From: Parcubacteria group bacterium GW2011_GWC2_42_12
Lineage (GTDB): Bacteria > Patescibacteriota > Patescibacteriia > Patescibacteriales > GWC2-42-12
NCBI GenBank assembly: GCA_000997945.1
Contig: LCCP01000017.1
Location: 1-40,185, forward strand
Direction: 5' to 3'
Length of the DNA stretch: 40,185 nt
The notes under the pieces: model-generated
Told to the model about the DNA's origin: nothing
Databases searched by the model: none
The model's input: only the letters and a program-made list of their open reading frames with translations
Part shown: positions 1 through 40,185 of the stretch, piece after piece
Layout of the letters: each line of letters opens with the position of its first letter
Numbering within the stretch: position 1 is the stretch's first letter
Made by a program: the position numbers and the translations under genes

Positions 1-663
1 AAAAATAAAGTTAAAGAAATTGATAAATTAGATATAAAAGAAATCGCTTTATTCCCAACTTGCTTGAATTTGGCAGAACGAAAAGAATTATATCAGCTAC
101 TGGCCAAGACTAAGTTGGAAAAAATACCGCATGCGCATCTTAGGGAAGAAGATATGGAAAATTGGGAATTGGATTATTTAGTCAAAAGATATAAAACTCA
201 AGTTTTTAATGTTCATGCGCCGAAAGAAATTGTAGATTTTATTGATAGAAACGGAAAATATAAAGATAATATTTATATTGAGAATCTTTTTGTGATGAAC
301 GGTAGTTTTGAGGAGGCGGTAAAGCATTGCGGCGGTGTTTGCCTCGATCTCGCGCATTGGGAGAGCCATGGCTTTAGGGAAAAAGTTAAGGGGTATGAGA
401 AGTTGCCAGATTTGCTTAAGCGATATAGAATTGGCGTTAATCATCTCTCGGCCGTTAAATCGGAAAAAGTTAATATCCATAATCGTTTTACCGATGAAAA
501 TGCTTATCACTATGATTCTCATTGGTTAGATGATTTAAGCGAGGTGGATTATGCAAAAAAATATAAACATTATTTAGCCGATATAATTAGCCTAGAATTA
601 GAAAATCCTTTAAAGCGGCAACTGGAGGTCAAAAAATATCTAGAGAAGATTTTAGATTTATAA
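1..663 (+). CDS. Hypothetical protein, possibly TIM-barrel/xylose-isomerase-like; 5' truncated by window edge
   Basis: Frame is open from base 1 through the listed TTG at 64 to the stop at 663. HLSAVK...HYDSHW and the C-terminal helix pattern suggest a sugar-isomerase-like barrel, but only weakly. Confidence 0.6.
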   Translation, partial: KNKVKEIDKLDIKEIALFPTCLNLAERKELYQLLAKTKLEKIPHAHLREEDMENWELDYLVKRYKTQVFNVHAPKEIVDFIDRNGKYKDNIYIENLFVMNGSFEEAVKHCGGVCLDLAHWESHGFREKVKGYEKLPDLLKRYRIGVNHLSAVKSEKVNIHNRFTDENAYHYDSHWLDDLSEVDYAKKYKHYLADIISLELENPLKRQLEVKKYLEKILDL

Positions 664-772
664 TAATATATTTTTTACAAATCAACAAATCTATTCACGA
701 ATATCACGAATACAGAATAAACATTTTAATATTTGTAATATTCGTGAGCTAATTCGTTGATTTGTTAAGATT

Positions 773-1708
773 ATGAAAATATTAATTTTAGGAGCTAAAG
801 GCAATCTGGGAGCGCAGTTAGTCAAGGTTTTTGTTAAAGGAAACGAAGTTTTGGGTTGGGATAAGAGCGAAATTGATATAACTGACAGAGAACTGATTTT
901 AAAGAAGATCGGTGAAATCAGACCGGAATTGGTGATTAATGCCGCGGCTTATAACGCCGTGGATAAATGCGAGGACAGCGACGAGGAGTATGAAGCGGCA
1001 AAAAAGATAAATATTGACGGTCCGAAATTTTTAGCCGAAGTTTGCCTGAAAATCGGCGCCACCTTGGTTCATTATTCCACCAACTATGTTTTTGACGGCA
1101 AAAAAAAGAGCGGTTATAATGAAACCGACCGACCCCAGCCGCTTAACCGCTATGGGAAAACTAAATTTCACGGGGAGAAAAGAATTTTAGAATTAAGCGG
1201 TAAGGGTTTAAAATGGTATTTAATCAGAACTTCAAAATTATTCGGTCCTGGCGGCACCAGCGCTATGGCCAAGCCGAATTTTTTTGATATCATATTGGAA
1301 CAAGCCAAGAATAAGTCGGGATTGGGAGTAGTTGATGACGAGATTAGCTGTTTTACTTATTCTCCGGATCTAGCCAAGGCAACTAAAGAACTGGTTCAAG
1401 CCGATAAAGGTTATGGCATTTATCATTTAATGAACAGCGGGGCTGGTACTTGGTATGAGGCGGCCGGGGAATTATTTAGAATAGCTGGATTGAAAATTAA
1501 AGTTTTGCCAATTAGCAGAGATAAATTATTGAAGCCAGCTAAGCGGCCGAAATACTCGGTTTTATTGAATACCAAGCTGCCGCCGTTAAGAGATTATAAA
1601 GAGGCGTTAAGGGAATATCTGGGGAAGTGTAAAATGTCTTTATTGTCATTGCGAGGAGCGAATGAATCCGCCAGCTGGCGGAGTAATGAGCGACGTGGCA
1701 ATCTCTGA
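773..1708 (+). CDS. rfbD: dTDP-4-dehydrorhamnose reductase-like SDR (RmlD family); last ~25 aa read into a dispersed repeat
   Basis: GAKGNLGAQL nucleotide-binding motif, VINAAAYNAVDKCE, STNYVFDG and YGKTKFHGE motifs typical of RmlD. C-terminus SLRGANESASWRSNERRGNL is encoded by the CATTGCGAGG repeat. Confidence 0.85.
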   Translation: MKILILGAKGNLGAQLVKVFVKGNEVLGWDKSEIDITDRELILKKIGEIRPELVINAAAYNAVDKCEDSDEEYEAAKKINIDGPKFLAEVCLKIGATLVHYSTNYVFDGKKKSGYNETDRPQPLNRYGKTKFHGEKRILELSGKGLKWYLIRTSKLFGPGGTSAMAKPNFFDIILEQAKNKSGLGVVDDEISCFTYSPDLAKATKELVQADKGYGIYHLMNSGAGTWYEAAGELFRIAGLKIKVLPISRDKLLKPAKRPKYSVLLNTKLPPLRDYKEALREYLGKCKMSLLSLRGANESASWRSNERRGNL

Positions 1709-1845
1709 TAAGCAAGAAAGACAGATAAAATAAAATGCTTAAATTAATAAATTTAAATTTTGCTTAAAGGATTTTGGCATTAAATTAGTAAAGTTTTTCT
1801 AACCAGAGATTGCTTCGCCCCGCCGATGCAGGGCTCGCAATGACA
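1644..1845. repeat. Dispersed palindromic repeat TGTCATTGCGAGG...GCTCGCAATGACA, copy 1
   Basis: Starts TGTCATTGCGAGGAGCG and ends GCTCGCAATGACA, with inner GGCAATCTC / GAGATTGCTTCG inverted match. Same ends occur at 17412-17553 and 18435-18637. Confidence 0.85.
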
Positions 1846-1874
1846 TATAATTTTTTAATTTTAAACTTTTTATT

Positions 1875-2669
1875 ATGAAAGGCATAATTTTATCCGGGGG
1901 CAGCGCCACTCGCTTATTTCCGCTGACGGCGACTACCTCAAAACAACTTTTGCCGATTTATGATCGGCAGATGATTTTTTATCCATTGAATGTTTTGGTA
2001 AAAGCTGGCATCAAAGATATTCTGATAATTGTCGCGCCCGAGCAGTCGGGTAATTTTTTGAATCTCCTGGGGTCAATCTTTGATAAAAGCGATGTTCGCC
2101 TAGAATTTAAAGTGCAAAAAAATCCTCGAGGACTGGCCGACGCTTTTATTGTCGGCGAAAATTTTATCGGTCAGGACAATGTCACCATGATTTTAGGCGA
2201 TAATATTTTTGAGGATGATTTTTCTGAAGAAATTAAGAATTTTAAAAGCGGCGGCAAAATATTTGCTGTTAAAGTATCAGATCCGGAAAGATTAGGCGTC
2301 GTGCAGTTTGATACTAAGATGAAAGCCATAAAGATTGTGGAAAAGCCCAAAAAATGGATCAGCGATTACGCTATTCCCGGGCTTTATATTTACGATAATC
2401 GCGTAATTAAGGCGGCGAAACAAGTTAAACCCAGCGCTCGTGGCGAGGTGGAAATAGTTGACATCAACAATTGGTACCTGGAAAAAGGCGAGTTGGAGGT
2501 TGGCCTGGTAAGAGGCAAATGGCTGGACGCGGGAACTTTTGACTCACTCCTGGAAGCCGGGATTTATGTCAAGGAAAAGAAATTATATGAAAAATTTGAT
2601 CCGATAATCAATCGGGCTATCGTGGAGTTTAATGAAGAGTTGAAAAATTTGGTTAAGAAAAAATTGTAA
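1875..2669 (+). CDS. rfbA: Glucose-1-phosphate thymidylyltransferase-like nucleotidyltransferase (RmlA)
   Basis: MKGIILSGGSATRLFPLTATTSKQLLPIYDRQMIFYPL is the RmlA N-terminal signature; GLYIYDNRVI and GKWLDAGTFDSLLEA are also present. Confidence 0.9.
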   Translation: MKGIILSGGSATRLFPLTATTSKQLLPIYDRQMIFYPLNVLVKAGIKDILIIVAPEQSGNFLNLLGSIFDKSDVRLEFKVQKNPRGLADAFIVGENFIGQDNVTMILGDNIFEDDFSEEIKNFKSGGKIFAVKVSDPERLGVVQFDTKMKAIKIVEKPKKWISDYAIPGLYIYDNRVIKAAKQVKPSARGEVEIVDINNWYLEKGELEVGLVRGKWLDAGTFDSLLEAGIYVKEKKLYEKFDPIINRAIVEFNEELKNLVKKKL

Positions 2670-2673
2670 AAAG

Positions 2674-3705
2674 ATGGAAAATAATCAGCGGAAAATTTAT
2701 ATTGGTTTTATAACCTACGGCGAAGCCACGGCCAAGTATTTGCCGTATTTTTTGCCTAGCTTAACCAATCAGACCTTTAAAGATTTTAAGATAGTGGCGG
2801 TTGATAATAGCCAGACGCCAGACAATGAAAATGCCCTATACATAAAAAATAATTTTTCGGAAATTGATTTAAAATGGGCGGGGGAGAATCTTGGTTTTGC
2901 CAAGGCCTTTAATTTAATGATTAAACGGGCGATTGACGGTGGCGCTGAATATTTTTTAGCGCTTAATCCGGATATGATATTTGAGCCGGATTTTATTGAG
3001 GAAATGGTGGCGGCGATAAAATCGGACGAAAAGATCGGCGCGGTGGCGCCGAAAATTTTCAAATGGGATTTCACGGTTAAGGGAAAAACCAATCAAATAG
3101 ATAGTCTAGGTCTGGCCCTGAATAAGGAACAGCGTTTTTCCGACGCTCATCAGGGAGAAAGCGATCAACCTGACTTAGCGGGTGGAAAAGAGGTCTTCGG
3201 TTTTACCGGCGCGGCGGCGCTGTTAAATCTAAAAGCGCTCGCCGACGTAGCTTTTGATAATGGAAAGTTTAAAGAGTATTTTGATGAACTGATGTTTATG
3301 TATAAAGAAGACTGTGATTTATCATATCGTTTGCGTTTGGCCGGCTGGAAAATTGTTTTAGCCGAAAAGGCCGTGGCTTATCATAATCGTGCCGTTGCCG
3401 CGATAGGGGCGACTAATTTAAACATCGCCTTAAATCGCCGGAATAAGAGCCGTTTAGTCAAGCAATGGTCGTTTTTAAATCAGTGGATTTTACTTTTAAA
3501 AATAAAGGATTTGCCGTTTTCTTTGAATGTGAAGCTGGCCACCGCCTGGTACCAGCTTAAAAGCTTAGCCTTTGTTTTATTATTTGAGCCATATCTGTTG
3601 AAAGAGTTGGTTGTCCTGTGGAAGTTGTTGCCAGCAATAAAAAAGAGGCGGGAGCAGTTAGAAATTAAGGTTGATGTAAAAAGAGTTGAATTATTTATGA
3701 AATAA
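2674..3705 (+). CDS. Glycosyltransferase family 2
   Basis: AVDNSQT...NLGFAKAFN...ALNPDM and GFTGAAALL...EDCDLSYRLRLAGW are GT2 (rhamnosyltransferase-like) motifs. Confidence 0.85.
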   Translation: MENNQRKIYIGFITYGEATAKYLPYFLPSLTNQTFKDFKIVAVDNSQTPDNENALYIKNNFSEIDLKWAGENLGFAKAFNLMIKRAIDGGAEYFLALNPDMIFEPDFIEEMVAAIKSDEKIGAVAPKIFKWDFTVKGKTNQIDSLGLALNKEQRFSDAHQGESDQPDLAGGKEVFGFTGAAALLNLKALADVAFDNGKFKEYFDELMFMYKEDCDLSYRLRLAGWKIVLAEKAVAYHNRAVAAIGATNLNIALNRRNKSRLVKQWSFLNQWILLLKIKDLPFSLNVKLATAWYQLKSLAFVLLFEPYLLKELVVLWKLLPAIKKRREQLEIKVDVKRVELFMK

Positions 3706-3728
3706 ATAAATTTTTTGGTGAAGGCAAT

Positions 3729-4586
3729 ATGGACCTTTCAATTATCATCGTTTCCTGGAATGTTAAAGAAAAATTAAAAGATAATCTTAGAGCATTGTTT
3801 GAGAGTCGACATGCTGATTTTGAAGTTTTCGTGGTGGATAATAATTCGCAAGATGGTTCTGCCGCTATGGTACGGCGATTATATCCGCAGGTGAAATTAA
3901 TAGTTAATCAAGATAATTTGGGATTTTCCCGGGCTAACAACCAGGCGATTAAACAGGCCAGCGGTAAATATATTTTGCTTTTAAATCCTGACATGAGAGT
4001 GTTTGACGATACTCTCTCAAATATGGTTTCCTGGTTGAATTGGCATGAGCGGGCCTGGGTGGCGGGGTGTAAGTTGGTAGACGAAAACGCGCGAGTAGTA
4101 AAGCAGGTTCGCCGTTTTCCGGCGCTTTTTAATCAATTGGCGATAATTTTAAAGATACCGCACCTCTGGCCGGCGATTTTAAATAAATATCTCTGGTCGA
4201 ATTTTGATTATACTAAATCAGCCGCGGTTGATTCTATCAGAGGCGGTTTCTTTATAATAAAAAAACAAGCCATCGAGAAAGTCGGCCTATTGGATGAAAG
4301 ATATTTTTTATGGTTTGAAGAAGTTGATTATTGCCGGCGCGTTAAAGAAACGGGCGCAGAAGTCTGGTATTCTAACGCGGCCGAATGCATCGATTTGGTC
4401 GGTCAAAGTTTTAAACAGGTAAATTTAGCGATAAAACAAAGATATTTTCGCGATTCCATGCTGAAATATTTTAGAAAGTGGCATTCGCCGTTTGCTTATT
4501 GGGTTTTAAAATTATGCTGGCCCATTGGTTTATTATTGGCCTGGGTAGCGGAGAAAGTGAGAATAAAAAGCGGTGGAAAAACATAA
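3729..4586 (+). CDS. Glycosyltransferase family 2
   Basis: DLSIIIVSWNVKEKL, VVDNNSQDGS, NLGFSRANNQ, LLLNPDM and FLWFEEVDYCRRVKETG motifs. Confidence 0.88.
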   Translation: MDLSIIIVSWNVKEKLKDNLRALFESRHADFEVFVVDNNSQDGSAAMVRRLYPQVKLIVNQDNLGFSRANNQAIKQASGKYILLLNPDMRVFDDTLSNMVSWLNWHERAWVAGCKLVDENARVVKQVRRFPALFNQLAIILKIPHLWPAILNKYLWSNFDYTKSAAVDSIRGGFFIIKKQAIEKVGLLDERYFLWFEEVDYCRRVKETGAEVWYSNAAECIDLVGQSFKQVNLAIKQRYFRDSMLKYFRKWHSPFAYWVLKLCWPIGLLLAWVAEKVRIKSGGKT

Positions 4587-4591
4587 TTAGC

Positions 4592-4861
4592 TTAATTTTT
4601 AAATTTAAATCCGCAAGCGTCTTCCGTTAGCCATTCGGCTTTAGTTCTAGGGTATTTCCGGCAATTTAATGGTCTTAGGGGGTGAATAAAACAAGATGAT
4701 TTACCGTCGGGTTTGAACTTCAAAAAAAGACAGTTGTTGGGCAGCCGGCAGCAGGCGCCGCAATTAACGCATTGGCCCATTCTATTTTTAGCAACAGGCA
4801 GCATGGCAGTGAATGTTCTTTTAACTTTTGCCAGCCAGGTGTTTTTGTTTCTCTTAATCAT
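4592..4861 (-). CDS. YkgJ-type cysteine cluster (zinc/iron-chelating) protein
   Basis: CVNCGACCRLPNNCLFL...CFIHPLRPLNCRKYPRT Cys pattern. Overlaps the upstream aldolase by 4 nt. Confidence 0.75.
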   Translation of the reverse strand: MIKRNKNTWLAKVKRTFTAMLPVAKNRMGQCVNCGACCRLPNNCLFLKFKPDGKSSCFIHPLRPLNCRKYPRTKAEWLTEDACGFKFKN

Positions 4862-5463
4862 ATCATCAAGTTAGGGCGACTATTAGGCAAAAGAATATTG
4901 CCCGCCTCAGCTAGGGTTTTGCCAAAACTAATTATGCCTTCTTTATGGCCGCCCATGGCAATTATTTTTTTATCATTAACCTTTGCTTCTCTGAATAATC
5001 TTTTGATTTCTTTGGCCATTGCCGGAGTTCCGTAGGGAATATTTTTATTTGTCGTCGGAACTCGATCAACAAGTTTTTTCCACATTTTCAGATTATGAAT
5101 ATGAATAACTGCGTTGGTCTTTAGCGAACATTCATAAATTACCGCGTGGGATAAAGATTCGGAGGAGGCCTTGATTGGACCTTGGCAAGTTAAACTATTT
5201 TTCGCCAGATCATAATCATTAACTAAAACATAATGTTTTTCCGTTAATTTATGGAAATTGCCGGTTGCCGAACCAGTAATTATAAAGTTGTTATTTTTGC
5301 ATCTCATGCTAATATTCCCAAAGCCAACGCCATTATTATAGGCGCCAATCAATCCGCGGCGATATAATTTATTTCGCCATTTATTGATTTCACGAAGTCT
5401 AATTAGCGGGATCGGCTTAGCGTTTATCCAGTGACAATTAAATTTAATATAACCTTCATCCAT
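4858..5463 (-). CDS. Class II aldolase/adducin family protein
   Basis: GFGNISMR, SSESLSHAVIYE, VIHIHN (HxH) and a later GGHKEGI histidine match class II aldolase/MtnB-like metal-ligand layout. Confidence 0.8.
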   Translation of the reverse strand: MDEGYIKFNCHWINAKPIPLIRLREINKWRNKLYRRGLIGAYNNGVGFGNISMRCKNNNFIITGSATGNFHKLTEKHYVLVNDYDLAKNSLTCQGPIKASSESLSHAVIYECSLKTNAVIHIHNLKMWKKLVDRVPTTNKNIPYGTPAMAKEIKRLFREAKVNDKKIIAMGGHKEGIISFGKTLAEAGNILLPNSRPNLMI

Positions 5464-5511
5464 AGTTGTTTAGTTTTGTTCGCCTCGTTTAAGTAAGCTC
5501 TGGCAACTTAA

Positions 5512-6615
5512 TCATTTATGCTCCGGATATAAATTAAGAATATCCTTTTCCGTAGCTTTACAGACTCCTCTTTCGGTAATAAGGCCGGTGATAAATTTTC
5601 TAGGAGTGACGTCAAACCCGTAATTTACGGCCGGGCTGCCTTTTGGCGCAATTAATACTTTTTCAATTTTACCATCATGCAGTCCGTCCAAGTAAAGCAC
5701 TTCCTCGGCTTCTCTTTCTTCAATCGGTATTTCTTTTACTCCATCTCGCATCTGCCAATCAAAAGTTGAAGATGGCAAAGCTACATAGAAAGGCACTTGG
5801 TTGGCTTTGGCCGCTAAGGCCTTAAGGTAAGTGCCGATTTTATTTGCCACATCGCCGGTATAAGTGGTCCGATCTGTTCCCACAATACACATATCAACCA
5901 TTTTATGTTGCATTAGATGCCCGCCAACATTGTCCGCGATAATATGATGGGGTACGCCGTAATTTAACAATTCCCAAGCGGTAAGCTTTGCTCCCTGGCT
6001 TTGAGGCCTAGTTTCATCCACCCAGACATGGACTTTAATTCCGGTATCATGAGCCGCATAAATAGGGGCGGTAGCGGATCCATAGTCAACAAAGGCCAGC
6101 CAGCCCGCATTGCAATGAGTTAAAATATTAACCGGTTCCCCTTTTTTCTCCCTACTTAGTTTTCTGATTATTTTTAATCCGTGCTGGCCGATCATTCGGC
6201 AATATTCCGCGTCTTCATCGGCAATATTGTTGGCCGTCTCAAAAGCAATTTTTATTTTATCTTCAATATTATTTGACTGTTTAATCGCGTTTAATTGTCG
6301 GTCAATCGCCCAGCCGAGATTAACGGCAGTTGGCCTGGTATTTTTTAGTTTATTCCCGGCGCTAATCATAAAATTATCAAAGCCGTTTTTAGGCGCTTCT
6401 AGAGCAGCGATATACATGCCATAGCCGGCAGTCGCGCCGATTAAGCCGGCACCCCTGACCCGCATATCTTTTATGGCTCTGGCCACATCGGCAACAAATT
6501 TTAAGTCTTCAATAATAAATTCATGCGGCAGTCTTCTTTGGTCAATAATCTGAACTATCTTTTTATCATCTTCTTTAATCCAAATTGTGCGATAATGTTT
6601 TCCGTTGATATTCAT
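5512..6615 (-). CDS. mtnA: S-methyl-5-thioribose-1-phosphate isomerase (MtnA/eIF2B-like)
   Basis: MRVRGAGLIGATAGYGMYIAA, ILTHCNAGWLA, VDETRPQSQGAKLTAWEL, VGTDRTTYTGDVANKIGTY, PFYVALPSSTFD. Confidence 0.9.
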   Translation of the reverse strand: MNINGKHYRTIWIKEDDKKIVQIIDQRRLPHEFIIEDLKFVADVARAIKDMRVRGAGLIGATAGYGMYIAALEAPKNGFDNFMISAGNKLKNTRPTAVNLGWAIDRQLNAIKQSNNIEDKIKIAFETANNIADEDAEYCRMIGQHGLKIIRKLSREKKGEPVNILTHCNAGWLAFVDYGSATAPIYAAHDTGIKVHVWVDETRPQSQGAKLTAWELLNYGVPHHIIADNVGGHLMQHKMVDMCIVGTDRTTYTGDVANKIGTYLKALAAKANQVPFYVALPSSTFDWQMRDGVKEIPIEEREAEEVLYLDGLHDGKIEKVLIAPKGSPAVNYGFDVTPRKFITGLITERGVCKATEKDILNLYPEHK

Positions 6616-6702
6616 AATTCTTCAGTTTAATATTTTCTTATGCCATTTTTTGAGTTAATTGTAGCCGTATATTCGGTGTTGTGCGATGTTTCGGTCTGCG
6701 CG

Positions 6703-7023
6703 TTAAAACGAGACAACTTTATCGCTTTCTTTTACTATTTCGTGTAAATCTTTCATGGTTGAAATAGGGCACATTTGCGAGCCTTCCGATTCGCGGCTCT
6801 TTAAACATGTACCGCAGGCAAAAATTTTTCCATTATTACTAAGAAATAATTTCGCCTGTTCTTTAATGTTAAATTTTTTGCTATTAAGAGCTTCATATTC
6901 TACTCCCTTTGCTAGCAAAAAGATTTTTACCAAATTACCTTCTTTGAGCGAAAAATTTGCGAATCGAAAAGCATTCCATACAGTTTCAGCGTCATTTGAG
7001 TAGATAATAATTCCTAGTTTCAT
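6703..7023 (-). CDS. DsrE/DsrF-like sulfur-relay family protein (leftmost possible cassette)
   Basis: MKLGIIIYSNDAETVWNAFRFANFSLKEGNLVKIFLLAKGVE...FACGTCLKSR is the DsrE fold pattern with CGTC. Confidence 0.75.
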   Translation of the reverse strand: MKLGIIIYSNDAETVWNAFRFANFSLKEGNLVKIFLLAKGVEYEALNSKKFNIKEQAKLFLSNNGKIFACGTCLKSRESEGSQMCPISTMKDLHEIVKESDKVVSF

Positions 7024-7050
7024 ATTTATAAAGTTAATGTTAAGTATTTA

Positions 7051-7086
7051 GCATAGTCGAAAAGGAGCGAGCGATTTCGGCATAAC
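7051..7086. repeat. Internally deleted copy of the array repeat
   Basis: gcatagtcGAAAAGGAGCGAGCGATTTCGGCATAAC equals the repeat right end with the segment between its two GGAGCGAGCGA direct repeats removed. Confidence 0.8.
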
Positions 7087-7152
7087 GTATCGGCGTATCT
7101 GAAGTTTTAATGCTTTTTTATTTTTCTCTAATTTTAGATATTATTTTAACTC

Positions 7153-7180
7153 TTGACAACCCTGTCAAATCTGTTATACT
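7153..7180 (+). promoter_or_regulatory. sigma70-like promoter of ncRNA copy 1
   Basis: TTGACA (7153-7158), 16 nt spacer, TATACT (7175-7180). Confidence 0.75.
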
Positions 7181-7183
7181 GAT

Positions 7184-7391
7184 AATGTCGAATACGGATT
7201 CTACTGAACTCCCGAAGTCCGAGACCCTAAGGGGGATCGGGCTTTTTGTTTTGTAAAATTTATGATAAAATTTTTATGTGGAGTTTAAGGGGCTACCTCA
7301 CGGTGAGGAATCCGTATTCGACATTCGGATAGAGGGGTTCAATACCCCTTGGCTCCACGTCAGAAACCATCTCAAAAGCGAGGTGGTTTTT
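7184..7391 (+). ncRNA. Candidate structured RNA (array RNA) copy 1 with tRNA/tmRNA-like 3' domain
   Basis: AATGTCGAATACGGATTC (7184-7201) perfectly complements GAATCCGTATTCGACATT (7308-7325). T-arm-like AGGGG-TTCAATA-CCCCT (7333-7349), GTGGAG...CTCCAC (7278-7283 / 7353-7358), terminator at 7364-7391. Second copy at 9836-10042 has compensatory changes. Confidence 0.7.
7364..7391 (+). terminator. Intrinsic terminator of ncRNA copy 1
   Basis: AAACCATCTC-AAAAGC-GAGGTGGTTTTT. Confidence 0.75.
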
Positions 7392-7483
7392 GATTTGCCA
7401 AAAAATAAAATTAATTTTCAATAAACAGAAAAATTATAAATTTATTCTCATCTGCTCCGCCGGATACTCGTTGTTATATGATG

Positions 7484-7929
7484 TAAAAAACTAATAAATT
7501 ATTTAACTCTCAAAAAATCCCAAAAGTCGTATAGCACTATGCCAATATAAAGTAATATAACGAATCCAAAAATTATAGCATAGAAAGAGGGATAAATTAT
7601 TTTAACTGCCAGCACAATACTTTCAAGCAGTAATGCTATTAGTAGTATAAAAGTAAAAGTCGCACCATGTGAAAGCAGCTTTCCTGCCATTGAGTCAAGT
7701 TTGCTTTTTTCATAAGTAAAGGCAAAGTTTGCGAAACATACTGTTACAAGCAACATACTGATTATAAGAAGAAAGTCGCTTATTTGTCCCAGTCCAATTT
7801 GATTTATAGAGTTCGCAATAACAGGCCACAGGGAAGCTGCGATTATAACAATAATCGCGTTTTTTATTATATTTTTCTTAAAGGAATTTAATACCATAAT
7901 TTTTGTGGTTAAAATTTATTAGTTTTTTA
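7484..7929. repeat. Cassette-specific inverted repeat enclosing gene 7499-7897
   Basis: TAAAAAACTAATAAATT (7484-7500) versus AATTTATTAGTTTTTTA (7913-7929), perfect 17 bp. Confidence 0.75.
7499..7897 (-). CDS. Hypothetical multi-pass membrane protein (cassette gene)
   Basis: ORF with four hydrophobic segments (IIVIIAASLWPVI, FLLIISMLLVTVCFANF, FTFILLIALLLESIVLAV, YAIIFGFVILLYIGIVL). Confidence 0.6.
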   Translation of the reverse strand: MVLNSFKKNIIKNAIIVIIAASLWPVIANSINQIGLGQISDFLLIISMLLVTVCFANFAFTYEKSKLDSMAGKLLSHGATFTFILLIALLLESIVLAVKIIYPSFYAIIFGFVILLYIGIVLYDFWDFLRVK

Positions 7930-7930
7930 T

Positions 7931-8102
7931 TTCACATAATGGCTTCGGAATAAGCGAAGTGGCCGAAGGAATTTCGTAGCGGAGCGGAGAAATGCCGAAA
8001 GGCCATTTTGCGTATTCCGAGTTATGCCATTATGCCGAAAAGGAGCGAGCGACCCGAGCCGACCGCAGGAAGGCGAGGGGGAGCGAGCGATTTCGGCATA
8101 AC
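7931..8102. repeat. Long palindromic array repeat, copy 1
   Basis: TTCACATAATGGCTTCGGAATAAGCGAAGTGGCCGAAGG...TTATGCCGAAAAGGAGCGAGCGACCCGAGCC...GGAGCGAGCGATTTCGGCATAAC, repeated almost verbatim at 9557, 10697 and 11517. Confidence 0.93.
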
Positions 8103-8196
8103 GTATCGGCATATCTGATGTTTGCCGTAGCGTAGCGGAGGCAAATATGGGTAGAGGCTTTTGTAAAAAGCCGTAACCAGATATGCCTTGTTATAT
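8096..8196. other. attC-like palindromic site 2 (compact, 101 bp)
   Basis: GCATAAC (8096-8102)-GTAT-CGGCATATCTG (8107-8117) ... CAGATATGCC (8178-8187)-TT-GTTATAT (8190-8196). Inner hairpins TTTGCC..GGCAAA and GGCTTTTTAC-type. Confidence 0.7.
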
Positions 8197-9565
8197 GATG
8201 TATGCTTTTCTTTTTGTTCCGCCTTAGCGGAAACACTTTTCTGTAATGAACAAATTTTATTTTTGTCTTGGCGAGGGGCAGAGGGGCTTGGGGGTGAATG
8301 CCCCGAAGCTAAGACTCCTTATTCTGCGCGTTCAATGATGTTAACTATCCCATTATTTGCGTCCAACTCAACCAAATCGTCGCCTCGTAAAATTTTAGTA
8401 GCGTTTTTTGTGCCAACAATACATGGTTTTTTCATCTCTCTGGAAACAATAGCTGCATGGCAGATAATACCACCTTCATCCGTAACGAAAGCCGCAGCTT
8501 TAGTCATAGCTGGCATATAGGCTGGCGTGGTCATTGGAGAAACCAAAATGTCTCCCGGTGTTATTTTGTTTAATTGCTCTCGATTCATTACCACTTTTAC
8601 TTTACCCCGAGCTTGCCCAGGACTTGCCGAAAACCCTTTCAATTGAGTTGCGGTAGATAATATTTTCTTATCAATCAATTTATAACCGCGAACTTTTAAA
8701 ACAGTCGAAATTTCTTTCTTTGTAAACAACTGATTGGCGAAATAAGCACAACCGTCATTGCGTTTTTTAAACTCTGAAAAATTATATTTCTGTTTAGCTA
8801 TGACCGCTTTTTTTAATTCTTGAATAAGAAAAAATTTCATTAAATTTTTAGGCCAGCTTTTTTCTTTAGCAATCATGTGTAAATATTGGTATATCAGATC
8901 ACAAGCATCGTCAAAAAAAGTGTCGCCTTGGCGTAATTTAGTTGCTTTGTCTAAAATCTTTTTGGAAAATAATGATTTTTTTTCTGTTTTACCGCCATTT
9001 CATTCCAAGTCACGCACCAATAAGCCGGAATGAGGCCCGCCATGCCCTCTATAAATAAATTTTGGGTCTCTTTTATTTTATTGACTGCTTTTAGGCTTTT
9101 CACTGAGCTTATTGGTTGCACTTTTTCTTTCTTTAGCTTCTTGCCTATCTTGATATACCTATCAAATTCAGCTAAAAGACGCTTGGTGTTTTTGGGCTCT
9201 TTTGCCCAGCGTGATATGGCCTTAGGTAGTGTGTCAAAGAAAAGCTGAGTTGCGCGCCAACTTTCAACAGCGCCATTTTGAAAAATATAAATTGGTTCCG
9301 GAAATTTAACTTCAAAATCAAAAACTCTAGGTATAGAATCAGTAAAATATTTATACCATGCGGCAATCAAAATAAACGGAGCATCACGTGTCATGACTTT
9401 TTCGTATTTGATGATTTTTCTTGTCATATTAAAATCGTTTTCTGAGTGAGGTCACGAGCGAAGAAAACACCATATACACCCCTCTATAAAAATTAAAAAT
9501 AAAATTTGTCCATTATAGAAAAGTGTTAGGTATTAGCCGTAAAAAGAAAAGCATATTTCATATAA
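8191..9565. repeat. Cassette-specific inverted repeat enclosing the PEP-utilising-domain gene
   Basis: TTATATGATGTATGCTTTTCTTTTT (8191-8215) versus AAAAAGAAAAGCATATTTCATATAA (9541-9565), 23 of 25 positions complementary. Confidence 0.75.
8319..9427 (-). pseudogene. PEP-utilising enzyme mobile-domain protein, split by a frameshift at an 8-nt homopolymer
   Basis: ORF 8951-9427 and ORF 8319-8876 join in sense across T8 at 8976-8983: ...MAVKQK / KSLFSKKILDKATKLRQGDTFFDDACDLIYQYLHMIAKEKSWPK. GFSASPGQARGKVKVV...GDILVSPMTTPAYMPAMTKAAAFVTDEGGIICHAAIVSREMKKPCIVGT is the phosphohistidine domain. Confidence 0.75.
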
Positions 9566-9738
9566 TGGCTTCGGAATAAGCGAAGTGGCCGAAGGAATTT
9601 CGCAGCGGAGCGGAGAAATGCCGAAAGGCCATTTTGCGTATTCCGAGTTATGCGAAGTCGCGCCATTATGCCGAAAAGGAGCGAGCGACCCGAGCCGACC
9701 GCAGGAAGGCGAGGGGGAGCGAGCGATTTCGGCATAAC
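9557..9738. repeat. Long palindromic array repeat, copy 2
   Basis: Near-identical to 7931-8102, with extra GCGAAGTCGC between the two hairpins. Confidence 0.93.
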
Positions 9739-9804
9739 GTTTCGGCGTATCTGAAGTTTTAATGCTTTTTTATTTTTGTCTAATGTTAGATACTTTTTAA
9801 TCTA

Positions 9805-9832
9805 TTGACAAGCTGGCTTGTTGTGTTATACT
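9805..9832 (+). promoter_or_regulatory. sigma70-like promoter of ncRNA copy 2
   Basis: TTGACA (9805-9810), 16 nt spacer, TATACT (9827-9832). Confidence 0.75.
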
Positions 9833-9835
9833 AAT

Positions 9836-10042
9836 AATGTTAAGTGCGGAATCTGTTGAACTCCAAAGTCCGAAACCCTAACGGGGATCGGGCTTTTTGT
9901 TTTGTAAAATTTATGGTAAAATTTTTTTGTGGAGTTGAGGGGCCACCTCATGGTGAGGGTTCCGCACTTAACATTCGGAATTGAGGGGTTCGATACCCCT
10001 TGGCTCCACCTCAGAAACCATCTTAAAAGCGAGGTGGTTTTT
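9836..10042 (+). ncRNA. Candidate structured RNA (array RNA) copy 2
   Basis: ATGTTAAGTGCGGAATC (9837-9853) pairs with GGTTCCGCACTTAACAT (9958-9974). T-arm AGGGG-TTCGATA-CCCCT (9984-10000), GTGGAGTT (9929-9936) with GGCTCCAC (10002-10009), terminator AAACCATCTT-AAAAGC-GAGGTGGTTTTT. Confidence 0.7.
10015..10042 (+). terminator. Intrinsic terminator of ncRNA copy 2
   Basis: AAACCATCTTAAAAGCGAGGTGGTTTTT. Confidence 0.75.
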
Positions 10043-10098
10043 GATTTACCGTATTGAAAAATAAAAAAGCATTAAAATTTGCGTGAGCGAGCGTTAAG

Positions 10099-10415
10099 AA
10101 TAAAATTATTTTTTTATTTTCCCTAGTAATATATGATAACTTGTTCCAGTAGATATTAAGCTTGATGAATTATTTTTTTCCGTATGCAGAATTGTATATT
10201 CTCCAGAATTGAGTTTTTCACTAATTTTATTATTTTGATATTCATTAATTTTGTCACTAAATAATTCGTGTAGTTCAATGTCGTATATATTTCGATGTTT
10301 CCACCAGCCCTTAATAACAATAACAGATGTTATAGTTAAAGCTACAATTGAAAATAGCAGAGAAATTAGTTCCATGAGATTATTTTTGATAAATTGCATA
10401 AAAAATAATTTTATT
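10099..10415. repeat. Cassette-specific inverted repeat enclosing gene 10106-10399
   Basis: AATAAAATTATTTTTT (10099-10114) versus AAAAAATAATTTTATT (10400-10415), perfect 16 bp. Confidence 0.75.
10106..10399 (-). CDS. Hypothetical single-pass membrane protein (cassette gene)
   Basis: 97 aa ORF, N-terminal TM segment LMELISLLFSIVALTITSVIVIKGWW. Confidence 0.55.
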   Translation of the reverse strand: MQFIKNNLMELISLLFSIVALTITSVIVIKGWWKHRNIYDIELHELFSDKINEYQNNKISEKLNSGEYTILHTEKNNSSSLISTGTSYHILLGKIKK

Positions 10416-10440
10416 TAGCTCGCGAACCAGATACGCCGTG

Positions 10441-10677
10441 TTAGGCGATGTTATTAAACTTTTTATTACTTTCCTCTTCCTCTAACTTTTTGGCAACTTT
10501 TATTGCTACATGCGATCTTACGGTCATAAAATACCAAAAATACAGACCAGCAACTACAATTACAACTAATAATGTGTTAATTGTTACATCTTCAAAAGAA
10601 TATGATATTTTTGCAATAACTATTAGTAAAATCCATAACTTAGGAGTTAAAAATTGCCAAAAAAATCTAAAAAATAA
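10441..10677 (-). CDS. Hidden small membrane protein ORF without a standard start codon (not in ORF track)
   Basis: Minus strand reads LFFRFFWQFLTPKLWILLIVIAKISYSFEDVTINTLLVVIVVAGLYFWYFMTVRSHVAIKVAKKLEEEESNKKFNNIA*. The stop TAA lies inside the GTTAGGC core box. Confidence 0.5.
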   Translation of the reverse strand, partial: LFFRFFWQFLTPKLWILLIVIAKISYSFEDVTINTLLVVIVVAGLYFWYFMTVRSHVAIKVAKKLEEEESNKKFNNIA

Positions 10678-10696
10678 TTAAGAAATTTCTGGCTAT

Positions 10697-10869
10697 TTCA
10701 CATAATGGCTTCGGAATAAGCGAAGTGGCCGAAGGAATTTCGTAGCGGAGCGGAGAAATGCCGAAAGGCCATTTTGCGTATTCCGAGTTATGGCCATTAT
10801 GCCGAAAAGGAGCGAGCGACCCGAGCCGACCGCAGGAAGGCGAGGGGGAGCGAGCGATTTCGGCATAAC
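10697..10869. repeat. Long palindromic array repeat, copy 3
   Basis: Near-identical to copy 1; ends TTTCGGCATAAC. Confidence 0.93.
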
Positions 10870-11043
10870 GTATCGGCACATGCGAAGTTGCGCCGTGAAT
10901 TATTGAATTAAATGTTAATTATCGCCTATCTTGATTATATCACTAAACTTGCCATTTCGTCAGCGCAATTTGGGTTGAGGAAATTTTGCACTCCTTGAAA
11001 TATAATTGCGCAAAATTTCTGAACCGCATGTGCCGTGTTGTGC
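10863..11043. other. attC-like palindromic site 4 (181 bp)
   Basis: GCATAAC (10863-10869), CGGCACATGCG (10874-10884) ... CGCATGTGCCG (11025-11035), GTTGTGC (11037-11043). Inner hairpin GAAATTTTGC ... GCAAAATTTC. Confidence 0.7.
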
Positions 11044-11105
11044 GATGTTTTAAAAAACAAACATTCTTTATAAAAAAGAGCCTTTTTGAAATTTTTTGGC
11101 TGGGC

Positions 11106-11134
11106 TTGACAGGCCGTCTGTTTTCTGCTATACT
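11106..11134 (+). promoter_or_regulatory. Strong sigma70-like promoter
   Basis: TTGACA (11106-11111), 17 nt, TATACT (11129-11134); followed by a 5' UTR hairpin AACGC..GCGTT. Confidence 0.8.
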
Positions 11135-11193
11135 AATTTGAACGCTAATTTTGGCGTTGAATTGTTCCAAAAAACCACGAAGGAGGAAGTGCG

Positions 11194-11394
11194 ATGGAAG
11201 AGCTGACGATCGGAACTAAAGTGGTGTTGAATGTTGGTGGCAAAGAAAGTATCGCAAGAGTCACCGACAAAAACGGTACTATGATGGAGCTGACAACAGA
11301 GAGTGGCGAAACTTTGTTCATGGAGCTTCAGAAAGCAGGGGATGGTTGGGAATTGGTCCCCAACACCCGTATGGTGAAGATGACTACCCTGTAG
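11194..11394 (+). CDS. Hypothetical 66-aa protein (cassette gene)
   Basis: AGGAGG upstream of ATG at 11194, strong promoter, downstream hairpin terminator. MEELTIGTKVVLNVGGKESIARVTDKNGTMMELTTESGETLFMELQKAGDGWELVPNTRMVKMTTL. Confidence 0.75.
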   Translation: MEELTIGTKVVLNVGGKESIARVTDKNGTMMELTTESGETLFMELQKAGDGWELVPNTRMVKMTTL

Positions 11395-11423
11395 TACTTC
11401 ACCTACATCACATCTCGCCAATA

Positions 11424-11459
11424 GCTCGTTCAAGGATAAAAACCTTGCGGGCTTTTTTC
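11424..11459 (+). terminator. Putative intrinsic terminator after 11194-11394
   Basis: GCTCGTTCAAGG-ATAAAAA-CCTTGCGGGC-TTTTTT. Confidence 0.65.
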
Positions 11460-11516
11460 TTTTCCAAAAAAATTTCAAAAAGGCTCTATAAAAAGATAAA
11501 ATGTTTATTTTTTAAA

Positions 11517-11705
11517 ATTTCGTACAATGGCTTCGGAATAAGCGAAGTGGCCGAAGGAATTTCGCAGCGGAGCGGAGAAATGCCGAAAGGCCATTTTGCG
11601 TATTCCGAGTTATGCGAAGTCGCGCGAAGCCATTATGCCGAAAAGGAGCGAGCGACCCGAGCCGACCGCAGGAAGGCGAGGGGGAGCGAGCGATTTCGGC
11701 ATAAC
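11517..11705. repeat. Long palindromic array repeat, copy 4 (recombinase-proximal)
   Basis: Near-identical to the other copies; ends TTTCGGCATAAC at 11705. Confidence 0.93.
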
Positions 11706-11816
11706 TCTCTATTATACGAACAATTTTTTAGAATTTGCTTTAGTTTGTATATTATGCGAAATTATGATATTATTTATTTAAAATAATCTCGCTAATATTA
11801 TTATAGTTTAAAATCT

Positions 11817-12638
11817 ATGAAATTGGAAGAGCTTTTAAAAAGAATAGAAAACGAACTTAAACTTAGAAACTATAGCCGAAAAACTATTAAGAGCTATTTA
11901 ATTTGCCTGGCGGACTATTTTCGCTATATTAAAAATGTCGTAAAAGATCCTGATATCGGCCTGATTAAAAGATACCTTCTGGAAAAACAGGATAGGGGGC
12001 AGGCCTCGCAGACCATCAATCTTTATTTAAACGCCATAAAATATTTCTACCGAGAGATTTTTAAAAATAATGTTCCCCTGGATATTAAATTTGCCAAAAC
12101 GGCGAGCAAGTTGCCCGTCGTCTTGTCTAAGAAAGAAATAGAAAAAATAATTGATTCAATCAGCAACAAAAAACACATGCTACTTATCGCTCTCTCGTAT
12201 GGGGCGGGTTTTAGGGTAAGCGAAGCCATAAATTTAAAAATAAAAGATGTGAATTTGGCTGAATTAACCATTCATCTTAAGGGCGCTAAAGGTAATAAAG
12301 ACCGGCTAACGATTTTTCCCGAAAGAGTCAAGGCGGGGCTGGCTGAAATTATGGCCTTGCGCGATAAAAACGATTTTGTCTTTGCCAGTGAACGGGGCGG
12401 GCATTTAACCGAGCGGTCGGCGCAAATGGTATTTGAAAATGCTTTGAAAAGATGCCATATTAATAAAGAAGCCACTTTTCATTCCTTACGGCATAGTTTT
12501 GCCACGCATCTCTTAGAAAACGGCGTGGATGTGCGCTATGTTCAGGAACTCCTGGGCCATGCTAATATTAGGACTACGCAAATTTATACCAAAGTGACTA
12601 ATCCAAGTTTAAAAAAGATAAAGAGTCCGCTGGAATAA
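11817..12638 (+). CDS. Tyrosine recombinase/integrase, Xer/IntI-like
   Basis: SYGAGFRVSEAINLKIKDV, TFHSLRHSFATHLLENGVDVRYVQELLGHANIRTTQIYTKV contain the R...HxxR...H...Y catalytic set. No obvious IntI-specific insertion before the HSLRH box. Confidence 0.92.
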   Translation: MKLEELLKRIENELKLRNYSRKTIKSYLICLADYFRYIKNVVKDPDIGLIKRYLLEKQDRGQASQTINLYLNAIKYFYREIFKNNVPLDIKFAKTASKLPVVLSKKEIEKIIDSISNKKHMLLIALSYGAGFRVSEAINLKIKDVNLAELTIHLKGAKGNKDRLTIFPERVKAGLAEIMALRDKNDFVFASERGGHLTERSAQMVFENALKRCHINKEATFHSLRHSFATHLLENGVDVRYVQELLGHANIRTTQIYTKVTNPSLKKIKSPLE

Positions 12639-12665
12639 AATAAAATGTAAAATTAAAAAATCAAA

Positions 12666-13856
12666 ATGGAAAATGACAATGTAAAATTTAAAAATAATAA
12701 GCGAGTCGCGATAATATTGGTAAATTACAAAGACTACGCGGAAAAATATTTAGCGGATTGTTTGGCTGGGCTAAAAAAGCAGGATTATGCCGGCGAAATA
12801 AAAATATTTATAACTGATAATGAAAGTACGGCGGAGAGTTATGGGTGCGTAAAAAAGATTTTGGACGGAAACAGCCCCTTCCCTCCCCCCTCGCAAGGGG
12901 GGCATAAAATCCCCCTCGCCCCCCTTATTAACGGGGGTAAATACGAAATAATCAGAAATAAAAATAACGATGGTTTTGCCAAGGGTAATAACGATGCTAT
13001 TAAAAAGGCGCTGGAGCAGGGATTTGAATATGTAATCTTGTTTAATTTGGACACGATTATTGAGCCAGATTGCGTAAAAAAGATGGTGGAAGCGGCAGAG
13101 AATAATCTGGATTCCCGCCTGCGCGGGAATGATAAAAAAGAGATTGGCGCGGCGCAGGCGCGATTGATGCTCTGGCCGGAGAAAGAAAAAATCAATAGTT
13201 TAGGCAACATAACTCACTTCTTGGGGTTTGGTTATACCGATGGTTATGGAGATGAATACAAATCCCCCCCACTCCCTTTGTTAAAGGGGGTAGAAATTTG
13301 TTATCCATCTGGGGCGGCGGTGTTACTTACTAAAGAGGCGCTAAAAAAAGTCGGGCTGTTTGATGAAGAATTTTGGATGTATAATGAAGATCAGGATTTG
13401 GGCTGGCGGATTTGGCTGGCCGGTTATGGCTGTGTTTTAGCGCCGGGAGCCGCGGTCTATCATAAATACGAATTTAGCCGCAGTATTAAAAAGTATTATT
13501 GGTTGGACAGAAACCGTATCATGGCCATTTTAAAAAATTATCATTGGGCGACTTTAATGCTAATTCTGCCGGCTTTTGTTGTCATGGAAATCGGCTTGAT
13601 ATTTTTTGCTTATAAAAACGGCTGGTTTTATGAAAAAATAAAAGTTTACAGTTATTTTTTGAATTTAGCCAATTGGCGGAGAATTATGGCCGAAAGGAAA
13701 AAAGTTCAAGAATTGAGAACAGTGCCAGACAGAAAAATAGTTAAAATGTTTAGCGGTAAGATTTGGTATCAGGAAATAGGGGGAAAGCGGCTAAGGGTCG
13801 CGAATGCGCTATTTAATGCGTATTGGAAAATAATAAGAGTTTTGATAAGATGGTGA
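12666..13856 (+). CDS. Glycosyltransferase family 2 with in-frame repeat insertions
   Basis: VAIILVNYKDYAEKYL, ITDNEST, NNDGFAKGNNDAI, LFNLDT, EDQDLGWRIWLAGY. Insertions SPFPPPSQGGHKIPLAPLINGGKYE, DSRLRGND and SPPLPLLKGV interrupt it. Confidence 0.85.
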   Translation: MENDNVKFKNNKRVAIILVNYKDYAEKYLADCLAGLKKQDYAGEIKIFITDNESTAESYGCVKKILDGNSPFPPPSQGGHKIPLAPLINGGKYEIIRNKNNDGFAKGNNDAIKKALEQGFEYVILFNLDTIIEPDCVKKMVEAAENNLDSRLRGNDKKEIGAAQARLMLWPEKEKINSLGNITHFLGFGYTDGYGDEYKSPPLPLLKGVEICYPSGAAVLLTKEALKKVGLFDEEFWMYNEDQDLGWRIWLAGYGCVLAPGAAVYHKYEFSRSIKKYYWLDRNRIMAILKNYHWATLMLILPAFVVMEIGLIFFAYKNGWFYEKIKVYSYFLNLANWRRIMAERKKVQELRTVPDRKIVKMFSGKIWYQEIGGKRLRVANALFNAYWKIIRVLIRW

Positions 13857-13980
13857 ACTATAATGTAAAATGTAAAAATCAAAGTGTAAAATGACAATGT
13901 AAAATTGAAAAATAAAAATGCATATAATTTTATATTTTAAACTGTAATTTTTCATTTTGATTTTTAAACTTTACATTTTT

Positions 13981-14769
13981 ATGGATGTAAGCATCGTCAT
14001 AGTTAACTATAAATCTAAAGACCTTACTCTAAATTGTCTTCGGTCTATCAAAAACGCTGATTGGCCGGGTTTGGATTATGAAATTATCGTGGTGGATAAT
14101 TATTCCGTGGATCTAGCCAGCCGCGATTTAGAGCCGTTCGGGGAAATTAAATTTGTCATGAATGGGAGAAATATGGGATATGGCGCGGCCAATAATCAAG
14201 GGATCGGCCAATCCCAAGGCAAATATATCGTGATCATGAATCCGGATACTTCCGCTTCAAAAGATATTTTTATAAAATTGTTTGATTTCATGGAAAATAA
14301 TCCGCGCGTTGGCGTGGCCGGACCTAAGCAGTTTAATTTGGATCAGACCGTTCAGGAAACCTGTTTCCGCTGGCCCGGGCTGCTAACGCCCTTGTATCGG
14401 CGTACGCCGCTCGGCAAGATCGGTTTTGCCAAAAGAAATTTAGACAGATTTTTGTATAAAGATTATAATAAAGATAAGATAGGCGAAGTGGATTGGCTTT
14501 TAGGATCATTTTTATTTTGCCGAGCCGAGGCGCTAAGGCAAGTTGGCGCTTTTGATGAAAGGTTTTTTATTTACTTTGAAGATATCGATCTATGCCGGCG
14601 TTTTTGGGGAGGCGGCTGGCAAGTAATCTATAATCCGGACGCGGTCATTACGCATAATCATGCGAGACAAAGCGCCAGAACACCCTGGTATAAGTTTTTT
14701 AAAAGTATCGCCGCCTGGCATCATTTAGCTTCCTGGGTAAAATATTTATGGAAATGGCGAGGAAGATAA
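13981..14769 (+). CDS. Glycosyltransferase family 2
   Basis: MDVSIVIVNYKSKDLTLNCL, VVDNYS, NMGYGAANNQ, IMNPDT, FFIYFEDIDLCRRFW. ATG at 13981 preferred over TTG 13957. Confidence 0.88.
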   Translation: MDVSIVIVNYKSKDLTLNCLRSIKNADWPGLDYEIIVVDNYSVDLASRDLEPFGEIKFVMNGRNMGYGAANNQGIGQSQGKYIVIMNPDTSASKDIFIKLFDFMENNPRVGVAGPKQFNLDQTVQETCFRWPGLLTPLYRRTPLGKIGFAKRNLDRFLYKDYNKDKIGEVDWLLGSFLFCRAEALRQVGAFDERFFIYFEDIDLCRRFWGGGWQVIYNPDAVITHNHARQSARTPWYKFFKSIAAWHHLASWVKYLWKWRGR

Positions 14770-14791
14770 CAAAATAACTATTTAAAAATTT

Positions 14792-15673
14792 ATGGTTATG
14801 ATTAAAAAAATAAGAAAAGCCATCGTGGCTGTGGCCGGTTCTGGAACGCGGCTCTTACCGGCGACTAAGTCAATGCCTAAGGAAATGCTGCCAATCGTTG
14901 ATAAGCCGATTATTCAATTGGTGGTTGAAGAATTAGTGGCGGCCGGCATTGAAGATATAATTTTAGTTACCAAGTGGGACAAGAAGCCGCTAGAAGATCA
15001 CTTTGACCAGAATTGGGCGCTGGTTGATGAATTAAAAAAAGCCGGCAAAGATAAACTGTTGGAAGAAGTTAAAAAGATATCTAATTTAGCCAATTTTATT
15101 TATATCCGTCAGAAAGGGCCGTATGGCAACGGCACGCCCGTCTTATCGGCCGCCAGCATCGTTAGAGATGAGCCGTTTATGTTTGTTTGGGGCGACGATC
15201 TAGTTAAATCAAAAATTCCTTTTGCTAAGCAAATGGTGGATGATTATAATAAGACCGGCCATCTAATGATCGGCGTTCAGGAAGTGCCGCTCAATCAGGT
15301 CTATCGTTATGGCATCGTTAAAGTTAAAAAAGGCACCATGCAAATTGAAGACATCGTGGAAAAACCAAGCGCCGAGGAAACGCCGTCGAAATTGGCTGAT
15401 TTCGGCCGCATGATTTTAAACCAGGAGATAGTTGATATTTTGAAAGAGACGGCTCTAGGCAAGGGCAATGAGCTCTATCTTGTTGACGCGCTTAAAACTT
15501 ATGTTAAAAATGGCGGAAAATTTTACGCTAAAGAGATTGAGGACGGCGAATGGCTTACCACCGGCGACCCGTTAAATTACATGAAAACCATGCTGAAATA
15601 CGCTTTTGATCGCGAAGATATTGGATCGGAGATGAAAAAGTTCACTAAAGAGTTGCTGGAAAAGGAAAAATAA
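14792..15673 (+). CDS. galU: UTP-glucose-1-phosphate uridylyltransferase
   Basis: RKAIVAVAGSGTRLLPATKSMPKEMLPIVDKPIIQLVVEELVAAGIEDIILVT is the GalU signature. Confidence 0.93.
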   Translation: MVMIKKIRKAIVAVAGSGTRLLPATKSMPKEMLPIVDKPIIQLVVEELVAAGIEDIILVTKWDKKPLEDHFDQNWALVDELKKAGKDKLLEEVKKISNLANFIYIRQKGPYGNGTPVLSAASIVRDEPFMFVWGDDLVKSKIPFAKQMVDDYNKTGHLMIGVQEVPLNQVYRYGIVKVKKGTMQIEDIVEKPSAEETPSKLADFGRMILNQEIVDILKETALGKGNELYLVDALKTYVKNGGKFYAKEIEDGEWLTTGDPLNYMKTMLKYAFDREDIGSEMKKFTKELLEKEK

Positions 15674-15689
15674 AACTAGCCTTTTATGG

Positions 15690-15800
15690 CCCCTTTAATA
15701 AAGGGGTCGCCCGAAAGGGCGGGGGATTTATAAGCGAGGGGTGAAATAGATTTTTTTTAAAAAAAATCCCCCTCACCCCCTTTGTTAAAGGGGGTAAAAT
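15690..15800. repeat. Intergenic C-rich palindromic element
   Basis: ATCCCCCTCACCCCCTTTGTTAAAGGGGG; relatives occur inside CDSs at 12871, 13262 and 38062. Confidence 0.7.
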
Positions 15801-15809
15801 ACAATTTCT

Positions 15810-16790
15810 ATGAAATACGACATGATCACCATCGGCGGCGCAACCGAGGACATAACTTTTTATACCGGCGAAGGAGTCTTGCTTAACAATAAAAAAGATT
15901 TAACCAAACAAAAATTGTTGGCCTTTGAATATGGCGCTAAAATTAAGGTTGATAAATCTTTTTCCGGCTTTGGCGGCGGCGCGGCTAACGCCGCGGTCTG
16001 CTTCGCCCGTTTGGGCTTTAAAGCGGCTTGCCTGGCGTCAATCGGCGGCGACGAGCGCGGGCGGATAATTTTAGGTAATTTTAAAAAGCAGGGAGTGGAT
16101 GTGTCCTTAATTCAAAAAACCAAGCAGGCCGAAACCGGATTTTCTTTCCTCCTAGTTGGGTCGGGTAATGAACATATTTGTTTTTCCAATCGAGCGGCTA
16201 ACGACGAATTACGAATTACGGATGACGAATTACGAATTATGCGAGATGCCAAGTGGATTTATTTAACTTCATTATCAGGAAGTTGGCGTGAAAATTTGGA
16301 AAAGATTTTTTCAATCAAGAGCACAAAGATCGCCTGGAATCCCGGCCATCGGCAAATTTTAGCCGGAGTGAACGGCTTGAGAAAATATTTTAAGCGCGCC
16401 AACTGCTTGATTGTCAATAGAGACGAAGCCATTGAAATAGTTATGTCAGACCGGAAATATAAAAATCAGGGCGCCGCATTTTTTGGCGGCGCTAAAAATT
16501 TATTATCCGCTTTGGCTTCTTACGATTCTAAAATTATCTTAATAACCAACGGCCGCCATGGCGCCGATGCTATGTCCGAAGGCAAAATTTATCATCAGCC
16601 GATAATAAAAGAGCGGTTGCGCGTTGACACTACCGGAGTCGGCGACGCTTTCGGCTCGTCCTTTATCGCCGGCTGGGAATTATACGATCACGATATTAAG
16701 CGCTCGCTTAAGCTCGCGGCCAAAAACTCGGCCGCGGAAATAAGCCAGCAGGGCGCGCAGAATGGGCTGCTTTGGAAGAAAGATATTTAA
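15810..16790 (+). CDS. PfkB-family carbohydrate kinase
   Basis: GFGGGAANAAVCFARLGFKAACLASIGGDERG and VDTTGVGDAFGSSFIAGW motifs. Confidence 0.9.
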   Translation: MKYDMITIGGATEDITFYTGEGVLLNNKKDLTKQKLLAFEYGAKIKVDKSFSGFGGGAANAAVCFARLGFKAACLASIGGDERGRIILGNFKKQGVDVSLIQKTKQAETGFSFLLVGSGNEHICFSNRAANDELRITDDELRIMRDAKWIYLTSLSGSWRENLEKIFSIKSTKIAWNPGHRQILAGVNGLRKYFKRANCLIVNRDEAIEIVMSDRKYKNQGAAFFGGAKNLLSALASYDSKIILITNGRHGADAMSEGKIYHQPIIKERLRVDTTGVGDAFGSSFIAGWELYDHDIKRSLKLAAKNSAAEISQQGAQNGLLWKKDI

Positions 16791-16819
16791 GAAATTGTCA
16801 TGACATTAAAATATTTACC

Positions 16820-17389
16820 ATGCAAGTTCCAATTGAAGTATCGGCCCGCCACATTCATTTGTCAAAACCGGACGCGGAAAAATTATTCGGCGCCGGTTTT
16901 ATTTTATCCAAACTTAAAGATCTGTCCCAGACCGGCCAATTCGCGGCCGGGGAAAGGGTCAAATTAGTCGGCCCGAGAGGCCAAATAGATAAAGTTAGGG
17001 TTTTAGGGCCATATCGCAAAGCAACGCAAGTGGAAGTGTCAGAAACCGACGCTAAGAAACTTGGGTTAGAACCGCCGGCCAGGGATTCGGGAAATTTAGA
17101 TCAGACGCCGGGTATAAAAATTATCGGCCCGTTCGGGGAGCTCTATTTAAAGCAAGGCGTGATTTTGGCTTTAAGGCATATCCATATTGATCCAGAAGCG
17201 GCCAAAAAATTAGGAATTAAAAACCACGACCGGGTTAAAGTTGATGTCAGCGGCGCGCGCGATTTATTATTTGAAAATGTTTTAGTCAGAGTTGACCCGT
17301 CGTTTAGATTAACCATGCATATTGATACTGATGAAGCTAACGCCGCCGGCATAGACAAAAATAATAATACGGGGGAGATAATAGTATAA
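16820..17389 (+). CDS. pduL: PduL-like phosphate propanoyl/acetyltransferase
   Basis: VPIEVSARHIHLSKPDAEKLFG, LSQTGQFAAGERVKLVGPRG, VRVLGPYRKATQVEVS, LALRHIHIDP, TMHIDTDEANAAG. Confidence 0.88.
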   Translation: MQVPIEVSARHIHLSKPDAEKLFGAGFILSKLKDLSQTGQFAAGERVKLVGPRGQIDKVRVLGPYRKATQVEVSETDAKKLGLEPPARDSGNLDQTPGIKIIGPFGELYLKQGVILALRHIHIDPEAAKKLGIKNHDRVKVDVSGARDLLFENVLVRVDPSFRLTMHIDTDEANAAGIDKNNNTGEIIV

Positions 17390-17411
17390 AATTAAAGTTT
17401 AAATTTTTTAT

Positions 17412-17553
17412 TGTCATTGCGAGGAGTCTGTAATCAGGCGACGAAGCAATCTCATAAATGTCGAAGGATAATCATGATGTGAAAATGGCAAGATTTAGTT
17501 AGATATAGTCATATGTGAGATTGCTTCGCTCTCTACGGTCGCTCGCAATGACA
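17412..17553. repeat. Dispersed palindromic repeat TGTCATTGCGAGG, copy 2
   Basis: TGTCATTGCGAGGAGTC...GACGAAGCAATCTC...GAGATTGCTTCG...GCTCGCAATGACA. Confidence 0.88.
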
Positions 17554-17572
17554 GTTCAAGATAATTAACCTT

Positions 17573-18427
17573 ATGCCTGAACTGCCGGAAGTAGAAACTA
17601 TTGTCCGCGATTTAGATCGGGAATTGAAACATAAACAAATCATTGCCGTTGAATTTCTGGACAAAAAAGTCTTTCAGTCGCCTGATCAAGAAATAAAAAA
17701 TATTATTGGCCAGAAGATTAAAGCGATCAGGCGGCGAGCCAAGATGATAATTATTGATTTGGGCGATAGTTTTTTAATTATTCATCTTAAAATGACCGGA
17801 CAGCTGGCGCTTCAGACTGGAAAGGATTTTATTGTTGGCGGCCATCCGATCATAAATCAAAATCGGCGTCTACCCAATAAATTTAGCCGGGCGATTTTTA
17901 AATTTAATGACAGCAGTATTCTTTTTTTTAATGATGTCAGGCGTTTCGGCTGGATTAAACTCGCGACCAGCGCTGAATTTTTAAAATTTGATCAAGGTCT
18001 CGGGGTTGAGCCCTTGAGTTTTAATTTTACTCTAAAATATTTTAGGCAAGTATTGTCAGCTAGGCCGAGAACTACGATTAAGCAGGCGCTCTTAGAGCAA
18101 AAGCATATTGCCGGCATCGGCAATATTTACGCTGATGAGTCGCTGTTTTTGGCTGGTATTAAGCCGTTTCGGCGGGTAAGAACCCTGAAAACTGAAGAAA
18201 TAAAAAAATTATGGCGAGTCATTCCGCAGATATTGCGTTTAGCCATAAAGCGCCGTGGCACTTCGTTCAGCGATTATGTGGACGCGCAAGGCCAGGGCGG
18301 AAATTTTATAAAATATCTAAAAGTTTATGGTCGGGCAGGGGAGAAGTGTGGGGAATGCGGCGGCTTGGTTAAAAAAATGAAACTGGGCGGCCGGGGTACG
18401 CATTGGTGTGATAATTGCCAGAAGTGA
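17573..18427 (+). CDS. mutM: Formamidopyrimidine-DNA glycosylase
   Basis: MPELPEVETIVRDL, KMTGQL, FNDVRRFGWI, ADESLFLAGIKP, C-terminal zinc finger CGECGG...THWCDNCQK. Confidence 0.95.
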   Translation: MPELPEVETIVRDLDRELKHKQIIAVEFLDKKVFQSPDQEIKNIIGQKIKAIRRRAKMIIIDLGDSFLIIHLKMTGQLALQTGKDFIVGGHPIINQNRRLPNKFSRAIFKFNDSSILFFNDVRRFGWIKLATSAEFLKFDQGLGVEPLSFNFTLKYFRQVLSARPRTTIKQALLEQKHIAGIGNIYADESLFLAGIKPFRRVRTLKTEEIKKLWRVIPQILRLAIKRRGTSFSDYVDAQGQGGNFIKYLKVYGRAGEKCGECGGLVKKMKLGGRGTHWCDNCQK

Positions 18428-18434
18428 TTATATT

Positions 18435-18637
18435 TGTCATTGCGAGCGACTGCAGGGAGCGTGGTCGTCGCTACGCGAGATCTGGCGTAGCCATGACAAT
18501 CTCACGAACGGCAAAAATAATTATAATGCAATAGTGGCGAGATTTAATGAAATATAGTCATACGTGAGATTGCGAAGCTTGTCCCGACCCCGCACTTGAT
18601 GCGGGGGAGGGATTTGTGTTCGCTTCTCGCAATGACA
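18435..18637. repeat. Dispersed palindromic repeat TGTCATTGCGAG, copy 3
   Basis: TGTCATTGCGAGCGAC...CTCGCAATGACA. Shares the inner AGATTTA..ATATAGTCATAYGTGAGATTGC segment with copy 2. Confidence 0.85.
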
Positions 18638-18667
18638 GGGCGAATGTGTTATAATTTAAGTGCCTTT

Positions 18668-21600
18668 ATGAAAATAAAATACTCCATATTTATAATATTT
18701 TTCGGGATTATTATTTTCATTTTCCCGACAGCCAGCCAAAGCTCTATTGATTGCTGTTATCACGAATGCCGTCTGACCGAACCGGCCAGATGCGATGGCG
18801 CCTGGGTGCAAGAATGTAAGACCGGAACGATTTGCGACATTGATCCATATAATGATTGGTGTAATAAGGTTAACTGCGCGGCTAGCGGCAAGGTTTGCCA
18901 AAATGGCGTTTGCGTCGGTTCTAGTTGTACTGTAAGCTGTCCCACCGGCCCTGGCTGCCTCAATTCTTTGGTTAATGGCCAAATTACTAGCGGTGAATGC
19001 TGCGGTTCGGGCGATTGCTATCAATGTCGAACCGGCTATGTTTGGGATAGCGCTGACAGAATCTGCAAGGCCAGCGCCGTTCCCGCTTGCGGCGACGGCA
19101 CGCCGTATAACAGCTGTTCTACTAATCAAGGCGCGCCATATTATTGCAATAGTTCGGGCAGTTTAGTAGAAAATAGCGGTAGTTGCGGTTGTCGTAATAA
19201 TTGGGTGCCCGGATCAGCCGGTACTTATTGCTGTGATAATCAGTGCAATAGCAGTTGTTCTACTAATAGCGGTTGCACCGCTATTCCTGATCCGGACTGC
19301 GCCTGCCAAAGCGGCAATGGTTGCTGCGGCCGGGGCTGTACCAATGCCAATGACAGTGATTGCGCGGTTATTCCTGACACCACTAATCCGCGGGTAGATT
19401 CATTTACGGCTGCTTTGGCGGCCGGCACGGTTACCGCCACCTATACCATTACTGACGAAACTCAGCTCAAGGAGGCGCAACTTTGGCGCGCCGCCTATGA
19501 TGCCGTTAATTGCAGCACTGGTCAAGAATTAAACTGCGGCTGGGGCAACATACCTTCTGGCGTTGCCCAGAAACCCGCCTCCGGCCTTTCTTCTGCCGGT
19601 ACTCTGACCGACACTCCGGGGGTCGGCGCCTGGTGGTATGGCATTCACGCGGTTGACCAGGCAAATAATTGGGCGCCGGAAGCCACGCCCAGAAAGATTG
19701 TTATTTCCGCCCTCTGTACTCCTAACGGTTGCAACGGCGTTTGCCCGGCCGGCTGTACGGCCGCTCAAGATCCGGACTGCGGTTTAGCCGGCTGCTGCGG
19801 CAACGGCGTCTGCAATACTGGTGAAAGCAATGCGACTTGTTCCGGCGATTGCGCGGTCTTAACTTGCACTTCTTTTACCTACTCCGCCTGGGGAACTTGC
19901 GCGAATGGCGCGCAGACCAGAACCGTTTTTACCAGCTCTCCCGCGGGTTGCACCGGAGGTATGCCCATAACCACTCAAAGTTGCGACTCTATTAAACCTG
20001 CGGTAGATTCATTTACGGTTGCCACCGGACCAGTTATCACCTGGAGTGTTTCCGATACCGGCGGTTCTCATCTGGCCCGCGTTGAAGTCTGGCGCGCTCC
20101 GGACGCATCAGGCAATCCCGGGACTTGGGCGGAAGTCGCGTCTTTGCGTCAAAATATCGCCTCGCAAAATATTGATACTCATTCCGGTTCAGCCACGGAT
20201 AATCCTGACCCTGGCGTCTGGTGGTACGGCCTTCACGCGGTTGATCAGGCAAATAATTGGGCACCGGAAGCCACGCCCAGAAAGATAACCATTGTTGTGG
20301 CGAATCTTCCGTCAATCCCAACCAATGCCAATGCAATTTGCCTATACAATTTTAATGACGCAACATCCGCAAAAATCTGCAATTATTATTTACAGAAAAG
20401 ACCCGGCGCCAGCAAATTAGGGCTTGATGTGCCGGATTCAATTTTTGACAATACTTTAATTAGCAGCTCTGTTCCTACTCCGCGGCACAAGGAATGGTCA
20501 AGTCTCGCGGATTTTATAAATTATATAAAAAAGCCGCTTGACGATTATGTTGCCGCCCACCCTGAATTAAAAATAACCCATGTGGCAATAGCTAAAGGAC
20601 TGCCGATAAGAATAAGCATGCAAGTCATCCCGCCAATTGAATATATTGATGCATTGACAGGGCAACCCGTTAGGATAACTCAAAGCCATATGTCAAACAC
20701 TACCGCGTTTGAACCAGAACTGGATTATAGTTTGTGCGCCGTAATAGACGAGGCCTGCTCCAAGAAGCTTTACAATAGGGATAACCGAGCTAAGCTGCTG
20801 CCTGACGCTAATAATGACTTTAGCCCATATTGGCGCGCCAGAAGCGCGCGTCTTTTACAGCATTTTGACGCCGCAGATTACCAATCCTTTGGACTGGGGA
20901 TGAGGCCAAAATATGTTTCATCAAATCTCAATGGCTATAACCTTGCCGACATAAAAAAAATGATTGACCGGGCGCAGGCAACTCCGCCGGACCTGCGGAG
21001 CGCCAAATGGGTGGTGGATGGAAACGCGACAGATATAATAAATAATGATATCTGGGAGGAGGAATTTGCCACTGCTTCTAAATTTCTTTCTGCGACGGCA
21101 GGAATACCACAGAACAACATCGTGCTGGAGAAAACCGATGTTGCTCCGCTGGACCTGTCCGCGCTTGGCGGTCCAGTGGTAGGTTATTACGGGTTTGGAA
21201 CGCATCATCCAAATTATTTTTTTGATTGGGCGCTTAGGTTGGTGAAAGCCCCGGTGGCCAACCGAGCGGTAATAACCGCCTATGAATCATTTAACGGCAA
21301 TACTTTTTCAATTGACCCCTATACGCCATGGAGCGTATATTTAAGAGCTACGGATGAATCATACTTTAGTAAACCGCCTGATTTTATTTCCTCAATCGCT
21401 TTCGGCGGAACAAATTATTCCAGGAGCTTTTCCGGCGGCTACGGGAATGTTTACGAGCCAGGCCCTCCTGGGGCAGATCATGCCGAGGACTTCTTTTTAT
21501 CCTATGCCTCCGGCATGACGCTGGCTGAAGCCTTCTTCAATACCTGGGAATCGCCCAACAATATTGCCTGGGGCGACCCGCTGATGCGGATAACTGATTC

Positions 21601-22810
21601 AACCGACAACAGCAAACCCAACGGCCTGGCCTGCGCAGATAATTCAGAATGCCGCCTGGGCAGCCAGTGCTTGGCTGATGATTTGGGATTCAAGTTCTGC
21701 TTTACGCCGGAGAATGGCAGCTGCCTGTTTGCCAGACCGCGCGATCCAACTCCCGAACTTCGGTTATATAATATATCCGCGCCCAACGGCGGGACAATAT
21801 GCGAGTCTGCCGATCCTTATGGAAATGGAAAAAGTCTGGCCACTCTTTCGTGCTCCAATTCAGAGTGGCGGCGCACGGCCTGCGCGCCTGGCGGGCAATG
21901 CGGTTATACTACGACTCCAAATGTCTATTATGATTATCTTGTCGGTTCATTCGCCGGAGCTAGTTGCAAGAGTGTAATCGGACAAGAATGTACCGTGGAC
22001 GCTGATTGCTCTAATGCTTATTGCGACGCAGATATGAGCGGAGTTAAAAGATGCCATACGACAGCCAGCTCCTGCGCTGGCGGTGAAGCAGGTAATGCGG
22101 TACCCAACGGAGCGTATGCCTGCGCAACGGATCAGAGATATAAAGCTCAATGTAATAATGCTGTTTGGTCAAGTCAAACCCAATGTCAAAACGGCTGTCG
22201 GTTTGGCTCATGCCTAGAAGATTTTTACAATCCAGCAACCCACGCTTTTAATTTAATGCCACAGCGCTCATATTTTTTGACGCTTCCAGTAAATACGGGC
22301 TCTAAAAAAATAAGTGAAGTTTTTATCAACCCCTTACCTGGCGTGTCATTAAAATTGTGGGGCACTCAGACGCGTAGTTGGAGTGGTGGTATTACATTTG
22401 ATGAGTTTGATAATGTGTGGGATGGTATAGATTCCATAATTAAACCGGGTGATGTATTTAATATAGTGGCCCCTGCCCAATCTTTATTTAATATAACTGG
22501 CAAAGAGTTTGATTCAGCCCTGCCATTTAAAATTAAGAACACGCATACATACTTTGGAATGCCTTATTGCGCGGCAGGATACACGGCCTCAAAACTCCTT
22601 AGAGAAATATCGGCCAGAGATAATAGATGCGCGGCGGTAAGCACTGGTAACAACGGGGTTGACCCTGTTCTTTACTGGTCGGAGGTGGAAAATTCAGAAA
22701 TTGCTAATGCGATAAAACAGGATTTTCAAATATTGCCCTTTGAAGGGTACTTTGTTAAATGCGCCGAGGGAGTTGACTTTACTTTCACGCCATCTTGTCC
22801 GGCGCCATAG
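18668..22810 (+). CDS. Large Cys-rich secreted protein; duplicated WWYG..HAVDQANNWAPEATPRK domain; central TIGR03790-like region possible
   Basis: Signal peptide MKIKYSIFIIFFGIIIFIFPTASQ. Two copies of DSFT...WWYGxHAVDQANNWAPEATPRK. Many Cys pairs. Start set at ATG 18668 because the 18596 start lies in a repeat. Confidence 0.8.
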   Translation: MKIKYSIFIIFFGIIIFIFPTASQSSIDCCYHECRLTEPARCDGAWVQECKTGTICDIDPYNDWCNKVNCAASGKVCQNGVCVGSSCTVSCPTGPGCLNSLVNGQITSGECCGSGDCYQCRTGYVWDSADRICKASAVPACGDGTPYNSCSTNQGAPYYCNSSGSLVENSGSCGCRNNWVPGSAGTYCCDNQCNSSCSTNSGCTAIPDPDCACQSGNGCCGRGCTNANDSDCAVIPDTTNPRVDSFTAALAAGTVTATYTITDETQLKEAQLWRAAYDAVNCSTGQELNCGWGNIPSGVAQKPASGLSSAGTLTDTPGVGAWWYGIHAVDQANNWAPEATPRKIVISALCTPNGCNGVCPAGCTAAQDPDCGLAGCCGNGVCNTGESNATCSGDCAVLTCTSFTYSAWGTCANGAQTRTVFTSSPAGCTGGMPITTQSCDSIKPAVDSFTVATGPVITWSVSDTGGSHLARVEVWRAPDASGNPGTWAEVASLRQNIASQNIDTHSGSATDNPDPGVWWYGLHAVDQANNWAPEATPRKITIVVANLPSIPTNANAICLYNFNDATSAKICNYYLQKRPGASKLGLDVPDSIFDNTLISSSVPTPRHKEWSSLADFINYIKKPLDDYVAAHPELKITHVAIAKGLPIRISMQVIPPIEYIDALTGQPVRITQSHMSNTTAFEPELDYSLCAVIDEACSKKLYNRDNRAKLLPDANNDFSPYWRARSARLLQHFDAADYQSFGLGMRPKYVSSNLNGYNLADIKKMIDRAQATPPDLRSAKWVVDGNATDIINNDIWEEEFATASKFLSATAGIPQNNIVLEKTDVAPLDLSALGGPVVGYYGFGTHHPNYFFDWALRLVKAPVANRAVITAYESFNGNTFSIDPYTPWSVYLRATDESYFSKPPDFISSIAFGGTNYSRSFSGGYGNVYEPGPPGADHAEDFFLSYASGMTLAEAFFNTWESPNNIAWGDPLMRITDSTDNSKPNGLACADNSECRLGSQCLADDLGFKFCFTPENGSCLFARPRDPTPELRLYNISAPNGGTICESADPYGNGKSLATLSCSNSEWRRTACAPGGQCGYTTTPNVYYDYLVGSFAGASCKSVIGQECTVDADCSNAYCDADMSGVKRCHTTASSCAGGEAGNAVPNGAYACATDQRYKAQCNNAVWSSQTQCQNGCRFGSCLEDFYNPATHAFNLMPQRSYFLTLPVNTGSKKISEVFINPLPGVSLKLWGTQTRSWSGGITFDEFDNVWDGIDSIIKPGDVFNIVAPAQSLFNITGKEFDSALPFKIKNTHTYFGMPYCAAGYTASKLLREISARDNRCAAVSTGNNGVDPVLYWSEVENSEIANAIKQDFQILPFEGYFVKCAEGVDFTFTPSCPAP

Positions 22811-22865
22811 AGTGACGCGATAGTTTTCAACGGCGTAATGTGGTATAATATAATCATCATTTTTC

Positions 22866-25454
22866 ATGCTTATGAAAAGATTGTTTCACGGCGGATTATT
22901 AATTAAGTCAATCAAGCTGATTTTTATTTTAGCTGTTTTTTTATTGTCCGCCAACGGTTCCCTCTGGGCCGCTACCTCGCCTGACGCTGTCGGCTTGCGA
23001 GTTATACCTAATCCTGATTATTTATCGCCGTTGCGCTGGTACAATGAGAATATTAAATTAAAGGGCTCGCCTCAAGCCCTAATCGTTGACGGCTATGAAG
23101 CCGTGCGCGACGGCCGAACGGTTTATGTCAACGCGGCTAATATTTATTTACCCAATGATCCTGTTAACAATAAATTTTTCACTAATATTTATATCATCTC
23201 ATATAATCAGCAAGCGGAAAATCCAACGGTAGATATTTTTGGCCAGCTGCTATCCCATTGGCGGTTCAATAAAGAAGCTTTAACGGTAGGCAAATGCGTT
23301 CAGCCGGACAAATTTTTGAGCGGCGATTGTCTGGTGGATGGTGAATGCAAAACCGGGGAATATTGCGACAGCCAAAAAGCCAAGATAATCCGCGACACCA
23401 GAAGGTTGTCGGATTTGGCTGAAATTAAATTTATTTTAGAAAAATTTAAAGCGCAAAGCGGCGTTTATCCGCAATTAGTTTCCGGCTCATATCTAGCCAA
23501 GGCCTCAATTTCGGTCTGGCCAAGCTGGAAAAATACTTTAGCCAGCGACTTAAAAAGCCCTTTGCCAATAGATCCGTTAAACCGGCTGGGCTTATGCGGT
23601 GGCGCTGGCTATGATAAAACAACCTGCTGGGATCCTGCCAGTAAAGAATTTGCCGGCGCCGATAAAAACGGCGATGGCCAGTTTGATTTTCCCTCATGCA
23701 GTTTTGCTTATGTTTATATAGCGAAAAATAAAGTCGCTTATACGCTTTGCGCTTTAATGGAATCCGGCTATATATCCACCTTAAATCCGGACGCCTGCCC
23801 CGGTTCGGCCGAAGCGTCAACCGGCCGTGAAGCGACTTGCGCTGATCTTGTCTGGAAACCCGATGATTGGTCAAATGTTTGTCCGGGCGATAAAATTGTT
23901 CAAACCAGTAATTGTGGCAACACCCGCACTCGTTCTGATGGTACCAAAGCTGAAACCAACCCAAACTGCGCCGCCAGCACTTGCCCCGGGTCAACCTGTG
24001 ATACTGGTTGCGAGATTGTGCCAGGCGCTAAAGTAGAGACCATCTGGACTTCAAGCATTCCTTTAGATCAGGTTTGTTCAAACCAGACAGTAACCCAGAC
24101 CGGCGATTGCGGCGGTACCCGCCAAACCGCTGGTACTAAATGTTGTGGTATTTGCAGCGCGGCCAATCAGCCGAATTGCCGAGCTAGCGATCCAGGCAAC
24201 GCGGTAGTTAGTACTAGCGGCTGTTGTCCTACTGGCCAGGCATGTTATAGATGCCCGGACAATTATACTTGGAATGGTTCAGGTTGCGTGGCCGATACTA
24301 GAAATAATGTTAATTGTACTACCAAACCTCCCAATACTATTTGGAATACCAGCGGCACTGTGTCGCAGACTTGGAATGGTTCTTTATGGCAGCCGTCCAA
24401 CATCAGTTCATATAATGATGATCTGGCTGGCGGCCCTTGTTATTATAAATGCGCGCCGAATTACCGTTATTCCAACGGCGCTTGCAATACTTTCTGCGGG
24501 AACGGAGTGCGAGAGGCAGTTAACGGCGAGGGAGTTAGTGAACAATGCGATGGTATAGACGGAGTAGGCGTAAATCAGTCATGTTCCGCAACCTGTACTT
24601 TAATCAATTTAACATATTGTGGCGATGGCACTACTCAATCACCCAACGATGATGGTATAAATGAAACTTGCGATGACGGAAGAGCGGGTAATACTAATAC
24701 TTGCGTGGCTAGTTATGGCACAACCCGTACCTGCTGTAGCACTAGTTGTCAGAGTAATACAGTAACTGGGCCTTCTTGCGGCGACGGTATAGTAACTGCT
24801 GGCAGGGAGGAATGCGATCCAACTGATATAGACCCTATCACTAGTGAAGCTCGCACTAATTCTTGTACCGAAACTGTTACGCCTGGTTTAACTTGGTGCC
24901 CAATCAGTTTTATAAGCCAAGGTACACAACCTTGTAGAGACGACGGCTCTTGCACTTGGGATACAGGAGTATGTGATACCGAGATTATAGAGACTACCTC
25001 TACTGGGTGTCAGTCTACAAATGTTAATCTTACGAACTATACTTGCTGCCAACTCATAAGCTGTTCCCAGGATGGTTGTGGTTGTTGCGGTGTTGATGTA
25101 GCGACTACAACCCCCGGTTATACCGAGATAGTGAAATCCCCGTCAGCATGGGACAATACAAAGCAAATTATTTTCACATGGGGCACTAAAAACGGAAAGG
25201 TATGTGCCGGAGGATACAAGGACGGAAATATATATAAACCACCGCCGGTGCCTTTTGGTCAAACTAATATTTATGGCTTATGTACTTCTTGCCAAGACAA
25301 ATATAGTCGGTGCGCAACTCAAGCTGAGTGCTATTCGGCTGATAATACATGTAAGTTAAATCAAGATTTGCCTTACCCTAGTCACATTGGTAATGCTAAA
25401 AATTGGGAAATAAAAACTAACCATTCAACGGCTTACTATAAATGCTGGAGATAG
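22866..25454 (+). CDS. Cys-rich secreted/surface protein with DUF4215-like repeats
   Basis: Signal segment FILAVFLLSANGSLWA. CGDGTTQSPNDDGINETCDDG, CGDGIVTAGREECDPTD and CGNGVREAVNGEGVSEQCDG resemble myxococcus Cys repeats. Confidence 0.8.
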   Translation: MLMKRLFHGGLLIKSIKLIFILAVFLLSANGSLWAATSPDAVGLRVIPNPDYLSPLRWYNENIKLKGSPQALIVDGYEAVRDGRTVYVNAANIYLPNDPVNNKFFTNIYIISYNQQAENPTVDIFGQLLSHWRFNKEALTVGKCVQPDKFLSGDCLVDGECKTGEYCDSQKAKIIRDTRRLSDLAEIKFILEKFKAQSGVYPQLVSGSYLAKASISVWPSWKNTLASDLKSPLPIDPLNRLGLCGGAGYDKTTCWDPASKEFAGADKNGDGQFDFPSCSFAYVYIAKNKVAYTLCALMESGYISTLNPDACPGSAEASTGREATCADLVWKPDDWSNVCPGDKIVQTSNCGNTRTRSDGTKAETNPNCAASTCPGSTCDTGCEIVPGAKVETIWTSSIPLDQVCSNQTVTQTGDCGGTRQTAGTKCCGICSAANQPNCRASDPGNAVVSTSGCCPTGQACYRCPDNYTWNGSGCVADTRNNVNCTTKPPNTIWNTSGTVSQTWNGSLWQPSNISSYNDDLAGGPCYYKCAPNYRYSNGACNTFCGNGVREAVNGEGVSEQCDGIDGVGVNQSCSATCTLINLTYCGDGTTQSPNDDGINETCDDGRAGNTNTCVASYGTTRTCCSTSCQSNTVTGPSCGDGIVTAGREECDPTDIDPITSEARTNSCTETVTPGLTWCPISFISQGTQPCRDDGSCTWDTGVCDTEIIETTSTGCQSTNVNLTNYTCCQLISCSQDGCGCCGVDVATTTPGYTEIVKSPSAWDNTKQIIFTWGTKNGKVCAGGYKDGNIYKPPPVPFGQTNIYGLCTSCQDKYSRCATQAECYSADNTCKLNQDLPYPSHIGNAKNWEIKTNHSTAYYKCWR

Positions 25455-25463
25455 ATTTAAAAT

Positions 25464-26165
25464 ATGTTTAATAAGAAAACAATTATAATTATTATTTTAG
25501 CCGTTGTAATATTTCTGGCTTCGGGCGTGCTGGTCTTTTTTCTGGTTAAGCGAGCCGGAAATGAGGCAATGGAAAATAGTCCTAACTCTAATATTGTAGA
25601 AGAGTTAAAAAATATTAACCCTGGGTTGAGCAGCGCGCAGTTAAAGTTTTACGCGGATACGGCGGTCGGAGGGAGTATGGCACCATGCTTGGGACGGGGT
25701 GATGCCGGCGACTGCGTCGCCTCCGTGTCTTTTATTAAAGGCGATCGTAATCTTTGCCATGACTTAGAGTATAAAGACGAAAAATTATATCAGGACTGCG
25801 CTGAAGGCGTTGGCGGCGATGATTATTATAACTGTTTATGGGCGATTTTAGATGTCTATGGCCAGAAAAGCGATTGCGCTGATATAGCTAATTCGGGGGC
25901 GAGGGAAATTTGCGAAGATTTCTTTAATTACCAAACGGCTTATTCAAGTTATGACAGAGAGCTGTGTAAAAATGTAAAAACCGAAAAATTAAACGAATAT
26001 TGCCTAAAAAATATTATTGACAAGAATCAGGACACGGACGGCGACGGCTTAACCGATTTAGACGAAATCAATAAATATAAAACTCATTATTTATTCGCCG
26101 ATTCGGATAATGACGGCATTAAGGACGGCGCAGCGGTTAAGCGCGGATTGATTAAAGCAAAATAA
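25464..26165 (+). CDS. Membrane-anchored hypothetical protein with C-terminal calcium-binding-like repeats
   Basis: N-terminal TM IIIIILAVVIFLASGVLVFFL. DTDGDGLTDLDEINKYKTHYLFADSDNDGIKDG resembles thrombospondin type 3/EF-hand-like loops. Confidence 0.75.
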   Translation: MFNKKTIIIIILAVVIFLASGVLVFFLVKRAGNEAMENSPNSNIVEELKNINPGLSSAQLKFYADTAVGGSMAPCLGRGDAGDCVASVSFIKGDRNLCHDLEYKDEKLYQDCAEGVGGDDYYNCLWAILDVYGQKSDCADIANSGAREICEDFFNYQTAYSSYDRELCKNVKTEKLNEYCLKNIIDKNQDTDGDGLTDLDEINKYKTHYLFADSDNDGIKDGAAVKRGLIKAK

Positions 26166-26185
26166 GCCAGTAAACATTTTAAATA

Positions 26186-26218
26186 AAAAACTGCCCCGTA
26201 TATCGCGAGGCAGTTTTT
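26186..26218. terminator. Bidirectional intrinsic terminator between convergent genes
   Basis: AAAAACTGCC-CCGTATATCGCGA-GGCAGTTTTT. Confidence 0.85.
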
Positions 26219-26242
26219 ATGTTGCAAATAATTTTAGCGCGG

Positions 26243-26674
26243 CTAAAAAATATAATAGCTGGCCAGGGCGATAAAAACGCCGATCAGCAAACCGGCGATT
26301 ATTTGCGCCGGCGTATGGCCGATTTTTTCCAACAATCTGGGATAGGTTTCATCCAGCATTTTATCTGTTTTTAAATCTTTCACCAAGATATTTATAATTT
26401 CGCCGTGTTGGCCAAGATAACGCCTGATGCCCAGAGCGTCGCGGATAACCAAGAGTCCAAAGATAAAACAGACGGCGAAGAGGGGAGAAGAGAAACCTTG
26501 GCTTAAGCCGATGACGGTAGCTAAAGAAGCGACGAAAGCGGCATGGCTTGACGGCAGGCCGGCGTAAGAGAAAATTGAGCGCCAGCTAAATTTTAAGTTA
26601 TTAGATTTAACCAGGAGTTTGCTTAGTTGGGCGATCAGGCCGGCGATGAGCGAAGTAATTAAAATTTGATACAT
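26243..26674 (-). CDS. Divergent PAP2 family protein (DUF212)
   Basis: AGLPSSHAAFVASLATVIGLSQG...VIRDALGIRRYLGQHGEIIN. Confidence 0.88.
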   Translation of the reverse strand: MYQILITSLIAGLIAQLSKLLVKSNNLKFSWRSIFSYAGLPSSHAAFVASLATVIGLSQGFSSPLFAVCFIFGLLVIRDALGIRRYLGQHGEIINILVKDLKTDKMLDETYPRLLEKIGHTPAQIIAGLLIGVFIALASYYIF

Positions 26675-26685
26675 ACGATTTTATT

Positions 26686-27570
26686 TTATGACTGCAGCGA
26701 AATCAGCCGATTAATTTTTAAGAAATAATAATAGTATAAGAAGATTAATAAATAAACTAAAGTCATTAAGCCGAAAATCATTAAGAAACTATTTAAGTTA
26801 ACCAGATAATTCGGCTGTACAATAAATTTGTTCAGCTCTCCGGCCTGATAATTATAAGCTGGCAGAACTAATTTATTAGAGTAGAGCGGCAATGATTCTT
26901 GATTCATCGTTGAGCGAGTCAATAAATTTTCCGCTTGGCGGTTAAATTGCCAATCAGCTAAGTTTATTTCCGCTGGAGCCGAATTTAAATAACTAAGCCC
27001 GGAGTTTGCTATTTGCGGTTGAGCCGAGCCGGCGGCCGGGGCGCCGAAGATCTGCACCACGACCGTAGTATCTTGGCCTTGAAATTTACCGGGCATGGTG
27101 GCAATGCCGATTTCTTGATAATATGGATTTAAAAGATTTTTTTTATGCAAAGGTGAATTTTCCCAGGCTTTCATAACTCCTTCGCTGGTAATAAAATCGA
27201 TCGCCAAATTTTCGCCCACATAAGAATAATTATAGCCGGCGTCGCGAATCCAAGCGGAAAACTTTTTGTCATCAATAGTATGCTTAAAAGTATTAGCGGC
27301 AATAATCGCCTGGCCTTTTAGAATTGCGGCTTGGGCTAATAATTGATTAGCGGTTAGAGTATTCAGGCCAACACTCTCTCTCGCTTGATTAGTCAATTCA
27401 ATTAATTTCTCCGGCGTGACGGTGGATAAATAGGCGGTTTGAGGCAATAAAAAAATCCCTATCAGTAAACCGAATAGAGATAGCTTAAAATTCGCGCTGA
27501 TTAGCCGATTATATTCTTTTTTGGGGCCGCTATAGGTAAACTTTAGCCGCCCATTTAAATTTTGTACCAT
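26686..27570 (-). CDS. CAP-domain (SCP/PR1-like) membrane protein
   Basis: LIELTNQARESVGLNTLTANQLLAQAA...FKHTIDDKKFSAWIRDAGYNYSYVGENLA...AWENSPLHKKNLLNPYYQEIGIA. Confidence 0.9.
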   Translation of the reverse strand: MVQNLNGRLKFTYSGPKKEYNRLISANFKLSLFGLLIGIFLLPQTAYLSTVTPEKLIELTNQARESVGLNTLTANQLLAQAAILKGQAIIAANTFKHTIDDKKFSAWIRDAGYNYSYVGENLAIDFITSEGVMKAWENSPLHKKNLLNPYYQEIGIATMPGKFQGQDTTVVVQIFGAPAAGSAQPQIANSGLSYLNSAPAEINLADWQFNRQAENLLTRSTMNQESLPLYSNKLVLPAYNYQAGELNKFIVQPNYLVNLNSFLMIFGLMTLVYLLIFLYYYYFLKINRLISLQS

Positions 27571-27740
27571 TTTTATTTTTATCTTTATTTTTGTTTTTTG
27601 TCAACTTTTTTGACTGTAAATTAATTATAGCATAGAATAAGAGAAAATACAAGCGAGGGAAAAACTCGTTTGCCTGAATCCGGTTGGTTTGGTAATATTA
27701 TCATAGAGGAAGTTTAATATTAATGTGACTAAAATATTTT

Positions 27741-28166
27741 ATGAAAAAGAAAATTACTGTAGCCGTCAGCGGCTATTTTAATCCTTTGCATGTTGGCCAT
27801 CTTGAGATGATGGAGAAAGCTAAAAAATTAGGCGACCGACTCGTAGTAATAGTTAATAATGACTACCAAGTAAAACTTAAGGGCAGCGTGCCGTTTTTAA
27901 ATCAAATTGATAGAATGAAAATAGTTTCAGCCATTAAGTGGGTTGATGAAGTTTTTTTGTCAATTGATCGGGATGCGTCAGTCTGCAGATCACTTGATAG
28001 AATAAAACCCGATATATTTGCTAAAGGCGGCGACAGAAATGTAGGCAATATTCCTGAAGTAGCCGTCTGCCGGCGCCGGCATATAAAGATAATAGATAAG
28101 GGTATGGGAAAAAAGATTCGTTCCAGCTCCTCGCTAATTGCTCATGCGGCAAAAATCAAGAGATAA
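27741..28166 (+). CDS. Cytidylyltransferase-like nucleotidyltransferase (RfaE C-terminal/TagD-like)
   Basis: VAVSGYFNPLHVGHLEMMEKAKKLGDRLVVIVNND...KIRSSSSLI. Confidence 0.88.
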   Translation: MKKKITVAVSGYFNPLHVGHLEMMEKAKKLGDRLVVIVNNDYQVKLKGSVPFLNQIDRMKIVSAIKWVDEVFLSIDRDASVCRSLDRIKPDIFAKGGDRNVGNIPEVAVCRRRHIKIIDKGMGKKIRSSSSLIAHAAKIKR

Positions 28167-28228
28167 AAATATAAAGAATAGGTGTATAAAAATTTAGTTC
28201 AGTTAGTTTTTAATAGTTTTAATCATTT

Positions 28229-29239
28229 ATGGCAAAGAAAATAATATTTATTTTGACTACAATTTTAATAGCCGGAAGTTCTTATTGGCATAGTTTAAAT
28301 TCTCCGGCTGACCCGAACGGCCAAGAGCGCGCTTTTACGGTGAGCAAGGGCGAGACCGCTGAACAAATTATTAGTAATTTAAAAAAAGAGAATTTGATTA
28401 AGTCGCCAGTTTATTTTAAATACCAAATTTGGGGCGCCGCAGCCAACCTTAAAGCAGGAGAATATTTAATTAGTCCAAAGCTTAGCACCAGAGAAATTTT
28501 AAAAGTATTGATCGACGGTGAAGCCATCAGCCGGGAAAAATCAATTAGGATTATCGAGGGTTGGAATTTAAAAGATATCGGAGCGTATTTTACTAGCAAC
28601 AAAATTACTGGCGCCAGCGAGTTTCTAGGCCTAGCCCAAGCTCCTCTCAGCGTCTGGAATTTTAATTTTCCCAAACCGGATTTTTTAAATGACGCGCCCA
28701 GAGAAGCCAATTTGGCGGGATATTTATTTCCGGATACTTATAGGATATTTGCCAATACCGCGGCCGAGCAGATTATTTTTAAAATGCTAACTAATTTTGA
28801 TAGAAAATTAACGCCGGAAATGAGAGCGGAAATTAAATGGCAGCAGAAAACTATTTATGAAATCGTTACTCTGGCTTCAATAATTGAAAAAGAAGTTAGA
28901 TCAATCGATGACATGAAAATTGTTTCCGGAATTTTTTGGCAGCGGATTAAAAATGGCCAGGGCCTAGAATCTTGCGCGACCTTGGCCCATATCTTAGGCG
29001 TCAATAAAGCGCAGTATAGTATTGAAGATACGAAAATTGACTCACCTTATAACACTTATAAATACCGCGGCCTGCCGCCCGGGCCGATCGCCAATCCCGG
29101 ACTGAACGCGCTTAAAGCCGCGATCTATCCGGAGTTCACGGCGTATAATTATTTCTTAAGCGATCCGGCGACGGGTAAGACGATCTATAGTCGGAGCTTA
29201 GAGGAACATAATCTAAATAAGTTTAAATATTTGAAATAA
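28229..29239 (+). CDS. mltG: Endolytic transglycosylase MltG
   Basis: YLFPDTYRIF, TLASIIEKEVRSIDDMKIVSGIFWQRI, SPYNTYKYRGLPPGPIANPGLNALKAA. Confidence 0.93.
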   Translation: MAKKIIFILTTILIAGSSYWHSLNSPADPNGQERAFTVSKGETAEQIISNLKKENLIKSPVYFKYQIWGAAANLKAGEYLISPKLSTREILKVLIDGEAISREKSIRIIEGWNLKDIGAYFTSNKITGASEFLGLAQAPLSVWNFNFPKPDFLNDAPREANLAGYLFPDTYRIFANTAAEQIIFKMLTNFDRKLTPEMRAEIKWQQKTIYEIVTLASIIEKEVRSIDDMKIVSGIFWQRIKNGQGLESCATLAHILGVNKAQYSIEDTKIDSPYNTYKYRGLPPGPIANPGLNALKAAIYPEFTAYNYFLSDPATGKTIYSRSLEEHNLNKFKYLK

Positions 29240-29243
29240 TTTT

Positions 29244-29654
29244 ATGTCAGCCAAAGAGTTAGTTCTGGATTTTTTAAATTTAATGTTTATTCTTTTGTTG
29301 GTGGCTTTTTGCATTGTTTATTTTATTGCCGGCAATCATTTCTTCGCCTTCTCTTTATTTTTGCAATCGATGGTGCCGTTAGCGTTTTTCGGCGTCATCT
29401 TTTTAGTCAGATTAAAGTTAACCAGATCGGAGATCAAGAAAAGGAAAAAGCATGGTAATACCGAATTAGTGATTTATCTTAATATTTTTCATAAATTAGT
29501 ATCAGATGTGGTGGTTTTTTGCTCGCCAATATTATTGGGCCTGTTAATTTATAAGGCCAGAGGTTTTATAGACACGATCGATGTGATTATATTAATAGCA
29601 GTTTTTTTAATTATGTTTTTCTGGCAAAGATATATATTTAGTAAAGAAAGATAG
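29244..29654 (+). CDS. Hypothetical membrane protein
   Basis: Four hydrophobic segments; 5 nt after mltG stop. Confidence 0.65.
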   Translation: MSAKELVLDFLNLMFILLLVAFCIVYFIAGNHFFAFSLFLQSMVPLAFFGVIFLVRLKLTRSEIKKRKKHGNTELVIYLNIFHKLVSDVVVFCSPILLGLLIYKARGFIDTIDVIILIAVFLIMFFWQRYIFSKER

Positions 29655-29672
29655 GGGCGAGAAGGCCGGGAC

Positions 29673-29700
29673 TTGACAGCCTGAGCGATTATGTTAATAT
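29673..29700 (+). promoter_or_regulatory. sigma70-like promoter of rplJL
   Basis: TTGACA (29673-29678), 16 nt, TAATAT (29695-29700). Confidence 0.75.
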
Positions 29701-29709
29701 AAATTTAAT

Positions 29710-29815
29710 AGTCGCAGACAGCAGGTGCCAAAATTAGGCGTAAATCCTGCCGAGACCAAGCTAATTTTAGCTATTTTAGAGTCTGCGCATTAGGCAGATT
29801 TTTTTTATTAAAAAA
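29710..29815 (+). promoter_or_regulatory. Ribosomal protein L10 leader with overlapping attenuator hairpin
   Basis: GTCGCAGACAGCAGGTGCC...AAATCCTGCCGAGACC...GTCTGCGC matches the L10 leader pattern. TCTGC-GCATTAG-GCAGATTTTTTTT forms a terminator. Confidence 0.85.
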
Positions 29816-29843
29816 GATAATTTATCAATAAATTTTAAATAAT

Positions 29844-30380
29844 ATGCCAAAGAACAAAGAACAGAAGAAAGCCATTTTAAACGAATTAACGGATAAAATC
29901 GCTAAAGCCAAGTCAATCATCTTTACCAGGTATAGTGGCTTGACAGTTAAAGATAACGAAGATCTAAGGGCAAGATTATATAAAGAGAATAATGAATATT
30001 ATGTGGCTAAGAAGACTTTGTTTAGCTTAGCCCTAAAAGATAGAGCCATTGCCGGCCTGGACATTAAAGGCTTCGTCGGCCAGGTAGCGGCAGTTTTTGG
30101 TTATGGAGATGAAGTCTCGCCGGCGAAAATAGTCGGTCAATTCAAGAAAGAAAAGGACAAAGAGGGTAAAATTGAATTTATCGGCGGTATTTTGGAAGAT
30201 AAGTATCTTGACGCGACTCAAGTCGCCAGTTTATCTAAATTGCCGTCTAAACAGGAATTATATGGTAGGATCGTCGGTTCCATTAACGCGCCGGTTGCCG
30301 GCTTGGTTAATGCCTTGGCCGGGAATTTAAAGAATTTAGTGTACGCGTTAAGCGCCATTAAAGATAAAAAACAAGTTTAA
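29844..30380 (+). CDS. rplJ: 50S ribosomal protein L10
   Basis: KAKSIIFTRYSGLTVKDNEDLRARL...GRIVGSINAPVAGLVNALAGNLKNLVYAL. Confidence 0.95.
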   Translation: MPKNKEQKKAILNELTDKIAKAKSIIFTRYSGLTVKDNEDLRARLYKENNEYYVAKKTLFSLALKDRAIAGLDIKGFVGQVAAVFGYGDEVSPAKIVGQFKKEKDKEGKIEFIGGILEDKYLDATQVASLSKLPSKQELYGRIVGSINAPVAGLVNALAGNLKNLVYALSAIKDKKQV

Positions 30381-30405
30381 TAATTAATTAATAATTATAA
30401 AATTT

Positions 30406-30846
30406 ATGCCAGAAGAAACAAAACCAGCCGCCGCGGCGGAAGCTACGGCCGGCCAAGAGGAACAAATTGAAGTTCCGGCAAAATTTAAGACTTTAATTGA
30501 GACTATCGAGAAGATGTCGGTCTTGGATTTAGCTGAATTGGTTAAGATTTTAGAAAAGAAGTTCGGCGTTTCCGCCTCCGCTCCGGCCATGATGATGGCT
30601 GGTCCGGCTGCCGCGGCCGTTGAAGTCGAAGAGAAAACCAGTTTTAACGTGGAAATAACCGAAGCCGGCGCGAACAAAATCGCGGTTATTAAAGCGGTGC
30701 GCGCTTTAACCGAAATGGGATTAAAGGATGCCAAGGACTTGGTTGACGCCGCCCCAAAAATGTTGAAGGAAGGCGTTAAAAAGGCCGATGCCGATGCCAT
30801 GAAGAAGGCCCTGGAGGAAGCCGGAGCCAAAGTTACTTTGAAATAA
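30406..30846 (+). CDS. rplL: 50S ribosomal protein L7/L12
   Basis: [71 protein letters not shown]. Confidence 0.97.
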
Positions 30847-30866
30847 TCACGAACGACACGAAATAT

Positions 30867-30901
30867 AAAAAGACGTTCTCTCAATAAAGAATGTCTTTTT
30901 A
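30867..30901 (+). terminator. Intrinsic terminator after rplL
   Basis: AAAAAGACGTTCT-CTCAATAA-AGAATGTCTTTTT. Confidence 0.85.
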
Positions 30902-30926
30902 TTGCGCTTAAATAATATTTGTAATG

Positions 30927-33215
30927 CTATTTGGCTAAATGGCTCATGTCAATTGAATAAACAGTGGTATTATTCAAAAAATATATTTTTTTGTTGGTTT
31001 CATCAATTTGGCAATCTTTTAAATTACCAAATTTATCGCTGGTATATTGGCTTAAAAATCGGCCGGTTTTATCCAAGACAATTAATCTTTTATTTGCTGG
31101 CTCAAGAATATAAAGATAATTTTGCTCCGGAGAAATTATCATTTTTGCGGGCTGGTTTAGCGCCGGTTCAATAGCGGTGGTGGAAAAATTTTGCTTTTTT
31201 CCTTTGGTGTATTTAGATATTTCCCCATCATTTTTTAATAAATAGATATCGCCGTCAATATTAAGGCTGACAACCTTAGTTAAATCTTCTTTATTGTTTA
31301 GCCAGGGAGTGGAACCGGTTAGCTGGTTACCATTTTTAGTAAAACGAAAAATTTGTCCGGCCGCCGCGTCAGTTAAATAAAATCTATTATTATATTGCTG
31401 AAAAGCGACAATTTTTTCTAGGTTGCCGTTATAATTAATGTCTAGCCAAGATAATTTTTCTGATTTTGCATCTAAAACCGCTACTTTGTTCGCGCTAAGA
31501 TAATAGATATTATTGTTTTTATCAAGGTTGGGGAAATCAAGCCGGTTGATATCGGGGTTATTTAGATTTATTAAAGTTGTTAACTTACTGTCCAAGTCAA
31601 TGCTATAAATAGTTGCTGGCGCGGCGGCGGCGTAAATTTTATTTTTGGCCAGAATTATATTAATTGGTTTGGCATTGGCGCTGAGATTGATAAGATTAGC
31701 TAATTCAACCGGAGCGACGCGGATGACATGGCTGATTTTTTCCATTTGTACCTGGTGTTTGGCCAGCAGCCGCCGATATTGATTTTTTTGATCTTGGCTG
31801 CCTTGAGGCAGTTGTTTCAAGAGCTCTTTAACTTCTTCGAGCAGTTTCCCGGCGCCAGTTTCGTTATCGTACAAAAGACTCGCGTCTATTTGATTTTGTT
31901 TTTGTTCAATCGCCATCGTTAAGTTATTAATAATCGCCCGCTGCTCCGTGGTTTTATTTTTTATATTTTGCCAGCCGAGATTAGCGGAAAAGATTAATAA
32001 ACAAATCAAGAAGACGGAAAATAGGGTTTTATTAATTTTGTTTAGATTCTTGTACCAGAAGAATGATCTAACGGCGGCGGTCCTAAGGATTGCCCAGGAA
32101 TTTTTTATTTTAAAAATTAGCTTATGGAAAAAATCCGCTAAAGTTTTTTTGTCAGTGATAATTCTAAAAATATAAATAAATAAGCCAATTAAATAAACGC
32201 CGAAATTTTTTAGAGCGTCAAATATTTTTTTAAGTGACAGCCAATCGGCTTTTCTTTTGATAAAGATCTTATCTTTTAACAGAAAGGCCGGGCGGCTGAT
32301 TTTAGCGGTTGGCTTGGGGCTTAAGCGGCCGATTAAATTATTGAAAAATGACGACCATTTTTTGGCACTTACCAAGCCAGACGGCGTTAGCAATCTTTCG
32401 GTTTTTTCTTCAGTGACGATTAAATTGTCAATTGAGGTCTTAGTTGAGCAAATCGGTTCTTTGATTTTTATTCCTTCTATTTCCAGCCCAGCCGTATTTT
32501 TTATGATAATGCCCAAAAAAGGCACATAAGCGTTAATCTTATTGAGCGTATTTTTAATTTGTTCGGCCGCGCCGGCCGGAGGCAAAGTCGTGACAATGCT
32601 GATAATTTGCTTGGCCGACAGGTATTCTCCAAAAGTTTCGTTGGCAAAAATAAAATAACCGCCGCGGGGCAGGGAGCCGCTGATGATATTGGAAAATAAT
32701 TTTATCGCGCTTGGTTGTTTTTTAGTTTCCGGAGAGCTGGTTTGTTCAGTGATGTCAGCTAATTTGTGTTTGATATTATCGCTTGGTTTGCCCCGATATA
32801 TAAGCAAGGCCTTATTTTTTCCTAGATTGGCGAAATGCAGGCTATCGTCATAAATCACGCCGATAGTAAAATTTAAAATATCGGGGTTAAGCTTGATCTT
32901 TTCGGCTTGCAAAAACTCAGCTAATTTTTTATTAGTCTTAGCCAGGGCTGATTCAAAGATATGCTCAATTTTTATCGTACTTACCCTTTCTCTTAAAATC
33001 ATTTTTTCGTTTTGGTAATAATCGTGGTTCAAAGAGTTGATTAGAAAATTAATGATTTTAAGCCCGGCCGTTTTAGTTGAGCCGATTTCCATCAAAGCGA
33101 ATAACTTGCCGGCCAGAGCTTCTTTCCCGGCATCGGGTTGGGCAACATAAATTTCCAACGTTGATTGGCTGCGCTGGGGAGGAGTGAAGATAAATTGGGC
33201 TATCTTATAGTTCAT
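30927..33215 (-). CDS. Membrane protein with divergent PP2C-like N-terminus and beta-propeller-like C-terminus
   Basis: N-terminal FALMEIGSTKTAG...IGVIYDDSLHFANLGKNKALLIYRG; TM LFSVFLICLLIFSANLGW; repeated IYSIDLDSK/IYYLSANKVAVLDAKS/LYILEPANKRLIVLDKTGRFLSQY blades. Confidence 0.65.
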   Translation of the reverse strand: MNYKIAQFIFTPPQRSQSTLEIYVAQPDAGKEALAGKLFALMEIGSTKTAGLKIINFLINSLNHDYYQNEKMILRERVSTIKIEHIFESALAKTNKKLAEFLQAEKIKLNPDILNFTIGVIYDDSLHFANLGKNKALLIYRGKPSDNIKHKLADITEQTSSPETKKQPSAIKLFSNIISGSLPRGGYFIFANETFGEYLSAKQIISIVTTLPPAGAAEQIKNTLNKINAYVPFLGIIIKNTAGLEIEGIKIKEPICSTKTSIDNLIVTEEKTERLLTPSGLVSAKKWSSFFNNLIGRLSPKPTAKISRPAFLLKDKIFIKRKADWLSLKKIFDALKNFGVYLIGLFIYIFRIITDKKTLADFFHKLIFKIKNSWAILRTAAVRSFFWYKNLNKINKTLFSVFLICLLIFSANLGWQNIKNKTTEQRAIINNLTMAIEQKQNQIDASLLYDNETGAGKLLEEVKELLKQLPQGSQDQKNQYRRLLAKHQVQMEKISHVIRVAPVELANLINLSANAKPINIILAKNKIYAAAAPATIYSIDLDSKLTTLINLNNPDINRLDFPNLDKNNNIYYLSANKVAVLDAKSEKLSWLDINYNGNLEKIVAFQQYNNRFYLTDAAAGQIFRFTKNGNQLTGSTPWLNNKEDLTKVVSLNIDGDIYLLKNDGEISKYTKGKKQNFSTTAIEPALNQPAKMIISPEQNYLYILEPANKRLIVLDKTGRFLSQYTSDKFGNLKDCQIDETNKKIYFLNNTTVYSIDMSHLAK

Positions 33216-33434
33216 AATTCAATTTTTGACTAAATGGTATCTTTATTATACAATAAATGAATAAATAAGTTAAGTAACTCCTATAAATCTGCCTGCCTAC
33301 CGGCCGGCCGGCAAAGCCACTACAAATATCACGAATAGATAATAAAAATTTTCAATAATTTGTATTATCCGTAGCTGATTTGTTGATCGGCGGGGCAATT
33401 AGGCGGGCATTTAAAAGCTCAATACATATTTATT

Positions 33435-34049
33435 ATGCTGGAAAAATTATTCGGTTCAAAAACCAGGGTTAAGATTTTAAAATTATTTTTGATTCACCCC
33501 TTAGATAAATACTATATTAGGCAATTGTCGCGTGATTTAAAATTGCAATTGAATTCAGTGCGCCGGGAGTTAGAGAATTTGGAGGGTTTTGGCATCTTAA
33601 CTTCTGACGCCAAAGATATTAATCATGGAGAAACGCCCGCAGAAAAGAAAGCATCAGCCACGGGCCAGGAAAAGAAATATTATCGCGCCAATCCTAATTT
33701 TGTTTTGTTTGACGAGATTAAGGCCTTAATAGTTAAGGCGCAGATTTTGTATGAAAAAGACTTTGTGCGGAAATTGCAAGCTATCGGTAAAATTAAATTG
33801 TTGGTCTTAACCGGAATTTTCGTCAACAACCCGAATTCCCTAATTGATATTTTGTTAGTTGGCAAAATCAATAAGATAAAATTAGTAAAATTAATTAAAG
33901 AGCTGGAAATTGAATTGGGCAAGGAAATTAATTTTACTGTTTTTAATCCGCAGGAATTTAAATACCGTCGCGACATTACCGATATTTTTTTATATGGCAT
34001 TTTAGAAGGCAGAAAGCTAATAGTGATTGATGAAGCAGGCGTGAGTTAG
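33435..34049 (+). CDS. Winged-helix transcriptional regulator
   Basis: MLEKLFGSKTRVKILKLFLIHPLDKYYIRQLSRDLKLQLNSVRRELENLEGFGILTS. Confidence 0.82.
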   Translation: MLEKLFGSKTRVKILKLFLIHPLDKYYIRQLSRDLKLQLNSVRRELENLEGFGILTSDAKDINHGETPAEKKASATGQEKKYYRANPNFVLFDEIKALIVKAQILYEKDFVRKLQAIGKIKLLVLTGIFVNNPNSLIDILLVGKINKIKLVKLIKELEIELGKEINFTVFNPQEFKYRRDITDIFLYGILEGRKLIVIDEAGVS

Positions 34050-34116
34050 CTATTTTCTTATAATTATGATGGTAAGAATGCCCCCTAGCGATAGGGGGTT
34101 TAAATTTTTATTTCGC

Positions 34117-34145
34117 TTGACATTATTTTATATATATGCTATATT
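34117..34145 (+). promoter_or_regulatory. sigma70-like promoter
   Basis: TTGACA (34117-34122), 17 nt, TATATT (34140-34145). Confidence 0.75.
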
Positions 34146-34214
34146 AGTTAGTTAGATAATTTTAATATAAATATTAATAAAATTAGCTAAAATTAGTCAT
34201 AATTATAAAAAAAT

Positions 34215-37200
34215 ATGATGAGTATATTTAAGAAAAATTTGCCTGCCGGCGCGGGCAGGGCTAAAAATTTAATAATGTTTTTGATTAGCTTGGTTATGGC
34301 CGGTTTATTCGGCCTAATCCTGATGGCAGATGAAGCGCTGGCTGCTGCCGGTTTGGATGCAAAAATAAGGCAGGTTAAAACCGCGGCTAACCCGGCGGTT
34401 TATTACCTGGATCATAATCGCGGTTTGAAAAAGCCGTATGTCTCGGCAGCCGCTTTTTTATCTTATGGCAACAAATGGCCAGACATAAAAATTATCAGCC
34501 AGGAGGAATTAGACAAATGGCCGGAAACGCATTTGATGAAAAGCAAAGATTCAAATCAAGTTTATTATATCAGCCAAGGCCGGAAAGCTTTAATAGCATC
34601 GGAACAGCAATTCATTGAGTCCGGATTTAAGTGGGCGGAGATTATGACAATTTCTCCGGCGGATTTAGCCGAATATAAAATTACTGACTTTAAAGTTGGC
34701 GGCGCTGTCGGCGATAATAATGATAATTCATTGGCTATCACTCTGGATTCTTCCAGCCCGAAAGCCGATTATTTAGCCGTTGGCGCTCAAGGTAATTTAG
34801 TGGCGGTTTTTAGCTTAAGAGCTCTAAGCGCGCCGGTTGAAATTACAAAATTTGTTTTAAATTTAAAGGGCATTTTTAATTCTGACGTAATCCAAGAAAT
34901 TTATTTAACTAACGAAAGCGATATTGAATATTCGGTTTCTTCCAGGATGGACAATCGTCAAGCCAGTTTTAATATTAACAGCCGGCCGATATTTATCAGC
35001 TCAGGCGAGACCAAAAAAATAAAAGTTTATGTAAATTTTAAAGATAGTTCGGCGGATGTTACCAATCAGACTTTTCAAGTCGCCATTAATCAAGCTTCTA
35101 ATATAATCGGCGCTAACGCGACCGGCGCTTTTCCTCTAACCGGAGAGACATTTAAACTTATCTCCGGATTCGGTATTTTAGAAAGCGTTACTGCCAGCGA
35201 ACAATCTTTAAGTATTAATAATAATCAAGCGATTATCGGTTCAACGGAAAAAAATATCGGTAAATTCAATTTAGCTGAAACTTCCGGCAGGTCGGATATT
35301 TTTGTTAAAGAATTAAAATTCGCCAATCAGAGCAAAGCCGGCGCGTTCAGTCTAAATAACTTCAAGTTAAAAAATAGAGCTGGGCAAATAATTTCTACCG
35401 TTCCGGAAATGACCAGTGATAGAGAGATAGTCTTTAAATTAAAAGATTATAGAATTAAGAAAAACGGCAATGAAACTTTTATCATTTTAGCCGATATCCC
35501 GGGCGGGGAAAATGGAGAAAACAGTTTGATTAATCTTTATCTCAGCAAAGCCAAGGTTTTGAGCTCGCAGGGGAATTTTAACTTATATGTAAATATAACC
35601 AATCTGGATGAAAATATTACCATTAAGAGGGAGACCTTGGGCCTTGTCGCCAAAGAATTAAAAGCAAATAATAAAGTTTTTATTAAAGAGACGGGCGTGA
35701 TTATCGGTAACTTTGAGATTAGAAATAATAATCAAAAAATTAACTTGGCTAGTTTAAATTTCAGTTTGGGGAAAAATAGCGCTATGCCCGGTTTAACCGA
35801 AACCGTTTATTTGGTTAATTATAATACCGGCGAAGTTTACGGTTATATTAACGGCGACGAATTTGATAACGGCGCGGTTGATGTCGACTTGGGTAATTTG
35901 GATTTAAAGGCCAAACAGAACTTAGTTATCGCCTTAGTTACTAAAATACCCGACAGCGCGCCCAACGGCGGTTATTATAGAATAATTTTAAACGGGCTTA
36001 ACTATCGAGTTGCTAGCGGCGCTTATTGGCGCGATACGGCGAATATTGCCGGAGCGAAATTAACCATCAGCAAATCCAATCTTTATCTCTATCCTAATAA
36101 TGAATTGGGCGATCGATCCTTTATTAAGGGCGAGAAAAATATTAAAATCGCCAGCTTTATTATTGAGGGCGCGGCCGGAGGCGATACTAAAATAACCGAT
36201 TTGACCTTTTCCCGCGGCAGCGACAGCTCGGGTACTATTTCTTTTGACAATGGATTCAGTAATTTGCGCTTTTATATCGGTTCCGCGAAAATTAAAACGA
36301 TCTCCGCTCCCTATAGCGGCGACATCGCCGTTGGCGGCTTCAGTTATGTTTTAAAGTCAGGCGCCAGAGCGGAAATAAAAGTTTACGCGGATACGGAAAA
36401 AGAATTAGGTGCCTCGACGATTCAATTAGCTATTAGCAATCTAGCGGCGGTCAATAGCGGTTCCTTAATACCGGCCGTGGTCAATAATTTAAATGTTAAT
36501 AGCCATAAAGTAAATTTTGGTCAAGCGAAGGCGGAAATCAGTAAAGTTGCCGAGGGTTTTGTGACTCAAGGCGAAAATGATAATGTTATTGCCGGCTTTA
36601 AAGTTAAAAATTCAGGCGTTGAAGATTTAAGATTAGGGGCAATTACCATCAACGCGGCTGATCAAGAATTGACTTATAGCTTGGGTTATAGCAATTTAAG
36701 GATTGTCAATCGCGATCAGCAAAGAACCGCCAGCAGCGCGGTTAGCCGTCCGGTGGCCGGAGCCAATAAAATTAATTTAGGCGGCTACCTTGTCAAGGCC
36801 GGGGAAGAAGCCGTCTTTGATGTTCATGTCAAGGCCAATGACAGCATAGCGGATCAAAATATGGATATTTATTTCAGTGATTTTACGGCTCAAGGCAAAA
36901 CTTCCAGAGTGAGCGCTTTAATCAGCGGCGATCCGACCGACAGTTATAAATTTACCGTAGTTACCGGGAGTAGCGCGAAAATGTTTATTCAACCGGTTAG
37001 CGGTTCCATAACTTACCGTTGGCATGACGCGAATTATCCTTATGGCAATTCTAACGGCGAACATACCGGCATTGACATAGTCACGGCTCAAGGCACTCCG
37101 GTTAAGGCGGCGGCCGCCGGCGCAGTCGTCGCGGTGGTTAGCGGTTCAGGCGATCAGGCCAGCTATATTACCATTAGCCATGGCAACGGCCTAATAACAA

Positions 37201-37382
37201 AATACGCTCACTTATCGCGCCTGGATGTTCAGGCGGGCGATCAGGTTAATCAGGGAGAAATTATCGGTTTGTCCGGCGGTACGCCCGGTACGCCCGGCGC
37301 CGGCCTCTATACCAACGGAGCGCATTTGCATTTTGAAGTCCTGTTAAACGGCGTCAGCGCGGATCCGGAGAAATATTTATAA
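34215..37382 (+). CDS. Large secreted protein with C-terminal M23 (LytM) peptidase domain
   Basis: Signal/TM segment IMFLISLVMAGLFGLILMADEALA. GEHTGIDIVTAQGTPVKAAAAGAVVAV...ISHGNGLITKYAHLSRL...GAHLHFEVLLNG. Confidence 0.9.
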   Translation: MMSIFKKNLPAGAGRAKNLIMFLISLVMAGLFGLILMADEALAAAGLDAKIRQVKTAANPAVYYLDHNRGLKKPYVSAAAFLSYGNKWPDIKIISQEELDKWPETHLMKSKDSNQVYYISQGRKALIASEQQFIESGFKWAEIMTISPADLAEYKITDFKVGGAVGDNNDNSLAITLDSSSPKADYLAVGAQGNLVAVFSLRALSAPVEITKFVLNLKGIFNSDVIQEIYLTNESDIEYSVSSRMDNRQASFNINSRPIFISSGETKKIKVYVNFKDSSADVTNQTFQVAINQASNIIGANATGAFPLTGETFKLISGFGILESVTASEQSLSINNNQAIIGSTEKNIGKFNLAETSGRSDIFVKELKFANQSKAGAFSLNNFKLKNRAGQIISTVPEMTSDREIVFKLKDYRIKKNGNETFIILADIPGGENGENSLINLYLSKAKVLSSQGNFNLYVNITNLDENITIKRETLGLVAKELKANNKVFIKETGVIIGNFEIRNNNQKINLASLNFSLGKNSAMPGLTETVYLVNYNTGEVYGYINGDEFDNGAVDVDLGNLDLKAKQNLVIALVTKIPDSAPNGGYYRIILNGLNYRVASGAYWRDTANIAGAKLTISKSNLYLYPNNELGDRSFIKGEKNIKIASFIIEGAAGGDTKITDLTFSRGSDSSGTISFDNGFSNLRFYIGSAKIKTISAPYSGDIAVGGFSYVLKSGARAEIKVYADTEKELGASTIQLAISNLAAVNSGSLIPAVVNNLNVNSHKVNFGQAKAEISKVAEGFVTQGENDNVIAGFKVKNSGVEDLRLGAITINAADQELTYSLGYSNLRIVNRDQQRTASSAVSRPVAGANKINLGGYLVKAGEEAVFDVHVKANDSIADQNMDIYFSDFTAQGKTSRVSALISGDPTDSYKFTVVTGSSAKMFIQPVSGSITYRWHDANYPYGNSNGEHTGIDIVTAQGTPVKAAAAGAVVAVVSGSGDQASYITISHGNGLITKYAHLSRLDVQAGDQVNQGEIIGLSGGTPGTPGAGLYTNGAHLHFEVLLNGVSADPEKYL

Positions 37383-37399
37383 TATAAAGCTTAAGATAT

Positions 37400-37431
37400 A
37401 AAAACAGTCGGCCCGAGGCCGACTGTTTTTA
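37400..37431. terminator. Intrinsic terminator
   Basis: AAAAACAGTCGGCC-CGA-GGCCGACTGTTTTT. Confidence 0.88.
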
Positions 37432-37469
37432 TATTTGATTTAAGCTGATTTTTCGGTTATGATGAATAC

Positions 37470-38882
37470 ATGAATAAATTATATCTCTATAACACTTTAA
37501 CGCGGCAAAAAGAGGAATTCAAGCCGATTAAGAAGGGCGCGGTCGGTTTATATACTTGCGGCCCGACGGTTTATAATTACGCGCATATCGGCAATCTGCG
37601 CACCTATATTTTTGAAGACATCTTAAAGCGGGTCTTGGTTTATAATGGCTATAAAGTGAAGCATGTCATGAACATTACCGATGTTGGCCACTTGACCGGT
37701 GATCGAGATATGGGCGAGGATAAGTTAGAAAAAGGCGCGAAAAGAGAAAACAAAACCGTTTGGGAAATTGCGGAATTTTATACTCAAGCGTTCCGTGACG
37801 ACATGAAGAGATTAAATATTACGGAACCGAATATTTGGTGCAAGGCGACCGATTATATTAAAGAGCAGATCGAGCTGGTAGAAATTTTAGAGAAGAAAGG
37901 GTACGCCTATAAAATTAGCGATGGCATATATTTTGATATCGCGAAGTTTAAAAATTATAATCAGCTGAGCCATCAGCCGACGGAGAATCTATTGGCCGGA
38001 GCGCGGGTAGAAAAGAACGACGAGAAAAAGAATGCCGCTGATTTTGCTTTATGGAAATTTTCAACCCCCCTTACCCCCTTTGTCGGGGGGGTGAAAACCG
38101 CAAAGAGGCAGATGGAATGGCCCAGCCCTTGGGGAATTGGTTTTCCCGGCTGGGCTATTGAATGTTCGGCTATGAGCCTGGCAGAATTGCGCGATCAACT
38201 GGACATCCATTGCGGCGGCGTTGATCATATTGATATTCACCATACTAATGAAATCGCGCAAAGCGAGGCGGCCACGGGTAAGAAATTTTTTAATTATTGG
38301 CTTCATGGAGCGTTTTTAAATATTGCCGGCGGCAAAAAAATGGCCAAGAGTGAAGATAATTTTTTAACCCTGAAAAATGCTTTTATAAAAAAGAAGATTG
38401 ATCCGCTAATCTACCGTTTTGCCACTCTGCAAACGCATTACCGGAAGCCCATGGAGTATGGCGAAGAGGCGATGAAAAACGCGCAGTCTGGTTTAGAGCA
38501 TTTGTATAATCAGGTTAGGGCGTTAGGCCAAGACCAGGGTAAGATTAATAAAGAATTTGCAGAGAAGTTTTTAGCGGCGGTTAATGACGATTTGAATATG
38601 CCCAAGGTTTTGGCTATGGCGCAGGAATTACTAAAATCCGATCTTACCAATAAAGATAAATTGGCCACAATTTTGGATTTTGATAAAGTCTTGGGGCTAA
38701 ATTTAAATCAAGCCGGCGAGCCGGAGGAAACTTCGGCTGAAGTTACAATTTTGGCGCGCGCGCGGGTCAAGGCGCGCGAAAGTAAAAATTGGACAGAAGC
38801 GGACAGGCTGCGGCGGGAAATAGAAAAATTGGGCTACTCGGCGGAAGACGCGAAAGATGGGCAAAGGATAAGCAAGAAGTAA
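37470..38882 (+). CDS. cysS: Cysteinyl-tRNA synthetase
   Basis: [82 protein letters not shown]. Confidence 0.96.
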
Positions 38883-39094
38883 TTTTTTTATTGACTTTTC
38901 ATTTTGACTGTTTGCCGGGGTAATTAATTTTTTCGTTGCGGAACTCGCAGAACTGTTAGCCGCATTAACATGAACCCGGATACTACGCTCTATTCCGGCC
39001 ACTTAATATGAACTAGATGGCGGCTCAAACAGTCCTCACTTCAAAAATTAACTACCCCAGCAAACAGCATAACCGGCTTAGGCCGTATTTTTGT

Positions 39095-40021
39095 ATGCCA
39101 AATTTTTGGTTAAAACTGAAGAAGCCGATTTACGCTTTGGCGCCCATGGCCGGAGTGACGGACAGCGCTTTTCGGCAAATTTGTAAGCAATACGGCGCGG
39201 AGGTGGTTTATAGCGAAATGGTTAGCGCCACGGCCATCGTTTATAATTCCCAGAAAACTTTGGCTTTAATGAAATTTAATAAAAAAGAGCGTCCCTTTGT
39301 GGTTCAGCTCTTTGGCGCCAAGCCGGAGCATTTCGCCCGAGCCGCCCGAATTGCGGCCAAGGAAATTAAATCAGACGGCATTGACATAAATTTCGGCTGT
39401 CCGGTTAAAAAAATCGCGCGCCAGGGCGCGGGCGCGGTCTTAATGAATAATGTTAAGTTGGCGCGGGAAATAATTGAAGCGATCATAAATAATACTGATT
39501 TGCCCGTGTCCATAAAAATCAGGTCGCGAGCCGGATCAACTACGGCGTTGGATTTTTTAAAACCTTTGGCGGATTTGGACATTAAAGCCGTGATGATCCA
39601 TGGCCGGAGCGTGGCAGAGGCACAGAGCGGGGGAGTGGATTGGCAGATTATTAAACAGGCGCGCCAATATGTGAAAGGCGTTTTGCTAGCTAACGGCGGA
39701 GTTAAAGACAAGATAAGTGCCGACGAACTTTTAAGCAAAACCGGCGCGGATGGAATCGGCATCGGTCAAGGTGCCTTAGGCAGACCGTGGATCTTCTCGC
39801 AACTCGTAGCTCGCAACTCGCAACCCATAACGAAGAAAAAAATTTTTCAAATAGTTTTAAAGCATGCCAAGCTAGCGGAGAAGTTAAAGGGCCAGCCGGG
39901 GATTATTGAAATGCGCAAGCATTTGTGCTGGTATGTGAGCGGTTTGCCAAACGCCAGTAGTTTAAGGCAGAAATTAATTAAAGTGGCCAGCGTTGATGAA
40001 ATAGAAAAAATTTTAAGATAA
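39095..40021 (+). CDS. dus: tRNA-dihydrouridine synthase
   Basis: APMAGVTDSAFRQICKQYGAEVVYSEMVSA, INFGCPVKKIARQGAGAVLM, IHGRS, LANGGV, GIGIGQGALGRPWIF. Confidence 0.93.
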   Translation: MPNFWLKLKKPIYALAPMAGVTDSAFRQICKQYGAEVVYSEMVSATAIVYNSQKTLALMKFNKKERPFVVQLFGAKPEHFARAARIAAKEIKSDGIDINFGCPVKKIARQGAGAVLMNNVKLAREIIEAIINNTDLPVSIKIRSRAGSTTALDFLKPLADLDIKAVMIHGRSVAEAQSGGVDWQIIKQARQYVKGVLLANGGVKDKISADELLSKTGADGIGIGQGALGRPWIFSQLVARNSQPITKKKIFQIVLKHAKLAEKLKGQPGIIEMRKHLCWYVSGLPNASSLRQKLIKVASVDEIEKILR

Positions 40022-40185
40022 ATTTATTAGTTTTATTATTTATTAAGTTTATGTTATAATATTAGTTAGACGTTAATAAGTAATTTTGGTTTAAGTTAAT
40101 TTTTGGGTGCTTGGTTTCTTAATATTTGGCAAATCATTTTGTATCGATTTTCCCGACTTATGCCCCGATGCATTCTAAGCAAATT

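Follow-up and report, generated by a model that had tools for sequence, protein, structure and literature searches.

Tandem modules of a tRNA-like RNA and a covarying antisense RNA in Paceibacteria, a candidate RNA toxin-antitoxin or conditional mistranslation system

The closest known systems to the locus analysed here are the allo-tRNAs and the type VIII RNA toxin-antitoxin pairs. The former (Mukai et al., 2017), as treated in a review (PMC7609411), carry serine- or alanine-type acceptors, including those with G3.U70, on bodies with noncognate anticodons, an arrangement set against the background that neither AlaRS nor SerRS needs the anticodon (PMC7609411). They also include molecules with a tRNASec-like D-arm and a long variable arm, comparable to types C and D of the module described below, and a subset from Edaphobacter with an extra acceptor/D-arm loop and G-1, which resembles the leader and internal acceptor of the module and has been tied speculatively to transposons or toxin-antitoxin systems (PMC7609411). 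In the type VIII pairs CreTA and SdsR-RyeA, as far as the accounts cited here describe them, an RNA toxin and an RNA antitoxin are encoded next to each other, and some CreT toxins target translation through the sequestration of tRNAs (PMC10767807; PMC9458426, PMC8501985).

The stretch of DNA analysed, referred to as the window, is 40,185 nt of contig LCCP01000017.1 from Parcubacteria group bacterium GW2011_GWC2_42_12, and it contains the module in two copies, at 7126-7392 and 9779-10043. We lean towards the reading that each copy encodes a missense tRNA that would be silenced by its own leader and by an antisense RNA, constituting a type-VIII-like RNA toxin-antitoxin pair or a conditional mistranslation module. 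A preliminary description of part of this region had recognized a tRNA-like domain and a competing stem; the internal acceptor with its leader decoy, the combination of alanine or serine identity with mismatched anticodons, and the 54-member family with its several types were absent from it.

Module architecture and the tRNA-like body

Each copy has the tandem order P1, RNA1 (about 60 nt), T1, P2, RNA2 and T2, all on the plus strand. Copy 1 begins with an AT-rich upstream element containing the palindrome CTAATTTTAG (7126-7145), followed by P1 (TTGACA-16-TATACT, 7153-7180), by RNA1 segment 1, which pairing and covariation mark as antisense to the RNA2 anticodon arm (7184-7201), and by the intrinsic terminator T1 (7215-7248), recognized from its sequence and folding and by inspection of relatives. 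P2, an extended -10 (TGATAAAAT, 7263-7271), lies about 6 nt upstream of the RNA2 5' leader (GTGGAGTTTAA, 7278-7288), and the tRNA-like body (7289-7357), placed by its sequence and the start of the Rfam tmRNA model match, is followed by T2 (7364-7392), which is kept in relatives. The corresponding features of copy 2 are the AT-rich element with CTAATGTTAG (9779-9796), P1 (9805-9832), antisense segment 1 (9836-9853), T1 with segment 2 (9866-9899), the extended -10 of P2 (TGGTAAAAT, 9914-9922), the leader (GTGGAGTTGA, 9929-9938), the body as placed by the Rfam tRNA model and by sequence (9939-10008) and T2 (10015-10043).

T1 and T2 each consist of a hairpin and then a T run, and P2 reads TGnTAAAAT in both window copies. 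P1 is within one mismatch of TTGACA/TATAAT in 34 of 52 elements as against 3 of 520 shuffles, P2 is within one mismatch of TGnTATAAT in 40 of 52 as against 37 of 520, and TAATnTTA is present 5' of P1 in 18 of 52. We infer transcription from these promoters and terminators, which are consensus matches. The two strands of the long stem discussed below are separated by an intrinsic-terminator-like hairpin and by P2, so that the 18 bp partner of RNA2 appears to belong to a unit of its own further upstream. A leaderless peptide beginning at the ATG at the start of RNA1 was considered and rejected, since relatives, L098 and L003 for example, do not keep it.

The body of RNA2 in copy 1 has the acceptor GGGGCTA/TGGCTCC with G3.U70, a D-arm-like hairpin, an anticodon arm (7310-7330), a T-arm (AGGGG-TTCAATA-CCCCT, 7333-7349) and the discriminator A73; copy 2 has GGGGCCA/TGGCTCC, again with G3.U70 and A73, an anticodon arm at 9960-9980 and a T-arm at 9984-10000. 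With G.U counted, GGGGCTA (7289) and GGGGCCA (9939) each form seven of seven pairs with TGGCTCC, directly before A73, and the tmRNA model matches start at the same bases, 9939 and 7289. The 81 nt RNA folds 2.9-3.4 standard deviations better than dinucleotide shuffles. A GG in the D-arm and a T-loop motif are required for the tRNA elbow; the D-arm-like hairpin of RNA2 has the GG, and the T-loop reads TTCRANN in both window copies and in the majority of relatives, and TGCAAGT in L107 and L142.

These observations support the earlier suggestion of a tRNA mimic with a T-arm and an acceptor, and covariance-model searches found the element in many other genomes. The 8 bp between GTGGAGTT and GGCTCCAC that had been taken for an acceptor-like helix at 7278-7358 can indeed form, and an acceptor does exist, but GTGGAGTT proves to be a competing 5' leader that pairs with the acceptor 3' strand together with A73 and C74, and the true 7 bp acceptor is internal, beginning at 7289 and 9939. 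Of the 54 elements collected, 50 have a leader helix of 7 bp or more, as against 1 of 101 ordinary tRNAs from the same genomes. At minimum free energy, the acceptor and T-arm form together in 42 of 54 bodies when the leader is omitted, and in 8 of 54 when it is included.

The proposal that the domain is a tmRNA 3' end did not hold: the copies score 21.8 and 14.7 bits against RF00023, for which the cut-off is 47 and the genome's own tmRNA scores 114.7, and ARAGORN reports no tmRNA there. A permuted or two-piece tmRNA was also discarded, RNA2 being complete in itself. Nor are the window copies ordinary tRNAs as defined by the RF00005 cut-off and a 7 nt anticodon loop, since that loop has 11 nt, copy 2 (9939-10008) scores 23.9 bits against a cut-off of 29, and copy 1 is not listed; ARAGORN run on them with relaxed thresholds or introns returned only noise. 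Some relatives are near-canonical and are called as tRNAs by ARAGORN.

Antisense pairing of RNA1

RNA1 begins with a segment that can pair with the anticodon loop of RNA2 and the 5' strand of the anticodon stem. Across 20 distinct relatives of the same type, this 18 bp long stem is 93.3 % paired and has changes on both sides at 14 of 18 pairs, against a shuffled mean of 9.3; its covariation score of 0.568 compares with 0.243 for shuffled alignments, a control that leaves relatedness in, and with at most 0.109 for slid partners, a control that retains kinship and still falls far under the real pairing. The 5 bp local arm, which is the competing anticodon stem, is 95 % paired in the same 20 relatives with both-side changes at 4 of 5 pairs, so that the exchange of ATCCG-11nt-CGGAT (7310-7330) for TTCCG-11nt-CGGAA (9960-9980), previously described as compensatory between the two copies, extends to the wider set. 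The two helices are mutually exclusive, and because both-side changes occur at 14 of 18 and 4 of 5 pairs, both are evidently conserved under selection, as judged from the alignments. Thus two exclusive folds co-vary, as a two-state switch had implied, but not within a single RNA, since RNA1 and RNA2 look like separate promoter/terminator units. Homologues that keep the long stem and lack the T-arm, named beforehand as what would speak against the tRNA-like domain, did not appear.

Cognate RNA1:RNA2 helices have a median of 15 bp, whereas the median for noncognate combinations is 8 bp and about 1 % of 2862 such pairs reach 15. By the same measure, ordinary tRNAs have a median of 8 bp, one of 100 reaching 12, and none of the 34 ordinary host tRNAs that were examined has such an antisense, bar one 14 bp match to a D-arm. 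Cofolding of the window pairs favours the cognate partner, with ddG values of -15.5 and -18.8 kcal/mol against -4.0 and -9.8 kcal/mol after swapping.

The cofolds of the window pairs also place RNA1 on the leader while the T-arm forms, as would be expected if RNA1 were an activator whose binding to the anticodon arm, joined by binding to the leader in the window copies, freed the acceptor from the decoy and allowed tRNA-like folding and processing. We consider this very unlikely, since segment 1 spans the anticodon loop itself across types, and the RNA1-leader pairing is missing in some relatives. That pairing is AACTCC/GGAGTT, noted previously; by inspection it is present in both window copies and their close relatives without extending to every relative. 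A second, weaker antisense segment lies near T1, with the anticodon 3' strand or the variable arm as its partner in several types; in copy 1 it is TCCGAG, the 5' arm of T1, for which the 3' strand of the RNA2 anticodon stem is the alternative partner. In type C the second segment is weak, being equalled by 29 % of noncognate pairs.

Selection of the elements relied in part on upstream complementarity of 11 bp or more, which biases the share of elements that have an antisense, and completeness is therefore better judged on the strong model hits. Those without a full match are two remnants (L128 and L200), one with a shortened RNA1 (L188, with RNA2 intact and segment 1 reduced to 8 bp) and two at contig edges (L107 and L191). 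L128 and L200 are the two RNA2 copies wholly without RNA1, and both are degenerate. Conversely, L094/L262 (G007:C59) has an intact RNA1 of the window copy 2 type (99 % identical) with no RNA2 adjoining; it is the sole stand-alone RNA1 found, and its genome (G007) also holds a complete module like copy 1. An intact solitary RNA1 and broken solitary RNA2s are in line with a toxin-antitoxin-like relationship, the counts of such orphans being tiny.

Element types, predicted identity and genomic setting

Covariance-model searches collected 54 elements in the class Paceibacteria, which fall into several types that differ in sequence and share a common architecture; the structure of model R2 is partly mis-registered, and while it recovered true relatives, its bit scores were not used for structure. 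Type A is that of the window, with an 11 nt loop, type B has a D-arm closer to the canonical form and a loop mostly of 9 nt, and type C has G73 and a long variable arm. Some elements (L158, L186 and L199) have a canonical 7 nt anticodon loop, and L129 and L160 are class-II elements with G3.U70 and the anticodon GCG. L217 (G426:C29) and the plus strand of L187 (G384:C20) are divergent modules with G3.U70 and the unusual, ambiguous anticodon regions TTATCAC and TTGCCAT respectively, which suggests that there are more types than the three models sampled.

G3.U70 is present in 36 of the 39 elements with A73, the remainder being L127, L195 and L215 (the last through mis-registration), and in 10 of 101 control tRNAs, eight of which are tRNA-Ala. 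All 15 elements that lack A73 combine G73 with a long variable arm, as in serine tRNAs. The predicted acceptor identity is thus alanine (G3.U70, A73) or serine (G73, long variable arm). Centred on U33, the anticodons read UGA/CGA (Ser), UAA/UAG (Leu), UGG (Pro), GCG (Arg) and GAU (Ile), with CGA and UAA in the window copies, and an alanine anticodon appears in none of the elements. ARAGORN, unprompted, called 26 of the 54 as tRNAs, nearly all from the internal acceptor, and assigned them serine, isoleucine, leucine, proline or arginine anticodons, never alanine. Acceptor identity and anticodon are thus apparently mismatched in the U33-centred reading, the reading frame being uncertain in loops of 9-11 nt: a shift of one base would turn several elements, L101 (GGC) and L197, L201, L214, L215 and L219 (AGC), into cognate alanine tRNAs, and the serine-type L159 is read by ARAGORN as UGA, which would be cognate.

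The increased size of the anticodon loops and the non-tRNA fold seen with the leader bound would also suit a mimic that does not decode, whether an uncharged decoy or sensor for RNase P, EF-Tu, tRNA-cleaving toxins or phage enzymes, or a two-state switch on a single transcript, and soil allo-tRNAs with the extra acceptor/D-arm loop were not charged by Escherichia coli enzymes in vitro (PMC7609411). We regard this as quite unlikely, since G3.U70 with A73, or G73 with a long variable arm, is kept across differing types, and conservation of identity elements in types of different sequence points to charging; the single-transcript version has P2, directly 5' of the leader, against it.

Both window copies are embedded in an integron-like cassette array of repeats, in a Moranbacteria-type genome, next to an Xer/integron-type tyrosine recombinase (11817-12638). 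The recombinase scores above the cut-off of NF040815 (site-specific recombinase/integron integrase) and below that of the stricter TIGR02249, so that the array is a candidate rather than an established integron. A repeat of about 190-210 bases occurs in four copies that are 79-98 % alike (7929-8123, 9555-9759, 10695-10890 and 11517-11726), with which small ORFs alternate, and a 25-base inverted repeat (96 % complementary; 7102-7126 and 10056-10080) flanks the stretch with both RNA modules, a similar sequence also occurring 5' of copy 2 (around 9753). Two adjacent minus-strand ORFs, 8319-8876, which has a PEP-utilising mobile domain, and 8951-9427, may be one frame-broken PEP-synthase-like gene within the array, and a cassette at 11194-11394, enclosed by an inverted repeat (11048-11097 and 11467-11516), carries a small ORF of about 66 aa on the plus strand together with a ribosome-binding site and a promoter-like sequence of its own. 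This location would be expected of a feature that acts in the DNA itself, either inverted repeats used by the array recombinase or decayed tRNA pseudogenes. We give that explanation scarcely any credence in view of the compensatory changes in two competing helices, the G.U-tolerant pairing, and the promoters and terminators, and because many other elements are situated away from arrays, between unrelated housekeeping genes such as rpoC, topA, pheT and tig.

No conserved protein neighbour was found among the element neighbourhoods examined. Telomerase, retron and bridge RNAs were dismissed as candidates, there being no partner protein and the neighbours being unrelated housekeeping genes. At one chromosomal site shared by two sister species (L101 in G053 and L147 in G052), with flanks 88-90 % identical, one species has a type A element and the other type C, with the breakpoints in the shared promoter and terminator, as would be expected if types are exchangeable modules. 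The family is patchy across the order and class, and among 384 genomes sampled from the phylum, no true member from beyond the class turned up with models R1 and R2, a match there (L260) being an ordinary tRNA. Copy 2 is unmatched in the phage and plasmid collections, as is a type A pattern in the viral contigs.

The anatomy also fits with a regulated and useful tRNA, in which RNA2 is a special isoacceptor, freed under certain conditions for adaptive mistranslation or special messages, and RNA1 and the leader provide control without addiction. The presence of several types per genome (two of type A and two of type C in the host) and the canonical 7 nt loops of L158, L186 and L199 accord with this. 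The patchy distribution within the class, with none outside it in the sample, looks mobile rather than housekeeping, and the exchange of types at a single site and the cassette-like array location likewise argue against a regulated useful tRNA, which we consider unlikely.

Proposed mechanism and comparison with known systems

Under the missense tRNA reading, RNA2 would be a precursor tRNA with an alanine-identity acceptor (G3.U70, A73) and, in the window type, a non-alanine anticodon loop. Once matured and charged by AlaRS, it would insert alanine at serine-, leucine- or valine-type codons and so poison translation, or might alternatively decode out of frame because its loop has 11 nt. Two brakes are envisaged: the leader, on the acceptor 3' strand, A73 and C74, would hold the precursor in a non-tRNA fold, and RNA1, from its own promoter, would pair over 15-19 bp with the anticodon loop and 5' stem strand and open the anticodon stem, the RNA1:RNA2 duplex probably targeting RNA2 to RNase III. 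Loss of RNA1, through loss of the module, transcription shut-off or phage, would then release the tRNA. It seems about evenly balanced whether, more broadly, these are all-RNA addiction or defence modules whose effector is a missense tRNA charged by AlaRS or SerRS, silenced by a decoy leader and an antisense RNA, and swapped by type as cassettes among the Patescibacteria.

Some familiar RNA classes share single features with the module. Its T-arm and acceptor-like helix recall tmRNA, and an RNA that pairs with an anticodon beside a terminator recalls the T-box leaders; the latter were rejected, as there is no Rfam T-box match even at a relaxed threshold and no downstream synthetase gene, the downstream unit being a tRNA-like RNA. 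At cut-off, Rfam finds no family across the window besides the ribosomal protein L10 leader (RF00557, 29694-29814, 50.7 bits), an ordinary regulatory element. Type I toxin-antitoxin pairs also have an adjacent toxin transcript neutralized by a small antisense RNA with its own promoter, the toxin being a peptide; the module involves no ORF.

RNA2 resembles the allo-tRNAs in combining predicted serine or alanine acceptor identity with a noncognate anticodon, and its charging is likewise predicted. It differs in its acceptor branch, since allo-tRNAs are defined by 8/4 or 9/3 branches (PMC7609411) and RNA2 has an internal acceptor of 7 bp and a T-stem of 5 bp (7/5). Allo-tRNAs are reported in Clostridia, Proteobacteria and Acidobacteria, not in Patescibacteria, and neither an antisense RNA gene nor a leader decoy nor a dual promoter is mentioned in the review (PMC7609411); our search of the open-access literature brought up no account of a tRNA of this kind with a dedicated antisense RNA.

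Type VIII pairs consist of an RNA toxin that inhibits growth and an RNA antitoxin that neutralises it by acting on the toxin RNA or its gene. The module has adjoining units, 15-19 bp of covarying complementarity and a promoter for each RNA, and RNA1 may act on RNA2. In the material cited here, CreT is not known as a tRNA, CreA guides Cascade and represses transcription, and SdsR and RyeA are encoded on opposite strands (PMC10767807; PMC9458426, PMC8501985). The antitoxin candidate of the module is instead a same-strand neighbour that is antisense to an anticodon arm, and the candidate toxin is itself a tRNA. If this is correct, the module would represent a new protein-free toxin-antitoxin principle in which the genetic code serves as a weapon or a switch, anticodon-blind synthetases being turned against the cell with a short antisense RNA as the safety catch. 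It would also offer a possible explanation for metagenomic alanine and serine tRNAs with the wrong anticodons, and a function for RNA cassettes in the mobile arrays of ultra-small bacteria.

Follow-up and report, generated by a model that had tools for sequence, protein, structure and literature searches.

Private complementary arms bound cassettes of an integron-like array in Patescibacteria

Results

Three cassettes of an integron-like array carry private arms, such that the two ends of a cassette are inverse complements of each other beyond the recombination core. The array lies at ∼6.65–11.7 kb of the window (the whole stretch of DNA analysed, 40,185 nt of contig LCCP01000017.1 from Parcubacteria group bacterium GW2011_GWC2_42_12), reads on the minus strand and adjoins a tyrosine recombinase gene. 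Relatives among the Patescibacteria show a single arm architecture, in which nine paired R-core bases (GTTNNNYGA) are followed by a two-base mismatch and a private paired stretch of about 15 bases. A cassette opens with GTTNNNYGA-AA-T and the ∼15 private bases, and closes with their inverse complement followed by ACATC-R″. The mismatch is fixed: AA in the 5′ arm faces TG in the 3′ arm, which yields, in the bottom strand, T·T plus a G·T wobble, milder than the A·A plus A·C of the top strand. The arms differ from those of ordinary integrons in extending beyond this mismatch; R-core complementarity is already known from integrons.

On the minus strand, the divergent recombinase gene is followed by an attI-like site and then by the cassettes, with folded sites between them. 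The recombinase (11817..12638, plus strand) is an integron-integrase-like protein of 273 aa that matches PF00589 with an E-value of 2.7e-40. It scored 208 bits against TIGR02249, under the cut-off of 265, and model positions 182–234 had no match; in this alignment no additional IntI-specific domain was present near patch III. An IntI-type insert was also absent from 17 aligned relatives (273 columns). Canonical IntI needs this insert for folded attC, and its absence counts against a reading in which a folded strand is the substrate.

XerA is a chromosome-resolution recombinase. Our recombinase passed the cut-off of the XerA/archaeal Xer family NF040815 (224 bits against 220) and aligned with such proteins end to end (PDB 4A8E, 5HXY); unlike them, it stands next to an attI-like site and the cassettes that follow it. 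Among solved structures, the best match to the recombinase profile was V. cholerae IntI4/VchIntIA (PDB 2A3V, E 1.7e-61), with XerA types next; the IntI4 alignment fell in two stretches, the IntI-specific insert being missing here. Homologues were present in 48 of 145 related genomes and the closest were from Patescibacteria MAGs, e.g. Moranbacteria, Paceibacterota and Uhrbacteria. Integrase matches on viral contigs were distant and were left out of the analysis.

The attI-like site, TTCGTATAATAGAGAG (11705..11720, minus strand), precedes the first cassette, and by sequence conservation a consensus TTCGNATAANAACNA^GTT was found at this place in 36 arrays. The R″-L″-L′-R′ architecture of attC with AAC/GTT ends was seen at 25 sites, in the form AAC-A-L″(about 11)-GTT...AAC[AT]T-L′-spacer-GTT. 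Read from these 25 sites, a two-base bulge is on L′ in place of extrahelical bases on the R″-L″ arm. In the PEP-domain cassette, the inner part of the attC (L″ to L′; 8103..8189, minus strand) reads AAC-A-AGGCATATCTG-GTT...AAC-AT-CAGATATGCC-GATAC-GTT. The core consensus was GTTRNNY; of the cores, GTTAGGC fits the GTTRRRY/RYYYAAC core of integrons, and GTTATAT, GTTAGCT and GTTGTAC do not. Four units of the window carry a shared block of ∼190 bp without payload (7931..8109, 9557–9745, 10697–10876 and 11519–11705, minus strand), and a search of the host's own genome (1.03 Mb, 48 contigs) found these four copies, all in this array. An Rfam search of the array and its relatives gave no family beyond weak tmRNA-like ncRNA scores and one ordinary tRNA (L044).

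Two arrays of relatives contain repeated units. An identical 244-bp unit occurs at two places in one (L117), ending at G^TT, and a 176-bp unit with G^TT ends is repeated in another (L079). Judged from these repeats, a cassette is mobile as one unit with G^TT at its borders.

The initial annotation of this region had described payload-specific inverted repeats, and an inverted-repeat search of the window found all of these pairs. Around ORF 11194–11394 there is a gapped repeat of about 60 nt (11048–11097/11467–11516). The 26-nt 5′ end (S) of this cassette is at 11503..11528, its arm extending to 11467, and the 26-nt 3′ end (E, ACATC-R″) is at 11037..11062, its arm extending to 11097. The PEP-domain gene is enclosed by 8191–8215/9541–9565 (25 nt, 92%), a repeat that extends to about 75 nt; from the 5′ end (9541..9566) the long arm reaches about 9495, and from the 3′ end (8190..8215), which carries the mini-hairpin TTCCGC-TAAG-GCGGAA, it runs to about 8264. 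The repeat around ORF 7499–7897 (7474–7500/7913–7939) has 27 nt at 89%, 17 of them perfect, with the 5′ end at 7915..7940 and the 3′ end at 7473..7498. All of these ends are on the minus strand.

To score the arms, both flanks were shuffled 1000 times with dinucleotides preserved. No shuffle (0/1000) was as good as the arms of the PEP cassette (z 14.6) or of ORF 11194 (z 9.0), or as the inverted repeats around ncRNA2 (z 7.2; 9754–9777/10057–10080, 24 nt, 96%) and ORF 10106–10399 (z 4.9; 10099–10114/10400–10415, 16 nt). By shuffles alone the ORF 7499–7897 arms were marginal (10/1000, z 3.1) because the flanks are AT-rich; their pairing begins at exactly the same position as in relatives. Weak arms were seen for the ncRNA1 unit (11/1000) and the ORF 10448 unit (26/1000), and the DsrE cassette (6703–7023) had none (297/1000 shuffles matched). 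The ORF 10448 unit is likely chimeric; its S core (10695..10706, minus strand) does not match the E core at 10440–10451.

The proposed permutation check thus set four pairs apart from the shuffles, leaving one marginal and the DsrE cassette indistinct. The earlier claim that every payload is armed is too strong: it holds for the PEP, 11194 and 7499–7897 cassettes, meets weak arms in the ncRNA1 and ORF 10448 units, and fails for the DsrE cassette. It also fails for ncRNA2 and ORF 10106, where the pairs are real but sit, with their payloads, within one oversized attC loop (L″ to L′, about 9740..10439, minus strand), and are therefore not cassette ends.

We compared the array side of recombinase homologues in 40 related-genome stretches and 80 named genome contigs. 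The cassette start (S) was defined as GTTRNNYGAAA and the cassette end (E) as [AT]CATC-RNNYAAC. The relatives are mostly fragmented MAGs, with the array often at a contig end. For 56 neighbouring S–E pairs, the cognate arms mostly scored above nearly all non-cognate combinations, the arm classes being mutually related and the counts therefore non-independent. The inverse complement of the next 12 bases stood beside a downstream ...AAC for 37 of 106 S sites, compared with 4 of 2120 shuffled controls. When 37 S–E pairs were picked on core match alone, positions 1–9 paired, positions 10–11 did not, and pairing resumed from position 12 and dropped at 27. At positions 13–26 the pairing was 0.68–0.97 for cognate ends and 0.24–0.57 for non-cognate ends, and a perfect run of at least 10 was present in 73% of the former and 0.8% of the latter. 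Such a run was missing in about a quarter of well-matched S–E pairs. Together with the cassettes that lack convincing arms (DsrE, ORF 10448), the run-less pairs count against an extended-R-box reading of the arms.

Because the S and E expressions fix positions 10–11, we also ran a motif-free scan in which any 26-mer starting with GTT was compared with any 26-mer ending in AAC within 9 kb, requiring at least 21 of 26 pairs. This gave 51 pairs, with a mismatch at position 10 in 40 and at position 11 in 46, whereas each of the other positions as far as 23 was mismatched in 0–5. Three-base shuffles yielded zero pairs, and non-Patescibacteria loci yielded none save one long palindrome (L153).

Ordinary integrons share much of this arrangement. 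Class 1 and Vibrio VCR cassettes have a divergent integrase, attI, R″-L″-L′-R′ sites with AAC/GTT ends and units bounded by G^TT, and their first bases complement their own R″. In published attC sites this self-pairing spans 9–11 nt (PMC2727003). In our control, a Vibrio superintegron with 22 cassettes (L238), it spanned 4–12 nt with none beyond, and the arm score was 6.5 for cognate and 6.7 for non-cognate ends. The core-box complementarity that had been pointed out is therefore present but equals the ordinary integron rule. In this system, by contrast, self-pairing covers at least 26 nt with the fixed two-base mismatch, L′ carries its two-base bulge, long arms have mini-hairpins and cassettes reach 7.5 kb. 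The statement that ordinary integrons lack the pattern is consequently right for its length only.

Archaeal integrons, like this array, are platforms outside the classical hosts with folded attC. Their IntIs are reported to carry the IntI-specific domain, a criterion for integrons sensu stricto (PMC9668308), whereas the recombinase family described here does not. With this domain missing and the L-box bulge placed on the opposite arm, we regard the system, by its sequence features, as a new integron-like variant that falls outside the strict definition of an integron. A search of open-access papers gave us no description of it.

Discussion

Folding energies, estimated from DNA parameters, differed between the circular and the array forms of the cassettes. 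The circle form gave means of −52.2 (bottom strand) and −47.1 kcal/mol (top strand), and the array form −35.1 and −32.3 kcal/mol, respectively. The bottom strand was more stable than the top in 15 of 16 cases; for the 26-bp arms alone the difference in favour of the bottom strand was small (mean −0.67). In the PEP cassette and two cassettes of relatives (L046 and L047), the predicted bottom-strand fold is one long stem, running from the R box through the distortion to the 15-bp stem, with two mini-hairpins at a four-way junction. From the energies and the predicted fold we lean towards the view that the arms lengthen the R box of the attC belonging to the same cassette, a site that would fold in the excised circle and be used by the recombinase. 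With its matching ends, an excised cassette would probably form a hairpin suited to the recombinase.

On this model, a cassette would be excised as a circle, bringing its two ends together, one to each flank of the attC. One long hairpin could then form from the bottom strand; its innermost part would be the terminal structure and the L box, followed by the R box, the T·T/G·T distortion and the 15-bp private stem; in large cassettes the stem would add a four-way junction, two mini-hairpins and about 30 more bp. The recombinase would recognise this folded strand and insert the cassette at attI, as in integrons. On insertion the payload would part the arms and place R″ opposite the R′ of another cassette. 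The array form has the weaker estimated fold, from which a bias to capture and retention would follow. We infer both the use of the folded strand by the recombinase and the retention bias from sequence comparison and folding.

Across related arm classes, concerted changes were found at 21 of 36 paired columns, and cognate pairing was 0.90, compared with 0.70 when partners were shuffled. Homologous arms keep their complementarity while diverging, the behaviour for which the initial annotation had suggested looking. The same divergence with retained complementarity is what copying would give: on a folded strand, replication or mismatch repair could use either arm as the template for its partner (quasi-palindrome correction), complementarity being an unselected by-product. 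At one paired site C/C is seen in three arrays (L043, L046 and L073), A/A in another (L041) and a mixed A/C in a further one (L102), which could represent either unfinished conversion or compensation. However, copying alone would wipe out the AA/TG mismatch at positions 10–11, and likewise the mini-hairpins that differ between the two arms at one site, and a constant arm length of ∼26 nt would still want a reason. We therefore consider copying unlikely as the main reason that the arms stay alike. The earlier suggestion of a copy mechanism yielding inverted duplicates of the ends does not, taken alone, account for the near-constant mismatch and the differing mini-hairpins; copying may act as a helper process. 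The accompanying suggestion, that cassettes arise or travel in the form of large folded single strands, agrees with the position of the arms beside the core, the fixed mismatch, the covariation and the strand-specific loops of the mini-hairpins.

Arms of about 75 nt are found on many large cassettes (0.5–7.5 kb), and each carries a small hairpin where the 15-bp stem ends, mostly at positions 25–28 on the 5′ side and 13–15 nt from E on the 3′ side. Of the unique junction hairpins, 24/34 have a TN(N)C loop on the top strand, equivalent to GN(N)A on the bottom, and none has the reverse polarity; among 633 background hairpins elsewhere in the arrays, 81 have the TN(N)C loop and 35 its reverse. In DNA, C(GNNA)G and C(GNA)G loops are known for unusual stability.

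These hairpins and stems could form in RNA too, and every coding part has the arms on its two sides, as would be expected if the 5′ and 3′ untranslated regions of a cassette transcript paired to protect or regulate the message. We regard such a role as very unlikely. Inside the arms of the 11194 cassette lie a strong promoter-like site (11106–11134) and a terminator-like stem (11431–11447), so the main transcript would exclude the arms. The bottom-strand loops are mostly GNYA and not the RNA-type GNRA, and the arms, which have no Rfam match, begin at a constant distance at the recombination core. Two further readings were rejected. As intrinsic terminators or insulators, the arms would need the hairpin plus T-rich stretch seen in some class A arms, which classes B and C lack. 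As coding leader peptides (ATGGTGTTTTCTCCG...), they would need a frame that is broken in L045 and L047, where the hairpin alone is kept.

Identical arm classes surround unrelated, multigene payloads in different genomes, and 5′ and 3′ arm modules are kept around differing genes. The arms are therefore private in that cognate ends pair, but not in belonging to one payload. This sharing is also what would be seen if separate transposons had by chance come to sit in the array and the arms were their terminal inverted repeats. That origin is highly improbable: the arms share one mismatch and start beside the R core, the listed payload ORFs included no recognised transposase, and the repeated unit of the L117 array ends at G^TT. 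Finally, chance complementarity of AT-rich ends might be invoked for the marginal ORF 7499–7897 arms but has virtually no standing as a general explanation, being ruled out by the cognate versus non-cognate tests, which control for composition and are decisive, and by the zero pairs in shuffles.

With private, covarying and mismatch-marked ends, cassette origin and retention in the array become testable questions. The system supplies natural variants of folded recombination sites with a different recombinase, and the arm signature could help to locate where cassettes begin and end in uncultured bacteria. Restriction-modification genes occur in several of the examined large cassettes, payloads including a type I restriction system (L040) and DNA methylases (L036, L037 and L041). 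More tentatively, there may be a distinct Patescibacteria-wide system in which an insert-less recombinase moves large multigene cassettes, including those with restriction-modification genes, as folded single strands, with the long private arms and their junctions as an integration-only switch and new payloads loaded into conserved 5′ and 3′ arm frames. The long class of arms, of at least 75 nt, looks longer than an R box requires and may have a further role.

Cassette contents and ends in related arrays

Among the array-side loci of recombinase homologues from related genomes, large cassettes in L036, L037, L040, L041, L045 and L102 contain DNA methylase and restriction-type genes. Because of these payloads, such arrays seem, from their gene content, to be defence-gene platforms in Patescibacteria. 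In L040, L043 and L102, the long arms at the cassette ends have additional paired modules within them, the loop of the 3′ hairpins (TTCACCCCTNNCCCCTC) being complementary to the 5′ modules. The 5′ module consists of AGAGGGG..GGTG plus a hairpin, and at times there are two copies of the paired modules per side. In many relatives (L056–L062 and similar loci) the contig stops on the upstream side of the recombinase, 100–300 bp away from it; it looks as though the arrays break assemblies.

Elements of the window array

On the plus strand, the sequence reads as two homologous ncRNA units (7153–7395 and 9803–10050), each combining a sigma-70-like promoter with two RNAs, of which the second is tRNA-like, with a T-arm and the acceptor GTGGAGT/GGCTCCAC. 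The 5′ end of the first RNA (AATGTCGAATACGGATTC) pairs over 18 nt with a stem-loop in the second, and this complementarity is retained in the second copy of the unit, though several bases differ. In the Rfam comparison of these ncRNAs, the tmRNA score was under threshold.

The PEP-utilising-domain gene (8319–9427, minus strand) is perhaps frameshifted, given its split into two reading frames (8319–8876 and 8951–9427). A related cassette in L038 has the same arm class.

A shared block of ∼190 bp (7931–8109, 9557–9745, 10697–10876 and 11519–11705) lies ahead of each of four payloads. With GTTATGCC at its start and CGAAGCCA at its end, it looks like a payload-less cassette. Small repeated units resembling this block were seen in L079 and L117.
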